From assembly GCF_024227435.1 (NCBI RefSeq), contig NZ_CP100445.1:744001-808000 (forward strand): DNA of 64,000 nucleotides, in the 5' to 3' direction. Below the pieces are notes generated by a model. It made no database searches. It was not told the origin of the DNA and was given only the letters and a program-made list of their open reading frames with translations. Source of the DNA: Natrinema caseinilyticum. Lineage in GTDB: Archaea > Halobacteriota > Halobacteria > Halobacteriales > Natrialbaceae. Shown here piece by piece: positions 1-64,000 of the stretch. The position numbers were made by a program, and so were the translations under genes. Within the stretch, counting starts at the first letter, position 1. Each line of letters starts with the position of its first letter.

Positions 1-447
1 CGCGACTCCCATCGCCGAGAACGACGAGAGGTATCCCCCAACGCTCGAGGACAGACCGGATTCCGCCTCGAGCAGGAGACCGCCCTCGTCGGAGTCGTGA
101 TCCGGCTGGAGGGTGTCGCCATCGCTCCGCGGATCGCTGGAATCGGTGCGTGGCCGGGCCTGACCGGCCTTCGCTTTCTCGCCCGCGTACAGGATCCAGA
201 TCGCGAAAAATACGAACAGGGCGGCCGTCACTGCGTCGAGATACACCACCGGGACGGCACCTTTGAGCGCGTCACCGAGAAGGATCTCGAGCGCCGTCCA
301 GCCGCCGAAGGCCGTCGCTGCACCTGCGACGACCACGTACGGATTGTACGTCGTCGCGAGCCCGGCGATTACGAGCTGCCCTTTTTCGCCGGGCAGTGCG
401 AGCAGTTGCAACAGAAAAGCCGTTGCGAAAATCTCGATCCACGCCAC
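1..447 (-). CDS. TMEM165/GDT1-family cation transporter, N-terminal part (C-terminus outside window)
   Basis: Reading leftward from a GTG at 447, the frame stays open to the window edge (149 residues). The protein starts AWIEIFATAFLLQLLALPGEK and has a first hydrophobic block with the signature LPGEKGQLVIAGLA, followed by two more membrane segments (around residues 40-55 and 65-85) and then an acidic loop rich in D, E and S. This is the layout of the first half of GDT1/UPF0016 proteins, which move Mn2+/Ca2+ using an acidic E-x-G-D type motif in each of two repeats. Here the first motif reads PGEKGQ. The second repeat should lie to the left of the window. The frame is open further upstream of the chosen GTG, so a longer N-terminus is possible, but that extension is hydrophilic and unlike the family. 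Confidence 0.7.
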   Translation of the reverse strand, partial: MAWIEIFATAFLLQLLALPGEKGQLVIAGLATTYNPYVVVAGAATAFGGWTALEILLGDALKGAVPVVYLDAVTAALFVFFAIWILYAGEKAKAGQARPRTDSSDPRSDGDTLQPDHDSDEGGLLLEAESGLSSSVGGYLSSFSAMGVA

Positions 448-634
448 TGTGCTGTGATACTGTTCTACTGGCCGTATGAACGCTTCGAGTCCGGTATCGC
501 GCGATCGATCTCGAGTCGGCTTCTCGGGGACGGCTTCGGTCCCCGTTTCGGCGGGACGCGGCCGATTCGAGCGCGAACAGGCGACCGAGACCACATCTGC
601 AACGTCGAGACGACGCGATAGCGTACCGTGATAC

Positions 635-642
635 GTCTATGG
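635..642 (+). promoter_or_regulatory. TATA-like box of the cation ATPase gene
   Basis: The box gtctatgg is centred about 28 bp before the ATG at 667. That is the spacing of a leaderless haloarchaeal promoter, and it supports 667 over the in-frame start at 628. Confidence 0.4.
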
Positions 643-666
643 GCCTACAGGACGAAGACGGCCCCA

Positions 667-3261
667 ATGAACGAGTCGCCACACGACGTCCCGTCGGAGC
701 GGGTCGTAGCGGACCTCGAGTCGCGACCCGATGGGTTGACGAACGACGAAGTACGTCGGCGTCTGGATCGATACGGCGAGAACGAGATCGAGCGGGGCGG
801 CGGGCGGTCGCCCGTCGACATCCTCCTCGTGCAGTTCGACAGCGTCCTGATCTGGGTGTTGCTGGCGGCGGCGATGCTCTCGATCTGGGCGGGTCACGCC
901 GTCGACGCGGTTCTGATCGCGGTCATCGTCGTGGCGAACGGTATCTTCGGATTCGTTCAGGACTACCGCGCCGAGCAGAGCCTCCAGGCCCTCCGCGAAC
1001 TGGCCGCGCCGACTGCGACCGTTCGCCGGAACGGCGAGTCGGTACACGTCGACGCCACCGAACTCGTTCCCGGCGACGTCGTCGTGCTTCGCGGCGGGGA
1101 CGTCGTCCCCGCCGACGGCCGATTGCTCGAGGAAACCGATCTCGAGATCGACGAGGCTGCGCTGACCGGCGAGAGCGTTCCGGTCTCGAAATCCGCAGCG
1201 CCGGTGGAATCGGAAACGCCCCTCGCAGAACGGGCGAACATGGTCTACAAGGGGACGAGCGTCACTCGCGGCAAGGGCACCGCGGTCATCACGGACACGG
1301 GCATGAAGACCGCGGTCGGCGAAATCGCCCGCGAACTCGCCGTCATCGAAGAAACGGAGACGCCGCTTCAGGGCGAACTCGATCGGCTGGGACGTACCCT
1401 CGGGGTCGGCGTCCTCGTTCTCTCCATGCTGGTCGGTCCGCTGTTGCTCCTGCGCGGAACGGGAGTGGTTCAGGCCGCGCTCACCGCCGTGTCGCTCGCG
1501 GTCGCCGCCATCCCCGAAGGGTTGCCCGCGGTGGTCACGCTCACGCTCGCGCTCGGCGTTCGCCGGATGTCGGACGAGAACGCGCTCATCCGCCGACTCC
1601 CGGCAGTAGAGGCCCTCGGTGCGGTCGACGTCGTCTGTACCGACAAAACCGGCACGCTCACGAAAGGGCAGATGACCGTCAGCAGGCTCTGGGTCAACGA
1701 CGCGGTCCTCGCTATCGACGCCGACAGGGGGCCGGACCGGGCCGTCCGCGGGGACGACGGCGACGTGCCCTCCGAGCGCGAGGAATTGCTCCTGCGAATC
1801 GGCGCGCTCTGTAACGATTCGACGCTCGAGGACGGAGATCCGACCGAACAGGCGTTGCTCGAGGCGGCGGATCGTCGCGGACTCGATCGCGAGTCGCTGC
1901 GGGACGAGTATCCGCGAACCGGTGAGATTCCGTTCTCGTCCGACCGGAAATGGATGGGAACCGTCCACGATGGCGTGGGCTACGTCAAGGGCGCGCCGGA
2001 GGTCGTCGTCGCGAACTGCGATCGAATTCTGACGGCAGACGGCCCGGTTCCCCTGACCGACGATCGACGCGACCGGATCGAGACGGTCGTTCGCTCGTTC
2101 GGGGACGACGCGCTTCGCGTCCTCGCGATGGCCTACCGGGAGGCGCCGGCGGGCCCCGACGATCTGCGGGACGGGTTGACGTTCGTGGGACTGACCGGCA
2201 TGATCGATCCGCCGCGGACGGAAGTCGCCGACGCGATCGCGGCGACGAGGCGTGCCGGCATCGACGTAAAGATGGTAACTGGAGACAACGTGCGAACGGC
2301 CGGGGCGATCGCCGAAACGCTCGGAATCGGCAGCGAGGTCCTCGGCGGCCGGAAGATCGAACGAATGGACGACGAGACGCTGCGCGATCGGGTCGGGTCG
2401 ATCGACGTCTTCGCGCGGACCTCGCCGGAGCACAAGGTGCGCATCCTGCGGGCGCTCCAGGAGCGCGGCCACAACGTCGCGATGACCGGCGACGGTGTCA
2501 ACGACGCACCGGCGCTGAAAAACGCGGACGTCGGTGTCGCGATGGGGATCCGCGGGACGGACGTCGCCAGACAGGCCTCGGACATCGTCCTGCTGGACGA
2601 CAATTACGCGACGATCGAGCGGGCCGTCGAACGCGGACGGACGATCTTCGATAACATCTGGAAGTTCGTCGCCTACCTTCTCAGTGCGAACGTCGCGGAA
2701 GTCGCGCTGGTCTTTCTCGCCTCGCTGGCCGGCTATCTCATTCTGCCGGCCGTCCAGTTGCTGTGGATCAACCTGTTGACCGACGGCCTGCCGGCGCTCG
2801 CACTCGGTGCGGATCCGAAAAGCGGCGACGTGATGGACCGGCCGCCGCGCGATCCGGATCGGGGGATCATCAGCCGGGAGATGGTCGGACTGATCGGCGG
2901 GACCGGACTGATCACGACGACCGTCATGCTCGGGCTCATGGTGGTCACTCTCCAGGGCGCGGCCGACGTCACTCCCTACGCGATGACGATGGTGTTCACC
3001 AGCTTCGTCTTCCTCGAGTTCGAGAAGCTCTACGTCATCCGCTGGTTGCGCGAGACGCCAGTCCTGTCGAATCGATGGCTCGCGGCCGCCGTCGGTGCGT
3101 CGGTCGGACTCCAGTTCGCGGTGCTTTACACGCCGCTCAATCGCTACTTCGGGACGGTTCCACTCGCCGTCGAGGACTGGGGACTCATCGCGGCCGTCCT
3201 CGCCGTCTGTTTCCCCGCGTACCTCGGAATCGCGATCCTGGTTCGACGAATTCAGCAGTGA
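667..3261 (+). CDS. P-type (P2A-like) cation-translocating ATPase
   Basis: This 864-residue protein pumps a cation, probably Ca2+ or Mn2+, across the cytoplasmic membrane using ATP. It has an N-terminal cation-ATPase domain, the actuator motif TGES (about residue 167), the phosphorylated aspartate in DKTGTLT (D326), KGAPE and TGDN in the nucleotide domain, and GDGVNDAP near residue 608. In the membrane part, PEGLP in M4 and the M6 segment [13 protein letters not shown] are the P2A (SERCA/PMR1-like) ion-site signatures, which argues for Ca2+/Mn2+ and against heavy metals; there is no N-terminal CxxC domain. Length is normal. An in-frame start at 628 exists, but the TATA box fits 667. Its neighbours are other ion transporters (GDT1, TMEM175). 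Confidence 0.92.
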
Positions 3262-3315
3262 GCCGGCCTCGAGGTGCGTCTCCGCTCCGGTAATCGAAAC
3301 CGGTTGGTCGGGGCC

Positions 3316-3381
3316 GTAGTAGGCGGGTGCATTGACGCGGTCAAGGCTGTAGTAGGTGGATGCGTCGACGCGGTCCATCGT
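3316..3381 (+). repeat. Two tandem 33-bp copies in the ATPase-TMEM175 gap
   Basis: Copy one is 3316-3348 and copy two is 3349-3381. Both begin gtagtagg and share g(a/t)gc and gacgcggtc blocks. The second copy ends at the TATA box (tctatacc, 3381-3388) of the next gene, so the duplication sits directly upstream of that promoter. Confidence 0.7.
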
Positions 3382-3410
3382 CTATACCGATCCCCGTCGT
3401 AGTATCCGTC

Positions 3411-4043
3411 ATGAACTCTCCGGCGGGTCGAGAAATCGATGAAACGGACCGGCTCGTTGCGTTGAGCGACGGCGTGATCGCGATCGCAATCACCCTGTTG
3501 GTGCTCGAGATCTCCGTTCCGACCGTCCCCGCGGGAAGTTCGCTGTCGTTTCTCCCCGAACTCGTCGCCGAACAGTGGCACGAGTTCGTCGGATACGCGT
3601 TGAGCTTTCTGGTCGTCGGGCTCTACTGGATCCTTCACCGGCGCGTATTCGTCCACGTCGAGCGCCACGACCGAGGCGTGCTCTGGCTCAATCTCTTTTT
3701 TCTGCTCCTGGTCGCGTTCGTCCCGTACGGCACGAATCTGTTCATCAACTATCCGAATCAGTTCGGGATCACGTTCTACGCGGGCGTGTTGGCGCTAACC
3801 GGATTGTGCCTCGCGCTCCTGTGGGGCTACGTGTCGCGAGAGGACCTGTTGGAGGAAGGCCTCACGTCTCGGACCGTCCTCATCCAGGAGGCGCGGTTTC
3901 TGGCCTCGCCGCTCGTGTTCATCCTCTCGATGGGCGTTGCGGTCGTCGACCCGTCGCTTGCAATCCTCACCTGGACGCTCCTGATACCGATCAACGCCGT
4001 CTTGCAGTCACGACTTCTCGAGAGTCTGGAACGATCGGCGTGA
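3411..4043 (+). CDS. TMEM175-like (DUF1211) potassium channel-type membrane protein
   Basis: The protein has 210 residues and about six membrane segments. The first helix carries the family signature, here DRLVALSDGVIAIAITLLV (the R-x3-F/L-SDG motif of TMEM175 proteins, which lines the pore of the tetrameric K+ channel). The rest is hydrophobic helices with the conserved pattern YWILHRRVF after the third segment. It probably conducts K+ or protons across the cell membrane, as known for the family. The start at 3411 was chosen because the SDG helix begins about 20 residues later and a TATA box lies 27 bp upstream; an in-frame ATG at 3360 would span the promoter. It lies in the ion-transport part of the island. 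Confidence 0.85.
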   Translation: MNSPAGREIDETDRLVALSDGVIAIAITLLVLEISVPTVPAGSSLSFLPELVAEQWHEFVGYALSFLVVGLYWILHRRVFVHVERHDRGVLWLNLFFLLLVAFVPYGTNLFINYPNQFGITFYAGVLALTGLCLALLWGYVSREDLLEEGLTSRTVLIQEARFLASPLVFILSMGVAVVDPSLAILTWTLLIPINAVLQSRLLESLERSA

Positions 4044-4161
4044 CGAGGACCTCGAAAGAACGAGCCGGAGACCCTCGGAATCGACAGCACCGAATCGGCA
4101 GTCGACGACGGAGGAAGGGCCTCGCGCTCGCGAGCGGGACACCTATCCGCTCTATGGCACG

Positions 4162-4167
4162 TTTATG
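4162..4167 (+). promoter_or_regulatory. TATA-like box before the first DUF389 gene
   Basis: The box tttatg lies about 27 bp before the ATG at 4191, consistent with a leaderless transcript. Confidence 0.45.
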
Positions 4168-4190
4168 CACGGGAACGTGGTACCGTCAGT

Positions 4191-5615
4191 ATGCGCCTCG
4201 TGCAGGTGTTGATTCCGGAGGGGAATCGAAAGTCGGTACTGAGTGCGTTGGACGAGCAGGGAATAGACTACGCCGTGTTCGACGAGACGGGCAGAGGCGA
4301 GTTCGAGGCGATGGTTCAGTTTCCGGTCCCGCCGACCGGTGTCGAACCAGTGCTCGATCAGTTGCGATCGGCCGGCATCAGTGAAAGTGCGTACACCATC
4401 GTGCTGCCGACCGAGACCGTCGTATCGACCCGGATCACGGCCCTACAGGAGCTGTACCCCGGTGACCGCGTCTCGCGAGAGGAGATGAAATCGACCGCAG
4501 AGAGTCTCGCACCGGAACCCGCCACGTATTTCGCGTTCATCGTGTTGAGCACGGTCATCGCGGTCGGTGGGCTGTTACTCAACTCAGCCGCGACTATCAT
4601 CGGCGCCATGGTCGTCGCGCCGTTGATGGGGCCGGCGATCACCGCGAGCGCGGGCAGCGTCCTCGCGGATCGAGACCTGGCGACTCGAGGGATCGCGCTG
4701 CAGGTCGCCGGTCTATTGCTTTCGATCGCCGTGGCCGCCGTCCTCGGGGCCATACTGCAGGGAACGGTGATCGTTCCGCCCGGGACGGATATCAGGACGA
4801 TCCCGCAGGTCGCCGAACGGACGAGTCCCGGGTTCCTCTCGTTGTTTATCGCCTTCGGATCGGGGATCGCGGGAGCGATCAGCGTCTCGCGCGGGTCGGG
4901 GTCGACGCTCGTGGGCGTCGCGATTGCGGTGGCGCTCATTCCGCCCGCGGGGACGGCCGGACTCGGTATCGCCTGGGGGTTCGCCGGGGTCGCCGCGACG
5001 GCATCGGTGCTGGTACTGGTCAACCTCCTCTCGATAAACCTCTCAGCGCTGGCGATCTTCTGGTTCAGCGGGTATCGGCCCGAACTGAGCGACCAACGAA
5101 AAACCGTGCGCCGGGCGGTGGTCAGGCGCGGTGCGGTCCTTATCGTCGCGCTCATCGGACTGTCGATAGTTCTCGGACTGGTTACGTTCGCATCCTATCA
5201 GACCACGACGTTCGAGCAGCGGGCGACCGCCGAAACGGAGCGGTTTTTCGACGAACCCGCGCTCTCGGCGTACGAACTCGAGTCCGTGGAGATCGAGTAC
5301 GACACCCAAGATATCATCCTCGGGGACGACCCGACCGTCTCGGTCGTCGTCGGACGTTCGAACACCGCGACCGTTCCGCCGGACGTCGCCGACCGCCTCG
5401 ATCGACACCTCCGGGAAACGACCGATGAGGACCCAGCCGTACGGGTCGGGTTCGTCGTCGCCCAGGAGTCCGAGCGGATTCCGCCGACGACCGATACCCC
5501 CTCGAGCGAGTCGCTGGCGAGTACCGGACGTGGCGAACGGTCGTTCGGGGCTGGTGAGTTGGAACCGGATAGCGGGACGTCGGAAACGAATCGGCGCTCG
5601 GTCACGCCGCAGTAG
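4191..5615 (+). CDS. DUF389/TIGR00341 family membrane protein (copy 1)
   Basis: This 474-residue protein has two parts. Residues 1-90 form a small soluble domain (MRLVQVLIPEG start, alternating strands and helices, ending in a repeat of the pattern EPVLDQLRSAGI). Residues about 115-350 hold seven or so membrane segments with the DUF389 core (GAMVVAPLMGPAI, RGSGSTLVGVAIAVALIPPAG). A periplasm-sized charged tail follows from about residue 350. The function of the family is unknown; the glycine/proline-rich helices suggest a channel or carrier. The last 14 bp overlap the convergent HdeD-like gene. A second copy lies at 14.7 kb, 444 residues long and clearly diverged in the N-terminal domain. Confidence 0.85.
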   Translation: MRLVQVLIPEGNRKSVLSALDEQGIDYAVFDETGRGEFEAMVQFPVPPTGVEPVLDQLRSAGISESAYTIVLPTETVVSTRITALQELYPGDRVSREEMKSTAESLAPEPATYFAFIVLSTVIAVGGLLLNSAATIIGAMVVAPLMGPAITASAGSVLADRDLATRGIALQVAGLLLSIAVAAVLGAILQGTVIVPPGTDIRTIPQVAERTSPGFLSLFIAFGSGIAGAISVSRGSGSTLVGVAIAVALIPPAGTAGLGIAWGFAGVAATASVLVLVNLLSINLSALAIFWFSGYRPELSDQRKTVRRAVVRRGAVLIVALIGLSIVLGLVTFASYQTTTFEQRATAETERFFDEPALSAYELESVEIEYDTQDIILGDDPTVSVVVGRSNTATVPPDVADRLDRHLRETTDEDPAVRVGFVVAQESERIPPTTDTPSSESLASTGRGERSFGAGELEPDSGTSETNRRSVTPQ

Positions 5616-6183
5616 CCGATTCCTCCCTGACGACGCGTCGTTCGGCCGACCCGACGGACAGTAACGCGACGCCGCTGATGAGCAGGTTGATGCCGAACAA
5701 CGTCCCGACCGCCCACAGCGCGGTCGACGGCCAGCCAGCCCAGAGCAAGCCCGCGAGGAGGATTCCGATCACGCCGCTGACGGCCATCCAGAGCCCGTTG
5801 GCTCCGCTCGGCATACTCAACCCGGCGACGATTTCGACGATTCCAGCGACGAACAGGTACGCGATCACGAGCAGCGTCAGCGTCGACAACCCGAGTACCG
5901 GATTCGCCAGCAAACTGATCCCCGCGACGACGTAAATCACCGCGAGTAACAGCTGTACCGCGCTCCCGGTCCAGCCGGGGACGGAAAACGCGTGGGCCAC
6001 GTGGGCGAAGCCGCCGACGACGAGCAGCGCACCGAGGAGCACCGACAGCGATACGCCGGTGACGAACGGGAACAGGATCGCGAGCAGCCCGAGGACGACC
6101 AGCAAGACTCCGCCACCGGCAGGGACTCGCCAGTCCTGATCAGGGTCGATACCAGTCGGGTGTTCTACCGAAGCGTCTGCCAT
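5602..6183 (-). CDS. HdeD-family (DUF308) membrane protein
   Basis: The protein has 193 residues and six predicted membrane helices arranged as three repeated pairs, the hallmark of HdeD/DUF308 proteins. A short hydrophilic head (MADASVEHPTGIDPD) precedes the first helix GGGVLLVVLGLLAILFPF, and a charged tail (RRVVREE) closes it. In enteric bacteria HdeD is an acid-resistance membrane protein. In haloarchaea the role is unknown, and a general envelope-stress function is an inference from family and neighbours. It is convergent with, and overlaps by 14 bp, the DUF389 gene. An AT-rich box (6194-6205) lies just before the start, closer than usual for a TATA box. Confidence 0.85.
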   Translation of the reverse strand: MADASVEHPTGIDPDQDWRVPAGGGVLLVVLGLLAILFPFVTGVSLSVLLGALLVVGGFAHVAHAFSVPGWTGSAVQLLLAVIYVVAGISLLANPVLGLSTLTLLVIAYLFVAGIVEIVAGLSMPSGANGLWMAVSGVIGILLAGLLWAGWPSTALWAVGTLFGINLLISGVALLSVGSAERRVVREESATAA

Positions 6184-6549
6184 TTTGTGTCACCCATTTA
6201 TAAGGTACGACGCTGCCGACCGTAAATGCCACTTCTCGACGGACAATAGTTCACTCCTCGCTACCTGTTCTGGCCGATTTCGGGTGGTCGAAACCGCTGA
6301 TTCGGAGTCGTCGTCGCAATGCTCGTGCGGTCGCGGTCCGCGTCGCACCGTCCGCGACCGGCGTTACGAGTCGCTGGGGACTCGAGACGGAGCGATCGGC
6401 CGCGAGAACCGCCACTCCGGCTCTCGGTCCTCGCCGCGTCGTCTGTTCCCTGTAATTTCGTCCGTCGGCCGAGCAGCGGTATCGATATCGACCCGGTGTC
6501 CGGCCCACCGTCCCCCGTCACTAAGGTCGTCGAACGAGAGGGAGACATC
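6184..6549. other. Intergenic region between HdeD-like and DUF211 genes
   Basis: No convincing gene is seen; short frames here lack the acidic composition of the neighbours. The left end holds an AT-rich box for the leftward gene. The right end has a purine-rich stretch gagagggagacatc directly before the ATG at 6550, a possible ribosome binding site. Confidence 0.5.
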
Positions 6550-6843
6550 ATGGCACCTCCGATCCGTCGGCTCGTTCTCGACGTCATGAAACCGCACGAA
6601 CCGGACATCCTCGAGTTTTCGAGGGCCGTCGCCGACAGCGAGGGCGTCGACGGCGCAAACGTCGCGCTGATCGAGACCGATCGGGTCGTCCAGAATCTCA
6701 AACTCACGATCGAAGGGGGCGACATCGATGCGACGGCCGTCGAGGAAGACATCGCCGGTCTCGGCGGGACGGTCCACTCGATCGACGAGGTCGTCTGCGG
6801 AGACCGACTGATCGACCAACAGGACACGCCACAGGACCACTGA
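6550..6843 (+). CDS. DUF211 family protein
   Basis: This 97-residue protein covers the whole DUF211 family length. It starts MAPPIRRLVLDVMKPHEPD and ends with the family pattern GGTVHSIDEVVCGDR. The sequence reads as a small alpha/beta (ferredoxin-like) fold with NLKLTIEG near residue 50. The biochemical role of DUF211 is unknown. The gene ends 12 bp before a VIT1/CCC1 transporter on the same strand, so the two are almost certainly co-transcribed, which suggests a regulatory or metal-sensing partner (inference). A purine-rich GAGGGAGA ahead of the ATG fits translation from a leadered mRNA. The upstream in-frame start at 6319 adds a basic, non-family extension and was rejected. Confidence 0.88.
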   Translation: MAPPIRRLVLDVMKPHEPDILEFSRAVADSEGVDGANVALIETDRVVQNLKLTIEGGDIDATAVEEDIAGLGGTVHSIDEVVCGDRLIDQQDTPQDH

Positions 6844-6855
6844 TCGGGTGAGAAC

Positions 6856-7425
6856 GTGACCTCCCTTCGGACACTCATAGCGGACGAGGACGTCAGATCG
6901 ATCTCGCGACGGTATTTCATCTCGAACGGGTTCGACGGCACGCTGACGAGCATCGGGATCGTCGTCGGGGCGTACCTGTCCGGTGTCACCGACGGATTCA
7001 CGGTGTTCACCATCGGGCTGGGGGCGGCCGTCGGTCTCGGGACGTCGGGTGTCTGGAGCGTCTGGGAGATCGAACGGGCCGAGAAACAGGCGGAGTTGTT
7101 GCGGATCGAGCGTGCCATGCTGACCGACCTGCAGGACACGTCGCTGCAACAGCGACGGGAAGGCGCCCGAAAAGTGAACGCAGTCGCGAGCGGAATCGGA
7201 CCGCTCATCGGGATTATATTGCCGTTGTTGCCGTTTCTCGCACACGACGTCCTCTTCTCGTTGCTCGAGGCGACCGTGGTCGCGGTCGGTATCGGCGTGA
7301 CCGTGCTGTTCACCTTCGGCGCGTATCTCGGATCGATCTCGAAGCAAAACTGGATCGTCGCCGGTATCCGCATGGGGCTTGCGGGCGTCGTCGTCGCAGT
7401 CCTCAACCTGTTTCTGCCCGGGTGA
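6856..7425 (+). CDS. VIT1/CCC1-family Fe2+/Mn2+ transporter
   Basis: This 189-residue membrane protein starts at a GTG 12 bp after the DUF211 stop. The opening RRYFISNGFDGTLTSIGIVV is the first-helix signature of the VIT1/CCC1 family (N-x-x-DG). After a charged cytoplasmic stretch (about residues 72-105, rich in E, R, K and Q, where family members bind metal) come three more helices. The family moves Fe2+ or Mn2+ out of the cytoplasm, usually in exchange for H+. The overall length is at the short end of the family but the protein looks complete. It is probably the transport partner of the preceding DUF211 protein. Confidence 0.85.
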   Translation: MTSLRTLIADEDVRSISRRYFISNGFDGTLTSIGIVVGAYLSGVTDGFTVFTIGLGAAVGLGTSGVWSVWEIERAEKQAELLRIERAMLTDLQDTSLQQRREGARKVNAVASGIGPLIGIILPLLPFLAHDVLFSLLEATVVAVGIGVTVLFTFGAYLGSISKQNWIVAGIRMGLAGVVVAVLNLFLPG

Positions 7426-7651
7426 ACGCCGACCGCTATAGTAGTCGTTGAAAGTCGTCGCACTCCCCGCTCGCGAATTCGCGGCCGGCGAGAACTCGTT
7501 GGCCGCCGTCCGGCCAACGGGGGTAAATCGTTTCGACGCCGACTATAGGTTCGCGACGAGAATCAGCGAGCGACCGTTTCGTCCGCCACCGACGACGGAC
7601 CACGCCGGCGATTCGGGGCGGGGCGCGAATGCGAGAACGCCACTCGAACCC

Positions 7652-8521
7652 TCAGGCCACCCGTGACGGCGGGACGAGCATGACGTTCCCGCTCGCGCGG
7701 GCGACGACGTCCTCCGAAACGCTGCCGAGTAACAGTCGACGGAGCCTGCTGTGGCCCCGCGACCCGAGGAGGATCGTCGTCGGGTCGGAGTTGGCCTCCG
7801 CGGCGAGGATCTCGTCGGCCGGATCCCCCGCGCGAACGTCGATACGGGTCTCGATTCCCCGCTCCTCGAGGCGGTCCGCTGACTCCGCGAGCCGCTCGGT
7901 GGGATCGCGCTCGTCGGCGGTAGACGGATCCGGTGGCGTCTGGACGTGGACCAGCGTGACCTCCCGTGTCGCGTGGTGCAGGTACGAAAACGCGTCGAAC
8001 GCGCGCTCCGCGTTCGTGGAGAAGTCGGTCGCGTACAATATCCGTCGAAACAGGTGTTCTCTGACCACATCGGGTTCCTCGGCGCCGCGTTCGATCCGAT
8101 TGACGAGAAGCGGTGTCACCGTCGTTCGTGCGACGTTGCGCGCGGTCGATCCGATGATCCGGTTCTCGAGCGGGCTCGTCCCTCGGGAGCCGACGACGGT
8201 CAGACTCGCGCCGATCGCTTCGGCGATCCCGTTGATACGCCTGTATGGGGTTCCTCGGACGACGTGTGTCTCGACGTCGAAGCCGGCCGCTTTGATGACG
8301 CGACGATAGCGATCGATGGACCGCTCACGTCTTCCATCGAAGTCGATGCCGGGCATCCCGGCGTGGACGTTGGACGGAATCACCGTCACGAGATCGATCT
8401 CCTCGATACCGATCCGATCCAGACACTCGAGACAGGTCTCACTCTCGATCGTCGCTTCACTGGCCGCCGACAGATCTGTCGCACACACCGCGTTCATACT
8501 CGTCGTTCGTTCCCGACCCAT
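7652..8521 (-). CDS. Tandem universal stress protein (two USP domains)
   Basis: This 289-residue cytoplasmic protein has two USP domains. The first (about 10-145) has a degenerate beginning, NAVCATDLSAASE, lacking the usual D-G-S, but ends with an intact nucleotide-binding motif GSRGTSPLENRIIGST. The second (about 150-285, RRILYATDFS) has GSRGHSRLRRLLLGS. USPs bind ATP and act in stress survival; the partners here are unknown. The start at 8521 (MGRERTTS) fits a TATA-like box near 8546. MNAVCATD at 8497 is the alternative. It is one of six USP genes between 7.6 and 20.2 kb. Confidence 0.88.
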   Translation of the reverse strand: MGRERTTSMNAVCATDLSAASEATIESETCLECLDRIGIEEIDLVTVIPSNVHAGMPGIDFDGRRERSIDRYRRVIKAAGFDVETHVVRGTPYRRINGIAEAIGASLTVVGSRGTSPLENRIIGSTARNVARTTVTPLLVNRIERGAEEPDVVREHLFRRILYATDFSTNAERAFDAFSYLHHATREVTLVHVQTPPDPSTADERDPTERLAESADRLEERGIETRIDVRAGDPADEILAAEANSDPTTILLGSRGHSRLRRLLLGSVSEDVVARASGNVMLVPPSRVA

Positions 8522-9182
8522 ACTATTGTTTCCCCGCCCCAATATCGGACGGTTCCCGTGAGGGACGTTCGAGTGGCCTCCGATCCTCGCCGACGGCAAC
8601 GACAGTCGTGATTTCTTGCCGCCGCATCCGAGAGTTCCGGCCGCAGCCACGACGTTCGACGCTTCTTCGCCGCCAGTCGACGCGTCGGTTCGGTCGGCAC
8701 CTCGGCTCTGCCTGGCGGTGGCCCGACGTCGTGTGAATCGACTGCGTCGTCGACACTGGTCGATCGGTTCGGGTCCGCCTGATCACGGAGAATCCGGGGG
8801 CGAAACCGCGGTCCTCTCACCGCCGCTTCACGACGGCGTCAGGCGCACGTAGCAGTTCGAACGCGGCCGAAATCGCCAGCGCGGGAGACGCCGATTTTCC
8901 GTCGCGATGCTACCCTGTGGTGGATCGGTCGGCGCCGTCCCTCCCCGTACTCGAGGCGTGCTCGCGAAGCGAGCGGAGACAGCGGACAGGGACACGTCGC
9001 GTCCGCTTTCGGCGCCGCTCGTCTCCGTCACGGCCGCGTCCGACGTCGATGGGACGGACACGGAGATCACACGTCCCGAAACGCTGACCGACCCGTCGTC
9101 CGATCTATCGAGTCGGCCGTCGAAATTGCACAATACTCACAAAACCCTTTTATCGATTCGGATCCTCTCTCGAGCTAGAAAC
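8522..9182. other. 660-bp gap without a recognisable gene
   Basis: Frames in this GC-rich stretch encode arginine- or serine-rich strings unlike haloarchaeal proteins. The right end carries the promoter of the next gene: ttttatc at 9148-9154, about 32 bp before its ATG. Confidence 0.5.
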
Positions 9183-9587
9183 ATGGCAAATTCAATGGCG
9201 GAACAACTGCAGCAGGATATGGTCTGCGAAGGGTTGCTGGAGTGTGTCCACGGCCTCAAACAACTCGACAAGGAGTGTTTCAGGGTGATGGTCCGAAGTG
9301 ACCAGCCGTTGACGATCGACGAGGTTGCCGAGAAGGTCGACCGTGAGCGGTCGACCGCCTACCGGTCGATCCAGCGCCTGCTTCAGAGCGGTTTCATCCA
9401 GAAAGAACAGATCAACTACGATCAGGGCGGCTACTACCACGTCTACCGGCCGACCGATCCGTCCCAGATCGCAAGCGACATGCAGCGGATGTTGAACGAC
9501 TGGTACGCGAAAATGGGGCAGCTCATCCAGGAGTTCGAGGACAAATACGAACAGGCCGACGACGGGGCGGCCACCATCGAGGGATAA
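9183..9587 (+). CDS. TrmB-like helix-turn-helix transcriptional regulator
   Basis: The 134-residue protein has a winged helix in residues 30-90 (LTIDEVAEKVDRERSTAYRS followed by RLLQSGFIQKEQ), then a C-terminal helix with DMQRMLNDWYAKMGQLIQEF that would pair two subunits. Cysteines at C15, C21 and C31 or so could bind a metal or sense redox state (inference). It lacks the sugar-binding domain of full TrmB proteins. The ATG at 9183 is supported by the TATA box 32 bp upstream; the long upstream extension in frame is not protein-like. It is a candidate regulator of nearby stress genes, but no target can be read from the sequence. Confidence 0.8.
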   Translation: MANSMAEQLQQDMVCEGLLECVHGLKQLDKECFRVMVRSDQPLTIDEVAEKVDRERSTAYRSIQRLLQSGFIQKEQINYDQGGYYHVYRPTDPSQIASDMQRMLNDWYAKMGQLIQEFEDKYEQADDGAATIEG

Positions 9588-9662
9588 AATAGAACAAATC
9601 TCCGCAATACAGTGCGGAGGCGGCCGTGAGATGGTGAGCTGTGATGGCCTGTTCGCGGGACC

Positions 9663-10316
9663 TCAGAGAAGCCCGACAACCCGGCTGAGGAACGGGATGG
9701 CCACCGTGATACCCACAGTGAGCATCGCGTCACGGCGAGAGAGGTCGTGTAGCTGTTCCATCGCAGCCGTCCAGATGGCACTACTCCACAGTAACAGGGC
9801 CAGTCCCAGGATACCGGAGACGAGGAAGACCGGATCGTTTTGCAACTCCTGGAAGGAGTCCTGTGCGGCTTGCGACGATTCGGGAAGTGACGCTCCAGAG
9901 AACACGTAGTATGCGGCAACCGCCCCGACGATCTTCTCGACGAGCAGCGGAACGAATCCCCACCCGGTGAACGAGACGGTGTGCTTGAGTGAGCCGGTTC
10001 CATCGAAAGCGAAGCGCGCGATGAGATAAAATACGACGCTGTACAGAATCCACGCGATCAATACGATACCGAACGCGGCGGCGATTCCGAAGAACGCCGA
10101 GACCGCACCGACCGTTTCGGCAGTTGACTCGTTAATTTCTCCGCCTTGCGCCTGGGCGGAATCGGACACGAATTGGGCCGTCAGTTCGGCCCCCGGTATC
10201 GCACCAACTCCTGCAACGACGGCAGTTAGGATGACGATAAGAAGCGGGACGAGGATCCCTGGCTTACTGACACGTCGACGGAAAAACTCGTTCGGGTCGG
10301 AGAGTATTCCTAACAT
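9663..10316 (-). CDS. YIP1-family membrane protein
   Basis: This 217-residue protein has a short cytoplasmic head (MLGILSDPNEFFRRR) and about five membrane helices; the pattern NEFF then GILVPLLIVILTAVV and SFTGWGFVPLL in the middle are typical of prokaryotic YIP1 proteins. The function in archaea is unknown. Between the first and second helix lies an extracellular loop of about 35 residues rich in Q, E and S. The gene is convergent with the HTH regulator and has its own TATA box (attaatat, 10342-10349) 29 bp upstream, so it is probably a leaderless single-gene unit. Confidence 0.8.
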   Translation of the reverse strand: MLGILSDPNEFFRRRVSKPGILVPLLIVILTAVVAGVGAIPGAELTAQFVSDSAQAQGGEINESTAETVGAVSAFFGIAAAFGIVLIAWILYSVVFYLIARFAFDGTGSLKHTVSFTGWGFVPLLVEKIVGAVAAYYVFSGASLPESSQAAQDSFQELQNDPVFLVSGILGLALLLWSSAIWTAAMEQLHDLSRRDAMLTVGITVAIPFLSRVVGLL

Positions 10317-10700
10317 CGGTTAAAAATTCTCCCGAGTTAACATTAATATTCCGTTCGAAGATTCAGACGGAAGTAAATTCATTCGAAGAATACAGACAGT
10401 GCTATTGAACTTTCCCCCCGGCGTTGTTTCAGTCGGTCCAATCGTCCTCGAGAAACGAGCGTCACATCGACGACGGCGAAAGCCGTCGGGAAGCAAACTG
10501 TTCGGATATCCGGGAGAGACGGTACGTTCTCGAGACCGCAATTCGAGGGGCCCGTAGAGCGCGTCGAGCGTATCGAGGCACCCGGGAACGCTCCTTCGCA
10601 CGCGACAGTTTCGTTCGAGTGACCATCGGGTCAGATGAATTGTCAACCCGATACTGGCCAGCAACTATGCCGCTCGTCGTGGGAGGTACGAGGGGACAAC
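10317..10700. promoter_or_regulatory. Divergent promoter region between YIP1-like and CBS genes
   Basis: No gene is seen in this 384-bp stretch. The left end holds the YIP1 TATA box attaatat (10342-10349). The right end has ggaggtacgagggg before the ATG at 10701, which would serve as a ribosome binding site for the CBS gene. Confidence 0.55.
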
Positions 10701-11123
10701 ATGCCAGTCGAAAACCTCGCCCGAAGTGACGTGATTTCGGCCACGACCGACGAACCGATTCACGAACTCGCGTCGACGATGGACGACGAATCCGTCGGCA
10801 GCGTCGTCATCACCGATGACGGGATGCCTGTTGGCATCGTCACCGATCGGGACCTGATGAAACACGTGCTCGCTGAGCGAACCGATCCCGACGACGTCGT
10901 CGCGGGAGACGTGATGACGGAAGATCTGTGTACGATCGAACACGACGCCGGCTTCTACCAGGCGACGGAGTTGATGAGCGAACACGGGGTCAGAAGACTC
11001 CCCGTCACCGGTTCTGACGGCGAACTCGCCGGAATCATCACGATCGACGACCTGAACGAACTGCTCGCGGACGAACACCAGGAACTGGCGGGGATCATCC
11101 GGAAACAACGACCGCCCTACTGA
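10701..11123 (+). CDS. CBS-pair domain protein
   Basis: This 140-residue protein consists of two CBS motifs and nothing else. The first covers residues 1-60 with the end GIVTDRDLMKHVL; the second covers about 68-130 with AGIITIDDLNELLADE. CBS pairs bind AMP, ATP or related nucleotides and usually sense cell energy status. The linker VMTEDLCTIEHDAG is typical. Stand-alone CBS pairs occur next to USP genes in many prokaryotic stress regulons, as here. The chosen ATG is preceded by a purine-rich site. The in-frame GTG 66 bp upstream adds non-family residues. Confidence 0.88.
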   Translation: MPVENLARSDVISATTDEPIHELASTMDDESVGSVVITDDGMPVGIVTDRDLMKHVLAERTDPDDVVAGDVMTEDLCTIEHDAGFYQATELMSEHGVRRLPVTGSDGELAGIITIDDLNELLADEHQELAGIIRKQRPPY

Positions 11124-11386
11124 GCGTCCAACGGCGGACGCGGCCCGGGCGGACACCGACGGTCGCAACCGGTGGTCTCGTTTTCTACTGACGCCGTGTG
11201 GCACGACAACAGCGGATCCCGAATGAATCTCGACTCGAAGCCATATTGTGCAATTGTCGCACTACAAGTGCTGACGGCGTCCGTCCACAGCCGGAGTACG
11301 TTTCCCATGTGGCGTCGATTTGCCAGCGTAACGCAACTGGTTTCGAGGTCTGTGGCGGATCGAGTATTGTATTGTGAACACAAAAC

Positions 11387-11394
11387 CTTTAAAC
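11387..11394 (+). promoter_or_regulatory. TATA box of the thioredoxin operon
   Basis: The box ctttaaac is centred 28 bp before the ATG at 11419 inside an A/T-rich island, indicating a leaderless transcript that starts at the trxA ATG. Confidence 0.6.
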
Positions 11395-11418
11395 ACTCTT
11401 GGTTCGTACGTGGGAGTG

Positions 11419-11781
11419 ATGGCAACTGATGCATCCGACAGCGACTCCGGACGATCGACCGACGAACCGGTCTATATCGATGGTGCGAGCCACCTCGACG
11501 ACGTCGTCGACGAGCACGACGTCGTCCTCGCGGACTTCTACGCCGACTGGTGTGGCCCCTGCAAGATGATCGAGCCCGTCCTCGAGCGGCTGGCGGCCGA
11601 GACGGACGCGGTGATCGCCAAGGTAGACGTCGACCAAAACCAGCAGCTCGCAGGGACCTACGGCGTCCGCGGGGTTCCGACGCTCGCGTTCTTCGCGGGC
11701 GGCGAGCAGGTCGAACAACACACCGGGGTCCTCCCGGCGGACCGTCTGCGAACGATGATCGAGGGATACGCGAACGAATGA
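11419..11781 (+). CDS. trxA: Thioredoxin
   Basis: The protein has 120 residues with the classical active site WCGPCK (C45, C48) preceded by VLADFYAD, and the cis-proline in GVPTLAFF. It reduces protein disulfides in the cytoplasm using electrons from the reductase encoded directly downstream. An acidic N-terminal tail of about 16 residues (DASDSDSGRSTDE) precedes the thioredoxin fold, as often seen in haloarchaea. The TATA box fixes the start at 11419 rather than an in-frame codon at 11374. Its stop codon overlaps the start of trxB (ATGA), so the two are translationally coupled. Confidence 0.95.
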   Translation: MATDASDSDSGRSTDEPVYIDGASHLDDVVDEHDVVLADFYADWCGPCKMIEPVLERLAAETDAVIAKVDVDQNQQLAGTYGVRGVPTLAFFAGGEQVEQHTGVLPADRLRTMIEGYANE

Positions 11782-12824
11782 GTGAGCAATCGGACCGATC
11801 CACGTCCGTCAGAGACGTCGTTATCGTCGGCTCCGGCGTTGCGGGCCTCTCGGCCGCAGTCTACGCCGCACGAGCCGACCTCGAGCCGCTGGTCCTCGAG
11901 GGTCCGGAACCCGGCGGCCAGCTCACGCTGACGACCGACGTGGAGAACTTCCTCGGCTTCCCCGAGGGGGTCGGCGGCATGGAACTGATCCAGCGCGGGA
12001 AAGACCAGGCCCGGCACTTCGGTGCCGAGTTCAGTCACGGCAGCGTCGAGCGCGCGAGCCTCGACGAGCGCCCGTTCGAACTCGACCTCGCGAGCGGCGA
12101 CACGCTTCGAACGGGCGCGCTGATCGTCGCGACCGGCGCGAGCGCCCGCTGGGTCGGGGCCGAAAACGAGGACGAACTGATGGGGTACGGCCTCTCGACG
12201 TGTGCCACCTGCGACGGCGCGTTCCACCGCGGCGACGACGTCCTCGTGGTCGGCGGCGGCGACAGCGCGATGGAGGAAGCGCTCTTCCTCGCCAAATTCG
12301 CCGACAGCGTGACGATCGTTCACCGGCGCGACGAACTGCGCGCCTCCGACATCATGGCCCGCAGAGCCCGCGATCACGAGAAAATTTCGTTCCGCTGGAA
12401 CACCGAACTGCTCGAGATTCACGGCTCGCAAGCCGACGGCGTCACGGGGGCGACGCTCGTCCGACACCCCGAGGGCCGGCCGAAAGAGAAAGTCGACGCG
12501 GGCGCGGACGTCGAGTACGAGACGGTCGACGTCGGCGGCATCTTCTACGGCGTCGGCCACGTCCCGAACACGGACTTCCTCGTGGACACCGCCGTCGAAC
12601 TCGACGACGCCGGACACGTGGAAACGCTCGACGGCCGGACGACCGAAACCGCGGTCGACGGCGTCTTCGGTGCCGGCGACGTGATGGACCCCGAGTACAG
12701 ACAGGCCATCACAGCCGCAGGAACCGGAAGCATGGCCGCGCTCGACGCGGAGACGTGGCTCGAGGAACGGGAAATAGCTGAGACGCAGTCGGGGCCCGTC
12801 GTGGAGATGGAAGCCGACGACTGA
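11778..12824 (+). CDS. trxB: Thioredoxin reductase (FAD-dependent)
   Basis: The 348-residue flavoprotein has the FAD-binding motif GSGVAG at residues 18-23, the redox-active CATC at 142-145, and a second nucleotide-binding motif GGGDSA near 159. The following HRRDELRAS has the arginines that recognise NADPH. The C-terminal GVFGAGDV binds FAD. It passes electrons from NADPH to the thioredoxin encoded just upstream. The ATG overlaps the trxA stop by four bases. A 20-residue acidic tail after GTGSMAALDAE is slightly longer than in bacterial enzymes. Together with trxA it forms a complete disulfide-reducing system in the stress island. Confidence 0.95.
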   Translation: MSEQSDRSTSVRDVVIVGSGVAGLSAAVYAARADLEPLVLEGPEPGGQLTLTTDVENFLGFPEGVGGMELIQRGKDQARHFGAEFSHGSVERASLDERPFELDLASGDTLRTGALIVATGASARWVGAENEDELMGYGLSTCATCDGAFHRGDDVLVVGGGDSAMEEALFLAKFADSVTIVHRRDELRASDIMARRARDHEKISFRWNTELLEIHGSQADGVTGATLVRHPEGRPKEKVDAGADVEYETVDVGGIFYGVGHVPNTDFLVDTAVELDDAGHVETLDGRTTETAVDGVFGAGDVMDPEYRQAITAAGTGSMAALDAETWLEEREIAETQSGPVVEMEADD

Positions 12825-12969
12825 CCGGTCGACCGGAACGTATCGGACGGCCTCGAACCGGTGCCTCGCCGATCGGGGGTTCGCATCGTCGATATCTTCG
12901 ACCGGCGGCGATCGGTTTTCGACCAACCTGTAACTTATATGTCTCGCCCTGTGGTGGATGTCCCCGTCT

Positions 12970-13374
12970 ATGTACGATACGATCCTCGTCGCGACGGACG
13001 GAAGCGATCCCGCGACTCGGGCCACCGATCAGGCACTGGACCTCGCGTCGACGTTCGACGCGGACCTCCACGCCCTGTACGTCGTCGACACGCGCCGGTA
13101 CGGGAGTTCGATGATGGCGGACGCGGACGCGGTCGCCGAGCAGCTGAAAGAGCAGGGACAGGGGATTCTGGCGGACATCGCGTCCCGGGCGGACACCGAC
13201 GTGACGACCCAGGTTCGAAGCGGACAGCCCTCTCGCCAGATCGGTGAATACGCGAACGAGATCGATGCCGACTTGGTGGTCATCGGCAATCGCGGTCTCA
13301 CCTCCGGTGGCGAAATCGGGAGCACCGCCGAACGAGTCGTCAGGTACGTCGACCGTCCAGTAATCACGGCCTGA
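12970..13374 (+). CDS. Universal stress protein (single domain, ATP-binding type)
   Basis: This 134-residue protein starts MYDTILVATDGSDPA, the standard USP beginning with the nucleotide-contacting D. It ends with GNRGLTSGGEIGSTAERVV, a shortened but recognisable G-x2-G...GST phosphate loop. It would act as a cytoplasmic dimer. A TATA-like stretch, taacttatat (12931-12940), lies just upstream and fits either this ATG or the in-frame ATG at 12958, which would add four residues. It is closely related in style to the USP at 19749-20168: both end ERVVR...DRPV(I/L)TA. Confidence 0.9.
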   Translation: MYDTILVATDGSDPATRATDQALDLASTFDADLHALYVVDTRRYGSSMMADADAVAEQLKEQGQGILADIASRADTDVTTQVRSGQPSRQIGEYANEIDADLVVIGNRGLTSGGEIGSTAERVVRYVDRPVITA

Positions 13375-13638
13375 GGCGCGTTAGCTGGAGGCGTGACTTC
13401 GCAGTCGGAATCGTCCCGGAAGTCGAACTCGAGGTGTTCGAACAGCGCCAGCGCCTCGAGAACTACGACGTCGGAGAACTCGTCACGCGACGCCCTTCGT
13501 ACGGGATCTGGGAGATCGTGGTCACGGTCGACGTATCCGGCGTCCTCGCGCGTGGCCGTGTCTGTGACGCCCTCGGGGAAGCGAACGCGACCGCCGTCGC
13601 CCCTCGAAGTTATTGATCGAGAGCGAGAACCGACACGC

Positions 13639-14136
13639 ATGACGTTCGTCGTTCCGTTTGATGGATCAGAACTGGCAGAAGCCGCCCTGGTCAGGGCGAT
13701 CGAATACGGAAACGCACTCGAGGAGGACGTGACTGTCGTCTCGGTGATCCCCGAACGAACGCGATACGCGAGGGAGAAGGGCTGGATCGGCGAGGACGAG
13801 GAGTACGATATCCCGGCCGTACTCGACCGGCTTCGGGACCAGGTTCGATCGATCGCTCCCGATGCGACGTTCGAATACGAACGGATCCGGGAGTTCCCGC
13901 CGGAATCCCAGCTTGCAGATCACATCGAACGGCTGGTTCTCGAACACGACCCGAGCGTCGTCTTCCTCGGGAGCGACAACGTCGGTCGCGTCGTGACCCC
14001 GCTGACGAGCGTGGGTGTCCACGTCGCCGCCGACGAGGCCTACGACGTCTTCATCGTTCGACATCGTCATCCGCCCAAACTCGAGGCGATCGACCCGCAC
14101 GGAGACTTCTACGACGACACGAACTCGGCATCGTAG
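13639..14136 (+). CDS. USP-like protein with degenerate nucleotide motif
   Basis: The protein has 165 residues with a USP-type opening (MTFVVPFDGSELAEAALVRA) and the correct order of strands and helices, but the C-terminal phosphate loop is replaced by GSDNVGRVVTPLTSVGVHVA, which lacks the second glycine and the G-S/T end. It is therefore probably a non-ATP-binding USP. A hydrophilic tail (PPKLEAIDPHGDFYDD) extends past the usual end. A TATA-like gttatt lies 28 bp before the ATG. The in-frame start at 13393 adds a serine/arginine-rich stretch and was rejected. Confidence 0.75.
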   Translation: MTFVVPFDGSELAEAALVRAIEYGNALEEDVTVVSVIPERTRYAREKGWIGEDEEYDIPAVLDRLRDQVRSIAPDATFEYERIREFPPESQLADHIERLVLEHDPSVVFLGSDNVGRVVTPLTSVGVHVAADEAYDVFIVRHRHPPKLEAIDPHGDFYDDTNSAS

Positions 14137-14187
14137 ATCCGTCAGCGGGGCGTTCGACCGGGCCGGGTCGCTCGTCGACCGGCCGAT

Positions 14188-14514
14188 TCACGTCGCCCGT
14201 TCGATCGACCCCAGAACGTTCGATACGAGTTCACACTCGTAATATCGGATCGTCTCGGTGCGGGCGTCGTACTCGACGAGTCCGCGATCCTCGAGCAACG
14301 GCAAGTGGACGTGAGCGAGTTCCAGTGCCCAGTCGTCCTCGGTCGTCGGTAACGAATCGAGCAGCGTCTCACGATCCATCCAGTTTCCGGATGCCGATTC
14401 CAGAACTTCGATCACCGATCGACGACGGGAGTCAGCGAGCAGCGACAGGATCTCGTCGACCTCACACGTACATCGGACGGCTCCGTCCGAATGGAGGATC
14501 TGGCACTCGCACAT
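14188..14514 (-). CDS. Small winged-helix protein (haloarchaeal DUF7344-like)
   Basis: This 108-residue protein has an N-terminal cysteine cluster (MCECQILH, then CTCEVD, giving C2, C4, C18, C20) followed by a winged helix in residues 22-95: ILSLLADSRRRSVIEVLE, DRETLLDSL and LPLLEDRGLVEYD. The pattern resembles short haloarchaeal regulators of the DUF7344 type, usually without the Cys cluster, so metal or redox sensing is plausible (inference). The start at 14514 is supported by a TATA-like tttatcc about 35 bp upstream. It is divergent from the second DUF389 gene with about 175 bp between the starts, so it may regulate that gene or itself. Confidence 0.75.
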   Translation of the reverse strand: MCECQILHSDGAVRCTCEVDEILSLLADSRRRSVIEVLESASGNWMDRETLLDSLPTTEDDWALELAHVHLPLLEDRGLVEYDARTETIRYYECELVSNVLGSIERAT

Positions 14515-14689
14515 GATCTTCGGTACTGTCCGAATCGACGTCGGTGGATAAAGCCACACAGCGTGTTCCCACAGAATGAAAGCAACCGGCTTTCCCGACC
14601 GTTCGTCGAGAGTGAACGTCACGCGATCTGACCGGTCGGTTTCGGAAGACGGCCCAGTATTATCGGTCCGATCGTCGTCAGGGAACCGC

Positions 14690-16024
14690 ATGCGCTATCT
14701 CGAAATTACGGTCCCGAAGGGGCGTCGACAGGCCGTCATCGAAATCCTCGAAGCTGAGGGGGTCGACTACGTCGTCAGCGACGAAACGAGCGAGAGGGGA
14801 TACACCGCGGTCATCCGATTCCCGCTCCCGACGCGGGCCGTCGAGCCGGTACTCGATCGACTGGCGGAGGCCGAGATCGACGGCGCGCGCGTCGTCGTTA
14901 TCGACGCGGAGGCGGTCATCTCGCGGGATTTCGACGATCTGCTGGAGCGCTACAGCCACGGCGGGACGGGCGAACGCACCTCGCGCCAGGTCCTGCGGAC
15001 GAAAGCCGACGAACTCACACCCGCGTTCTCGACGTACGTCGCCATGTTGGTGATCAGCGCCGTCGTCGCTACGGCGGGCCTGCTGTCGGACTCGCCCGCG
15101 ATCGTCGTCGGATCGATGGTCATCGCACCGCTGGTCGGTCCCGCGCTCGCCGCCAACGTCGGTATCGTCACCGCCGACGACCACCTTCGAACGACCGGAT
15201 TTCGCTACCAACTCGTCGGCATCGTCATCGTCATCGGGGCCTCGACCGTCCTCGCGTTGCTCGCACGGCTCGCCGGTCTCGAGCCGGCGGGGGTCGACAT
15301 CGTGATCGTCGCCGAACTGGAAGAGCGAGTCTCTCCGAACCTCCTCTCGCTGGCCGTCGCGCTGGGCGCCGGTGTCGCCGGAATCCTGAGCCTCACGAGG
15401 GGGTTCTCGGAGGCGATCGTCGGCGTGATGATCGCAGCCGCGCTCATCCCGCCCGCGAGCGCCGTCGGAATTACGGTCGCGTGGGGGATGGACGGCGCCG
15501 CGATCGGTGCGTTCATCCTCGTCGTCGTCAACGTCCTGTCGATCAACGCCGCAGCGCTGGTCACGCTGTGGATCGCGGGCTATCGACCCCAGGGGCTGTT
15601 CGAGGTGTCCCCCACGCGCAGGCCGACGATCACGTACGCGGCTGTGTTCGGGGTTGCACTGCTCGTGCTCGCCGCACCCCTCGCCGGCATCACGCTGCTC
15701 GAGATCCGCACGACGCAACTGAAATCGACCGCCGAGGAAGAGGTCCTGACCGCCGTCGACGGCTCGGGATATCACGCGGGAGAGGATTCTGTCGAAGTGG
15801 TCCTCAACGACGACTATCCGATCCGATCGGTCGACCGCATCGTCGTCACGGTCACCGGGCGTGATCCCGGACCGCAACCGGCGCTCGGGGATCGAATATA
15901 CGAGAACATCTCGGCACACGTGTCGGGTCCGCTCGTAGTCGAAGTTCGGTACATCGTCGCCGAAAGCCACGGGAACCGAACCGGTCAGCGAATGGTCGTC
16001 CACACCACGGGCGCCGATCCGTGA
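14690..16024 (+). CDS. DUF389/TIGR00341 family membrane protein (copy 2)
   Basis: The protein has 444 residues with the same two-part plan as the gene at 4191: an N-terminal soluble domain (MRYLEITVPKGRRQAVIEIL, then EPVLDRLAEAEID), a membrane core with GSMVIAPLVGPAL, TRGFSEAIVGVMIAAALIPP and INAAALVTLWIAGYRP, and a charged C-terminal domain. The membrane motifs are well conserved between the two copies, while the N- and C-terminal domains have drifted, suggesting different signals but the same transport or channel core. A TATA box (agtattatc, about 14656-14664) lies 30 bp before the ATG. The window thus has two paralogues 9 kb apart in one island. Confidence 0.85.
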   Translation: MRYLEITVPKGRRQAVIEILEAEGVDYVVSDETSERGYTAVIRFPLPTRAVEPVLDRLAEAEIDGARVVVIDAEAVISRDFDDLLERYSHGGTGERTSRQVLRTKADELTPAFSTYVAMLVISAVVATAGLLSDSPAIVVGSMVIAPLVGPALAANVGIVTADDHLRTTGFRYQLVGIVIVIGASTVLALLARLAGLEPAGVDIVIVAELEERVSPNLLSLAVALGAGVAGILSLTRGFSEAIVGVMIAAALIPPASAVGITVAWGMDGAAIGAFILVVVNVLSINAAALVTLWIAGYRPQGLFEVSPTRRPTITYAAVFGVALLVLAAPLAGITLLEIRTTQLKSTAEEEVLTAVDGSGYHAGEDSVEVVLNDDYPIRSVDRIVVTVTGRDPGPQPALGDRIYENISAHVSGPLVVEVRYIVAESHGNRTGQRMVVHTTGADP

Positions 16025-16175
16025 CCGGCGCCTCGAGCGGGTGAGAACGTGGCCGCCAGCCGGCGCATCGACGCGACCACCGGGGGAACCCGATTCTCGG
16101 AGTCCAATCCGGCGATTCTCTCACGCCCGAGCAGCCATTTCACGGCGGAACCCACTCACGGTAACAGCAACACGG

Positions 16176-16604
16176 CTAGTCGACCGTCTCTCGACCGGCG
16201 ACGGACGCCATCTCGAGTTCGTAGAGGTCGAACTCGACGTCTTCGACCGCTTCGTCGAATAGGTGAAACGGCGGGAACCACTCGTTGAGCGTCGCCTCGT
16301 CGACGTCGCGGTCTGACCTGGTGACCGGGCCGCGAATGTGGACGCTCCACGATCCGTCGGTCGCCCCGCCGTGACAGACGAACGTGGCGGTGTCGGTCGT
16401 TTTCAGGTACTGTCGCTTCGTCGCATCGTCGTGATAGCTCACCCGCAACAGGAGCCGGTCGCCGTCGTAGTGGTAGCTCAGCGGGACCGCGTACGCGTCG
16501 TCGTCGTCTGCCAGCGCGAGGACGCCGTGATCGCCCGTCCGCAGGCGCTCCTCGAGATCAGCTTCGTCCATTCCCGTCGTGTAGACGTAGTCGGCGTGTT
16601 CCAT
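16176..16604 (-). CDS. Pyridoxamine 5'-phosphate oxidase-fold protein
   Basis: The 142-residue protein is a split-barrel flavin-binding type. It reads MEHADYVYTTGMDEADLEER, then GVLALADDDDAYAVPLSYHYDGDRLLLR, the first strands of this fold, followed by ATFVCHGG and SWSVHIRGPVTR. Proteins of this family bind FMN, F420 or heme; which one cannot be read here. The conserved alternation of A-Y-A-V-P-L-S-Y is that of the small PPOX proteins common in haloarchaea. An in-frame GTG 27 bp upstream exists. PPOX-fold proteins accompany USP genes in other stress regulons. Confidence 0.82.
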   Translation of the reverse strand: MEHADYVYTTGMDEADLEERLRTGDHGVLALADDDDAYAVPLSYHYDGDRLLLRVSYHDDATKRQYLKTTDTATFVCHGGATDGSWSVHIRGPVTRSDRDVDEATLNEWFPPFHLFDEAVEDVEFDLYELEMASVAGRETVD

Positions 16605-16675
16605 AGGGAAGGAAACGGGGCGAAGTACCAAGTAGGCTCACCCGGGTTCCGTTCGCGCCGCGATTTCGGATTCGA

Positions 16676-17383
16676 TCACCGGGTTCGGCCGAAATATACG
16701 ATCAGTGCCATGATCAGTGATCCCCCGAGGATCGCCGCGGCGCTTCCCACCAACAGTCGTCTCGTCGAACTGGGATATGCAGCCGCGACCGGGACGAAGA
16801 GCCGCAGGTCGAAGACGACGACGATCAGGGTCCCGACCACGTCGAAGACGAGGTCCGATGCGGTGTCACGCCACCCGTAGTAGACGAGGACGGGTTCGAC
16901 GTCGTACCGCTCGCCGACTTCGCGGGCGACGAGTTCGATCAGTTCCCAGAAAACGCCGACGGCGATCATGAACAGGACCGTCATCGCAGCGACACCACTG
17001 GTCCACTGACCACCGGTGGCCGTCTCTCCGGCGACGACCACGAGACCGGCGTAGACCAGCGCCGCAACGAGCATCGCCGACACCGTGTGCGTAAGCGTAT
17101 CCCACCACCGAACGGAGTCGTACGGCCCCAGCATGCCGATCGAATGCAGCAATCCCGCGACGGCGATCCACAGCGGAAGTGCCGGGCCGAAATCGACGGT
17201 CGTCGATCCACCCTCTCGAGCGAGCAACTCGACGAACAGCGGCAGGAAAACGGCGACGAAGGACACGAGCGCGTTCACGGCCGCGGCGACGTCCCGGCGG
17301 CGCATCGCGACGAGGAGGATAACGAGAATACAGCCCTGAAATATCACCACGCCGAGCGACGGAAGGCCGGAAATAAACCCCAT
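16676..17383 (-). CDS. Uncharacterised polytopic membrane protein (DUF2238/YjdF-like pattern)
   Basis: This 235-residue protein has about seven membrane helices. Polar residues are embedded in the middle: RWWDTLTHTVSAMLVA, then FWELIELVAREVGERYD and WRDTASDLVFDVVGTL. The D-x2-x-H, W-E-x2-E and D-T-x2-D-x3-D pattern is like that of YjdF/DUF2238 membrane proteins, whose function is unknown; the clustered acids and histidine suggest a metal or proton site within the membrane. A TATA-like actatag lies about 30 bp upstream at 17412-17418. The last base of the stop is 71 bp from the neighbouring PPOX gene on the same strand, so the two could be co-transcribed. Confidence 0.65.
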   Translation of the reverse strand: MGFISGLPSLGVVIFQGCILVILLVAMRRRDVAAAVNALVSFVAVFLPLFVELLAREGGSTTVDFGPALPLWIAVAGLLHSIGMLGPYDSVRWWDTLTHTVSAMLVAALVYAGLVVVAGETATGGQWTSGVAAMTVLFMIAVGVFWELIELVAREVGERYDVEPVLVYYGWRDTASDLVFDVVGTLIVVVFDLRLFVPVAAAYPSSTRRLLVGSAAAILGGSLIMALIVYFGRTR

Positions 17384-17456
17384 TCGTTGCCTCGAATCAC
17401 TGTCCCGAAGCTACTATAGTATTGTTGGACCGATTCCACCGATCGGAACCGGGCCC

Positions 17457-18077
17457 TCACTCGTCCAGATATCGCGTCGGGACGTACGCCAGGACGCGGG
17501 TCGGCAGGCTCGAGACCAGCTGGTCTTCGAAGAGTAGTTCCGCGATGGCAGGGAGGAGGCGACGGACCGCCGTGTACACGACCGCGACGGCCAGCGACGT
17601 CACGACGACCCATCGGAGAACGCCCTCGAGAGCGAACAACAACGGGACCGCGAGCGCAACCGAGAGCAAGAGGTCTTCGGGTGCCCCGTCGTAGCGAACC
17701 CATCTGTAGGGAGCGATCCACCGGTCGCGGTAGTGGTCGTACACGGCGCGGTCGGAAGTCGCTTCCCACGGGCGCAATTCGAGACCGCCGCCGAAGATAT
17801 CCGTGACGCTGTGGACGGCCGCACCGAGGAGGAAAAACGCCGCGGCGGCCGTCAGAATCGACGGCACGAACACGGCTATCGGCACGGCCGCGAGCACGAA
17901 CGCGGAGAAGTAGACGGGATAGTGAAGCGTCTTCCGATGGCCGACGTACATATCGAGGTCGGGGAACACGCCCCCCAGGAATCCCGCTCCGAGTGCCACG
18001 CCGGCGTACTCCGGCATCGCGAGCGCGTACGGAAGTGCGAGCAACAACCCGGTGAACGCGTGAGTCGGAAGCATCAT
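17457..18077 (-). CDS. Membrane-bound metal-dependent hydrolase (YdjM-like)
   Basis: The 206-residue protein has several membrane segments and the polar signature FPDLDMYVGHRKTLHYP near residues 38-55, followed by GAAVHSVTDIFGGG. The D-x-D, H-R-x3-H and H-S-x2-D residues match the YdjM/DUF457 family of membrane-bound metal-dependent hydrolases. Substrate and role are unknown. The start is a double ATG (18077/18074). The C-terminal 40 residues are amphipathic and probably cytoplasmic. The gene follows the DUF2238-like gene direction and precedes the USP cluster, all on the minus strand. Confidence 0.75.
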   Translation of the reverse strand: MMLPTHAFTGLLLALPYALAMPEYAGVALGAGFLGGVFPDLDMYVGHRKTLHYPVYFSAFVLAAVPIAVFVPSILTAAAAFFLLGAAVHSVTDIFGGGLELRPWEATSDRAVYDHYRDRWIAPYRWVRYDGAPEDLLLSVALAVPLLFALEGVLRWVVVTSLAVAVVYTAVRRLLPAIAELLFEDQLVSSLPTRVLAYVPTRYLDE

Positions 18078-18249
18078 CGTGTCGTATTACAAGGGACGGA
18101 ACGGTTTCAACGCATCGGTGCGTTCGGTATCCTCCTGTTGACCGGCACAATCCCGTGTTACCCGGGCGATCGGTGGACTCGCCGGGTCCCAACAGTCCCG
18201 AACGGGCCACTGCGAGACGCACCCGACCACCGGAGCGTCGAACGAGCCG

Positions 18250-19146
18250 TTACCCCGGCCGTGCCACGACCAGTATCGGAACGTCGATCGTCCGCAACAG
18301 CGTCGAGGTCACGCTGCCGAGAACGCGGCGCTCGAGGTTCGATCGGCCGTGAGAACCCATGACGACCAGATCGATGCCGTGATCGGCGACGTACTCGCTG
18401 ATTCCCGCGGCAGCACCGTCGAGTGCCGTCGTCCGAACGACGTCGGTCTCGACGTTCACGTCCGGTGCCGTCTCGGCGATCTCACTCGCGACCGCATCGA
18501 CGGCGTCCCGTCCCTCCGCTTCGAGGCGCTCGATAAATTCCGTTTCGAGGCCGCCCGCGCTGAACATCCCGCCCGCGTTCTGTATGTCGACGACGTTCAG
18601 CGCGTGAACGGCGCCCCCGCAGTACTGAGCGATCGTCACGGCCGGGTTGGTTGCGGCCTCGGCGTTCTCACTGCCGTCCGTCGGAACGAGGAGGCGGGAG
18701 TAGTCCGTCGCCTTCGTCGTCGCTCCGTCGCCGTGGGGCACGACCAGAACCGGGATCTCACTCCGGTGAAGCACGTACTCGGTAACACCACCGAGGAGTC
18801 GCTTTCCGAGCCCCGTTAGCCCCTGTCTCCCGATGACGATCATCGTCGCGTCCCGTCGGGCAGCATACTCGCAAATCTGCTCGCCGGGCTTGCCGTCCGT
18901 CAGTTCGGTCCGCACCGGCTGCCCGAGGTCCGCCGCGATCTCCGCTATCTCCTCGAGAACAGACTCGCCTCGCTCGCGGAGTCGTTTCTGTTCGTCGGCC
19001 GACGTAGCGAGTCGGATCGATTTCTGCTCGACGACGTGTACCACGTCGACAGTCGCGTCGACGACGGTCGCTAGCTCGAGGCCCCGTGTTGCGGCCCGCT
19101 TGGATTCTTCGCTTCCGTCGACGGGGATCACGATATGGTCGACCAT
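18250..19146 (-). CDS. Tandem universal stress protein (two USP domains)
   Basis: The protein has 298 residues and two full USP domains. Domain one (1-140) opens MVDHIVIPVDGSEESK and has the loop GRQGLTGLGKRLLGGV. Domain two (150-298) opens SRLLVPTDGSENAEA and has GSHGRSNLERRVLGSV. Both loops are intact, so two ATP sites are likely. A TATA-like caaatag lies near 19175 upstream. The in-frame extension to 19239 is arginine- and serine-rich and was rejected. It is the second two-domain USP in the island; unlike the one at 7.6 kb, both domains keep the initial DGS. Confidence 0.9.
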   Translation of the reverse strand: MVDHIVIPVDGSEESKRAATRGLELATVVDATVDVVHVVEQKSIRLATSADEQKRLRERGESVLEEIAEIAADLGQPVRTELTDGKPGEQICEYAARRDATMIVIGRQGLTGLGKRLLGGVTEYVLHRSEIPVLVVPHGDGATTKATDYSRLLVPTDGSENAEAATNPAVTIAQYCGGAVHALNVVDIQNAGGMFSAGGLETEFIERLEAEGRDAVDAVASEIAETAPDVNVETDVVRTTALDGAAAGISEYVADHGIDLVVMGSHGRSNLERRVLGSVTSTLLRTIDVPILVVARPG

Positions 19147-19198
19147 TCGTGTGGGGGTTCGGACCCAGCGACCTTCACTATTTGTGGCGGCCTCGTGC

Positions 19199-19600
19199 TC
19201 AGTCGACGACGAGGACCTGGGCCGTCGCCTCGTCGGCAACCTGTTTCGAGACGCTACCTCGAACGAGGTGGTCCAGTTCCCTGTGCCGCCCCATGACGAT
19301 GAGATCGACGTCGTTTTCGGCCGCGTATCTCAGGATCGACTCGCCGCGAAGGCCGTGAGTCACGCACTGCTCGACGCGGTCGACCCCGGCTTCCATCGCA
19401 CGGTCGCGTACGTACTCGACCGCCTGCTGCCCGATCGTCTCGAGGTCCGCGAACGTAATTCCCGGGGCGATTGCGGCAGAGTTGATCACGTACATCGTAT
19501 GAAGCGTCGCGTCCTGATCGGCCGCGAGTTCGATGGCCTCGTCGATCGCTCGCTCGGTGTTCGTTCGCCCGTCGGTCGGAATGAGGATATCGTGGTACAC
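19199..19600 (-). CDS. Universal stress protein with partly degenerate loop
   Basis: This 133-residue single-domain USP opens MYHDILIPTDGRTNTERA. The C-terminal loop reads GRHRELDHLVRGSVSKQVA: the first G and the final G-S are kept but the second loop glycine is arginine, so ATP binding is doubtful. A TATA-like ttttatc lies about 27-33 bp upstream (19624-19632). It lies 52 bp upstream of the tandem USP start on the same strand and 148 bp downstream of the next USP gene, forming a run of three minus-strand USP genes. Confidence 0.88.
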   Translation of the reverse strand: MYHDILIPTDGRTNTERAIDEAIELAADQDATLHTMYVINSAAIAPGITFADLETIGQQAVEYVRDRAMEAGVDRVEQCVTHGLRGESILRYAAENDVDLIVMGRHRELDHLVRGSVSKQVADEATAQVLVVD

Positions 19601-19748
19601 ACGACTCCGTCCACCGAGGATCGTGATAAAAACGGCGAGCCCATCCCCCCGTCTTCAGGCGGGGGCAGCGGAAGGCCGACCGAAACGCGGCCGAGATACC
19701 GCACGTGGGGAGTGCCGACCGGCCGAGGAGCCGACGTCGGGTGCCGGT

Positions 19749-20168
19749 TCAGGCGGTCAGAACCGGCCGATCCGCCGTTCGAACGACCCGTTCGGCGGTG
19801 CTACCGATCCTCTGGTCGCGGGTGTGACTCTGGCCCTGATACCCGATTACGATGAGATCCGCGTCGACATCCTCGGCACGCGCCAGAATTTCCTCCCAGG
19901 GGCGACCGTGACAGAGGCACGTCGACACCTCGGTTCCGTAGTTGTCGGCGCGCTCGGCCAGGTCAGTCAACAGGTCCTGACCGCGGTCCTCGAGTTCGTC
20001 GAGAACGATTTCGGTGCTGCTCAGCGCCGGTTCGCCGTACCGAAACGTCTCGACGCAGTAGAGGAGATCGATCTGCGCGTCGTATTCGTCTGCGAGGGCC
20101 AATGCGTGTTCGACGGCACGGTTCGCCGGATCGCTTCCGTCGGTGGGAACGAGGATCGTCTCGTACAT
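19749..20168 (-). CDS. Universal stress protein (single domain, ATP-binding type)
   Basis: The 139-residue protein begins MYETILVPTDGSDPANRAVE, the canonical USP start. Its C-terminal loop GYQGQSHTRDQRIGSTAERVV keeps all glycines and the S/T. It probably binds ATP and dimerises. The reading frame is open upstream to 20477, which would add 103 residues, but that part has no USP character and spans an A/T-rich promoter-like segment (aaatagc near 20203), so the short form is preferred. It is similar to the USP at 12970, sharing the ERVVR-x4-RPV ending. Confidence 0.88.
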   Translation of the reverse strand: MYETILVPTDGSDPANRAVEHALALADEYDAQIDLLYCVETFRYGEPALSSTEIVLDELEDRGQDLLTDLAERADNYGTEVSTCLCHGRPWEEILARAEDVDADLIVIGYQGQSHTRDQRIGSTAERVVRTADRPVLTA

Positions 20169-20514
20169 TATCGGAACATCACGTACAACGAGAAATCGGC
20201 GCAAATAGCTTTCACCACACGACGTGACACGTCCGTCGCTCGGGTCGCCGCGAAAAAACGGGGCTCTCGCGTACGGCGACCGGCCGAGAACTTCCGTCCG
20301 GACGCCGGGTACCTCGAACCCGACGAGCCAATGTGCCTCGTCACCGGACACGTCGAAAGGGCTGACTCGCCGTCCGACACGACGCGTCTCGCCCACGGCC
20401 GATCCGGCGGTCGCGAGCACCGAACCGTCGGCGACGTCTTCGGTACCCGGGCGAACACTCCCCGAGCGGATCGTCACCTTCGAGTAGCGGACCGCCGACG
20501 CCCACCACCGCGAC
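20169..20514. other. Intergenic region between USP and MaoC genes
   Basis: No separate gene is called. The minus-strand frame of the USP gene runs through most of it but is unlikely to be translated. An A/T-rich segment near 20195-20215 is the probable USP promoter. Confidence 0.45.
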
Positions 20515-20976
20515 TCACTCCTCAGTTGGACTGCGACGCGCGATCATGCCGAGTCCGATCCACGAAATGACGACGTCGCCGTCCTGTGTGATCCCCTCGA
20601 GACGGCTGTCGACGTATCCCCGTCGGGGATCGCTTTCCGAGACTCGCTTGTCCAAAACCTCCGTGCGGATAGAGAGCGTATCCCCCGGCTTCACCGGTTG
20701 TTTCCACCGAAGTTCGTCGACCCCGCGGGCGCCCATGCTCGCTCGTTCCTGTATCGGGCCGTCGACGAGCATCCGCATGCAAATCGAGGCGGTGTGCCAC
20801 CCCGACGCGACCAGTTCGCCGAAGGCCGACTCCGCGGCGGCGTCCTCGTCGACGTGGAACGGCTGCGGGTCGTAGCGCTCGGCGAACTCGATGATCTCCT
20901 CTTTCGTGACGTGATATTCGCCGAACTCCCGGGTTTCCCCGACCTCGATATCCTCGTAGTAGCGCATGGACGGCAT
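20515..20976 (-). CDS. MaoC-like (R)-specific enoyl-CoA hydratase
   Basis: This 153-residue hot-dog-fold protein opens MPSMRYYEDIEVGETREFGE and has the hydratase signature FAERYDPQPFHVDEDAA, in which D and H form the catalytic pair, followed by ELVASGWHTASICMRM. These enzymes hydrate trans-2-enoyl-CoA, in haloarchaea usually linked to PHA or fatty-acid metabolism. The later part (ELRWKQPVKPGDTLSIR) is typical. The alternative start MRYYED at 20967 is equally possible. The in-frame ORF extends to 21162 but is arginine-rich there. No metabolic partner gene lies next to it, so its pathway is open. Confidence 0.88.
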   Translation of the reverse strand: MPSMRYYEDIEVGETREFGEYHVTKEEIIEFAERYDPQPFHVDEDAAAESAFGELVASGWHTASICMRMLVDGPIQERASMGARGVDELRWKQPVKPGDTLSIRTEVLDKRVSESDPRRGYVDSRLEGITQDGDVVISWIGLGMIARRSPTEE

Positions 20977-21082
20977 ATGGACGTTCCGACTGCAAGAACC
21001 TGTGGACCGAGGCAGAGCGGGTCGCCGAGACGACGACTCGAGGCGAGCCAGGTACGGACACCCGCCGGCCGGTTCCGGCCGG

Positions 21083-22405
21083 TCACCCCGTCGATCGGTC
21101 GATGTCGGTGTTCGACTCGAGCGTCCGTTCGTTTCGCGTCCGAACGGACAGGAGAATCGCACAGGTGGCGGCGATCAGCCCGGAAACCGTCGCGATCGTG
21201 AACGCGATCCGGTACCCGAACTCCGTGTAGACTCGTGCACCGTTGACGGTTTCACCGGTCCAGTAGGCATCGAGTGCGGCACCGAGAATAACGGGGAAGA
21301 CGGCCGCACCGATCCAGGCCATCGTGTTGATCAGTCCGATGACGGTGCCGCTTGCCCCATCCGGGTGGCGTTCCTTGATGACGGTGTAGGCGAGCGGGAT
21401 GCCCCCGCGCAGGACCCGCGAGAAGAGGAAAATCGCGCCGACGAGTATGAGGGGGACGGTACCGAACGCGGCGAAGACGCCCCAGGTCAGGCCGAAGACG
21501 AACGTCGAGAGGACGATGAGGCCGAATCGCTTGCCCGACCGGTCCGAGAGCCAGCCGAACAGCGTCGGGCCGACCATGCCGCCGACGTTGCCCAGGAGGA
21601 GGTATACCGACGCTTCCGTCACGGAAATGTCGTGCGTCTGGACGAGATAGGGAATCCCCCACAGGCCGAATATCGTGATCCCGATGCCGGTCATGAAAAA
21701 GAGCATGACGCCGAGCAACCACGTCTCGGGCTCTCGCACCGCGGCCCCCACGTACCGTTTGAGCGTCGCGGCCGATGTCACGTTCGGCCGGTTCGGGACG
21801 TTTTCGATCGGTGGCAGGTCGGCGGCCGACGGCGAATCGTGCGAGAGCAGGGTGATACCGACCGCGACCGCGAGCCCGACCGCGCCGAGACCGATCATCG
21901 CGGACCGCCAGCCGACGGTCGTGACGGCCACTGCCAGCGGCGTCGTCGCCGCCAACCCGCCCAGTATGCCCACGCTGAAGGTCACACCCGTCATCGTGGC
22001 GAACTCGTCCGGACGGAACCAGTTCGCACAGAACCGGAGCGCCGCGACGAACAGGACGCTCGCACCCATCCCGATCAGCAGCCGTCCGACGAACGCCAGC
22101 CCGTACGTCGGTGAGAGGCCGAAAACGAGCGCGCCGACGCTCATCAGTATCGTCCCCGCTGCGGCGATCACGCGCGATCCGTACCGGTCCGCGAGCAGAC
22201 CGGCCGGTACCTGAAAGACCGCATAGAGATAGAAAAACGACGAGTGTAATAAGCCGAGACTCGTCCCCGTCGTGTCGAACGACCGCATCAACTGTTCCGA
22301 CAGGACCGCGGTCGACGAGCGGTGGAGGCTCACCAGGAAAAACGCCGAGACCAGCACACCCCACCCAATCCATCGCCGACGATACGGATCCGAGAGCGCG
22401 TTCAC
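21083..22405 (-). CDS. Major facilitator superfamily transporter
   Basis: The protein has 440 residues and 12 membrane helices in two halves. The loop between helices 2 and 3 is GLLADRYGSRVIAAAGTI, and its counterpart in the second half is GWLSDRSGKRFGLIVL, both matching the MFS G-x3-D-R/K-x-G-R-R/K motif. The substrate is not obvious; the RW..GWGVLVSAFFLVSLHR start resembles oxalate/hexuronate-type carriers of the anion:cation symporter group. The start was set at a GTG (VNALSDPYRRR) because a strong TATA box lies 26 bp before it. The longer ATG-started frame at 22447 would begin upstream of that promoter. Confidence 0.85.
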   Translation of the reverse strand: MNALSDPYRRRWIGWGVLVSAFFLVSLHRSSTAVLSEQLMRSFDTTGTSLGLLHSSFFYLYAVFQVPAGLLADRYGSRVIAAAGTILMSVGALVFGLSPTYGLAFVGRLLIGMGASVLFVAALRFCANWFRPDEFATMTGVTFSVGILGGLAATTPLAVAVTTVGWRSAMIGLGAVGLAVAVGITLLSHDSPSAADLPPIENVPNRPNVTSAATLKRYVGAAVREPETWLLGVMLFFMTGIGITIFGLWGIPYLVQTHDISVTEASVYLLLGNVGGMVGPTLFGWLSDRSGKRFGLIVLSTFVFGLTWGVFAAFGTVPLILVGAIFLFSRVLRGGIPLAYTVIKERHPDGASGTVIGLINTMAWIGAAVFPVILGAALDAYWTGETVNGARVYTEFGYRIAFTIATVSGLIAATCAILLSVRTRNERTLESNTDIDRSTG

Positions 22406-22425
22406 CTGCAGAAATTTGGTACCAG

Positions 22426-22436
22426 TTTTATTAAAA
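22426..22436 (-). promoter_or_regulatory. TATA box deciding the MFS gene start
   Basis: The A/T run (ttttattaaaa on the plus strand) is centred 26 bp from the GTG at 22405. This is the normal archaeal TATA to transcription start distance, so the mRNA should begin at that GTG. Confidence 0.65.
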
Positions 22437-22740
22437 CTAGGTCTCAATCGGGAGTTTCGGCGTCGCCGTGAGAGCGCCCCGTTCGCAGCTATCCGACGGC
22501 CGAGTCTCCCCCATCGCTCGATCCGGGACGCGTTCGATGGCGAGAACGGCCGAACGCCGACGAAGCCGGGCGAGCGGTAACGGAGCCGGTCCAGCGCCGA
22601 CGGAATCGAGCGGGCGGTAACCGGGTCGTCGAATACCGACCGGAACGGGCGACGTCTGCGAACCGTCGGTCACCCCCTCGATCGCCGACGGCGCCTGGGG
22701 CTTTCAAAACACCTATGCAACGCCAAACTGGGGTTTCGAT
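22437..22740. other. Divergent intergenic region, MFS and epimerase genes
   Basis: No gene is seen. The right end has an A/T-rich segment, tttcaaaac near 22702-22710, about 34 bp before the epimerase ATG. Confidence 0.4.
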
Positions 22741-23670
22741 ATGGACCTCGAGGACCACTCCGTTCTCGTCACCGGCGGGGCGGGCTTTATCGGATCGAAC
22801 CTGGCGAACCACCTCTCGGATGCCAACGACGTGACCGTCGTCGACGACTGCTATCTCGGAACGCCGGACAATCTGGCCGACGACGTCGAATTCGTCGACG
22901 CGAGCGTTCTGGACGACGATCTACCGACCGACGTCGACGTCGTATTCCACCTGGCGGCGCTGTCCTCGTACGCGATGCACGAGGACGACCCCACGACCGG
23001 CGCCCGGGTGAACGTCGAGGGCTTCGTCAACGTGGTCGAACAGGCCCGACAGGACGGGTGCGAGACCGTCGTCTACGCCTCGACGTCGTCTATCTACGGG
23101 AGCCGAACTGAACCCTCTCCCGAGGAGATGGACGTCAGCGTCAACACCGGCTACGAGGCCTCGAAGCTCGCCAGAGAACGGTACGGCGAGTACTTCTCGA
23201 ATCACTACGACATGACGGCGGCCGGCATGCGCTTCTTTTCCGTCTACCAGGGCTACGGCGGTGCCGAAGAACACAAGGGCGAGTACGCGAACGTGATCGC
23301 GCAGTTCGCCGACGACATCGCCAACGGGGAGCCACCCGTGTTGTACGGCGACGGTACACAGACCCGGGACTTCACTCACGTCTCCGATATCGTCCGCGGA
23401 CTCGAGTTCGCCGCGCTCTCCGAACTCGACGGCATCTACAACCTCGGCACCGGTGACGCCTACGACTTCAACACGGTCGTTGCGATGATCAACGACGAAC
23501 TCGGAACCGATGTGGAACCGGAATACGTCGACAATCCGATTCCGGAGTCCGTCTACGTTCACGACACCTGCGCCGACGCCTCGAAGATCCGGGCGGAGAC
23601 CGGTTGGGAACCACAGATCGATTTCCAGGAGGGTATCCGACGGGTCTGTGCGCAGTACACGACCGACTAG
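22741..23670 (+). CDS. NAD-dependent epimerase/dehydratase (extended SDR)
   Basis: The 309-residue enzyme has the Rossmann motif TGGAGFIG at residues 11-18, the serine/threonine region YASTSSIYG near 112-120, and the catalytic pair Y138 and K142 in YEASK. FSVYQGYGG and VLYGDGTQTRDFTHVSDIVRG are the usual sugar-nucleotide epimerase motifs. It most likely acts on UDP- or dTDP-hexoses as a 4-epimerase or 4,6-dehydratase for surface glycans or glycosylation; the exact substrate is not readable. It stands alone, without glycosyltransferases nearby, and is divergent from the MFS gene. Confidence 0.9.
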   Translation: MDLEDHSVLVTGGAGFIGSNLANHLSDANDVTVVDDCYLGTPDNLADDVEFVDASVLDDDLPTDVDVVFHLAALSSYAMHEDDPTTGARVNVEGFVNVVEQARQDGCETVVYASTSSIYGSRTEPSPEEMDVSVNTGYEASKLARERYGEYFSNHYDMTAAGMRFFSVYQGYGGAEEHKGEYANVIAQFADDIANGEPPVLYGDGTQTRDFTHVSDIVRGLEFAALSELDGIYNLGTGDAYDFNTVVAMINDELGTDVEPEYVDNPIPESVYVHDTCADASKIRAETGWEPQIDFQEGIRRVCAQYTTD

Positions 23671-23726
23671 CGGATCACAGCCCCCTCGTAGCCAATCGGT
23701 ACGGAACCGTCCCGATAACGGGGCGG

Positions 23727-23891
23727 CTACCACAGTTGGATCTGTGGCGTCTCGCAGGCCGAACAGACCATCGACAGGTTCCCTTTGTACGTCCCCCGCT
23801 CGAGCGTGCCACTCGCACAGTACTGACACTCTTCGCCCTCCAATCGAGATAGGAGTCTTGAATCGTTCGAACGACGTTCTATAACGTGCAT
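23727..23891 (-). CDS. Small CxxC zinc-finger protein (HVO_A0556-like)
   Basis: This 54-residue protein is short but has clear family character: SRLLSRLEGEECQYCASGTL, then ERGTYKGNLSMVCSACETPQ, ending IQLW. The two CxxC pairs (C22/C25 and C43/C46) would bind one zinc. Similar mini-proteins with the ending xQLW are widespread in haloarchaea; some small zinc-finger proteins there influence motility, biofilm or metabolism, but this one has no assigned role. An A/T-rich box lies about 22 bp upstream of the ATG. It ends 56 bp from the convergent epimerase gene. Confidence 0.78.
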   Translation of the reverse strand: MHVIERRSNDSRLLSRLEGEECQYCASGTLERGTYKGNLSMVCSACETPQIQLW

Positions 23892-24388
23892 AATTGAATA
23901 AGTCCAATAACACTTTTTACTCAAATAATTTCTGGGGTGGTGTCTCGAATACGAGGTCGTCACGCGCAACAGAACCGACACCGATACGTGGCTCCTCGAA
24001 TTCGACTGGTCGGTTCCGCGACGGTCGGATCGGCGGTCACGGGTGGTCCGCGATCGACTCGTCCAAAACAATTGAAACGCGTGTGGGATTCTGTGTAGTC
24101 TCGCACCGACATCCGCGATCGCCGTCGATATCGGAACGCTTGGTGCGCACGTCACGGGTTTGCGGGCGACGCGGTACGCCCGGGCCGATCCCCTTTAGTT
24201 CTGATACTGATTGGCCCGGCAGTCCTGATACGGCTCCTTCCCCAAATCGGCCACGAACAACCGATCAGGACCGGATACAGCGTCGGTCTCGATTCCGGTT
24301 CTCAATAAATATTGTCATGAAAAACGATGGATGAACTGGCGGTTGTCCTTGCAAGGAGTTTTTAGTATGGCACGCTCATTCTCGCGAT
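23892..24388. other. 497-bp region before PEP carboxylase
   Basis: No gene is supported. Both ends are A/T-rich (near 23895-23935 and 24300-24325). The right end carries the ppc promoter: tttttagtat at 24359-24368, centred 26 bp before the ATG. Confidence 0.55.
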
Positions 24389-27079
24389 ATGCGACTCCAC
24401 AACAGAGACGTCCGACAGGACGTCCGCGAACTCGGCGCCTTGCTCGGGGACGTCCTCGAGGACCAGACCTCTCGTCGATCGTTCGAGACGGTCGAGTCGT
24501 GTCGGCGGGCCGCGATCGATTACCGATCCGGGGAACTCGAGTCTCGGACGCCACTGATCACGGAACTCGAAGGACTGTCGCCCCACCAACAGCGGATCGT
24601 CGCCCGCGCGTTTACGACCTACTTCGAGTTGATCAACCTCGCGGAGGAGCGCGAACGGGTCCGCACGATCCGGTCTGACTCCCACGACGGATCGTTGGAC
24701 GACAGTCTCGAGACCGCGGCCGAGGAACTCGGCGAAGCTGACGTCGAGACGGTCGAGCAGGTCCTAGACGACGTGTTGATCGAACCGACGTTCACCGCAC
24801 ACCCGACCGAGGCCCGGCGCAAGACGGTCAAATCGAAGCTTCGAACGATCTCGACCTATCTCGAGACGCTCGACGAACGCCTGCTGACCAACAAAGAAGA
24901 GAGCCAGGTCTGGCGGGACGTCGACGCCGAGGTGACGAGCCTCTGGCAGACGCCCCAGGTCCGCAATCGACAGCCGGAGCCCGAAGACGAGGCGCGCAAC
25001 GTCCAGTGGTACCTCGAGAATACGCTGTTCGAAGTCGTCGGTGAAGTGTACGACGAACTGGACGACGCCATCGATGCGGAAGTCCCCGGCAACCTCGAGA
25101 TTCCGAAACTCTTCGAGTTTCGCTCGTGGGCGGGAAGCGACCGCGACGGCAATCCCTACGTGACCCCCGAGGTCACCGCAAACACGCTCGAGCGCCAGCG
25201 GTCGGTCATCCTCGAGCGGTACCGCGAACAGCTCAAGCGGCTCTCGGGCGTCTTGAGCCAGGACGGCAGTCGGATCGATGCCGGGTCGGCGTTCCAGGCC
25301 TCGCTCGAGGAAGACCGAGATCGATTGCCCGGCAGCGCCCGCACTGCCGAACAGCGGTATCCGGACGAGCCCTACCGACAGAAGCTCAAGCTCATGCGCG
25401 AACGGCTCCGGCGCGTCGGCGACGTCCGACCGGGCGGCTACGACGAGGCTGACGAACTCCTCGAGGATCTCTCGGTCATCGCCGAGAGCCTGCGCAACAA
25501 CGGTGCCGAAAGCGTCGTCGACGCCCACGTCGATCCGATCCGGCGCCAGGTTGCGACCTTCGGGTTCTCCCTGGCGAGCCTCGACCTGCGGGACCATCAG
25601 CAAAAACACACCGACGCCATCGCCGAGGCCCTGGAGACCGAGGGCATCGACTATCACGACCTCTCGGAGGACGAGCGCGTCGAGTTCCTGACCGACGCCG
25701 TCCTCCAGGACGAACCGGTACTCGATCTCGGCGACACCGACGGCCTGTCGGAGGAGTCGGCGCGCGCCCTCGAACTGTTCGATAGTCTCGCGGAGTGGCA
25801 GACCGAGTACGGCGTCCACGCGATCGACACCTACTGCATTTCGATGACCGAGGAGCCGAGCCACGTCCTCGAGGTGCTGTTCCTCGCCGATCAGGCCGGC
25901 GTGATTTCTCTCCCCGAACACGCCGGAATCGACATCGTTCCCCTCCTCGAGACCGAGTACGCGCTCTCCGGTGCGCGTCGGATCATGGGGACGCTGTTCG
26001 AGAACGAGGCCTACGCGCAAGCGCTCGAGGCCCGCGGCCGGACCCAGGAAATCATGCTCGGCTACTCGGACTCGAACAAGGAAAACGGCTTCCTCGCGGC
26101 CAACTGGTCGCTGTACAAGAACCAGCGTCGGCTTGGAGAGATCTGTGACGATTTCGACGTGACCATGCGGCTGTTCCACGGCCGCGGCGGCTCGATCTCG
26201 CGAGGCGGCGGGCCGATGAACGAGGCGCTCCTGGCGCTTCCGAACTCGACCGTGACGGGCCAGGTCAAGTTCACCGAACAGGGCGAGGCCATCGCCGAGA
26301 AGTACGCCAATCCGCGCATCGCCGAGCGCAACATAGAGCAGATGCTCAACGCCCAGCTCAGGGCGCGAAAACGTGCGATGGACCAGCCTGAGGAGGAGAT
26401 CCGCGAGGAGTGGATCGACGCGATGGAAACCATGGCCGACGTCGCCCGCCAGGAGTATCGCGATCTCCTCGAGAGCGACGGCTTCGTCCGGTACTTCGAG
26501 CAGGCGACGCCGATCACCGTCATCGAGGATCTGGATCTGGGGTCGCGCCCGGCCTCTCGGTCCGGCGAACGGACCGTCGAAGATCTGCGGGCGATCCCGT
26601 GGGTGTTCTCCTGGACCCAATCGCGGTGTATCCTGCCGGGGTGGTACGCCATCGCGACGGGCCTCGAGGCCTATCTGGACGATGGTGGCTCGATGGAAAC
26701 GCTCCAGACGATGTACGACGAGTGGCCGTTCTTCCGAACGACGCTGGATAACGCGGCGCTGTCGCTTTCGCGTACCGAACTCGAGATCGCCGACCGATAC
26801 GCCGACATGGCCGACTCCGAGCTTCGAGAGCGGTTCTTCCCACGAATAACCGACGAGTACGAGCGGGCGGCCGATCTGATAACGGAAATCGGCCAGCGCG
26901 ACCGACTGCACACCCGCGACTGGCTCGGTGAGAACCTCGAACGTCGGAACCCCTACGTCGATCCGCTCAACCTGCTCCAGGTGTATCTGCTCGATCGGAC
27001 CCACCGAACCGACATCGAAGAACGGACGCTTCGGCTGACCGTCAAGGGGATCGCCGCCGGGATGAAGAACACCGGATAA
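24389..27079 (+). CDS. ppc: Phosphoenolpyruvate carboxylase
   Basis: The 896-residue enzyme is full length for the bacterial-type family. It adds bicarbonate to PEP to give oxaloacetate and phosphate, refilling the citric acid cycle. Catalytic H138 lies in TFTAHPTEARRKT. The glycine/arginine loop is FHGRGGSISRGGGP (about residues 596-609), LGYSDSNKENG is present, and the C-terminus ends MKNTG, as required for the active site. GSDRDGNPYVT is the other signature. The leaderless promoter 26 bp upstream supports the ATG at 24389. It is a single-gene unit followed by a tRNA gene. Confidence 0.97.
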   Translation: MRLHNRDVRQDVRELGALLGDVLEDQTSRRSFETVESCRRAAIDYRSGELESRTPLITELEGLSPHQQRIVARAFTTYFELINLAEERERVRTIRSDSHDGSLDDSLETAAEELGEADVETVEQVLDDVLIEPTFTAHPTEARRKTVKSKLRTISTYLETLDERLLTNKEESQVWRDVDAEVTSLWQTPQVRNRQPEPEDEARNVQWYLENTLFEVVGEVYDELDDAIDAEVPGNLEIPKLFEFRSWAGSDRDGNPYVTPEVTANTLERQRSVILERYREQLKRLSGVLSQDGSRIDAGSAFQASLEEDRDRLPGSARTAEQRYPDEPYRQKLKLMRERLRRVGDVRPGGYDEADELLEDLSVIAESLRNNGAESVVDAHVDPIRRQVATFGFSLASLDLRDHQQKHTDAIAEALETEGIDYHDLSEDERVEFLTDAVLQDEPVLDLGDTDGLSEESARALELFDSLAEWQTEYGVHAIDTYCISMTEEPSHVLEVLFLADQAGVISLPEHAGIDIVPLLETEYALSGARRIMGTLFENEAYAQALEARGRTQEIMLGYSDSNKENGFLAANWSLYKNQRRLGEICDDFDVTMRLFHGRGGSISRGGGPMNEALLALPNSTVTGQVKFTEQGEAIAEKYANPRIAERNIEQMLNAQLRARKRAMDQPEEEIREEWIDAMETMADVARQEYRDLLESDGFVRYFEQATPITVIEDLDLGSRPASRSGERTVEDLRAIPWVFSWTQSRCILPGWYAIATGLEAYLDDGGSMETLQTMYDEWPFFRTTLDNAALSLSRTELEIADRYADMADSELRERFFPRITDEYERAADLITEIGQRDRLHTRDWLGENLERRNPYVDPLNLLQVYLLDRTHRTDIEERTLRLTVKGIAAGMKNTG

Positions 27080-27185
27080 GCGTCGTTCGGCCCGAGTCGG
27101 ATCGCCGATCGGTCGGTCCGACCGGTCTCGAGTCAGTCGGTCTCGAACGCGAATCGGTCACAGGCGCAGCGACGAATCGAAACGG

Positions 27186-27194
27186 GTAAAAACG
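27186..27194 (+). promoter_or_regulatory. TATA box of tRNA-Ser
   Basis: The box ggtaaaaac is centred 28 bp before the first base of the mature tRNA, the standard archaeal tRNA promoter position. Confidence 0.6.
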
Positions 27195-27217
27195 TCTCTC
27201 GAGTAGCAGTGAGTGAG

Positions 27218-27302
27218 CCGAGATAGCCTAGCCCGGCCAAGGCGGCAGATTCGAAATCTGCTGTCCTCACGGACTCGGGAGTTCAAATCTCCCTCTCGGC
27301 GT
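27218..27302 (+). tRNA. tRNA-Ser (anticodon CGA)
   Basis: The acceptor stem pairs gccgaga with tctcggc, leaving discriminator G at 27302, the serine identity base. The anticodon arm is gcaga-ttcgaaa-tctgc with CGA as the anticodon. A long variable arm follows, as in all serine tRNAs, and the T arm is gggag-ttcaaat-ctccc. No intron is seen, and CCA is not encoded. A short T run follows. It reads UCG codons. Confidence 0.95.
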
Positions 27303-27628
27303 TTTGCTGCGGCAGACGACGAACGGGGCGAGTCGTCCGTATTCGGGCCGCGGAGCCACGTGGAGGCTCGGAGGGTGTCGCGAAGCGACGGGTAGTACGC
27401 GGTGTTACGATCGAAGAGCGGCGGCGCGACGTCGAGTGTGACTACTCCCCGCTCGAGAACCGTCGCTGCAGAGCCATCGTCCGGGAGACCAGGAGACGAC
27501 TGGACGGAAGGCGGTCACCCGTCATGCGCAAGGGCGGCTTCTAAGCGAATTCTTGTGGTACGGATTGCGATACGAGAAACCAATGTCCGTACTTCCACAT
27601 TCGACCGACGATGCGGGGGGTGGGTGCG
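27303..27628. other. Intergenic region after tRNA-Ser
   Basis: No gene or integrase is seen in this 326-bp stretch. I looked for a duplicated tRNA 3' end, the mark of an integrated element, and found none here. Confidence 0.45.
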
Positions 27629-29260
27629 ATGGGTTCTGACGACACTCGCGACGACCCCGCCAAGGAGGAGACATTTCATCCGCTCGGCGAGGCGTGGCAG
27701 GACGACCTCGAGGACATGCTCGACGACACCGAGTACGATACCGAACTCGGGATGGAGATGGGAAAAGACGCCATGCGGGTGACGAAAGGCGAGCTCTCCG
27801 AGGAGGAGTTCCACGAGCGGTACCACGAGGACGTACTGGAGGAGTTCGACGAGGACGAGCGGCCGATCGCCAGTCCGGACGACGTCGACGAGACGGAGTC
27901 GAAATCGTTGCTCTCGTCACTCACCGGCGACGAGTCCCGTCGGGAGGTGCTCAAGAAGGGCGCTGCCGGTGCCGGGTTCGCCAGCCTCGGCTGGGGAGCC
28001 GTCGACCAGCAGGAGCCGGAGTCGGAACAGGCCGTCGAAGACCCGGGCGAAGTCCACATGGACGAGGACGAAACCCAGTGGGGAATGACGATCGACCTCG
28101 AGTACTGCGACGGCTGTCTCTCCTGCGTGACCGCCTGCAACGCGGAGCACCAGTGGGACGAGGGGGCGAACTGGATGTACGTCCTCGCCTACGAGGACGG
28201 GAACGTCGAATCGCCGGAACCGGACAACTACGACAACGTTGAGGACTTCAACTACCTCGTTCGCCCCTGCCAGCACTGTACCGACGCGCCCTGCGAGAAG
28301 GTGTGTCCGACGACTGCCCGCCACACCCGCGAACGCGGTGGCCTGGTGCTGACCGACTACGACGTCTGTATCGGCTGTCGATACTGCCAGGTGGCCTGTC
28401 CGTACGGCGTCAACTACTTCCAGTGGGAAGATCCGAACGTTCCGGAGGAAGAACTCGATCCGGAGGGAGTCTACGACTATCGCGACCGACGGGTGAGCCG
28501 GCGCGCACCCCGCGGGGTCATGTCGAAGTGCATCTTCGACCCGGCTCGGCAGGATGGTAATCAGGGCGATCAACTGGTCGGCACCACGGCCTGCGAACAG
28601 GCCTGCCCGCCGCAGGTGATCCAGTTCGGCGACAAGAACAATCCCAACAGCGATCCGGAGCGCTACCGGGACAACCCGGCCAGAGCGCGCACCTTGATCC
28701 GGTTGAATAGGAGCCTGCCATCGCCGAACGAACTTCCATCCATGCTCGAGGGCGTCGATTCGACCGTCGATGCGGTGTCCGAATCCGTCGAGGGGCTCGA
28801 CGAGCAGGCCATCGCCCTCACGACAGCGGTCCTGCTTACGACCGTGGACTACGACGAGGAGGCACCGCCGGGCGATACCCTGGTGGAATACGAAACGACG
28901 GTTCTCGAGGTCGCGGAAGTCCTGCAAAATCACGGGATCGCACTCGAGAGTCAGGAGGTCCTCACCCAACTTGGCCTGACGGTCGATCAGTTCCAGGGAC
29001 CGATGGAAGACGTACCGGTGGACACACGCGAGGAAGTCGCACAGGAGCTATTCAAGGACTACATCGACCCGCCGGACAACGAGTACGAACTCCTCGCGGA
29101 CATGGGGACGAACCCGAACGTCACCTACCTCGGGAAAGAACCCGGACCGAACGCCCACCAGGTCCCCGGCCCGACGTCCTACCAGGAGGTCGGCCAACTC
29201 GATAAACGGCAGGAGGCGCTCGACGACAGAACGGTCGGCCTGGGCTTTCGAAACGAATGA
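27629..29260 (+). CDS. Orphan ferredoxin-like iron-sulfur subunit (DmsB/PsrB-type, four clusters) with internal Tat motif
   Basis: The 543-residue protein has an acidic N-terminal region (1-100), then a twin-arginine motif SRREVLKKGAAGAGFASLGW (R104-R105) with a weak hydrophobic stretch, then a four-cluster ferredoxin domain: CDGCLSCVTACN, CQHCTDAPCEKVCP, CIGCRYCQVACP and KCIFD with CEQACP. This is the electron-transfer subunit of molybdopterin oxidoreductase or polysulfide reductase-like complexes. The C-terminal 200 residues are acidic and unique to haloarchaeal members. The Tat motif is internal, about 100 residues from the start. No catalytic or NrfD/PsrC membrane subunit lies next to it, so it stands alone. 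The ATG at 27611 is an alternative start. Confidence 0.82.
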   Translation: MGSDDTRDDPAKEETFHPLGEAWQDDLEDMLDDTEYDTELGMEMGKDAMRVTKGELSEEEFHERYHEDVLEEFDEDERPIASPDDVDETESKSLLSSLTGDESRREVLKKGAAGAGFASLGWGAVDQQEPESEQAVEDPGEVHMDEDETQWGMTIDLEYCDGCLSCVTACNAEHQWDEGANWMYVLAYEDGNVESPEPDNYDNVEDFNYLVRPCQHCTDAPCEKVCPTTARHTRERGGLVLTDYDVCIGCRYCQVACPYGVNYFQWEDPNVPEEELDPEGVYDYRDRRVSRRAPRGVMSKCIFDPARQDGNQGDQLVGTTACEQACPPQVIQFGDKNNPNSDPERYRDNPARARTLIRLNRSLPSPNELPSMLEGVDSTVDAVSESVEGLDEQAIALTTAVLLTTVDYDEEAPPGDTLVEYETTVLEVAEVLQNHGIALESQEVLTQLGLTVDQFQGPMEDVPVDTREEVAQELFKDYIDPPDNEYELLADMGTNPNVTYLGKEPGPNAHQVPGPTSYQEVGQLDKRQEALDDRTVGLGFRNE

Positions 29261-29466
29261 CGCTCGATCGCCGTCCGAAATCGAGGGTCCGGTTCGGCGA
29301 CGAACGACAGCCGTCCGACCCACGAACACCTTCCGGCGGACCAAGTTACCCCACTGGCGAACCAACAGACTCGCCCTCGAGTCCGGACCAACCGGTCCGC
29401 CCTGGAGTCGTATGACGAGGTCCGTCGGGACGAAGGACCCCCTCGAGTCCGCTCCGCGAACGCGGC

Positions 29467-31125
29467 TCAGACGTCGAAGCCGAAGTTGAAGCCGCCCTCC
29501 CACTGGAGACGCTGACCCCGGAACCTGGTGTTTCCGCCGTGACGGTTGCCGACCCACAGTACTCTCTCGAGCGTGGTATCGGGATCGCTCATCACGAGTC
29601 CGTCGAAGCGCGAGTGGGTGACGTTGTGGTTCTCGCCGGTTTCGTCGAATCGGAGGCTGGCCCCGTCCGCATCGATCGTGACGTTGTCGAGGGTGAGCCG
29701 ATCGATATCGCCGTCCCCGTCGGTGACGAAAACGCCGTGTCGATCCGTGGCGGATTGCGGTTCGATATCGATCTCACAGTTCGTGAATGTGACGTTCGAG
29801 GACCCGACGTAGACCGCGTAATCCGAAATCGTCGGACTCGAGCGGTCGGTGATCGTACAGCTATCGAAGTAGGTTGGCGCCGAGTCGTTGTCGTCGATCC
29901 GGATCGCACGACCGTTGGTTCCGCGGTCGGTGATGTGGACGTCGGTCAGCCGTGCCGGTCCGTCCTGGGTCAGGCGGATGATCTCGGTGTCCTTCTGGAT
30001 CTGATTGTTTACCATGAGTTGGGAGACCAACTGACCGCCGCCGTTCTCGATCCAGAGCCCGGACCAGGGGTATTCCGACGGTTCGGTCATCGTGATGTGA
30101 CAGTTTTCGACGCGGTCGTTCGCGCCGATTCGGATCCCTGCACCGGTGCAGTTCCGAACGTGACAACCTCTCACGATGTTTCGGCCGTCGTTACCCGACA
30201 CGTAGATCCCGTTGTTGATGTAGTTCGAAACCTGGCAGCTTTCCCAGATGTTCGTCCCGTGGTTGTATACGTTCGCGGCGAAGGGGATCGCGTGGCCGAC
30301 GTGAGACGGTCGGTCGTACTCCGTATCGCCGTTGTTGAGGGTACAGCCGCGGATGATGTTGGTGGTCGAGTACCGGACTCCGTCGACCATGATCGTGTAC
30401 AGGTCCCCACCGTAATCGGGATTCAGCCTGTCGCGCTGGCCGCGCATCGAGACGTTCTCGATGTGACTGAAGTTGTAGGTATACCAGCGGGCGATTCCGG
30501 CGTCGTACTCGCCGCGGATGTCCACCTGAAGGTCGGTCATGACCGTCCGCTGTGCGTGCGGAAGCGACGGGTCCACCGTTCCGACGGTCATCAGACGATC
30601 GACGTCCTGATCGGTTACTTTGAGGACGGCGAACGGGCACCCGACGAGCCCGAAGTATTCGTGGGCCTCGAGGTGGATGTTGTCCGTTTCGACGTGCCAG
30701 ATTCCGGGAGGGATCTCGTACCGGTGGTTTCGCTCCGTCGGTCGGAACGACGAATAGTGATCGTAGATCGCGGCCATCAGGTCGTCCTGTTCGGGTTCGA
30801 CGCCGAGATCGTCGCGTACGTTGACGACGTTCGGATTCCGATTTACGGTGGCGTCGACGGTGACGGAGTCGTCGCCGGACTGAGTCGCAGTGAGCGAGTC
30901 GTCGAAATTCAGGTGCGCAACGGTCGAATCGATCATCGTTCCAGAGTCGCTCACGGCGAGTCCCGCGCCGTTGGACTGTGCCGACGCGACTCCCGATGAC
31001 CCCATCGCCGCCCCCCCGGTGAGGGCACCGCCGATGCCGAGGGCACCGAGCAAGCCCATGTACGAACGTCGCGAGGTCTCACCGGCTGTGTCGGTCGATT
31101 GGTCGGACTGGTAATTGTCTTTCAT
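29467..31125 (-). CDS. Tat-exported right-handed parallel beta-helix protein
   Basis: The 552-residue protein has a Tat signal: TSRRSYMGLLGALGIGGALTG at residues 18-38, ending about A49 (SAQSNG). After an acidic linker, residues about 130-530 contain many short strand repeats of the type NNGIYVSGND, GAGIRIGANDRVENCHI and NVTFTNCEIDIEP, the ladder of right-handed parallel beta-helix proteins such as pectate lyases. No catalytic triad or sugar family can be assigned. It is likely extracellular, binding or cutting a polysaccharide. A TATA-like ctataac box lies about 30 bp upstream (near 31155). It is a stand-alone gene. Confidence 0.85.
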   Translation of the reverse strand: MKDNYQSDQSTDTAGETSRRSYMGLLGALGIGGALTGGAAMGSSGVASAQSNGAGLAVSDSGTMIDSTVAHLNFDDSLTATQSGDDSVTVDATVNRNPNVVNVRDDLGVEPEQDDLMAAIYDHYSSFRPTERNHRYEIPPGIWHVETDNIHLEAHEYFGLVGCPFAVLKVTDQDVDRLMTVGTVDPSLPHAQRTVMTDLQVDIRGEYDAGIARWYTYNFSHIENVSMRGQRDRLNPDYGGDLYTIMVDGVRYSTTNIIRGCTLNNGDTEYDRPSHVGHAIPFAANVYNHGTNIWESCQVSNYINNGIYVSGNDGRNIVRGCHVRNCTGAGIRIGANDRVENCHITMTEPSEYPWSGLWIENGGGQLVSQLMVNNQIQKDTEIIRLTQDGPARLTDVHITDRGTNGRAIRIDDNDSAPTYFDSCTITDRSSPTISDYAVYVGSSNVTFTNCEIDIEPQSATDRHGVFVTDGDGDIDRLTLDNVTIDADGASLRFDETGENHNVTHSRFDGLVMSDPDTTLERVLWVGNRHGGNTRFRGQRLQWEGGFNFGFDV

Positions 31126-31560
31126 CGCAACCGAACAGTCATGATTTCTCGGGATTTGTTATAGATCGTCTACCGACGTTTGAGACGCTGCGAACCGATA
31201 TCGGCCCGTTTCTCCCGTGCAACCGTTACCATCGTTGTCGGTAGGTTCCCACACACCGGTTCGTCACGATTCGACCGCCGTCCTGGAGAAAGAGGTGACT
31301 AGATCTCGTTTGGCGGCGCAATCTCGACGGCAGGGCGCGTCGGATCCGGGCAGCGGCCGCCAGTGTCGAACGCGGGCGAAATCGATCGACGTCGAAGCGA
31401 GCTAACAGGTAGACGGCAGGTTCGGTCGTGTGTCCGGTCGTCAGTTCGTCCGGTCCAGCGTTCGAGATCCGTTCGATCCGACCGAAATCGGTCGCTGGAA
31501 CCGGTCGAGAATCGTGTCCTTCGAGCGGCGCCGGCGGACGGCGTCAGGCGGTCGCCAGCG
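31126..31560. other. 435-bp intergenic region
   Basis: Only shadow frames are found. The right half has loose inverted repeats (ccagcg near 31455 and cgctgg near 31494) with no clear meaning. The left end is the promoter of the beta-helix gene. Confidence 0.45.
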
Positions 31561-33177
31561 TCAGTCGTCGGCCGGGGTCAGCGGCTGCTGGTCGGCCGCG
31601 AGCAGTCGGTCGAGCGCGTCGACCATCGCCTTCACGCTCGCACGCGTGATGTCGGCCTCGCTTCGCGCGACGGTCACCGACCGGTCGTTTCGGGCCATCG
31701 TCACTTCGACGGTGACCACGGCGTCGGTGCCGCCCGTGACCGCATCGACGTGGTAGGACTCGAGTTCGGCGTCGGCCATCGAGCCGAGTGCCTCGCGGAC
31801 GGCGGAGACGGCCGCGTCGACGGGGCCGGATCCGGTGCCGCTTGCGACTCGCTCCTCGCCGTCGACGTCGAGGCGGACGCTCGCGGTCGGGACGGCACCG
31901 CCGCTGGTGGCGGTCAGGTCGAGCAGGTCGACGACGCGGGTGCGGTCATCGCCGGTGACGTCTTCGGCCACGGCAAGCAGGTCCGCATCGGTCACCCGAC
32001 GACCGCGGTCGCCGAGTTCGGTCACCCGCGTCGCGATCTCGGCGATCTCGTCGTCGTCGGCCGCCACGCCGTGCTCCTCGAGTGCCGCTTTGACGCCCGC
32101 TCGGCCGGTGTGTTTGCCGAGGGCGAGCCGTCGCTCGCGGCCGACGGTCTCGGGCGCGTACGGCTCGTACATCTTGTCGTCTTTCAGCGTTCCGTCGGTG
32201 TGGATGCCGCTCTCGTGGGTGAACGCGTTCTCGCCGATGACGGCCTTGTTCGGCGGAAGCTGGACGCCCGTCGCTCGGGAGACGATCTGAGCGAGATCGT
32301 ATATCTCCTCGAGTGCGAGCGTTTCGACGCCGTAGACGTGCGACAGCGAGATCGCGACCTCCTCGAGGGCGACGTTACCGGCTCGTTCACCCAGCCCGTT
32401 GACCGTACAGTGGACGAGGTCGGCACCGGCCGAGACCGCAGCGAGCGCGTTTGCCACCCCCAGCCCGAGGTCGTCGTGTGTGTGCGCGCTGACCGGACCG
32501 ATTTCGCCGAGACGAGAGACCGCCTCGCGCGTCCGTTCCGGTCCGGCGTGACCGACCGTGTCGGCGAAACAGTACCGCTCAGCGCCCGCGTCGAAGGATA
32601 CTTCGGCCAACTCCTCGAGGTAGTCGAGGTCGGCCCGCGAGCCGTCTTCCCCGAGGGCCTCGACCCAGAGTCCGTGGTCTTTGGCGTACGAGACGATCTC
32701 AGCGGTTTTCTCGAGATTGTCCTCGCGAGAGGTCCCGACCTTTCGTTCGACGTGACGATCGCTCGACGGAACGACGATGGTAACGCCGTCGACGTCGCAG
32801 TCGAGCGCGAGGTCGACGTCGGCTTTCATCCCGCGACAGAAACTCGTCACTCGAGCGTCGAGATCGAGGTCCGTCACCCGGGAGATGGCCTGTCGCTCAC
32901 CCGCGCCGGTACAGGCGCTGCCGGCTTCGATGACGGCGACACCGGCCCGCTCGAGCGACCGGGCGATCTCGACTTTTTCGTCCGGTGAGAGCGAGACGCC
33001 GGGCGCCTGTTCGCCGTCGCGAAGCGTCGTGTCGAGAAGTTGTACTTTACGGTCCGATGCGATCGTCTGTTCGGCGGAGTGACTTACAGGCAAGAGTGGT
33101 GAGTTGCGGTTACTGCGGTTACGTTCGTCGGAGAATTTCACGCCCAGCCGGGTCGCCCCGACTTCCTCTATCCTCAT
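31561..33177 (-). CDS. (R)-citramalate synthase / 2-isopropylmalate synthase family
   Basis: The 538-residue enzyme condenses acetyl-CoA with pyruvate or 2-oxoisovalerate. The N-terminal TIM barrel has QLLDTTLRDGEQAPGVSL (metal-binding D and catalytic RDGEQ), SACTGAGER, HTHDDLGLGVANALA (metal-binding HxH), NGLGERAGN, and ENAFTHESGIH. A C-terminal LeuA regulatory domain (about 400-530) binds the end product. Haloarchaea have two such proteins; the copy outside the ilv/leu cluster, as here, is usually the citramalate synthase of isoleucine synthesis, but IPMS activity cannot be excluded. The ATG at 33177 has a TATA-like box about 25 bp upstream. Confidence 0.88.
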   Translation of the reverse strand: MRIEEVGATRLGVKFSDERNRSNRNSPLLPVSHSAEQTIASDRKVQLLDTTLRDGEQAPGVSLSPDEKVEIARSLERAGVAVIEAGSACTGAGERQAISRVTDLDLDARVTSFCRGMKADVDLALDCDVDGVTIVVPSSDRHVERKVGTSREDNLEKTAEIVSYAKDHGLWVEALGEDGSRADLDYLEELAEVSFDAGAERYCFADTVGHAGPERTREAVSRLGEIGPVSAHTHDDLGLGVANALAAVSAGADLVHCTVNGLGERAGNVALEEVAISLSHVYGVETLALEEIYDLAQIVSRATGVQLPPNKAVIGENAFTHESGIHTDGTLKDDKMYEPYAPETVGRERRLALGKHTGRAGVKAALEEHGVAADDDEIAEIATRVTELGDRGRRVTDADLLAVAEDVTGDDRTRVVDLLDLTATSGGAVPTASVRLDVDGEERVASGTGSGPVDAAVSAVREALGSMADAELESYHVDAVTGGTDAVVTVEVTMARNDRSVTVARSEADITRASVKAMVDALDRLLAADQQPLTPADD

Positions 33178-33364
33178 CGGATGGCGTCTGACGTGCCATT
33201 GTATCTCGGTACAATGGAACACGCTGTCTTAAACCCGACGGTTCCGGACCACGTACGCCGGGTCACTGACAGGGCGACCGGACACGACGGAGAGCCACGA
33301 GACGGCCTCGCAAGTTCGATTCGCCCACCGCAATCAAATCGGTCTCCGCACCAGGCAGACGGAA

Positions 33365-34060
33365 TCACGACAACGCGACGGCGACGAGACTCGCCGATGA
33401 GACGGTATTGAGCAGCACGTGCGTTACTGTGCTGCTCGCAGTCCCCCATCGATGACGAACGACGCCGAAGAGGAGTCCGAGCGTCAGCAACGTCGTCAGA
33501 CGGACCACCGACAGATCGACGACCACGTGTTTGAGCGCGAACAAAACCGCCGTCACCCCGATCCCGGCCGCAACACCCCACTCGTCGACGAGTTCGGTCT
33601 GGACGATCCCCCGCCAGACCTGTTCCTCCGCGATGGGGGCGAGGACCCCGTTCCCGACGAGAAAGAGAATCGGAAGTGCAGGGTTGGCTTCGAACGCTGC
33701 CGTCAGTCCGTCGCTGACGGCCGCACCGGCTTCGTCGAGGCCGAACAACATCGCGTCGACCTGCGAGGTACCGGCTATCAACACGAATCCGAAGACCGCC
33801 GCGAGCACACCCAGTCCGAGGTTTCGCGGTGCCCAGTCCCATCCCCACGTCTCACGGTTCCGTCCCTGCTCGAGAGCGTACCAGGTGAGAACACCCGCGA
33901 TCAGCGGAAATCCGACCGCGAGCACGAGGTAGTCCACCAACAGCGGATCGAAGCCGGCCGTCGCGGCGCCACGGCCGAGGCCCCGCCGCAGCGCGACCTC
34001 GAGAACGATCCAGCCGGTGACGACGACCGCAGCGACGGGAACCGGGTTCGATCGTTCCAT
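33365..34060 (-). CDS. CPBP-family intramembrane metalloprotease
   Basis: This 231-residue protein has about seven helices. The CAAX/ABI protease motifs are all present: EEQVWR (E145, E146, R150), FALKH (H178), and HVLLN (H214, N218). These residues hold the catalytic metal inside the membrane. Substrates in archaea are unknown. An uncommonly long loop (residues 100-125) precedes motif 1. A TATA-like atatag lies about 27 bp upstream. It is on the same strand as the DUF192 gene, 115 bp away. Confidence 0.88.
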   Translation of the reverse strand: MERSNPVPVAAVVVTGWIVLEVALRRGLGRGAATAGFDPLLVDYLVLAVGFPLIAGVLTWYALEQGRNRETWGWDWAPRNLGLGVLAAVFGFVLIAGTSQVDAMLFGLDEAGAAVSDGLTAAFEANPALPILFLVGNGVLAPIAEEQVWRGIVQTELVDEWGVAAGIGVTAVLFALKHVVVDLSVVRLTTLLTLGLLFGVVRHRWGTASSTVTHVLLNTVSSASLVAVALS

Positions 34061-34175
34061 AGGCCGTCATCATTCCGACACTATATGTGTATTGCTAATC
34101 GATGTGACGTGTTTCCCGTTCCGTCGCGTCCGTCACGCTGGTCGAACCGGTGAAGCGTCCCGATTCGAGCCGTTT

Positions 34176-34547
34176 TCAGTCGTCCCCGAGAACGAGCCGG
34201 TCACCCGGCTCGACGTCGGCAGCGGCGCCGGCCGGGAGTTCGACGATCAGATCGGCACGTTCGCGGGCGAAGCTTCGCCACGGGTGCAGCCGCTCGACGC
34301 GCTGGACGACGTCGTCGACGACCCAGACGGCATCGATTGGAACGAAAACGAACAGCATGTGGAGGTCGCGTGTCTTCGCCGACCCGAACGGAAACACCAG
34401 CGCGTACTCGGTCGGCAGTGATCGGCGGAACATGAGCCCTCGCGTCCGGCTCACGAGCGAGTCGGCTATTTCGACCCTCCGGGCCAGAACGGTCGCCTTC
34501 GCGTCGAAACGGGAATCCTCGGTGGCCGGCTCGTGGACGAGTCGCAC
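34176..34547 (-). CDS. DUF192 family protein
   Basis: This 123-residue protein is a compact DUF192 barrel: SLVSRTRGLMFRRSLPTEYA, then VFPFGSAKTRDLHMLFVFVP and IDAVWVVDDVVQRVERLHPW. The family role is unknown; in some proteins the barrel binds a ligand. The start at a GTG (VRLVHEPATEDSR) was chosen because caaaaacc (34572-34579) is centred about 28 bp upstream and the family begins there. The longer frame to 34793 runs through a serine-rich antisense of the next fragment. It lacks a signal peptide and is probably cytoplasmic, unlike several bacterial members. Confidence 0.82.
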   Translation of the reverse strand: MRLVHEPATEDSRFDAKATVLARRVEIADSLVSRTRGLMFRRSLPTEYALVFPFGSAKTRDLHMLFVFVPIDAVWVVDDVVQRVERLHPWRSFARERADLIVELPAGAAADVEPGDRLVLGDD

Positions 34548-34594
34548 GGCCTCGAGTCCGAAGGCGGAGCGCAAAAACCTTCTCGCCGGATCCG

Positions 34595-35031
34595 GGGCCC
34601 TGTCGGTCGAGGCCGAAGATGATGCGGAGCAAAATGATGGGGACGATACGCCACCAGAGTCAACAAACGAGGAATCGACCGACGAAGAATCGACCGGCGA
34701 GGAACCAGTTCTCAGGGACATTTCGTTAAAGACCGCTGACGTTAGCGAAGGGACGGAACTTCGACTCACCGTTCGTGCCGAATCGAACGTCACTGTAAGC
34801 TGGCTTCATATCAGCCTCGAAGGACCAAACGGGAATATTCGAGGTGGAGGTCAAAGTTGGGAGTTCACCGAGGCCGAGAGAGATATTTGGGAAACTGAAT
34901 GGACCTATACCGTCTCGGACGAAGCGGCGAGCGGTGAGTACTACTTCTCTCGAATCCACGTCGAGAACGAAGCAAATCTGGAATCGGATCCGTGGCCCGA
35001 CGAACCGAATACGACTATCGACAATTCCTGA
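34595..35031 (+). pseudogene. 5'-truncated fragment of a secreted-type protein
   Basis: The plus-strand frame encodes about 145 residues. A low-complexity acidic T/E/S linker (PPESTNEESTDEESTGEEP) is followed by an Ig-like strand-rich domain (ELRLTVRAESNVTVSWLHIS, then EWTYTVSDEAASGEYYFSRI). This looks like the C-terminal end of a Tat-exported lipoprotein or surface protein, where such linkers follow the signal. But no ATG or GTG lies in the frame between the linker and the end, no lipobox is present, and the upstream DNA is the DUF192 gene on the other strand. The stretch is richer in A/T than its surroundings. It is probably a remnant; alternatively it is a gene with an unrecognised start. 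Confidence 0.6.
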
Positions 35032-35325
35032 AATTCCTCCGTCCTCGCCCAAGACGCCTCGTCAAACCGAACAGCGTCATCGTTGGATCTGGTCGAAATC
35101 TCGAGTTTGATCGCCATCCGCTTTGTATTCGGAACGCTGTTTGTATCAACCGAAGAGAATTTCAACGGAGCCGTGCCATCGTGTTCTGCGACGCTACCGA
35201 TCGGGGCGCAACAAAGGAGAGCACCGAAGTGCGAGCGATCACACGACTGCTTCGATACCTCGTCTGTCTCGCCCGTTCCGTCCGAATCGGAAAGAATGGC
35301 GTCACTGGGTCGGAGAGAACGGATG
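35032..35325. other. Gene-free stretch downstream of the truncated fragment
   Basis: No plausible gene is seen. Composition remains mixed and A/T-richer, and several short frames on both strands look non-coding; it may be debris of the same event that truncated the fragment. Confidence 0.4.
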
Positions 35326-37797
35326 CTACTGCCAGCTACCCCCGAACGAGAACGTCTCTTCGTGCCCGTCGGACTCGTTCCGTCCGCCGTCGCGGTCGGA
35401 CGATCCGGACCCGTCGCCGTCGGCTGTCGGCTCGGTCGTTGTCGCGGGCGAGCCGACGTCCGCAGCCTTCGCGTCGGTATCGGTTTCGAATCGATCGAGC
35501 GCCTCGGAGAGCGTCACTGCCTGTTGAGAGAGGTCGTCCGCCGATTTCGACACCGCCGTCAATGCGGACGTCTGTTCTTCCGCCGACGCGGCGACGGTTT
35601 CGGCCTCGGCGGTCGTCTCTTCTGCGATCGTCGAAACCTCGTCCACCATCGCAACGACCTCCTGTGTCGATTCGGCCTGTTCTTCCGTCGCGGTCGAAAT
35701 CGACTGGATCCCGTTGTTGGTCTCCTGTGCATACTCCGAAATTTCCTCGAGCGAGGAGACGGTCTCCACGACGAGGTCGTGGACGCGTTCGATCTTCCGA
35801 CTCGTGTTTCCGACCTCCGTTGCCGACCGCTGGGTCTGGTCCTGAATCCGCTCGAGACGGGTCCCGATCTCCTCGGTGGTATCTTTGACGTCCTGAGAGA
35901 GCTCTTTGACTTCGGCGGCGACCGCGGCGAATCCCCCGTCGTCGGCGGTCGATGCGGATCTGGACGCCTCGATATTCGCGTTCAGCGCGAGCATGTTTGT
36001 TTGCTCCGCGATTTCGGCAATCCGCTCGGTGAGGTCGTCGATCTGGCCCACTTCGGTTCGGAGTTGCTGGAACTCCTCGACGACTGCATCTCGCTCCGCT
36101 TCCAGGTTTCGGCAGGCTTCGATAGCCTCCCCGGCAGCGTCGTGGCCTTCGCGACTGGTTCGAACGGTCCGTTCCGCGACGTCGGCGACGTCGTTCGAGG
36201 TCGCAGCGATCTCTTCGGTCGTCGTCGAGAGATTGTTCATCTCCATGTCGACCGAGCGGAGCGCCTCGTACTGATCGTCCGCACCGTTCGATATCTCCTG
36301 AATCGATTCGCTGACCTGCTCGCTCGCGGTTTTTACTTCTTCGCTCGAAGCGGTGACTTCCTCGCTGGCGGTCGCGACGTCCCTGGCGAACCGACTGATG
36401 CGCTCGACGGTCTCCTCGAGTTCGGTGAGCATCTCGTTGAAGTCGCCGGCGATGGCTCGCATGGTTTCGTTGTCCGACGTATCGGGGTCCATCCGAACGG
36501 TGAGATCGCCATCCGCAGCCGCACCCATCACGTCGCCGTACGACGACGCCGCCCGCTGGAGGTCGTCGTTGATCTGTTGGACGCGTTCGCGTTCGCGTTC
36601 GGCCTCCGTCCGGGCGGCCTCGATCTCGGTGATCTTTCGCTTCAGTTCGTCCCGCATCGATGCGAACCCGTCGTACAGCCGACCGATGTTGTCGATTCGG
36701 TCGGTCTCGACCTCGGCCTCGAGGTTTCCGCGTTCCATCTCACCGACGGCGCTCGTCAATCGATCTATCGATACTGCCGTGTTTCGGCCCAGCCAGGCGC
36801 CGAACAGACCGATCAGGAGCACGACACCGATCGTGACTGCGGTCCCGAACCGATTGACCGTGTTGACGAAGCCGAGTGCCTCAGCTTCGGTCGTATGGAC
36901 GAGAACGACCGACCCGTCGGTGGTCGTGTGATACCCCACGACGTACCCGTCCGGGGCGAAGTTGTACGGCTTCTTCCCGAGCGTCGGACTCGGTTTGGCG
37001 CTGATCCTCGCTGCGTCAGGTCCATCGTTCGCACGCGCGGTTTCGAGGATGCCGTTTGGATCCTCGTACTGCTCGAAGAACGTCACCGACTCGTTTCCGT
37101 CTTCGTAACCGAGGTAGGTGTCGTCGCCGACGATTCGTCCCTTCTCGTCGACGATAGTCACGACAGTGTCCGAGTCCGTACTCGAGAGCACGTCGGTCGA
37201 TCGAGTCGCGAGGTTGAACGTTATCACGAGCGCACGATCGCTGTCCTCGCCGCCGACGCCGATGTAGTAGGAGACGACGGGACGAACGTCGAACGCGAGT
37301 CCCGTCTCGTCAGGCATCGCGTACGGGTCGGTTCGGTAGACGTCGAAGGCCGAGATATCGTCGTCGAGGTCGCTCGCGTTCGGGAACTCGAGTTCGTCGA
37401 GCGTCTCCGCATCGGTATCGACACCCCTGCGTATTTCACCGGACGCGGTGTCGACGTAGAGCGCGTTCATCCTCGCATCAGGAAGGTCCTGATAGGTGTC
37501 GCGGACGTACATCTCGATCGCCGTCTCGTTCCCGGATTCGAAGACAGGAGCGTCGGAGGCTGATGCGACGATCTGGGCGTTTCGTTCGTGGTAGTTGTCG
37601 ATCGCCTGTGCCTCCCGAACTGCAGTGTCTTCCTGATCGTCCAGCACGGTCGACTCGACGCTCTCGGTGAGTGCTGCGGTCGCTACGAGACCCAGCGAAC
37701 CGACCAGGATACCCAGTACGAGCAGCACGATACCGAATTTGAGGGCGTATCTCTCTCGTATGGATGTTGGTACCAGTTGTCTTAGACTCCCCACCAT
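35326..37797 (-). CDS. Methyl-accepting chemotaxis (transducer) protein with extracellular sensor
   Basis: The 823-residue receptor has helix TM1 at about 20-45 (KFGIVLLVLGILVGSLGL), an extracellular sensor domain of about 240 residues (46-285, of double-Cache layout, with GVGGEDSDRALVITFNLATR), TM2 at about 292-312, two HAMP-like segments (RLTSAVGEMERGNLEAEVET; GAAADGDLTVRMDPDTSDNE), and the signalling coiled coil with hairpin IAEQTNMLALNANIEAS near 620. A Ser/Gly/Asp-rich tail ends FSFGGSWQ. Its ligand is unknown. A TATA-like ataaaaa box lies about 28 bp upstream. No che genes are nearby. Confidence 0.93.
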   Translation of the reverse strand: MVGSLRQLVPTSIRERYALKFGIVLLVLGILVGSLGLVATAALTESVESTVLDDQEDTAVREAQAIDNYHERNAQIVASASDAPVFESGNETAIEMYVRDTYQDLPDARMNALYVDTASGEIRRGVDTDAETLDELEFPNASDLDDDISAFDVYRTDPYAMPDETGLAFDVRPVVSYYIGVGGEDSDRALVITFNLATRSTDVLSSTDSDTVVTIVDEKGRIVGDDTYLGYEDGNESVTFFEQYEDPNGILETARANDGPDAARISAKPSPTLGKKPYNFAPDGYVVGYHTTTDGSVVLVHTTEAEALGFVNTVNRFGTAVTIGVVLLIGLFGAWLGRNTAVSIDRLTSAVGEMERGNLEAEVETDRIDNIGRLYDGFASMRDELKRKITEIEAARTEAERERERVQQINDDLQRAASSYGDVMGAAADGDLTVRMDPDTSDNETMRAIAGDFNEMLTELEETVERISRFARDVATASEEVTASSEEVKTASEQVSESIQEISNGADDQYEALRSVDMEMNNLSTTTEEIAATSNDVADVAERTVRTSREGHDAAGEAIEACRNLEAERDAVVEEFQQLRTEVGQIDDLTERIAEIAEQTNMLALNANIEASRSASTADDGGFAAVAAEVKELSQDVKDTTEEIGTRLERIQDQTQRSATEVGNTSRKIERVHDLVVETVSSLEEISEYAQETNNGIQSISTATEEQAESTQEVVAMVDEVSTIAEETTAEAETVAASAEEQTSALTAVSKSADDLSQQAVTLSEALDRFETDTDAKAADVGSPATTTEPTADGDGSGSSDRDGGRNESDGHEETFSFGGSWQ

Positions 37798-37926
37798 ACT
37801 ACATGACTGAAATCGTACTTTTTATCTCTTACGAATTATCACATCATATATTATCGGAAGTGATTCTCGAGGCGCCGGCGTGCTCACAGCATTCAAACCC
37901 GTTCGACCCGAACTCGGAACCCGGGC

Positions 37927-38454
37927 ATGGAGAAAACGCCACGGGGGACCTCGGTCGGCGTCGACGATCCGTACGAGTTCGCCGGCGTCTGTGACTACCT
38001 CACCGGTGAGGGTCGCTGTCGCTACGCCTTCGACAACTACGGACACGACCCGGAGTTCGCTCGCGAGCGCGCGACGGACGACTACGACTGTCCCGTCGTC
38101 GACCCCGAATCCGACTGGTCGTGGGCCGACTGCCCGCACTTTCGCTCGCGCAACCGCGATCGCGAGTGCGCCCGCTGCGGACTCGAGGAAAAACGAATGG
38201 CCCACGACGACGAACAGCCGCTGCTCGAGGAACACCACCTCTCCTACGCGCGGGACGGCGAGACGCTCTCCCACGAGATCACGATCTATCTCTGCCGATG
38301 GTGTCACGCGAACGTCCACAACTCGTGGGCGCGGATCACCGACGACGCCGCGCCCGTTCCGGAAGCGATCGCCGCACTCGAGGAGCGTCGGGGCCGCGAA
38401 CAGTCGGAACTCGGGTTCGAGACGGCCGCGGATCGGTACGACTCGGACGAGTGA
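37927..38454 (+). CDS. Conserved haloarchaeal zinc-binding, HNH-like protein
   Basis: This 175-residue protein has CDYLTGEGRC, CPVVDPESDWSWADCPHFRS, CARCGLEEKRMAHDD, then LLEEHHLSYARDG and ITIYLCRWCHANVHNSWARI. Four cysteine pairs and the E-H-H ... H-x4-H arrangement resemble an HNH-type treble clef with extra zinc sites. A nuclease role is possible but not shown; the central catalytic histidine pattern EEHHLSY is suggestive. Such genes are widespread single genes in haloarchaea. It is divergent from the chemoreceptor gene. Confidence 0.75.
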   Translation: MEKTPRGTSVGVDDPYEFAGVCDYLTGEGRCRYAFDNYGHDPEFARERATDDYDCPVVDPESDWSWADCPHFRSRNRDRECARCGLEEKRMAHDDEQPLLEEHHLSYARDGETLSHEITIYLCRWCHANVHNSWARITDDAAPVPEAIAALEERRGREQSELGFETAADRYDSDE

Positions 38455-38550
38455 GGAACCGCCACCGCCTCGGGCGACTGATTCGATGGAGTGCGAGAGC
38501 GGGATCGGGAGCGAGAGCGGGCCAGAGGCCCGCGACTCGGGACTCGAGAC

Positions 38551-39492
38551 TTACGCGAGCTTTTTCAAAATCCCGTAGACTGCATCGCGAAGCCGATCGG
38601 GAAGGTAGCGAGCGTAGAGTCCGTACTGCGCCAGCGGCCCGACCGGGTACCGCGCCGGCGGGTCGGGGCTGGTCGCGGCCTCGAGAATCGCGTCGGCGAC
38701 GTCCTCGGGATCGGACGCGAACGGACCACCGGCTCCGCTGCCGATCAGTTCGGCGTCGTCGTACAGTTCGTACAGCGACTCGTAGGCCGGCGTTCGGTCT
38801 TCGTCGGGGAGTTCGTCGTCGGCCCGGTCCGAGAAGTTCGTCTCGACCGGCCCGGGTTCGACGACGACGACGTCGATGCCGAACTCCTCGACTTCGCCCC
38901 GGAGAGAGTCGCTCATCGCCTCGAGGGCGTGTTTCGACCCTGCATAGGCCCCCGCACCGGGAATCGAAATTCGCCCGATCACGCTCGAGACGTTGACGAT
39001 CCGGCCCTCACCCTGGGCTCGCATGTGGGGCACGGCAGCACGAGTGAGCCGGTGGGGGCCGTAGACGTTGACGTCGAACTGTCTGTGGAGATCGACCGTG
39101 GCGACGTCCTCGAGCGGCCCCATCTGGGCGTAGCCGGCGTTGTTGACCACGCAGTCGAGCGCCCCCGCAATGTCGACGGTCTCCTCGACGGCCCGCGCCA
39201 CGCCCTCCGGTTCGGTGACGTCCAGCGCGAGCGTCTCGCAGCCCGCCTCCGCGAGCGACTCGATGTCGTCGACGTTTCGCGCCGTCGCGAACACCTGCCA
39301 CTCGTCGTCGAGGAAGGCTCGAGCCGTCGCGCGTCCGATCCCCGACGAACAGCCGGTGATGAGGACCGATTTCTTGCGCGTGTATCGGTCCGAATCGCTC
39401 CGGCTGGTCGCCTTGCGATCGCTGTCGTCTTCCACGACGGTCCCGTCCGGCCCGTCATCGGCTGTCCTGTCGACGTCCTCAGCGGTGGCCAT
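38551..39492 (-). CDS. Short-chain dehydrogenase/reductase
   Basis: The 313-residue SDR has cofactor motif TGCSSGIG at 46-53, NNAGYAQMGP around 115, and the catalytic YAGSK near 178-182 preceded by SSVIGRIS. An acidic N-terminal tail of about 40 residues (DDGPDGTVVEDDSDR) precedes the Rossmann fold; no internal ATG was found that would remove it. The basic residue after the second strand (FATARNVDD) suggests NADP preference. The substrate is unknown. The C-terminal YARYLPDRLRDAVYGIL resembles classical SDRs acting on retinol-like or keto substrates. A TATA-like ctaagtatc lies about 25-30 bp upstream. Confidence 0.88.
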   Translation of the reverse strand: MATAEDVDRTADDGPDGTVVEDDSDRKATSRSDSDRYTRKKSVLITGCSSGIGRATARAFLDDEWQVFATARNVDDIESLAEAGCETLALDVTEPEGVARAVEETVDIAGALDCVVNNAGYAQMGPLEDVATVDLHRQFDVNVYGPHRLTRAAVPHMRAQGEGRIVNVSSVIGRISIPGAGAYAGSKHALEAMSDSLRGEVEEFGIDVVVVEPGPVETNFSDRADDELPDEDRTPAYESLYELYDDAELIGSGAGGPFASDPEDVADAILEAATSPDPPARYPVGPLAQYGLYARYLPDRLRDAVYGILKKLA

Positions 39493-39580
39493 ACGTGACC
39501 GGTTCGAGAGACGATACCTAAGTATCGACGGTTTATCCCGATGATGGTACGTTCCGGATTTGGGTACGACTCGATTGTGG

Positions 39581-39782
39581 GATCACCTCGCTCGAGCGGA
39601 ATTCGAGTGCGTGAGCGTCTGGTTCGTTGCAGTTCGTGATCACCTCGCTCGCTGCAGCACGCACCCCGAAAGCCCCCGGTTGGCTCGAGTCCCAGGGCTC
39701 GCTGCGCTCCTCGGTCACTCGCGTCGCTCGTTCCCAGCGGTGCGTGCGTCGCCCGGGTTCCTCGGGCCAGCCGGCCCCTTTC
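39581..39782. repeat. Structured intergenic element with direct and inverted repeats
   Basis: The stretch contains a direct repeat of gatcacctcgctcg (39581-39594 and 39638-39651), a 22-bp inverted pair (39668-39689 with 39761-39782; both arms start GAAAG when read inward, 17 of 22 positions matching), and a perfect 9-bp inverted pair gcacgcacc (39657-39665) / ggtgcgtgc (39739-39747). There is no gene here; frames are arginine- and proline-rich. It resembles non-coding dispersed elements I associate with haloarchaeal genomes, but copies elsewhere cannot be checked from one window. Confidence 0.7.
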
Positions 39783-39865
39783 ATTCCCACCCGTCGCGGA
39801 CGGTCGGTCGGCGGGCTGTGATCAGTGGTTGGCCGAGGAACTGTGGGCTGTGGACGCGAGACGGC

Positions 39866-40657
39866 TCACCCGTCGAGTAATTTCTTGGCTTCGTCGGCGT
39901 ACTGATCCGCCAATCGGATCGGCTCCGGGAGCTTGTACGACGAGGTCAGTTCGAGAACCACGTCGGTCGCCGTCTCGGGGCCCACGCGGTGGCCCGAACT
40001 GACGTACACCGGGTTGATGTACCGGTTCGGCGAATCGTACTGGCGCGTCTGGACGGCGTAGCCGATGCAGGTGCCGTCGGGCGCGTCGACCCGCGAGTTC
40101 GCGTCGATGGGGACCCTCGAGCCCTCAAGTAACTCGTCGATATCCTCCCGCGGCGTCCCACAGAGGAGGCTCTTCGCGACGCCGATACTTGGCACGTCCC
40201 GAACGACCCCCATGTGGGTCGCGATCCCGGCCTGTCGGAAGTGGATCCGGCCGTTTCCGTCGAAGAGAAGCAGATCCGGCTCGACGGACAACTCCTCGAG
40301 CGCCGCGAGGATCGGGCCGCCCTCGCGGAACGAGAGGAGACCGGGGATGTAAGGGATCTCGAGGGGGGTCACCGCGTGGACGCGTTCGATCACCTCGCCG
40401 CCGCGCATGGCGACGACGGCGCTCAGGGCGCGGTCCTGGTCTCCGTCCTCGTTCGTGAGAAACGACTGGTCGACGCCGGCGACGACCGGCGGCTCGGTTC
40501 CGGTAGCCGCGGCCTCAAGCGGGTTCGAAATCGCGGCGGGGTCGAACGCGAAGTCGTCCGCGAAGACGGCGGCCGAGGCGATCTCGCGCTGGAGGGCTTC
40601 CATCTCCTCGCGGGAGAGACCGGGGTCGGGGACGAGGTCTGGGCGCGGGGTACTCAT
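39866..40657 (-). CDS. nfi: Endonuclease V
   Basis: The 263-residue enzyme cuts DNA one base past deaminated adenine (inosine). Family motifs are present in order: VVAGVDQSFLT (metal-binding D), YIPGLLSFREGGPILAALE, LLLFDGNGRIHFRQAG (second D), and THMGVVRDVPSIGVAKSLL. The C-terminal part NRYINPVYVSSGHRVG is standard. An N-terminal acidic extension of about 50 residues fits haloarchaea. It works in the cytoplasm in DNA repair; PolX lies 1.6 kb away, though on the other strand. Confidence 0.95.
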   Translation of the reverse strand: MSTPRPDLVPDPGLSREEMEALQREIASAAVFADDFAFDPAAISNPLEAAATGTEPPVVAGVDQSFLTNEDGDQDRALSAVVAMRGGEVIERVHAVTPLEIPYIPGLLSFREGGPILAALEELSVEPDLLLFDGNGRIHFRQAGIATHMGVVRDVPSIGVAKSLLCGTPREDIDELLEGSRVPIDANSRVDAPDGTCIGYAVQTRQYDSPNRYINPVYVSSGHRVGPETATDVVLELTSSYKLPEPIRLADQYADEAKKLLDG

Positions 40658-40732
40658 CGGGTTGCTCGAGGTAGACGGCGCGGGAAAATCAGTTGCGGGG
40701 TTTCGACGGCATCGGCGGGTGTGGGCGTGCGC

Positions 40733-41656
40733 TCAGAACCGGCGGCGACCGCCGGGGCCGCCTGGTCCTCCGGGGCCTCCGGGACCACCGCCGAACTCGA
40801 GGCTGCTCGGTGCGCCGATGTTCCGATTATTCTTGACGTACTGGCCGTAGGCGAGGCCGATCACGAGGCCCACGAGGTGGGCCATGTGGGCGATGTTACC
40901 GCCTCCGCCGCCCGCCAAGAAGAAGACGCTGAAGAGCGCGTACCCGGCCGTAAGCAACCAGATCGGGACCGGAAGCAAAAAGTAGAGATACACTTTGAGG
41001 CCCGGATTCAGAACCGTCAGGACGCCGAGTATGGCGAGAGCCGCACCGCTGGCGCCGAGAACGGCGGTCGGATCACCCTGGGCAGCCGAGATCAACACCT
41101 GTCCAAGCCCAGCGAGTACGCCACTGACGATGAACAGGATCGCGAAGTTCCGCGAGCCGACGTAGCGCTCGACGAGCGGCCCGAAGAAGAATATCACGAT
41201 ACTGTTCCCGACGATGTGCATGAAATTGCCCGGGCTGTGGGCAAAGATGGACGTGACCCACGTCCAGACGTACTCGACGTTCCACGACGTCAGGAGGAAC
41301 AAGGACTCGTAGAGGGACGAAGATGCGAATATCCCGACGATCAGTTGCGCGAGGAACGTCAGCCACATCAACGCGAGGAACGTGTACGTCATGTTCCCGC
41401 GGAAGTACGCGAGCGGTCCACCCGCACCGGTATTTATCGGGATCTTACTCGCGAGACTCGAGACTCTCGATGTACTTCCGCTGTCGACGCTATCGTCGAA
41501 CCCGCTGTCGAAGACGCCCTTCGGGTCGTTCCAGTTCTGGAGCCCGGAGCAGTCGTGGTTCTCGGGGAGTCGATGGTCCGCACAGTAGGTACCACCACAG
41601 TGCCGACAGTTGTACGGCATATTTTCGTTCTTCCCACACACGTCGCACTTTGCCAT
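40733..41656 (-). CDS. Rhomboid intramembrane protease with N-terminal AN1-type zinc finger
   Basis: The 307-residue protein begins with a zinc finger (CDVCGKNENMPYNCRHCGGTYC then HRLPENHDC, AN1-like, residues 4-36), then a linker, then six helices. The rhomboid residues are H147 and N151 (MHIVGNS), catalytic S203 in GASGA, and H260 in AHLVG. The tail is a run of GGP/GGPGG repeats ending RRRF, unusual for a membrane protease. The zinc finger may bind ubiquitin-like SAMP proteins or target proteins; this is inference from AN1 fingers in eukaryotes. Both features occur in known haloarchaeal rhomboids. Confidence 0.92.
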   Translation of the reverse strand: MAKCDVCGKNENMPYNCRHCGGTYCADHRLPENHDCSGLQNWNDPKGVFDSGFDDSVDSGSTSRVSSLASKIPINTGAGGPLAYFRGNMTYTFLALMWLTFLAQLIVGIFASSSLYESLFLLTSWNVEYVWTWVTSIFAHSPGNFMHIVGNSIVIFFFGPLVERYVGSRNFAILFIVSGVLAGLGQVLISAAQGDPTAVLGASGAALAILGVLTVLNPGLKVYLYFLLPVPIWLLTAGYALFSVFFLAGGGGGNIAHMAHLVGLVIGLAYGQYVKNNRNIGAPSSLEFGGGPGGPGGPGGPGGRRRF

Positions 41657-41782
41657 TGACCGGGGGTATGTGCGGAGTAGCTAAGGGATTTGGGGTTCGG
41701 GTGCTCACCTCGAGACGCCTTCGGCACCGCTCCGTCGTCGTTTGCCTCCCGGTTCGATGCCGAACGTCCCGACGAACTGCAC

Positions 41783-41790
41783 ATTTTTGC
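41783..41790 (+). promoter_or_regulatory. TATA-like box of the DUF5788-PolX operon
   Basis: The box atttttgc is centred 27 bp before the GTG at 41814. This supports that GTG as the start of the DUF5788 gene rather than an ATG at 41742. Confidence 0.5.
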
Positions 41791-41813
41791 CTCCCCGTCT
41801 CCCATATCGAGGC

Positions 41814-42254
41814 GTGCAAGAGTACGAGCGAAAGCAACTGCTCGAGCGGGTCGAGCGCGAGGGCGCGACCGTCGGCGCGGACATCCCGGAGACGATCACG
41901 GTCCAGGGGGAGGAGATCGACCTCCGGACGTTCGTCTTCGAGATCAAGCGCCGCGAGACGGTTCCCTCCGGCGAGCGCGACCGCGTCGAGCAGGCGAAAA
42001 AGAACCTTCGGCGCGAACGCCTCGAGCGACTCGACCTGATCGAGGAGGGCGAGATCAGCCGCGAGGAGGGCGAAGACCTCGCCGCGAGCATCATCGGGAT
42101 CGATCGCGCGCTGAACGCCCTCGAGAGCCTGGGCCCGACGGACCTAGAGCGCGAGCAGAAGGTCCAGCAGGCCCAGGACCGCAAGCGCTGGATGTCGTTC
42201 CTGAAGAAAGCGCTCGGGCAGGACGACGACGCCGCCGCGCGGAGGCGACGATGA
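41814..42254 (+). CDS. DUF5788 family protein
   Basis: The 146-residue protein is highly charged and helical: VQEYERKQLLERVEREGATV, then PETITVQGEEIDLRTFVFEI, VEQAKKNLRRERLERLDLI and EEGEISREEGEDLAASI. It is a known haloarchaeal family of unknown function. The GTG start has a TATA box 27 bp upstream and the family begins there. The stop overlaps the polX start (ATGA), so the two are one operon with coupled translation; a role alongside PolX in DNA repair is a reasonable guess only. Confidence 0.85.
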   Translation: MQEYERKQLLERVEREGATVGADIPETITVQGEEIDLRTFVFEIKRRETVPSGERDRVEQAKKNLRRERLERLDLIEEGEISREEGEDLAASIIGIDRALNALESLGPTDLEREQKVQQAQDRKRWMSFLKKALGQDDDAAARRRR

Positions 42255-44002
42255 CGACGAACGCCGAACTGGCCGCCCGATTCGAGGAGTTCGCCGACCT
42301 GCTCGAGGCCGACGACGTCGAGTACAAGCCCCGCGCGTACCGGCGCGCGGCGGAGAACGTCCGCGCCTTTCCGTCGCCGATCGCCGACCGCGTCGCGGCG
42401 GGCGACCACGAGGCCGTCGAGAACATCGAGGGCGTCGGCGACGCGATCTCCTCGAAGATAATCGAGTACGTCGAGACCGGCGAGATCGAGGAACTCGAGG
42501 AACTGCGGGCCGAACTGCCGATCGACATGGCCGACATCACTCGGATCGAAGGTGTCGGTCCCAAGACCGCCGGCAAACTCTATCGGGAACTCGGCGTGCA
42601 GACGTTAGACGACCTCGAGGCGGCCGCCGAAGCCGGGGAGGTACAGTCGGTCAAAGGGTTCGGGCCGAAGACGGAAGAGAACATCCTCGGCAACCTCGAG
42701 TTCGCTCGTACCGTCGGGCAGCGCCAGTTGCTCGGCGAGGCGCGTCCGCTCGCGGACGACGTCCTTTCGTTTCTCGAGTCGATCGAGGGAGTCGAGCGCT
42801 GCGAGGTCGCGGGGTCGATCCGCCGGTGGCGCGAGACGATCGGCGACGTGGACGTCCTCGCGTCGACGACCGACAACGAGGCGGTGATCGAGGAGTTCGT
42901 CGCCTGGGACTCGGTCGACGACGAGATCGAATCCGGGCCGGAGAAGGCCAGCGTCCGCGTCGGCGAAATTCGGGTCGACCTGCGCGTCGTCGTCCCCGAG
43001 GAGTTCGGCTCCGCGCTGCAGTACTTCACCGGGAGCAAGGACCACAACGTCAGCCTGCGGAACTACGCGATCGACCGCGGAATGAAGTTGAACGAGTACG
43101 GGGCGTTCGACGTCAGCGAGATCGACGATCCCGATGCCGGACAGCGCGTCGGCGAGCGGGTCGCGGGCGAAACCGAGGAAGGGATGTACGACGCACTCGG
43201 ACTGCCGTGGATGCCGCCCGAACTTCGCGAGAATCGAGGTGAGATCGCCGCCGCGGAGAACGGCGACCTCCCGAACTTGATTACGCGTGAGGACGTCCGC
43301 GGCGACTTGCACACCCACACGGAGTGGTCCGACGGCAACAACACGATCTCCGAAATGGTCGCGGCCGCCGCGGAGCGCGGCTACGACTACTACGGGATCG
43401 CCGATCACGCGGAGGGCCCCGGCGTCGTCGGGGGAATGGGGCTCTCGGACGAAGAGATCGTAGAGCAGGTCGACGCGATCCGCGACGTCGACGCCGAAAC
43501 CGGGATCGCGGTCTTCGCCGGAATCGAGGCGAACGTCGACGCCGACGGCGAGATCGGCCTCTCCGACGAGGTGATCGACGCGCTGGACGTGATCGTCGCG
43601 TCGCCCCACAGCGCGCTCGATCAGGACGCAGAAACCGCCACCGAGCGTCTCGTCCGCGCCGTCGAGAACCCGGCGATCGACGTGCTCGGTCACCCGAGCG
43701 GCCGCTTGCTCAACCAGCGCTCCGGACTCGATTACGACGTGACGGCACTCGCACGCGCCGCCGCCGAACACGAGACCGCCCTCGAGGTCAACAGCGATCC
43801 CCGCCGACTCGATCTCTGGGGCAGTGCCGTTCAGGCCGCCCTCGAGGAAGGCGCGAAGATCGCGATCGATACCGACTCCCACCAGCCGTCGACGCTCGAG
43901 TACATTCGCTGGGGCGTCCACACTGCGCGGCGCGGCTGGGCCGAGCCTGGCGACGTGATAAACACCTGGAACGAAGAGCGGATCGTCGAGTTCCTCCACT
44001 GA
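42251..44002 (+). CDS. polX: DNA polymerase/3'-5' exonuclease PolX
   Basis: This 583-residue family-X polymerase has an N-terminal helix-hairpin-helix region (IEGVGDAISSKIIEYVETGE and IEGVGPKTAGKLYRELG), a catalytic palm (CEVAGSIRRWRETIGDVDVL with metal-binding D-V-D), TGSKDHNVSLRNYA, and a C-terminal PHP domain starting DLHTHTEWSDG (H354, H356) and running through GHPSGRLLN and DTDSHQPSTLEY, which supplies nuclease activity. It fills short gaps during base excision repair. It overlaps the DUF5788 stop by four bases and precedes a Mut7-C gene by 53 bp on the same strand. Confidence 0.95.
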   Translation: MTTNAELAARFEEFADLLEADDVEYKPRAYRRAAENVRAFPSPIADRVAAGDHEAVENIEGVGDAISSKIIEYVETGEIEELEELRAELPIDMADITRIEGVGPKTAGKLYRELGVQTLDDLEAAAEAGEVQSVKGFGPKTEENILGNLEFARTVGQRQLLGEARPLADDVLSFLESIEGVERCEVAGSIRRWRETIGDVDVLASTTDNEAVIEEFVAWDSVDDEIESGPEKASVRVGEIRVDLRVVVPEEFGSALQYFTGSKDHNVSLRNYAIDRGMKLNEYGAFDVSEIDDPDAGQRVGERVAGETEEGMYDALGLPWMPPELRENRGEIAAAENGDLPNLITREDVRGDLHTHTEWSDGNNTISEMVAAAAERGYDYYGIADHAEGPGVVGGMGLSDEEIVEQVDAIRDVDAETGIAVFAGIEANVDADGEIGLSDEVIDALDVIVASPHSALDQDAETATERLVRAVENPAIDVLGHPSGRLLNQRSGLDYDVTALARAAAEHETALEVNSDPRRLDLWGSAVQAALEEGAKIAIDTDSHQPSTLEYIRWGVHTARRGWAEPGDVINTWNEERIVEFLH

Positions 44003-44055
44003 GGCGACCGATCTCGTTCATCGCCCGACAGCCATCCACGACCCTCAATCACCTC

Positions 44056-44547
44056 ATGAAACTCCTCGTCGACGTCATGTGCGGCGGTGTCGTCTCGTAC
44101 CTGCGGATGTGTAACCACGACACCGTCTACGCAGGCGATCGCGGACTCGAGGCCGACGACGACGTGCTCGCCGTCGCTCGCCACGAGGGCCGGACGGTCC
44201 TCACGCGCGATACGACGCTCGCGGGCCGTGCGAACGAGTCGATCCTGCTCGAGTCACGGGACGTCACGGACCAGCTCGCGGAACTCGCCGCGGCGGGGAT
44301 CGATCTCGCGCTCGCGAGCGAACCGGCGTTCTGCGGGCGGTGTAACGGGCCGCTCGAACGAGTCGATCCGACGGCCGCGACGCCGGAGTACGCGCCGAAC
44401 CCGGCGGAACTCGAGGTGTGGCGCTGTCGCGACTGCGACCAGCACTTCTGGCGGGGCAGTCACTGGGACCGGGTCGCGGAGACGCTCTCCGCGGTCACCG
44501 AATCGTCTCCCGAGTCCGATCCCGGAGGTCGGTCGGACGAGCCCTAG
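44056..44547 (+). CDS. Mut7-C RNase domain protein
   Basis: The 163-residue protein has an N-terminal PIN-like domain (MKLLVDVMCGGVVSYLRMCN, RTVLTRDTTLAGR) with conserved aspartates, and a C-terminal zinc ribbon CGRCNGPLE ... WRCRDCDQHFWRGSHWDR. This is the Mut7-C plus zinc ribbon layout. Most such proteins are predicted RNases; the activity is inferred. It lies 53 bp after polX on the same strand and may be part of the same transcription unit. It is convergent with the enolase-superfamily gene, 6 bp away. Confidence 0.88.
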   Translation: MKLLVDVMCGGVVSYLRMCNHDTVYAGDRGLEADDDVLAVARHEGRTVLTRDTTLAGRANESILLESRDVTDQLAELAAAGIDLALASEPAFCGRCNGPLERVDPTAATPEYAPNPAELEVWRCRDCDQHFWRGSHWDRVAETLSAVTESSPESDPGGRSDEP

Positions 44548-44553
44548 CGCGAC

Positions 44554-45843
44554 TCAATCGAATCCGTCGGTCCCGGGCAGCAGGTGCTCATCGACGACCG
44601 TTTCGTCCAGTTCGATACCGAGGCCCGGTTCCGTCGGCACCTCGACGAACCCGTCCTCGATGAGCGGTTCCTCGCGGGCGAGCAACTCGTCCCACCAGTC
44701 CACCTCGAGCGCGTGATACTCGAGCACGTCGGCGTTGGGGACGGCCGCACAGAGGTGTACGCACGCCATCGTCCCCACGGGGCTACAGACGTTGTGCGGT
44801 GAGAACGGAATGTAGCGCTCCTCTGCGCGGTCGGCGACGCGCTTCGACTCAGCGAGGCCGCCACACGTCGTCGGATCCGGCGTAATCACGTCGACCGCGT
44901 AGTCCTCGAGCAGTTCGGTCAGTTCGTGGACGCGGAATCTGTTCTCACCGGTGGCAAGCGGCGTCGCCGTCCGACGGGCAACCTCGCGCTGAGCCCCGGT
45001 CTCTTCCGGCGGCACGACGTCTTCGAGCCACAGCAGATCGTACGGCTCGAGCGCTCGCGCCAGGCGGGTTGCGCTCTCGACGGTGTAATCCCAGTGACAA
45101 TCGAAGGCGAGATCGATCTCGTCGCCGATCGCTTCGCGGACGGCGTCGACGACCGCGACCTTGTGCGAGAGCGCCGCGTTCGACAGGCGGCCGTTGTACG
45201 GATCCGGGTCGTTGTCACTCGCCATGTCGAGATCGAACTTGATCGCGTCGAAGCCCATGTCCACGACCCGCTCGGCCTCGGCGGCGTACGCCGACGGCGT
45301 GTACGCGTCCGCGTCGCCGTACTCCGTGAAGCCGCCCTCGTCGACCGAGTACGCTTCGCCCGCGTGGCAGTCGCAGTAGATTCGGACCCGGTCGCGGTAC
45401 CGAGAGCCGAGAAGCTGGTACACCGGCACATCGAGAAGTTTACCGGCGGCGTCCCACAGCGCGATTTCGATACCCGATGCGGCGGTGACGACCTTTCCCG
45501 TCGTCCCCCCGTGTCCCGACATCTCCTGGACGATGTATCGGAACAACCGCTCGACGTCCAGCGGGTTTTCGCCGACGAGAAATCGGTTCGCGTACTCGAC
45601 GAGTTCCGGGACGCCGCCGCCGCGATACGCTTCGCCGATGCCCGTGACACCGGCGTCGGTGTGGACCTTCACGAGATTCCACTCGAAGTTCCCCTCGACG
45701 ACTGCCGCTTCGAGACCGGTAATTTCGACGTCCTGGCCTGGTGGACGATCCGTCGCGTGATTGGAAAAGTCTCTCACCGCGAACCAACTCCGGTGGTCCC
45801 TCCCGAACCGATCGGCTGCCAGTTCCTGACGGTCATGCTCCAC
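44554..45843 (-). CDS. Enolase-superfamily sugar-acid dehydratase (mandelate racemase/MLE type)
   Basis: This 429-residue protein has an N-terminal capping domain (VEITGLEAAVVEGNFEWNLV, GIGEAYRGGGVPELVEYANR) and a TIM barrel with metal ligands spread over FDAIKFDLDMASDN, DLAFDCHWDYTVES, LLWLEDVVPPEETGA and PLATGENRFR, then SPHNVCSPVG, which carries the catalytic His. Haloarchaeal relatives dehydrate D-gluconate, D-galactonate or D-xylonate in sugar breakdown. The start is a GTG at 45843 with an A/T-rich box about 25 bp upstream; GTG at 45777 is the alternative. A paralogue lies at the right edge of the window. Confidence 0.88.
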   Translation of the reverse strand: MEHDRQELAADRFGRDHRSWFAVRDFSNHATDRPPGQDVEITGLEAAVVEGNFEWNLVKVHTDAGVTGIGEAYRGGGVPELVEYANRFLVGENPLDVERLFRYIVQEMSGHGGTTGKVVTAASGIEIALWDAAGKLLDVPVYQLLGSRYRDRVRIYCDCHAGEAYSVDEGGFTEYGDADAYTPSAYAAEAERVVDMGFDAIKFDLDMASDNDPDPYNGRLSNAALSHKVAVVDAVREAIGDEIDLAFDCHWDYTVESATRLARALEPYDLLWLEDVVPPEETGAQREVARRTATPLATGENRFRVHELTELLEDYAVDVITPDPTTCGGLAESKRVADRAEERYIPFSPHNVCSPVGTMACVHLCAAVPNADVLEYHALEVDWWDELLAREEPLIEDGFVEVPTEPGLGIELDETVVDEHLLPGTDGFD

Positions 45844-45985
45844 CGTTCTCCCACCCCGTGTAAAACGATATCGTCAGCCAGACCGCGTCGGATGGACGGC
45901 CCCGACGGCCCAGAACCGCGGAGACAGAGCGAACCCCTCGAGCCGACTCCCGCGTTCGGGTATCGCATCCCGAGTGACGCGTCGA

Positions 45986-46750
45986 TCAGTAGACAGCGAC
46001 GTCGTCGAATCGCCCGTCGTAGGCGATGTGCTGTGGGTGGGTCGGCTCCGTTCCCGAAAGAAACAGCCGATCGACTTTCTTCCACGTATTCTCGTAGACG
46101 AGGTGGCCGAGTTCCGTCGCGGTCGTTCGCCATCGCTCGAGGCCGTTCTCGTAGACGACCGTACGTGCCACCCCATCCTTGAGCGCCGTTGTGAAATCGG
46201 CCTCGGTTTCGAAAGCCGTCTCGAATGCGGTGTGAGCCACGCCGACAGAACGCGGGAGGTGGGCGTACGACGACGTAAAGGGCGGCATCGAAAGCGTCTC
46301 GGCGAGACCGCGTGCGCGGCGGTTGTGCGACGGCAGATGTTTCGGGTTGAAAATCTCGACCGCGTCGATAGTCTCCGCGTGCGCACGCAGATCGGATTCG
46401 CCGAGACTCACGGTTGCGAACGTCGGATGCGGAACGAGCACCGCCGCATCCTGCCGATCGAACTCGGCCATCGCCGCCTCGAGCGGGATGAAATCCGGCA
46501 CCGGTTCCTCGAGGCCGATCGCGAGGACGTGACGTCGATTCCGCCACGATCCGGTAAAGACCTCGCGAGCGGGGATCACGAGCAGGTCGTCGGTCGAGTA
46601 GGCCGCTGCACGCTCGCGGATCTCCGGGAGACGGGTGAAGTGAGGGGCGTAGACGATCGCGTCGAGGCCGGCCCTGGTTGCCCGTTCGACCACGCGGTCG
46701 GTGAGCACTTTCACGTGACAGTCGACCCGGTGCGTCACTCCGTCGGTCAC
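45986..46750 (-). CDS. PHP-domain phosphoesterase-like protein
   Basis: The 254-residue protein reads VDCHVKVLTDRVVERATRAG, LDAIVYAPHFTRLPEIRERA, IPAREVFTGSWRNRRHVLAI, and VLVPHPTFATVSLGESDL. The H-x-K (usually H-x-H) first motif and the later H and D residues follow the PHP-associated arrangement. It starts at a GTG with a TATA-like tcataac about 30 bp upstream. The first motif DCHVK lacks the second histidine, so the metal site may be altered. Substrate unknown. It is followed by the enolase-superfamily gene on the same strand after 142 bp. Confidence 0.78.
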   Translation of the reverse strand: MTDGVTHRVDCHVKVLTDRVVERATRAGLDAIVYAPHFTRLPEIRERAAAYSTDDLLVIPAREVFTGSWRNRRHVLAIGLEEPVPDFIPLEAAMAEFDRQDAAVLVPHPTFATVSLGESDLRAHAETIDAVEIFNPKHLPSHNRRARGLAETLSMPPFTSSYAHLPRSVGVAHTAFETAFETEADFTTALKDGVARTVVYENGLERWRTTATELGHLVYENTWKKVDRLFLSGTEPTHPQHIAYDGRFDDVAVY

Positions 46751-46775
46751 GAGGCTTACTTTCGGGACAGTCGAG

Positions 46776-47203
46776 TTATGAATTCTGGTTTGCCGGCCAT
46801 TCGACGGTGGCCTTGATCGTGTCTACGATCGGGACCACCGGTTCGTCCCGATCGATCGAAATGAACAGGCCGTCGTCGCCGACGTACACCTGAGGATCTT
46901 CAGTATGTCCATCGCAGTCGTGATGTACTCGACGCGCTCGGCGTCCGGAAACAGCGTGTTCCGAAAGAGTTTGATCTGCATGAAATCCATGTGGACGTTC
47001 GTGTGGATCGTCTCGAAGTGATCGAGCATCGCATCGCGACTCTCGTACATCGAGAGGGTGTCCGCGTCGAGAAACAGCGGTCGAAACGACGCCGTGTTGT
47101 ATTCGCAAAACGCGTACAATGGTCCGGATACGGTTTCCTGAACGGCTCGGCGCACCGCATCAGCATCGAAGGACACCAGTTCGGTCCTGCTAGTCGCCGG
47201 CAT
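46776..47203 (-). pseudogene. Frameshifted conserved haloarchaeal gene (DUF7522-like)
   Basis: The first frame starts at ATG 47203 (MPATSRTELVSFDADAVRRA) and keeps good protein character through FRNTLFPDAERVEYITTAMD, then breaks. The second frame continues with VYVGDDGLFISIDRDEPVVP and ends ANQNS at 46776. The switch is near 46889, where adding one G (a GG read as GGG) restores LRVYVGDDG. The combined protein would have about 142 residues and resembles small haloarchaeal DUF7522-type proteins. TATA box gataaac about 33 bp before the ATG. Either a true one-base deletion or a sequencing error. Confidence 0.72.
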
Positions 47204-47313
47204 TGCGTCCGCATTGGGATCCGACCGCCGAAGGTTTATCGGCACATGTATACGGGCCGACGAACTCGGCGGCGAAAGGATAATTATGGCTGCGCGTAGA
47301 ACTCCGTCATCGT

Positions 47314-47601
47314 ATGGCCTGGGAATGCGGAATCGACGGCTGCGGATCGGTATTCGAGGACGTCGAATCGGCCGTCGTCCATCAGGCGACGGAACACCAG
47401 CGCCGCGAGTGCGAAGTCTGCGGGACCATCGTCCCGGACGGCTACCTCGCAATTCGCCACTCCTTTACCGAGCACAGCCGTGCCGAGTACGTCCGCGCCT
47501 ACGGCGCCAGCTCCGAGGCGGTCCGAGAGCGCGAAGCGTTACTCGAGGAGATCGAATCGGTCGCAGACATGCAGGCGATCGCGGCTGAGCTAAAACGATA
47601 A
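47314..47601 (+). CDS. Small C2H2-type zinc-finger protein (DUF7565-like)
   Basis: The 95-residue protein has two fingers: CGIDGCGSVFEDVESAVVHQATEH and CEVCGTIVPDGYLAIRHSFTEH, each C-x2-4-C with two late histidines, followed by a helical tail (EALLEEIESVADMQAIA). The first finger is C-x4-C, the second C-x2-C. This matches a common haloarchaeal family of unknown function; DNA or protein binding is likely. A TATA-like ataattat (47279-47286) lies about 30 bp before the ATG. Confidence 0.8.
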   Translation: MAWECGIDGCGSVFEDVESAVVHQATEHQRRECEVCGTIVPDGYLAIRHSFTEHSRAEYVRAYGASSEAVREREALLEEIESVADMQAIAAELKR

Positions 47602-47622
47602 CGAACCGTCGAGTTCGTCGGG

Positions 47623-48432
47623 CTAGTCGTAGTTCTCGAGGATCCGAGAGACACAGCTTCGGCTGCTCTTGTACGCGACGTGGTTCGAGACCGAGGCGCT
47701 CACGTCGACGTCCCAGTAGTTCGGCGGCGTCGTGTCTCCGCAAGACGTGGCGCCGCAGGCTGCCGGGCCGCTTCCGAGGCGAGCGATCCCGTCGTTCGTC
47801 GAGTAGTAGTTTCGAACCGCCGCCGCCGAGTTTCGGATCGGGTCGTAGAACGGACCGTCTTTACAGGGCCCGTCGGCGACGGCGTACGAGCCGATACTGT
47901 CGGCCGTTTCGACCGTGAACGAGCCGTCGATGCCGGCGAGCGTCTCCATCTGGACGATACCCCCCATCGAGTGGCCGAGGATACGAATCGTGGTATCCCG
48001 ACACTCCGTCGTGTACTCCGCGAGCCACCGGGCGAACGTATCGCCAGTCTCCCTCGCGCTCGCGATGGCCGTCTCGGGGTCGCCGCTGTCGTCCCACGTG
48101 ACTGCGGTGACGGTTTCGGTGTAGCCGAGTTGTCTGGCCGTGTTCCGGAACCGTTTCGCCGCACTGACGCTCTCGGACGAGGCCGTGTACCCGTGGACGT
48201 TGAACACGACTTCGTCCTCTCCCTGGGGCGCGTCCGAGACCGAGGGTCTCCCGTCGCGGAAGTCCAGTTCCACGATCTGGTCGCTATCGGCGGCGACCGG
48301 CCCAGATCGAACGCTCAGGCCGGTTCCTGCGACGACTGCCGTCGCCGTCGAGAGCAACAGCCGCCGTCTCGAGACGGTCGGCGATTCGGTCCTAGTCTCC
48401 GCAATCGAGTTCGTACAGTCGTCAGCTGTCAT
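47623..48432 (-). CDS. Tat-exported lipase/esterase (alpha/beta hydrolase)
   Basis: The 269-residue protein has a Tat signal (SRRRLLLSTATAVVAGTGLS, residues 21-40) with a cut near VAADS. The mature part has the oxyanion segment FNVHGYTASSESV, the nucleophile elbow GHSMGG (S155), an acidic residue after the next strand, and H near the end (SNHVAYKSS), as in PGAP1/lipase-like hydrolases. Cysteines in ECRD, GPCKDG, ACGATSCG and SCVS probably form disulfides, useful outside the cell. Substrate unknown. The start is set at ATG 48432; an upstream GTG at 48468 adds 12 residues. Confidence 0.85.
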   Translation of the reverse strand: MTADDCTNSIAETRTESPTVSRRRLLLSTATAVVAGTGLSVRSGPVAADSDQIVELDFRDGRPSVSDAPQGEDEVVFNVHGYTASSESVSAAKRFRNTARQLGYTETVTAVTWDDSGDPETAIASARETGDTFARWLAEYTTECRDTTIRILGHSMGGIVQMETLAGIDGSFTVETADSIGSYAVADGPCKDGPFYDPIRNSAAAVRNYYSTNDGIARLGSGPAACGATSCGDTTPPNYWDVDVSASVSNHVAYKSSRSCVSRILENYD

Positions 48433-48907
48433 TGTGAACCGTTCGCGAGACGAGCGCGAACACACCACGATACATTACCAATGGATATAGTTTTACTTCC
48501 CTGTCGGAGAGCTATTTTATGAACCCGGTCGGTGAACGTATCGACCCATCGATTCTCCCCCACGATGTGATAGAATCGCACGAGTACGTGATCCCAGCCG
48601 GGGAGCGGACGAAACGGGTGTCGTGACCGTTTCGTCGTCACTCGAGCGTCGCGTTCCCCCAGACCGCGTCCGCTCGGGAACCCGTCGAAACCGCTCTCTA
48701 CGAACCAAGCCCCCGTTTCGCGAAGGCGGTCGACGGAGACCCGGTCGTCGAAATTCGGCGTGCGACGCTGATCGACGCGGACCGACACGTGCTCGCCGGC
48801 CGCCCTCGCACCGCCACAGGACGAGTCAGCACCCGCTCCTCACGACGTATCGTTCGAAACGCAACCGGTGGTCACCCGGCGGGTACACACCGAAAAAACC
48901 GGACTCG
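48433..48907. other. 475-bp intergenic region
   Basis: No gene is seen on either strand. It contains the perfect inverted repeat reported at 48608-48636. Left end holds the lipase promoter, A/T-rich near 48460-48480. Confidence 0.5.
48608..48636. repeat. Perfect 10-bp inverted repeat with 9-bp loop
   Basis: gacgaaacgg (48608-48617) and ccgtttcgtc (48627-48636) are exact complements. It could be a hairpin or a protein-binding site; no T run follows, so it is not a typical terminator. Confidence 0.75.
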
Positions 48908-49345
48908 TTACCGTTCGTCGGAATCCAGCACGCGAATCTGGTCGCCTCGAACCGTCACCGGAATCGGAACCGTCGCCTCGTACAGTTCGACCGTGACCTG
49001 ATCTTTGCCCTCGTCGATGCGTTGCACCTGCGCTTTCTCTCCCTTGAAGGGGCCGGCGATGAGTTCGACGATGTCCCCCTCGGCGATCCCTTCGACGTCG
49101 GGTTTCGGCGAGAGGAAGTGTTCGACCTCCGAGATATCCGACTCCCCGGGAACGATGCTACGCGCGTGCGGTATGTCCTCGAGGACGCGTTCTAACACCG
49201 CGTTCCCTTCCGCTTCGACCATGACGTAGGACGTCAGCGAGTCGGGTGCGAGTGCGGCGTGGATCTCCGGTTCTTCGCGATTGATGATCATGTCGGCGAC
49301 GGTGCGCTCCTGGCTCGCCGTCGTTTTGACAGCGAAGATGCCCAT
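48908..49345 (-). CDS. spt5: Transcription elongation factor Spt5 (NusG family)
   Basis: The 145-residue protein has an N-terminal NGN domain ([49 protein letters not shown]) and a C-terminal KOW domain ([20 protein letters not shown] then [14 protein letters not shown]). It binds RNA polymerase clamp and increases processivity; its partner Spt4 is elsewhere. The ATG overlaps the SecE stop by one base (TAATG), the usual archaeal secE-spt5 arrangement. Confidence 0.97.
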
Positions 49346-49524
49346 TAAACGCCACCACCGTTGGTCAGTAACACCATGATCGCGCCGATCAGGAACCCGA
49401 CGAGACCGATCACAATGATACCTGCACCGGCGATTTTCGACACCTGGAGGAACTCCTCGGTAGTGGGTGTCGTCGCCATCTTCAACACCCGGACGTACGA
49501 GGTCAGGTCGTACGGAACGTCCAT
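49345..49524 (-). CDS. secE: Protein translocase SecE/Sec61-gamma subunit
   Basis: The 59-residue protein is too short for common ORF cut-offs but is clear. A cytoplasmic amphipathic helix with [20 protein letters not shown] and [15 protein letters not shown] (the conserved P-T-x-EEF-x-x-S-K pattern) is followed by one membrane helix, [18 protein letters not shown]. It clamps SecY in the protein-conducting channel. The stop overlaps the spt5 start (TAATG). A TATA box (cttttatc, 49549-49556) lies 28 bp upstream and gives a leaderless operon. Confidence 0.96.
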
Positions 49525-49548
49525 ATCTGTCTATTCACAGCGTAGGGT

Positions 49549-49556
49549 CTTTTATC
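49549..49556 (-). promoter_or_regulatory. TATA box of the secE-spt5 operon
   Basis: The box (gataaaag on the minus strand) is centred 28 bp before the secE ATG. Confidence 0.6.
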
Positions 49557-49865
49557 TGTCTTTCGTGTCCCGCTGTGGTTGCAACCCGTCGTTCGGGGAC
49601 GGACGGTCGGCGTGACCGTCGAGGCCCCGTGACCGTCCCCGTCGTCGTCGACACACGCACGAGCGACCCGCGCGACCGCCGTTCCCCTCACCTGGCCACT
49701 GACGTCCTCGAGCTTCGAACCCGAAACGGGTATCACACGAGGAGGGGAGCCCCACGAAAGCGAGACGTTCGGGGAGCAGTGGCGACACGGAAACGGGACG
49801 CGGGGTCAGAACCGTCGAGCAGAGAAATCGGGAGACGCGGGCCGAACTGGGTTCGCCACCGTCTC
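49557..49865. other. Intergenic region upstream of secE
   Basis: No gene is seen; minus-strand frames are short. In other haloarchaea ftsZ often precedes secE, but here no ftsZ remnant is recognised. Confidence 0.45.
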
Positions 49866-50987
49866 TCAGGGTCTCGACGCCGGCGGTCGTCTCCCCGGGC
49901 CACCGGGGATCGGAATCCGCGGTCCGTCGGAGTCCGGACGTGGGGCGAGCGTCAGATCGACGGTCCGGACGTCGCCATCGCGGACGATCTCGAGTTGGAT
50001 CGTCTCACCTGGCGAGGTCTCGAGAGCGAGATACGACATCAGCTGTGCTTGATTCGGGATCTCCTGATCGTTGATTGCCACGATCACGTCCCCGCTCGCC
50101 GGTTGATCGCTGCGTGCGGGTTGGAGAACGCCATCGGCCGGCGAGTCCGGAACGACTTCGACGACCAGCACGCCGCCCGCCTCTTCGAGACCGACCGCCT
50201 CGGCGATGTCCGGGCCGACGGGTCGCACGCCGATTCCCATGTAGGGATGTTCGTACGTCCCGTCTTCGATCAGTGCGGGGACGATCCGGTTCGCGAGCTG
50301 CGCCGAGATCGCGAACCCGATCGTCTGGGACGCACCGGCGAAGACGACCCCGAGGACGTCGCCCTCGAGGTTCACCAACGGGCCGCCGCTGTTGCCGGGG
50401 TTGACCGACGCGTCGGTCTGAATCGCGGCCGGAACCGAGAAGCCGGACGGGCTGGGAAGCACCCGATCGACGCCGCTGACGATCCCCTGCGATATCGAGG
50501 CGTCGAGTCCGAGCGGATTGCCGAGTACGAGGACCTCGCGGCCGATTGCGGGTTCGGAGTCGACGAACGAGAGCCCGGTAACGTCGGGCATATCTTCGAC
50601 ACGGAGGACGGCGAGGTCGGCGTACGCGTCCGTCCCGACGATCGACGCGGTTCGCCACTCCTGATTGCTGAACTGAATCTCGATGCCGCCGTCGGTCGTG
50701 CTCTGGATCACGTGGTTGTTGGTCACGACGTGCTGATCGTCGATGACGAATCCGGACCCGAGGCCGCCACCGCCGCCACGACCGCCGCCCGTCCCCGAGA
50801 CGGTGACCAGTACGACGGACTCGATGGTGTTGCGATACGCCTCGGTGTACGGACTGTCGGTGGAATCGCCGGATCCGTCGCCCTGAACCGCCGCGCTCGA
50901 GGCGACACCGGACCCGCCCAGACCGACCGCCGTGGCGATCCCGACCGTTCGGAGCACCTGTCTGCGAGTAGACCGATTTGAGGTCAC
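49866..50987 (-). CDS. HtrA/DegP-like serine protease with PDZ domain, Tat signal
   Basis: The 373-residue protein starts MTSNRSTRRQVLRTVGIATA (Tat signal with RR at 8-9), has a glycine-rich linker (GGGRGGGGGLGSGFV), the trypsin-like triad H92 (VVTNNHV), D124 (YADLAVLRV) and S200 (NPGNSGGPL), then a PDZ domain at about 255-350 (YMGIGVRP, GGVLVVEVVPDSPADG). It degrades or refolds damaged proteins outside the membrane. The GTG start at 50987 sits 28 bp after a TATA box (ataaaa, 51013-51018), whereas the ATG at 51014 lies inside that box. Confidence 0.93.
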   Translation of the reverse strand: MTSNRSTRRQVLRTVGIATAVGLGGSGVASSAAVQGDGSGDSTDSPYTEAYRNTIESVVLVTVSGTGGGRGGGGGLGSGFVIDDQHVVTNNHVIQSTTDGGIEIQFSNQEWRTASIVGTDAYADLAVLRVEDMPDVTGLSFVDSEPAIGREVLVLGNPLGLDASISQGIVSGVDRVLPSPSGFSVPAAIQTDASVNPGNSGGPLVNLEGDVLGVVFAGASQTIGFAISAQLANRIVPALIEDGTYEHPYMGIGVRPVGPDIAEAVGLEEAGGVLVVEVVPDSPADGVLQPARSDQPASGDVIVAINDQEIPNQAQLMSYLALETSPGETIQLEIVRDGDVRTVDLTLAPRPDSDGPRIPIPGGPGRRPPASRP

Positions 50988-51107
50988 GCACGTAGCGACC
51001 CCGACGAGTACCATAAAACGATAACCAGCACGAGCAGCCTGTCAGACCGCGGCTGATGGCTGTCTATGGCGATCCGTTCGTCGACGGCGATGGCCCTCGC
51101 CGCGCCT

Positions 51108-51761
51108 CTAGTGGTCCCGTGCTGACTCGACCGCCTCGAGAAACGAGGCAGCCGTTTCCCGGACGCGATCGAAGTCACCGGCAGCGACGGCCTCGTCGTC
51201 GACGATCGCACCGCCAGCACCGACCGCGACGGCGCCCGCATCGAAGAACGCGTCGACCGTCTCGCGCGAGACGCCGCCCGTGGGAACGATGTCGACGTCT
51301 CCGAGCGGTCCCGAGAGCGCACCGATGTGTTCGGGGCCGACCGTCGAGGCGGGGAACAGTTTGAGGAGGTCGGCACCGGCCTCCATCGCGCTCACCGCTT
51401 CAGTGGGTGTCATAACCCCCGGTGCGACGAGCGTGCCCAGTCGATTGCAGGTCCGAACGACGTCCGCGTCGGTGTGCGGCGACACGACGAACGATGCCCC
51501 CGCGTCGATTACCGACTGTGCAGTCGGCACGTCGAGAACCGTTCCCGCGCCGACGACTGCGTCCGTGTCCGCGAGTTCTCGGTCGACGGCGGCTATCTTC
51601 GCTGCCGTATGGGCCCCGTCGGCCGTAATCTCGAGTGCGTCGACACCCGCGTCGTGGATCGCGCGGGCGACCGGGACGATGCGGTCTTCGTCGATGCCAC
51701 GGAGGACCGCGATGACGCCGCTGTCGACGATCCGCTCTCTCGTTGCGGATTTCGCGGTCAT
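51108..51761 (-). CDS. eda: 2-dehydro-3-deoxy-phosphogluconate (KDPG) aldolase
   Basis: The 217-residue class I aldolase cleaves KDPG to pyruvate and glyceraldehyde-3-phosphate in the Entner-Doudoroff route. Motifs: SGVIAVLRGIDEDRIVPVAR, ALEITADGAHTA (catalytic E), VVGAGTVLD, ADLLKLFPAST (Schiff-base lysine), and VPTGGVSRET (phosphate site). Start at 51761 is preceded by a purine-rich ggtggcgacag. A 20-codon frame (51820 to 51758) ends exactly on the start in an ATGA overlap, so a coupled leader peptide is possible. An A/T-rich box at 51877-51891 could be the promoter, implying an mRNA leader of about 100 nt. It opens the sugar module. Confidence 0.92.
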   Translation of the reverse strand: MTAKSATRERIVDSGVIAVLRGIDEDRIVPVARAIHDAGVDALEITADGAHTAAKIAAVDRELADTDAVVGAGTVLDVPTAQSVIDAGASFVVSPHTDADVVRTCNRLGTLVAPGVMTPTEAVSAMEAGADLLKLFPASTVGPEHIGALSGPLGDVDIVPTGGVSRETVDAFFDAGAVAVGAGGAIVDDEAVAAGDFDRVRETAASFLEAVESARDH

Positions 51762-51803
51762 CTGTCGCCACCCACACCGTTTCGGCGGCCGCCGACGGGC
51801 GGT

Positions 51804-51817
51804 ACTGGACATCCAGT
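51804..51817. promoter_or_regulatory. Palindrome upstream of KDPG aldolase
   Basis: actgga-ca-tccagt has perfect 6-bp arms and lies about 43 bp before the eda start, inside the presumed leader. Candidate operator or RNA hairpin. Confidence 0.5.
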
Positions 51818-51932
51818 CATTTCACGAACGATCGTCGTCGCGGAACGTTCCCTCATACGTGGCGTTCGGAGCCCGTGATAAATAAATTTACTCACAACCG
51901 AAAAAACAGCTGCCGTTCCGTCGTCTCGCCGT

Positions 51933-52991
51933 TCACTCCTCTACGGCCCGGATGGTAACCGACTCGGCTTCGAAGTCTTCGAGGAACGCGCCGGTGCCGC
52001 CGACGGTGTACCGGTCGCCGTCGACCTCGAGTTCGAACGCGTTCTCGATCGGAAGCGTCGACGTGACCGGTCGAACGAGGCTCTGTCGGACGTTGACGAC
52101 CTCTCCGGTAAACGACGACGGGATGTCCCGGTCGCCGACCGGCGAGCCGGTGACGGACGCTTCGATTCGGGTGTCAGTTGCACGATGGAGGGCGATCTGA
52201 AAGACCGCACTCCGGAATCCGTCGTACGTGCACGGAAGTTCGTTCGGTGTCGTGACGTATCGCTCTTCGGCCGTCGGCCAGTAGTTCGCCAGGAACGAGC
52301 CGGCGAGGACGGGAACCAGCTGGTCCTGAGAGAGGGCGATCGCCCGCGTGTCGCTCGTGGACGTCGTCAGTATCTGACTGGGTGCGAGCAGCCCGTGGTG
52401 GCCGTCGACAGTCACCATCGTCGGCACGAGCGCGTCCCACGTGCGAACGGTACTGGCCGAGCCGGCAAGCGACGCGATGTCCTGATCGCCCTCCGTCGCA
52501 CCGAGCAGGAGGAGGACGAGAACTCCCCGTTCGACCGTCGCCTCGAGCGTCGAGCGGATTCGCGGGAGGACGGCCGCCGGCAACGAGAGGGTCACTTCCG
52601 TTTCGGCACCGGCGAGCATGCTCTCGATTCGTTTGAGCACCGTCTGCCGTGACTTGATCACCTCGAACTGTTCGCCGGAGCGCTCGGTCGACGTGTACCG
52701 CGTCTGGAGTTCCGGTTCGATCTCTTCGACGCTTTCGGTGAGTCGTTCGACGACGGTTTCTGGCTGGACCGGGCGAATCACGGTCGGCACCGAGTGATCG
52801 TCGACTTCGACGAAGCCGCGCTTCTCGAGTTCCTCGCTGATGCTGTAGACGTAGCGCTTCGAGACGTCGGCGGCATCGGCTATCGTGCTGGCTTTCGCCT
52901 CCCCCTGTTCGAGAATCGCCAGGTACGTGTCAGTCTCCTTCTCCGAGAGGCCGAATCGCTCGAGCAACCCGGCTAGCTCGTCGTCATCCAT
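51933..52991 (-). CDS. TrmB-family transcriptional regulator with sugar-binding domain
   Basis: The 352-residue regulator has an N-terminal winged helix (ERFGLSEKETDTYLAILEQG, ASTIADAADVSKRYVYSISE, LEKRGFVEVD; residues 5-75), a coiled region at 90-130, a middle domain (about 140-250) and a C-terminal TrmB sensor domain (about 255-352) ending VGGTGAFLEDFEAESVTIRA. TrmB proteins bind sugars such as maltose, trehalose or glucose and switch sugar genes. The ATG at 52991 (MDDDELAGLLERF) fits the family; the ORF runs on to 53174 but is basic there. It is divergent from the GH15 gene. Confidence 0.93.
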   Translation of the reverse strand: MDDDELAGLLERFGLSEKETDTYLAILEQGEAKASTIADAADVSKRYVYSISEELEKRGFVEVDDHSVPTVIRPVQPETVVERLTESVEEIEPELQTRYTSTERSGEQFEVIKSRQTVLKRIESMLAGAETEVTLSLPAAVLPRIRSTLEATVERGVLVLLLLGATEGDQDIASLAGSASTVRTWDALVPTMVTVDGHHGLLAPSQILTTSTSDTRAIALSQDQLVPVLAGSFLANYWPTAEERYVTTPNELPCTYDGFRSAVFQIALHRATDTRIEASVTGSPVGDRDIPSSFTGEVVNVRQSLVRPVTSTLPIENAFELEVDGDRYTVGGTGAFLEDFEAESVTIRAVEE

Positions 52992-53006
52992 GAGTATTCG
53001 GTACTT
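52992..53006. promoter_or_regulatory. Inverted half-sites next to the TrmB gene start
   Basis: gagta-ttcgg-tactt gives GAGTA and TACT(T) as inverted halves with 5-bp spacing, directly abutting the regulator ATG. The published Halobacterium TrmB site uses TACT and GAGTA halves, in a different order and spacing. Confidence 0.35.
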
Positions 53007-53175
53007 CAAAGATTGTAGGCTCGATGTAAAATAAGCTTGGTCTCTCACGTCGATTCGGGGCCCGTACCCGATGTCCTGGTTCAACAGTTCCTTGCCGGAA
53101 CGGCGTCTTCCTATCGTTTTGCTTTTACGTAACCCGGGCAGCTCGCCAAAAAGTAGGAATAGATTTTTCAACAAA

Positions 53176-53183
53176 GTTTATTG
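53176..53183 (+). promoter_or_regulatory. TATA-like box of the GH15 gene
   Basis: gtttattg is centred 29 bp before the ATG at 53208. Confidence 0.5.
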
Positions 53184-53207
53184 CTTCGGGAGTGATCTGA
53201 GAAAACG

Positions 53208-55247
53208 ATGGAATTACACGGTGCCCTCAACGACTACAAGCGTTCGCAGGGGGACCCACAGCGGTTTCCCGGCGAGCGCAGGTCGACGACGGGACTCTTC
53301 TCCGGACTCGACGAACGGCTCGTTCACGTCGCCCCCGATGGATCGGTCAGGGATTACTCGTATCCGCTCTCCGGCCTGGCGGGGATCGACCGGTCCAGAT
53401 TCGGACTCGCCACAGACGGGGACGTCCACTGGTTCGACGGAGAGGATGGCGATCAGCGATACGTCGAGAACACCGCGATCGTCGAGACGACCCACACCGT
53501 CGGCGAATCGACGTGCGTCCAGTACGATGTTACGATCGGTCGGTTCCACCTGACCCACTTCACGCTCGCGGATGGTCCCTCGAGCGACGACGCGAGTATT
53601 CACGCGTGTTTTGGATTCGCTCCCGAGGGACGGGCGGGGCGGATCGGCCAACTTTGGCACGGCGACGCCGTCGAGGTTCACCACGACACCGAACACGATT
53701 TTCTCGCAGCGTCGACCGGACTGACCGTAACCGGACAGGTTCCCGAACGCTTCGGCGAGCTACTGGCTGCGGAACCGGCCGACTTTCCGCGCTCACAGGC
53801 GGACGACCGCTACGAGGAAGCCCGTCTCAGCCCGATCGTGATGACCGAACTGGCGTTGTCCGGGTCCTCGCCGAGCGCGACGATTGCGACGCTGCTTTCG
53901 GACGACGGCGACCGAACCGACGCACTCGAGCGCGTCCGGGCCGCCGCGATCGATCACGAAAGCACCGACGCGATACTCGAGGCGGGCCAGGCGCAGGCTC
54001 GCGACCGGCTGCTCGCTCCCGATCGCTGCATCGAGGGCGGATTTTCGGACCTCCGTGCGCTCGCGCTGTTGCGCGCGCCGACGGGTGCACGGATGGCCGG
54101 CCCCGAGTTCGACCCGTTCTACCGGTACTCCGGTGGGTACGGCTACACCTGGTTCCGCGACGACGCCGAAATCGCCCAGTTTCTGCTGGATGCCGATCTG
54201 CGGTTGGGGCTCGGGCTCGAGGAGTGGCACCAAAAGAGCGCTCGCTTCTACGGCGAGACCCAACTGGGGGACGGTACCTGGCCCCATCGCGTCTGGCCAC
54301 ACAACGGCGAACTCGCCCCCGGCTGGGCCCACGGTCGACTGGAAGAAGGCGACTCCGACGAGTACCAGGCGGATCAGTCGGCGAGCGTGGCGTCGTTTCT
54401 CGCGACGTACCTCCGGCACGTCGATCCCGCGGACGAACAGGTACGGGAGACGATCGCGGCCGCTCTCGATGGGTTGGACGATTCCCTCGAAGCCGATGGT
54501 CTCCCCGGGCAGGTCCAGAACGCCTGGGAGAACATGACGGGCCGCTTCGTTCACACGGCGGCGACGTTTCTCGAGGCGTACACGGCGATCGCTCGAGCGC
54601 CGGTCGACGACGCGCTCGCAACGCGAGCGCGAGAACGCGCGCGAGACATCTACGCGGCTCTCGACGACCTCTGGGTAGCCGATCGTGGCGTCTACGCCAT
54701 GCGGGTAGCCGGCGACGAATTAGACGAGCGACTCGACGGGAGTACGCTCGCGTTGGCCACGGCCCATCTAGAGTACGACGGACTCGTCGGCGTCGACGAC
54801 GAGCGACTCGACCGCCTCGTGTCACACGTCGAAACGACGCTCGACGGTCTCTATCGGGACCCGGATGGACCGATCGAAGGACTCGCTCGCTTCGAGGGCG
54901 ATCCCTGGCGAGTCCGCGAACAGGACGCCGAAAAGATCTGGACCGTGACGACGGCGTGGGGCGCTCGCGCCGCCATCGATCTGAGCGAACTCCTGGCGAC
55001 GAACGACCGCGACGAAGCCGGGGCGTTCGACGAGTACGGTCGAACCCTACTCGCGCTCGTCGGGCCCGGCGGACCGCTCCGGCGACCCGGCGGGTACCTC
55101 CCCGAGCAACTGTTCGACGACGGAACGGCGGACAGCGCAACGCCGCTCGGCTGGCCCCACGCGATCAGGCTCGCGACGGCCAGCGCTCTCGAGGCGCCCT
55201 CGTCGTCGCTCGCCGATACCGGAGACCACACTCCCGTTCGGGACTGA
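53208..55247 (+). CDS. Glycoside hydrolase family 15 glucoamylase-type enzyme
   Basis: The 679-residue protein has an N-terminal beta domain (1-270; RSTTGLFSGLDERLVHVAPD, then a super-sandwich as in prokaryotic GH15) and an (alpha/alpha)6 barrel with YRYSGGYGYTWFRDDAEIAQ, HRVWPHNGELAPGWAHG, EEGDSDEYQADQSASVASFL, WEN near 460 and EKIWTVTTAWG. These are the GH15 landmarks, with the general acid glutamate in the QADQSAS/ENM region as inferred. It releases glucose from the end of maltodextrins. No signal peptide, so it acts in the cytoplasm on imported oligosaccharides. Divergent from the TrmB regulator. Confidence 0.92.
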   Translation: MELHGALNDYKRSQGDPQRFPGERRSTTGLFSGLDERLVHVAPDGSVRDYSYPLSGLAGIDRSRFGLATDGDVHWFDGEDGDQRYVENTAIVETTHTVGESTCVQYDVTIGRFHLTHFTLADGPSSDDASIHACFGFAPEGRAGRIGQLWHGDAVEVHHDTEHDFLAASTGLTVTGQVPERFGELLAAEPADFPRSQADDRYEEARLSPIVMTELALSGSSPSATIATLLSDDGDRTDALERVRAAAIDHESTDAILEAGQAQARDRLLAPDRCIEGGFSDLRALALLRAPTGARMAGPEFDPFYRYSGGYGYTWFRDDAEIAQFLLDADLRLGLGLEEWHQKSARFYGETQLGDGTWPHRVWPHNGELAPGWAHGRLEEGDSDEYQADQSASVASFLATYLRHVDPADEQVRETIAAALDGLDDSLEADGLPGQVQNAWENMTGRFVHTAATFLEAYTAIARAPVDDALATRARERARDIYAALDDLWVADRGVYAMRVAGDELDERLDGSTLALATAHLEYDGLVGVDDERLDRLVSHVETTLDGLYRDPDGPIEGLARFEGDPWRVREQDAEKIWTVTTAWGARAAIDLSELLATNDRDEAGAFDEYGRTLLALVGPGGPLRRPGGYLPEQLFDDGTADSATPLGWPHAIRLATASALEAPSSSLADTGDHTPVRD

Positions 55248-55357
55248 CCGTCAGAGCGCACTCGACGCCTCGAGACCGACGATTTCGGTCCGCGCGAGCA
55301 GAAGAGGTTCGAGACCCGCAGTACTGTTTCTGATCCGTTCCGATCCCCGTCCGCGGT

Positions 55358-56494
55358 TCAGGAGGTGACGGCTGGGGCGTCACGTGTGCTGGCGAAGACG
55401 TTACGGCCAGTTTCGGAATCGAACAGGTGGATATCGGCTTCGTCGAAGGTGATCGTCACTCGATCGCCCGGTGCGAGGTCCGCGTCCGAGTCGACACGAG
55501 CGATGAACTCGTTGTTCACGTCGAGATGGAGGAAGTTGTCGGAGCCGACGGGTTCGACCACGTCGACCGTCGCCGTTATCGCGTTCGCCGTCCCGTTGCT
55601 CGCCAGTTCGACATCCTCCGGTCTGACTCCGAGCGTATACCGACTCGAGTCGAGTGCGTCCTTGCGGTTGTCGATGTAGGACGTCGAGAGGGAGAATTCG
55701 AATGCGCCGTCGGCACCCGTGAGGTGCACTCGGGAGCCGGTCGATTCGACCCCGACGTCGACGAAGTTCATCGACGGTGATCCGATGAAGCCGCCGACGA
55801 ACTCGTTGACGGGATTTTTGTAGACCTCGGTCGGTCGACCCTGCTGTTGCAGCTCGCCGCCGTCGAGAACGACGATTCGATCGCCCATCGTCATCGCCTC
55901 GTGTTGATCGTGCGTCACGTAGACGGCCGTGATCTCGAGTTCGTTCTGGAGACGCTGGATCTCCGCGCGCATGCTCGTTCGGAGTTTGGCGTCGAGGTTG
56001 CTGAGCGGTTCGTCGAACAGGAACAGATCCGGCTCCCTGACGATCGCGCGCCCGAGCGCGACGCGCTGTTTCTGGCCACCGGAGAGTTCGTCCGGCTTGT
56101 CTTCGAGCAGGTCCTCGATGTCCATCATCTCGGCCGTTTCGACGACCCGCCGTTCCCGTTCCGTCTCGCCCATGTCGGTACTCATCCGGAGCCCGAATTC
56201 CATGTTCTCGAAAACCGTCTTGTGGGGATACAGCGCGTAGTTCTGGAACACCATCGCGACGTCCCGGTTTTTCGCGTGGACGTCCGTGACGTCCTCGCCG
56301 CCGATCTGAATGCTCCCGGACGTCGGTTGCTCGAGCCCGGATAACATCCGAAGCGTCGTCGTCTTCCCACAGCCGGACGGTCCAACGACGGTGACGAACT
56401 CGCCATTTTCGATCTCGAGGTCGAGGTCGTCGACGGCAACGACCGACCCGGTGTCGTATTCCTTCCGTAGCGATTCGACCGTTACTCGTGCCAT
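55358..56494 (-). CDS. Sugar ABC transporter ATP-binding protein (MalK/UgpC type)
   Basis: The 378-residue ATPase has Walker A GPSGCGKTT (38-46), Q loop FQNYALYPH, signature LSGGQKQRVALGRA, Walker B LFLFDEPLSNLD, switch VTHDQ, and a C-terminal TOBE domain (about 240-378; VRPEDVELA, PGDRVTITFDEADIHLFD). It powers the importer encoded divergently: the binding protein and two permeases start 300 bp to the right. ATG 56494 is set by the family start MARVTVESL and a TATA-like gtaaaacc 29 bp upstream; the frame continues to 56536. Confidence 0.95.
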   Translation of the reverse strand: MARVTVESLRKEYDTGSVVAVDDLDLEIENGEFVTVVGPSGCGKTTTLRMLSGLEQPTSGSIQIGGEDVTDVHAKNRDVAMVFQNYALYPHKTVFENMEFGLRMSTDMGETERERRVVETAEMMDIEDLLEDKPDELSGGQKQRVALGRAIVREPDLFLFDEPLSNLDAKLRTSMRAEIQRLQNELEITAVYVTHDQHEAMTMGDRIVVLDGGELQQQGRPTEVYKNPVNEFVGGFIGSPSMNFVDVGVESTGSRVHLTGADGAFEFSLSTSYIDNRKDALDSSRYTLGVRPEDVELASNGTANAITATVDVVEPVGSDNFLHLDVNNEFIARVDSDADLAPGDRVTITFDEADIHLFDSETGRNVFASTRDAPAVTS

Positions 56495-56519
56495 TTCCCT
56501 GTTCTTTCGATGAGGGGGC

Positions 56520-56765
56520 GTAAAACCTTTTCCCAAAAATCCGAATTTGAGAAGTAAAATTACACCAAATATATTGGAGAGCAGTTTCTAGTATTTCTAA
56601 TGACACTTGCGCAGGGTAATGAGGCGACAGCTAGCGAAATTCCAAACCGACGTAGTCGTAGACGGAACGTAGACTTTTTCGAAAACGGACGATATAGGCC
56701 AATTGAGCTCTTATGACGCCGTTTCAGTCTGATCGAGTGAATCACCACCCCAACAATTAAATATA
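56520..56765. promoter_or_regulatory. Divergent promoter region of the sugar ABC transporter
   Basis: Leftward box gtaaaacc (56520-56527) serves the ATPase; rightward box attaaatatat (56755-56765) serves the binding protein, centred 32 bp before its ATG. The stretch between is markedly A/T-rich and has no gene. Confidence 0.55.
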
Positions 56766-56792
56766 TGAAGATATTATTCATCACTGTTTGCT

Positions 56793-58010
56793 ATGACAGC
56801 GAATCGCAGGAACGTACTAACGGGGATAGGAGGGGTCGCAACGCTTTCGGTCGCTGGGTGTCTCGGCGAAACGCTCGGCGGCGGCGGCGAACAGGAGACG
56901 GTACTCTGGAATCAGTTTACCGAAGGAGAACAGAAAACCCTCGATAAGCACCTCGAGACGTTCAACGAGGGTCGAGACGACAAGATGCATTCCGAGAACC
57001 TCTCGGATGTCAAAAAGCAACTAAAGACGGCAATTCCGGCGGGGGACGGTCCCCACACCTTCCCGTGGGCACATGACCGTATCGGCAAGTACGAAAGTCA
57101 GGATTTCGTGTACAACGCGAAAGACGATGTCGAAGTTGACCTCGCGGGAACGTATACCGAAAACGCCGCGTCCGCAGTGCAATGGAACGACGGTGTCTAC
57201 GGACTTCCCTACGCATCCGAGACAGTGTCGCTCATGTACAATCCCGAACTCGTCGAGCAGCCACCAGAAACGCTCTCGGAGATGGTCGCTATCATGGAGG
57301 ACCACCACGACCCCGAAAACAGCAAGTGGGGGCTCTCATGTCCGCCGAAAACGGCGTACTTCGTCAGCGCGTTTTTGCAAGCATTCGGCGGAAAGATCTA
57401 CGACGAGGAGAGTCGCGATGTCGGGATCGAAGACGACGCGTTCATTGAAGGGATCGAACTGCTTCAGAATTCCATCTGGCCGTACGTCGCGGAGGCGACG
57501 AAATATGCGGAGCAAATGCCGCCGTTCGCCGACGGCAACGCACCGTTTGCAATCAACGGGCCGTGGCAACTAAGCGGCTTCCGTGACAGCGGTGTCGACG
57601 CGACTGTTGCGCCGCTTCCCGATATCGAAGGCGGCAGTCCGAACCCCTACACGGGCGTGCAGACGTGGTACTTTACGTCCCAGCTCAACGGCGCAAGTGA
57701 CGCATCGCTCAACACGACCGTCGAGTGGGCCGAGTGGTATACGACTAACGAAGACGTCATCCTGGGCAATGCCCAGGAGCATGGCCTGATCCCCGTTCAC
57801 AAGGACTACACCGAGTCCGACGAACTCGGCGACGACGTTGCAACGTTTGCTAAGACAGTCGCGATGGGAACACCGATGCCATCCGATCCACGCATCGACA
57901 CCGTGTGGACGCCGTTAGAGAGCGGACTTCAGCAGATATTCAACGGGCAGAAAGAACCCGATAAAGCGATGTCGGCGGCTGCCGACGAGATTCGTAGCCG
58001 TTGGGAATAA
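56793..58010 (+). CDS. ABC transporter sugar-binding lipoprotein (Tat-exported)
   Basis: The 405-residue protein has a twin-arginine lipoprotein signal: ANRRNVLTGIGGVATLSVAG with lipidated C23 (AGC). The mature protein is a type I maltose/trehalose-type binding protein: TVLWNQFTEGEQKTLDKHLE, GVYGLPYASETVSLMYNPEL, PPFADGNAPFAINGPWQL. It captures an oligosaccharide outside the cell and hands it to the two permeases that follow. The codons use more A/T in third position than neighbours. Leaderless promoter 32 bp upstream. Confidence 0.94.
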   Translation: MTANRRNVLTGIGGVATLSVAGCLGETLGGGGEQETVLWNQFTEGEQKTLDKHLETFNEGRDDKMHSENLSDVKKQLKTAIPAGDGPHTFPWAHDRIGKYESQDFVYNAKDDVEVDLAGTYTENAASAVQWNDGVYGLPYASETVSLMYNPELVEQPPETLSEMVAIMEDHHDPENSKWGLSCPPKTAYFVSAFLQAFGGKIYDEESRDVGIEDDAFIEGIELLQNSIWPYVAEATKYAEQMPPFADGNAPFAINGPWQLSGFRDSGVDATVAPLPDIEGGSPNPYTGVQTWYFTSQLNGASDASLNTTVEWAEWYTTNEDVILGNAQEHGLIPVHKDYTESDELGDDVATFAKTVAMGTPMPSDPRIDTVWTPLESGLQQIFNGQKEPDKAMSAAADEIRSRWE

Positions 58011-58036
58011 TTAACTGCACCTGAAACGAATACTTT

Positions 58037-59071
58037 ATGTCAACATCATCGTTCTTCAGACGCGTGTCCGACCACGGGCAGCAGCTGCTTCCCGATCGCA
58101 CGGAGGATTCCGATCTATTCGGCCTCTTACTCGTGTTACCCGGGTTCGTTCTCTTCTTTGCGTTCATGCTGTTCCCGATCACGTTCCTCGTCTACCTATC
58201 GCTGACGGACGCGACTCACGCGGGCACGGTTATTGGTGGCGGTTCGGACCTGATCGGCCTCAAAAATTACATCAAACTCTATTCAGATCCGAACTTCTGG
58301 AATTCGTTCGCGATCACCTGGTTGTTCGTCGCGGTGAGTCTAGTGGTCAAGATCGCACTCTCGCTTGGACTTGCAATGGTCTTGACGCACGCTCGAGTGG
58401 TAGGCAAACGCTTCATGCGAGCGGCAGTCATAATTCCGATGGGGTTTCCGACGATATTCACGATCACCGTCTGGAGTGGCCTGTTCAGCTCTGCTCGTTA
58501 CGGTCCGCTGAACCAGTTTGTCGACTACTACAATAGCGCCATCAACGGCCTGGTCGGTGTCATCGATACCATCATCGTCTTCACGACGATATCCGCACCG
58601 GAGGTATTACTCGTCGACGTCCCGGTCGCATGGCTATCTGGAAGATGGAGCGCGTTCTTCGCGTATATCTCGACGGAAGTCTGGTTAGCGTATCCCTTCA
58701 TGGTGATCATAATCGTGAGCGCACTTCAAGACGTCCCGGCGCAGTTGCACGATGCGGCGAAGGTCGACGGTGCCGGGTATCTCCACCGGTTCCGCCACGT
58801 TACGCTCCCGTCGATTAAACGCCCGGTTCTATTCGGCGCGATCCTGACCGCAGCAACATCGTTTCAGCAGTTCCTTATTCCGTGGATCTTCAACGAGGGC
58901 GGTCCCGCTCGTCAGAACGAACTCCTCCTCGTATACGGGTACCGTGAAGCGACCAAATTTAGCGAGTACGCGTTCGGTTCCGCAATCATGGTGACCGCCA
59001 TCGCGTTCATCGGTCTGTTCATGTGGCTCGCGGTAAAGAAAGGAGACCTCGCCGAAGGGGTGAACGCATAA
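58037..59071 (+). CDS. Sugar ABC transporter permease (MalF type)
   Basis: The 344-residue protein has about eight membrane helices, a cytoplasmic start and the coupling-loop signature QLHDAAKVDGAGYLHRFRHV (EAA motif region) near residue 237. A long extracellular part after helix 3 (SARYGPLNQFVDYYNSAING) is unusual in size but falls in the MalF range. It lies 26 bp after the binding protein and its stop overlaps the start of the second permease by one base (TAATG). Confidence 0.93.
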   Translation: MSTSSFFRRVSDHGQQLLPDRTEDSDLFGLLLVLPGFVLFFAFMLFPITFLVYLSLTDATHAGTVIGGGSDLIGLKNYIKLYSDPNFWNSFAITWLFVAVSLVVKIALSLGLAMVLTHARVVGKRFMRAAVIIPMGFPTIFTITVWSGLFSSARYGPLNQFVDYYNSAINGLVGVIDTIIVFTTISAPEVLLVDVPVAWLSGRWSAFFAYISTEVWLAYPFMVIIIVSALQDVPAQLHDAAKVDGAGYLHRFRHVTLPSIKRPVLFGAILTAATSFQQFLIPWIFNEGGPARQNELLLVYGYREATKFSEYAFGSAIMVTAIAFIGLFMWLAVKKGDLAEGVNA

Positions 59072-59973
59072 TGACGTCATCCGAATCAGAATTGCAAGCC
59101 GACCAACAGGTCAGTAGTTACGCTCGAGATCCGATCGACACCGCCAAGACGGTTGCTGGAACTGGCGGTGCGATTGGCATTCTGGTAATCCTGATGTTCC
59201 CGGTCTACTGGGTCGTCACAGCGTCGCTCTCGCAGGGATCTGGTCTCATGAGCTCCGAAGGAGTATTCGCCGATCCATCGACCTACAATCTCGATGCGTA
59301 CCGGTGGGTGATCTTCGAATCTGCATTTCGAGATGCGCTGGTCAACAGCCTGGTCGTCGTCATCGTAACGGTCAGCGTGTCGATGTCGGTCGTTATCCCC
59401 GGTGCGTACGCGCTCTCGCGGCGGAACTTTATCGGTCGCGAGAAAATCCTCTACGGGTACGTCCTGTTTACGCAGGTCGGTGCCGGCCTTTCGATCGCGA
59501 CGTTGATCGCCCTGTATGCGCTCTTCGTCAATCTCGGGTTGAACAACAACCTCCTCGTGCTTGGACTGTTTTACGCGGCGAGTGCGATTCCGTTCAACAC
59601 GTGGCTGCTCAAGACCTTCATGGACAATATCCCCGTTTCCTACGAGGAAGCGGCTATCGTCGACGGTGCAGGCCGATGGGACGTTATCCGCGAAGTGATT
59701 TTGCCGCTGTCGAAACCCGGAATCGCCGTCGTTCTGGTCTTTACTTTCCTGGCAGGATGGAACGAGTTCATTATCGCGCAGACGTTGCTCAGTCCGGAAA
59801 ATTACACGCTATCGGTCGAGCTATACTCTCTCACAACTGGCGGACGGTTCGAGACGCCATGGACGCAGTTCTCGGCGTTTGCGATATTGTTTGCCCTGCC
59901 CGTTGCGTTGATTTACTTCTTCGCCCAGAGCTACGTCGAGAGCGGCCTCTCCTTCGGCGGTATGGAGGGGTAA
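59071..59973 (+). CDS. Sugar ABC transporter permease (MalG type)
   Basis: The 300-residue protein has six helices and the coupling motif SYEEAAIVDGAGRWDVIREV near 192, with LLSPENYTLSVELYSLTTGG before the last helix, as in MalG proteins. It completes the importer: binding protein, two permeases, ATPase. The ATG at 59071 overlaps the stop of the first permease, favoured over an upstream start at 59023. Confidence 0.93.
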   Translation: MTSSESELQADQQVSSYARDPIDTAKTVAGTGGAIGILVILMFPVYWVVTASLSQGSGLMSSEGVFADPSTYNLDAYRWVIFESAFRDALVNSLVVVIVTVSVSMSVVIPGAYALSRRNFIGREKILYGYVLFTQVGAGLSIATLIALYALFVNLGLNNNLLVLGLFYAASAIPFNTWLLKTFMDNIPVSYEEAAIVDGAGRWDVIREVILPLSKPGIAVVLVFTFLAGWNEFIIAQTLLSPENYTLSVELYSLTTGGRFETPWTQFSAFAILFALPVALIYFFAQSYVESGLSFGGMEG

Positions 59974-60135
59974 GTCAGTAGCTCTTCTGACGCCCGTCAT
60001 CACATCTGAATACGTGCGAGCTCAAGCTCAGACGACGGATGATAGGCCGGCACAAATAGAAAAGTTGCCTGCCGTTCTGATCTCGACGGAGAAAGCATAT
60101 ATCGTCGCGCTCGCAACTCTCGACAATCACCGAGA

Positions 60136-60507
60136 ATGTCCGAGCACGGGGAATCCGAGCCACTATCCGAGCGCGTCCTCTGTCCGAACTGTCCGGCGGA
60201 CTATCCGGCCCCCTTTTCGAGTCGCCACATCACCTGCCGACGCTGCGGAACCGAATTCGTCGCGCCGGACGAGGCCCGAGAGACGTGGACCGAAACCCAG
60301 GGCGAATGGAGCGACTCAACCGACGAGAGGGAGGCGGAAGCGACGTCAACCTCGCCGGCCACCGTAATCGTCAACCAGTTTCCGACAATCGCCCTCGGTC
60401 TCAACGCGCTCGCGGTCTTGCTGTGGGTTTCCGGGACCGTCTCGTTCGAACTCGCCGTACTGACCATCTTGCTCGTCACGAGCGCGATCGTCACCGACCA
60501 GCACTGA
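60136..60507 (+). CDS. Zinc-ribbon membrane protein, uncharacterised
   Basis: The 123-residue protein has an N-terminal zinc ribbon (CPNCPADYPAPFSSRHITCR with a following RC; two CxxC pairs), an acidic linker (ETQGEWSDSTDEREAEATST), and two membrane helices in the last 45 residues (TIALGLNALAVLLWVSGTV and FELAVLTILLVTSAIVT). Function unknown. TATA-like catatatc at 60096-60103 about 35 bp before the ATG. It follows the sugar transporter genes but has its own promoter. Confidence 0.75.
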   Translation: MSEHGESEPLSERVLCPNCPADYPAPFSSRHITCRRCGTEFVAPDEARETWTETQGEWSDSTDEREAEATSTSPATVIVNQFPTIALGLNALAVLLWVSGTVSFELAVLTILLVTSAIVTDQH

Positions 60508-60627
60508 TTCGGTTTCGGCAGTGACACTCAGGTTTCGCGGAGGTTCACCGAAAGGATCGCTACCGGTACCGGTACTGGGAGTCGCGGTTCCCGTTCGGGG
60601 TAGCGCCGGCGGCACTGCGTGAGGCCG

Positions 60628-62769
60628 TCACCGACATTCGACGACGACCGCGGTGTCGACTGAAAGTGACCGGCCCTCGATTTCGCCGTCTTCGTCGTAG
60701 ACGGACCCGCCGGTCAGGAGGTCTGTTCCATCGACGGGGTCTCCCAATCGGACCGTCGCCGCCCCGTCACCGAAGTGAAGCGCGACCACGACGCGACAGC
60801 CACTCTCGGGGTCGGCTCGAGCGAACGCGACCGCGCCGTCGGTGTCCGCGTCGTACTCGATCCGCTCGAGTTCGGCGCCGGCTTGCAACGCGGGATGTGA
60901 CGTCCGGAGGTCGATCAATCGCCGGTAGTACTCGAGCAGATCCTCGTCGAACGCGCCCCAGTTCATCGGATCGCGCCGCCCCGTCACGCCGGTTTCCTGG
61001 CCGTAGTAGAGCATCGGCAAACCGGGGAGGGTGAACGTCGCGCCAGCGGCCGCCCGTTGTGCGTCGCGGCCGTATTCGGCGAGATACCGGTCCGTGTCGT
61101 GGTTCTCGACGTACAGCAGCCACTGCGAGGCCGGATGCGCGCCTCGACGCCGCCGTTCGTCGACCGCGTCGAGAATCGCCTCGGCGGTCGTCGTGTCCAG
61201 CTCCGCCGCGGAATCGGTAAACTCGTCCGCGACCGCGTCCTCCTGCGGTTCGGTCGCGTCCGTCACCGACGGCGACTCCGACGCACCGTCTCCGGCGCCC
61301 GATTCGCCGAGTTCCTCGAGCGTGTCGTGGAGAACGTCGTCGTGGTGCACGTGGAATCGCCCGCCGCCCATTTCGACGTCCGAGGGGAGCGTCTCGTCCA
61401 GCAGGAAAAACTCGCTTTTCGTCCCCGTCAGCCGCTCTGCGACCTCCGTCCAGAAGGAAAGGGGGACGCCCCAGGCGACGTCGGCCCGGAAGCCGTCGAC
61501 CGTGTCGGCCCAGAAGTCGACGACCGAGAGCAGGTACTCCCTCACCGCCGGATTGGCGTAATTCAGATTCGGAATGCCGTCCCAGCCGAAGTAGGTGTCC
61601 GCGTCTCGCTCGTCGAAGTCCTCCCAGCGATACCAGTCGCGGTACCGCTCGTGGTCCGGATGCGTCTCGTCGACGGCGGCCTCGAAGAAGGGATGCGTCT
61701 CCGACGTATGGTTGATCACGAGGTCGAAGACGACCCTGATGTCCCGGTCGTGGCACGCGTCGACCAGCGCCTCGAAATCCGACATCGATCCGAGGTCCGG
61801 ATCGACGCTGAAGTAATCGGTCGTGTTGTATCCGTGGGGGCCACCGAACGCCATCGGCGTCCCGAATCCGCTCTCCGCGTCGAGAAACGGCGATAGCCAG
61901 AGGACGTCGATCCCGAGGTCTTCGAGGTGATCGAGTCGCTCCGCAATCGTCTCGAACGTGGGTGCGTCCTGATCGGGGAACCGGCGCGTGAAGATTTCGT
62001 AGACGATCGCGTCGACTGCCCACTCAGGGGGTTCGAAGGGGCGTTCGACGGTGACGCTTCCGTCTTCCGTCTCGTCGCCGTCGGGAACCAACTCGATCGC
62101 GTCGGGGACGGAGTGGCGCTCGGCCACTGCGACGGCGTAGACGCGGACCGGTTCGTCGATCGCGCTGACCGGAATCGTCGCATCGGTCGCACTCGTGCCG
62201 TCCGTCTCGTTCGTGCCGGCTTCCTCGAGCGCGACATCGTTCCGATCGTCGACGTAGAACTCGACCGTGGGATCGCCGTCGCCGACGACGGTCGCGGTCG
62301 TCGAGAGGTGAACCGTCCCCTCCTCGACCGTCGCGTCGAGTTCGACCTGCGGTCGCGGCTCGTCGTCGTCCGCCTCCGGAAACGCGCGAACCGTCACGTC
62401 GTGCGTTCCGTCAGGTGCCTCGAGCGCGAGCGCGTACTCGCCAGAAACGTCCGGTTCGAACGCCGCGACGGGGCCGTCGGTCGGTGTCGCGTTCGATCCG
62501 TCGGGCGACTCGAGGACGTGCCAGGCGTACGTCCCTTCGCCGTCCGGATTCCACGGTGCGAGGTCGTCGCGCGTCTCCATTTCGTTCCCGTTCGGGTCGA
62601 CGATTCCCTCGCCGACGGTGACGAACCGCGGCGGACCGGGATGGTGGGAGCCGTCCCCGCTCTCGGACTCGGTGTCAGGCCCCGGGTCGCCGCCGTCCGC
62701 GAGAATACGTCGGCGGTCGAAGCTCATCGTCCGATCCGATGGAGGCGGCGTCTCGGTTCGTCGATCCAT
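60628..62769 (-). CDS. Alpha-amylase family (GH13) glycoside hydrolase, cytoplasmic
   Basis: The 713-residue enzyme has an N-terminal beta-sandwich region (about 40-240; TYAWHVLESPDG, PTVEFYVDDRND, VRVYAVAVAERH) and a GH13 barrel with the four regions DLVINHTS, GFRADVAWG (nucleophile D), FFLLDETL (acid/base E), and VENHDTDR (transition-state D). An insert rich in E/D/S (about 515-560) interrupts the barrel. C-terminal AVAFARADPESGCRVVVALH forms domain C. RRR near the start is not followed by a hydrophobic stretch, so no export is predicted. It likely cleaves imported maltodextrins together with GH15. Start MDRRTETPP at 62769 fits an A/T-rich box about 26 bp upstream. Confidence 0.92.
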   Translation of the reverse strand: MDRRTETPPPSDRTMSFDRRRILADGGDPGPDTESESGDGSHHPGPPRFVTVGEGIVDPNGNEMETRDDLAPWNPDGEGTYAWHVLESPDGSNATPTDGPVAAFEPDVSGEYALALEAPDGTHDVTVRAFPEADDDEPRPQVELDATVEEGTVHLSTTATVVGDGDPTVEFYVDDRNDVALEEAGTNETDGTSATDATIPVSAIDEPVRVYAVAVAERHSVPDAIELVPDGDETEDGSVTVERPFEPPEWAVDAIVYEIFTRRFPDQDAPTFETIAERLDHLEDLGIDVLWLSPFLDAESGFGTPMAFGGPHGYNTTDYFSVDPDLGSMSDFEALVDACHDRDIRVVFDLVINHTSETHPFFEAAVDETHPDHERYRDWYRWEDFDERDADTYFGWDGIPNLNYANPAVREYLLSVVDFWADTVDGFRADVAWGVPLSFWTEVAERLTGTKSEFFLLDETLPSDVEMGGGRFHVHHDDVLHDTLEELGESGAGDGASESPSVTDATEPQEDAVADEFTDSAAELDTTTAEAILDAVDERRRRGAHPASQWLLYVENHDTDRYLAEYGRDAQRAAAGATFTLPGLPMLYYGQETGVTGRRDPMNWGAFDEDLLEYYRRLIDLRTSHPALQAGAELERIEYDADTDGAVAFARADPESGCRVVVALHFGDGAATVRLGDPVDGTDLLTGGSVYDEDGEIEGRSLSVDTAVVVECR

Positions 62770-62880
62770 AGCGCACCTTCTTCGCATGAGGGTAAATGTG
62801 TGGTGAAATAGGTAACCACGATTCCCGTCACCCGTACCCTCCGCCGTCGAGCGCCGCGATCAACCGCTTTTCTGGGGGGC

Positions 62881-64000
62881 TTACGCCTCGTCGAACAGCT
62901 CTTCGCCGTCGACCATGTGCTCCTCGACGGCGTCCATATCGAGGGTGACGCCGAGCCCGGGCTCCTCCGGAACCTCGATATAGCCGCCCTCGATGACGTC
63001 TTCCTCGACTATGTCCTCCCACCAGCCGAGTTCGTAGGAGTGGTACTCGACGGCCAAGGCGTTCGATATCGCCGCCCCGACGTGAACGCTGCCCATCGTC
63101 GCCACGGGCGAGGCGACGTTGTGCATCGCGACCGGCACGTAGTACATGTCGGCGAGGTCCGCGATCTTGGCCGTCTCGCGCATGCCGCCGACCTTCGGCA
63201 TGTCCGGCGCGATGATGTCGACCGCCTGCTCCTCGACCAGGCGACGTTGACCGTGCTTTCGGTAGACGTTCTCGCCGACGGTGATCGGCGTCGTCGTCGA
63301 CTGCGTGACCTCGCGCTGGACGTCGTGGTTCTCCGGCGGCACCGGGTCCTCGAGCCACCAGACGTCGTACTCCTCGAGTCGCTTCGCGAGTCGCTTCGCG
63401 CTGCCGCCGGAGAACGTCCAGTGACAGTCGAAGGCGACGTCGGCCCTCGAGCCGACACGCTCGGTGATGGCTTCGACGATCGACGCCTTGTGTTCGATTT
63501 CGGGCCCGCGGAGGTGTCGGTTCGCACGGTCCTTCTCGTGACCGCTTGGCACGTCCAGGTCGAACTTCAGAGCGTCGTAGCCCAGGTCCTCGACGACGCG
63601 TTCGGCCTCGTCGGCGCAGGCGATCGGGTCGGCCTCCTCCTCGGTGTGGCAGTCGCAGTAGACGCGAACCTCGTCCCGGTACTTGCCGCCGAGGAGCTGG
63701 TAAGCCGGCACGTCGAGGATCTTTCCCGCGAGGTCGTGGAGCGCGACTTCGATGCCCGAAATCGCTGTGACCGTGACGCCGCCGATCGACCCCTCGCCGG
63801 ACATCTTCTGGACGAGGTGTTCGGTCAGTCGGTCGATGTCGAGCGGATTTTCGCCCCGAAGGAACGGTGTCATCCGTTCGATCAGTTCCGGCGCACCGGC
63901 CCCCCAGTAGGCTTCGCCGGTCCCGACGAGTCCCGCGTCCGTGTAGATCCGGACGAGCGTCCACGGGAAGTTTCCGTCGACCATCGTGGTCTGAATATCG
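62881..64000 (-). CDS. Enolase-superfamily sugar-acid dehydratase, 5' end outside window
   Basis: The minus-strand frame continues past the right edge: DIQTTMVDGNFPWTLVRI matches the inner part of the paralogue at 44.5 kb, whose chain begins further upstream. Motifs: GTGEAYWGAGAPELIERM, YDALKFDLDVPSGH, DVAFDCHWTFSGGS, WWLEDPVPPENHD, PITVGENVYR and AMHNVASPVATMG. It is likely a D-gluconate/galactonate/xylonate-type dehydratase producing a 2-keto-3-deoxy acid, the substrate class for the Entner-Doudoroff enzymes. ATG at 63984 is internal and not the true start. Confidence 0.88.
   Translation of the reverse strand, partial: DIQTTMVDGNFPWTLVRIYTDAGLVGTGEAYWGAGAPELIERMTPFLRGENPLDIDRLTEHLVQKMSGEGSIGGVTVTAISGIEVALHDLAGKILDVPAYQLLGGKYRDEVRVYCDCHTEEEADPIACADEAERVVEDLGYDALKFDLDVPSGHEKDRANRHLRGPEIEHKASIVEAITERVGSRADVAFDCHWTFSGGSAKRLAKRLEEYDVWWLEDPVPPENHDVQREVTQSTTTPITVGENVYRKHGQRRLVEEQAVDIIAPDMPKVGGMRETAKIADLADMYYVPVAMHNVASPVATMGSVHVGAAISNALAVEYHSYELGWWEDIVEEDVIEGGYIEVPEEPGLGVTLDMDAVEEHMVDGEELFDEA

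Follow-up and report, generated by a model that had tools for sequence, protein, structure and literature searches.

The locus downstream of the endonuclease V gene

The window, by which we mean the whole 64,000-nucleotide stretch of Natrinema caseinilyticum DNA that was analysed, carries an intergenic element between a gene for endonuclease V and a gene for a short-chain dehydrogenase. The genes and the parts of the element, all read from the minus strand, are as follows (window coordinates).

38551-39492, minus strand: short-chain dehydrogenase gene, downstream of the element
39658-39824, minus strand: whole element copy in its single-arm form (match to covariance model R1, 158.1 bits; contig coordinates G000:C1:783658-783824, minus strand)
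39668-39689, minus strand: 3' strand of the arm stem, CTCGAGCCAACCGGGGGCTTTC
39698-39712, minus strand: conserved inner motif GAGGAGCGCAGCGAG, 3' side of the internal loops
39737-39751, minus strand: conserved inner motif CGACGCACGCACCGC (consensus CGACGCAAGCACCGC), 5' side of the internal loops
39761-39782, minus strand (the RNA sense): 5' strand of the arm stem, GAAAGGGGCCGGCTGGCCCGAG
39773-39792, minus strand: conserved head GGGTGGGAATGAAAGGGGCC (family consensus GGGTGGGAMTGAAAGGGGC)
39791-39803, minus strand: centre (P1) hairpin, CCGTC-CGC-GACGG
39866-40657, minus strand: endonuclease V gene (PF04493), whose stop codon lies ahead of the element on the same strand

An earlier note on this DNA had described a 115-bp core bounded by imperfect 22-bp inverted arms. 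This core (39668-39782) is indeed present and, in its minus-strand reading, corresponds to one arm of a dispersed element. The two 22-nt segments that bound it (39668-39689 and 39761-39782, 115 bp from end to end) are complementary at 17 of 22 positions, a value reached by none of 60 dinucleotide shuffles of 39581-39800, of which six reached 16. These segments are absent from the repeat finder's own output.

Two other repeats named in that note exist but do not belong to the family. The 9-bp inverted pair GCACGCACC (39657-39665 and 39739-39747) straddles, in our reading, the edge of the element, wherein its inner half is located in the conserved CGACGCAAGCACCGC motif and its outer half at the margin, outside the family fold. 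The 14-bp direct repeat (39581-39594 and 39638-39651) is perfect, but falls outside the model match at 39658-39824. The two copies of this repeat, GATCACCTCGCTCG, lie 57 bp apart in the flank (39581-39651); a related genome (L192) carries a similar repeated GATCACRCGCTC, and the 14-bp repeat is perhaps a local duplication. A palindrome, GATACCTAAGTATC (GATACTTAGGTATC on the minus strand), is located at 39513-39526, 5' of the dehydrogenase gene. It is present in all 29 of the loci L191-L219 and is perhaps a promoter or regulator site.

The earlier claim that such folding is not expected by chance is not sustained in that form by folding energy: the plus strand of 39581-39800 gives z -2.88 (1 of 200 shuffles as good) and its minus strand z -1.42 (15 of 200). 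For the 180 nucleotides at 39651-39830 on the minus strand, which is the strand favoured by the family evidence, z is -0.22 (83 of 200). Energy alone is weak evidence of structure, and the case for structure rests on comparison.

An 85-aa minus-strand open reading frame (39533-39790) overlaps the element. A coding reading was rejected: at the A of the window copy's ATG, 17 of 24 aligned copies differ, and the arms differ by insertions and deletions. Judged by reading the alignment, the element appears non-coding, as had been noted earlier from its look. A known Rfam RNA was likewise rejected, wherein no match on the element reaches the gathering score (Rfam 15). The sole match in window 39300-40100 lies outside the element and under gathering, and in four other element loci and the IS locus L224 only tRNAs, away from the elements, reach gathering. 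The best Rfam match on any element is mir-8338 at the centre of L189 (47.8 bits, E 1.2e-7, gathering 80). Haloarchaeal CRISPR repeats were also considered as possible look-alikes of GGGTGGGACTGAAAG, and kink-turns, bulge-helix-bulge motifs or ribozymes as possible counterparts of the internal loops.

A family dispersed through the Halobacteria

In a DNA search, sequence related to the element turned up in 29 of 41 genomes, the window's own genome counted. An alignment of 24 copies (A1) served as the source of model R1, which contains one mistaken pair (A1 columns 92-119; 59 unpaired cells) that is included in the figures given here. On the window minus strand, the first half of the consensus runs from the centre hairpin through GGGTGGGAMTGAAAGGGGC, a variable stem and CGACGCAAGCACCGC to a variable hairpin, and the second half from GAGGAGCGCAGCGAG through the other half of the stem to GGGGCTTTC.

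Matches to R1, with up to 19 candidates scored per genome, occur in 128 of the 145 sampled genomes of the class and in 52 of its 58 sampled genera. Natrinema, Haloterrigena, Haloarcula, Halosimplex, Haladaptatus, Halorussus and Halonotius are among the named carriers. A phylum-wide draw of 120 genomes yielded 17 positives, all from the window's own order; among the listed members of the 103 negatives, two are from its own genus or order and 18 are other members of the phylum. No match outside the class occurs among the genomes listed for this draw. The host genome holds five matches, and pairing is conserved in relatives, so the element is not a single copy devoid of structural conservation.

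The family was also considered as phage or plasmid cargo, which was rejected with 0 phage records and 5 plasmid records. Four IMG/VR stretches that carry the head motif gave no model match at E 0.01. On the second contig of the host (C2), there is a subfamily in which L256, L257 and L258 have the arm after a further shared stretch, AGCCCGGAACGG..GGAATGGTCGGTCGCGAGCGACGCGG, and the copies L027 and L031 share a GGGGCGGGCCGA..AAGAGC lead-in, as if they were part of a longer repeat.

Single arms and outward-pointing pairs

We assembled 155 units from two match sets (125 and 73 matches), which represent 153 distinct sequences (L049 is identical to L162, and L120 to L169). The contigs were scanned by the exact 19-nt head, which gave at least 120 stretches; the 155 units thus favour copies with an intact head. 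They comprise 112 single arms and 43 outward-pointing pairs; in 38 of the latter, the hits of the two arms to the model share 29-45 nt. Read on one strand, a pair consists of an outer stem, GAAAG..arm..CTTTC, a centre stem AGTCCCACCC/GGGTGGGACT, a second GAAAG..arm..CTTTC, and the other side of the outer stem, wherein the stem between the two arms replaces the centre (P1) hairpin. The junction of paired units contains zero unpaired bases, and a flush four-way junction can form. The predicted fold would comprise an outer stem, one or two arms with conserved internal loops, and the centre hairpin, joined by a flush three- or four-way junction.

In 36 parsed pairs, the outer stem has a mean of 6.3 Watson-Crick pairs out of 8, versus 4.4 when re-paired (maximum 5.03 in 500), a control that combines left and right ends of different units. 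Common descent within subfamilies may inflate the outer-stem value. The centre stem (28 parsed) scores 9.07 of 10 versus 8.77 re-paired (maximum 9.18), which proves little because this stem is nearly invariant. Among units with both ends, most of those with one arm measure 210-220 bp and most of those with two arms 303-526 bp.

Nine of the 155 units (L046, L069, L082, L093, L101, L137, L141, L147 and L154) contain another small palindromic element, GTTCG-hairpin-CGTGATCACG-hairpin-CGAAC, which may be a nested mobile hairpin and whose core pattern was counted 10 times across L037-L156.

Covariation and wobble pairs on one strand

RNAalifold predicted 41 pairs from the 24 copies, 25 of which have changes on both sides. 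Among 73 aligned copies (72 distinct), standard pairs fill 92.0% of cells, versus 70.0% in shuffles and 35-46% when slid, and 34 of the 41 pairs have changed on both sides, versus 26.1 in shuffles. The 73-copy alignments are products of fitting to the model and are biased towards its structure, and we therefore also examined the main stem without an alignment, with the register set by Watson-Crick pairing alone. Among 128 distinct stems, this alignment-free count gave 59 G-U mismatches, 9 A-C mismatches and 109 others. The G-U to A-C ratio is 28 to 5 in paired arms and 31 to 4 in single arms. In the fitted alignments the corresponding counts are 121 to 29, or 85 to 25 outside the centre hairpin, and 129 to 54 with three columns left out.

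The excess of G-U over A-C points to one strand, because a strand-symmetric DNA process would, over many insertions, be expected to affect both mismatches equally, and is most simply read as pointing to a sense-strand RNA. Since both arms of a pair exhibit this excess, the distal arm is in the sense orientation whichever way the unit is transcribed. The earlier note had listed a structured RNA among its possibilities; covariation and one-sided G-U tolerance favour it, and the RNA part of that proposal would stand in part only.

The main rival of a cis-acting RNA is a purely DNA-level palindrome, in which template switching within hairpins (quasi-palindrome correction) and the copying of master elements produce the compensatory changes, with no selection on RNA. 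Arms have been deleted and one arm tip inverted (L213) at the endonuclease V locus, as for unstable DNA palindromes; smaller palindromes occur inside nine of the 155 units; and the minus-strand fold of the single sequence is no more stable than that of shuffles. However, a strand-symmetric process does not predict the one-strand G-U excess seen without alignment (59 to 9), and correction would erase the loops, whereas A1 contains several unpaired internal-loop positions that never change even though the letters of the stem do. We consider this explanation unlikely. The conserved pairing of the hairpins is perhaps due to action as RNA.

Terminal inverted repeats and target duplications

The terminal inverted repeat (TIR) motif GGYRGTGTTCAGATAAG and its complement were read from the flanks and then tested on those same flanks. 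At the expected distance, 27 of the 155 units (two unit pairs among these 155 being identical in sequence) have TIRs on both sides and 43 have one on at least one side; the corresponding values for 4000 positions drawn at random from these loci are 1 placement and 2.0%. In 112 units no such TIR is found at the expected place. These figures refer to narrow windows, which were used because wide windows gave some-side matches in 54 of the 155 units with 11% expected by chance. The 27 units with two TIRs measure 129-526 bp, which is too short for a transposase gene.

Target duplications of 8 bp (at least 7 of 8 matching, with shifts up to 2) flank 12 of these 27 units, versus 1.0% of re-paired controls; with strict 8-mers and at least 6 of 8 matches, the values are 10 of 27 and 1.4%. 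Perfect duplications are represented by CAACGATC in L127 and GTCCGGCC in L144. A stringent de novo scan for TIRs with target duplications, wherein no TIR was fixed and other end types were admitted, recovered 2 of 152 units versus 0 of 455 controls. An empty site was found for L127 of Halonotius roseus, the only unit examined in this way: its joined flanks are uninterrupted in a genome of the same genus (G093) over 439 of 440 bases at 90% identity, with the target octamer present once and with one change.

Among 35 examined loci of PF13610 (IS6/IS240), four (L224, L244, L249 and L253) have the same TIRs at both ends and a fifth (L251) also has the GGYRGTGTTCAGATAAG motif, while another IS6-type end, GGCACTGTCTAGTT, occurs in 28. 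The IS6 element at L244, which resides in the same genome as the empty site, measures 697 bp, has an 8-bp duplication and contains a 213-aa open reading frame. An autonomous IS6 element carrying arms was sought and rejected, as the arm head, with up to one mismatch, is found in none of the 35 IS6 loci. Among the 145 class genomes, PF13610 was detected in 36, versus 128 for the element.

The TIRs, the 8-bp duplications, the IS6 elements with the same ends and the one empty site therefore identify the family as an IS6-type MITE. Together with the dispersal of the family, they bear out the earlier suggestion of a MITE or dispersed palindromic element, and, more broadly, the observations in that note stand in part while its interpretation is supported. 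Younger copies bear the ends of the IS6 family, whose elements would move them, with an IS6-family DDE transposase acting on the MITE in trans.

An alternative is that the element is REP- or REPIN-like and depends for its movement on a HUH (Y1) transposase that acts on single strands, as in IS200/IS605. Its palindromic units, paired in inverted orientation at a constant distance, do resemble REPINs and BIMEs, and strand-specific tolerance of mismatches would also suit a single-stranded DNA intermediate, but TIRs that match IS6, with 8-bp target duplications, are not expected of IS200/IS605 or REP elements. This origin is very improbable.

The stretch in the window is an old copy of this small gene-less transposon of salt-loving archaea. 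Its own ends are not recognisable, and its membership of the family is established by its body alone (R1, 158.1 bits). No TIR match was found within 300 bp of it (as L165), it is not one of the two hits of the de novo scan, and the search around all five host copies gave only one poor, one-sided TIR match. We infer that an IS6 transposase mobilises the element and that the window copy once had IS6-type ends.

History of the element at the endonuclease V locus

The endonuclease V gene was found in all 29 searched genomes of the genus, and full or shortened arms are located 3' of it in 18. By our sorting, 10 of the 29 have a full arm, one has a full-length arm with an inverted tip (L213), seven have a shortened arm, five retain the junction only (GGGTGGGAC|TTTC or similar), one has a remnant, two are decayed, and three have nothing recognisable. 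This distribution suggests that the element was inserted before much of the genus arose and that deletions of the arm have been frequent since. Because the arm is often shortened or lost here, it is not essential at this locus.

Two of these loci have further peculiarities. In L193 (G003), the flank immediately upstream of the element is lengthened by tandem copies of a unit of about 27 bp, similar to CCGCCGGCCACAGCCTGCCGACCA. In L213 (G005), the arm tip is inverted relative to related genomes, and model hits fall on both strands at the same place.

The window copy could now be a host 3'-UTR element of endonuclease V that is kept for that function, which is compatible with the best explanation given below. 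Its position directly 3' of the stop codon on the same strand accords with this, as do the full, tip-inverted, shortened and junction-only forms in the genus, but the three genomes with nothing recognisable, the two decayed copies and the one remnant show that loss is common, and any benefit would be weak. We regard such retention as somewhat unlikely.

A possible role in read-through transcripts

Gene context was assigned with a home-made ORF caller for 127 of the 155 units (28 lie at locus edges or are unclear, and 12 units were also flagged inside a called ORF). Single arms between co-directional genes are in sense orientation in 37 cases and antisense in 18 (p 0.014), a weak hint of action in transcripts. 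We infer that the arm may work as RNA.

As a whole, the best explanation (probability roughly 0.8) is an IS6-type MITE with a folded interior, whose arm would most likely act in cis in read-through transcripts. If the MITE assignment is taken as given, the chance that the arm is a cis-acting RNA element in such transcripts is a little short of even. The arm would fold in read-through transcripts of neighbouring genes and could be, for instance, an element for 3'-end processing, termination or stability, an activity that would make insertion harmless or useful. With a sense arm always distal in paired units, such a unit would serve transcription in both directions. The copy in the window would function within the 3' UTR of the endonuclease V mRNA.

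A bolder proposal is that the arm represents an undescribed class of structured RNA, spread by a transposon through most genera of the Halobacteria: a sense-strand domain with internal loops CGAYGCAAGCACC / GGAGCGCAGCGAG that would be kept by compensatory evolution and would act in host transcripts. We offer this tentatively, at somewhat less than even odds. MITEs are usually seen as two ends with little between them, whereas here the interior is the conserved part, in which the fold and fixed sequences of the loops are maintained across most of the sampled genera and which bears a one-strand wobble signature. If the arm acts in transcripts, a mobile element would give many genes a ready-made RNA control module, and genetically tractable archaea would possess a portable RNA element that could be a test case for regulatory RNA supplied by transposons. 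The covariance model also lets annotators mark copies that could be mistaken for small ORFs; the 85-aa frame in the window is an example.

Comparison with known systems

Bacterial REP, REPIN and BIME sequences are dispersed intergenic palindromes that often occur as inverted pairs. The family described here is larger and has the TIRs and target duplications of a DDE element. The available text of a paper on REPs of bacteria and archaea (PMC12306157) contains no word starting with 'halo', and among the literature matches listed there is no structured haloarchaeal MITE of this kind.

In Haloquadratum walsbyi, PATEs and SMRs are repeated and transposase-free, and PATEs contain palindromes, according to the available passages of PMC3119063. 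PATEs are described there as related to IS605-type elements and as having neither TIRs nor target duplications, and SMRs as having TIRs unrelated to known transposons and causing no duplications. By these descriptions, the IS6 TIRs and 8-bp duplications set the present family apart, and the same two features speak against membership among the IS605-related PATEs.

ISH14 and ISH29 are haloarchaeal IS6 insertion sequences of 696 and 697 bp with 8-bp target duplications (PMC6807381, available passages). Compared by description, their size and duplication length match those of the 697-bp element at L244, whose TIRs equal those of the MITE. Unlike the MITE, ISH14 and ISH29 encode a transposase, and the 35 IS6 loci examined here are without the arm head.

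Among the nearest known counterparts are MITEs assigned to IS6. The available passages of PMC7986276 give two IS6-family MITEs of 227 and 336 bp, which are near the lengths of the one-arm and shorter two-arm units described here. The available descriptions of IS6-family MITEs, on which alone the comparison is based, do not include conserved arms, a junction fold, covariation or class-wide spread. MITEHarch3 and MITEBth2 are ISfinder MITEs listed under IS6 in the passages available from PMC6807381 and, like the present family, have no transposase gene. The name MITEHarch3 suggests a haloarchaeon and, compared by description, this MITE may belong to the very family described here.
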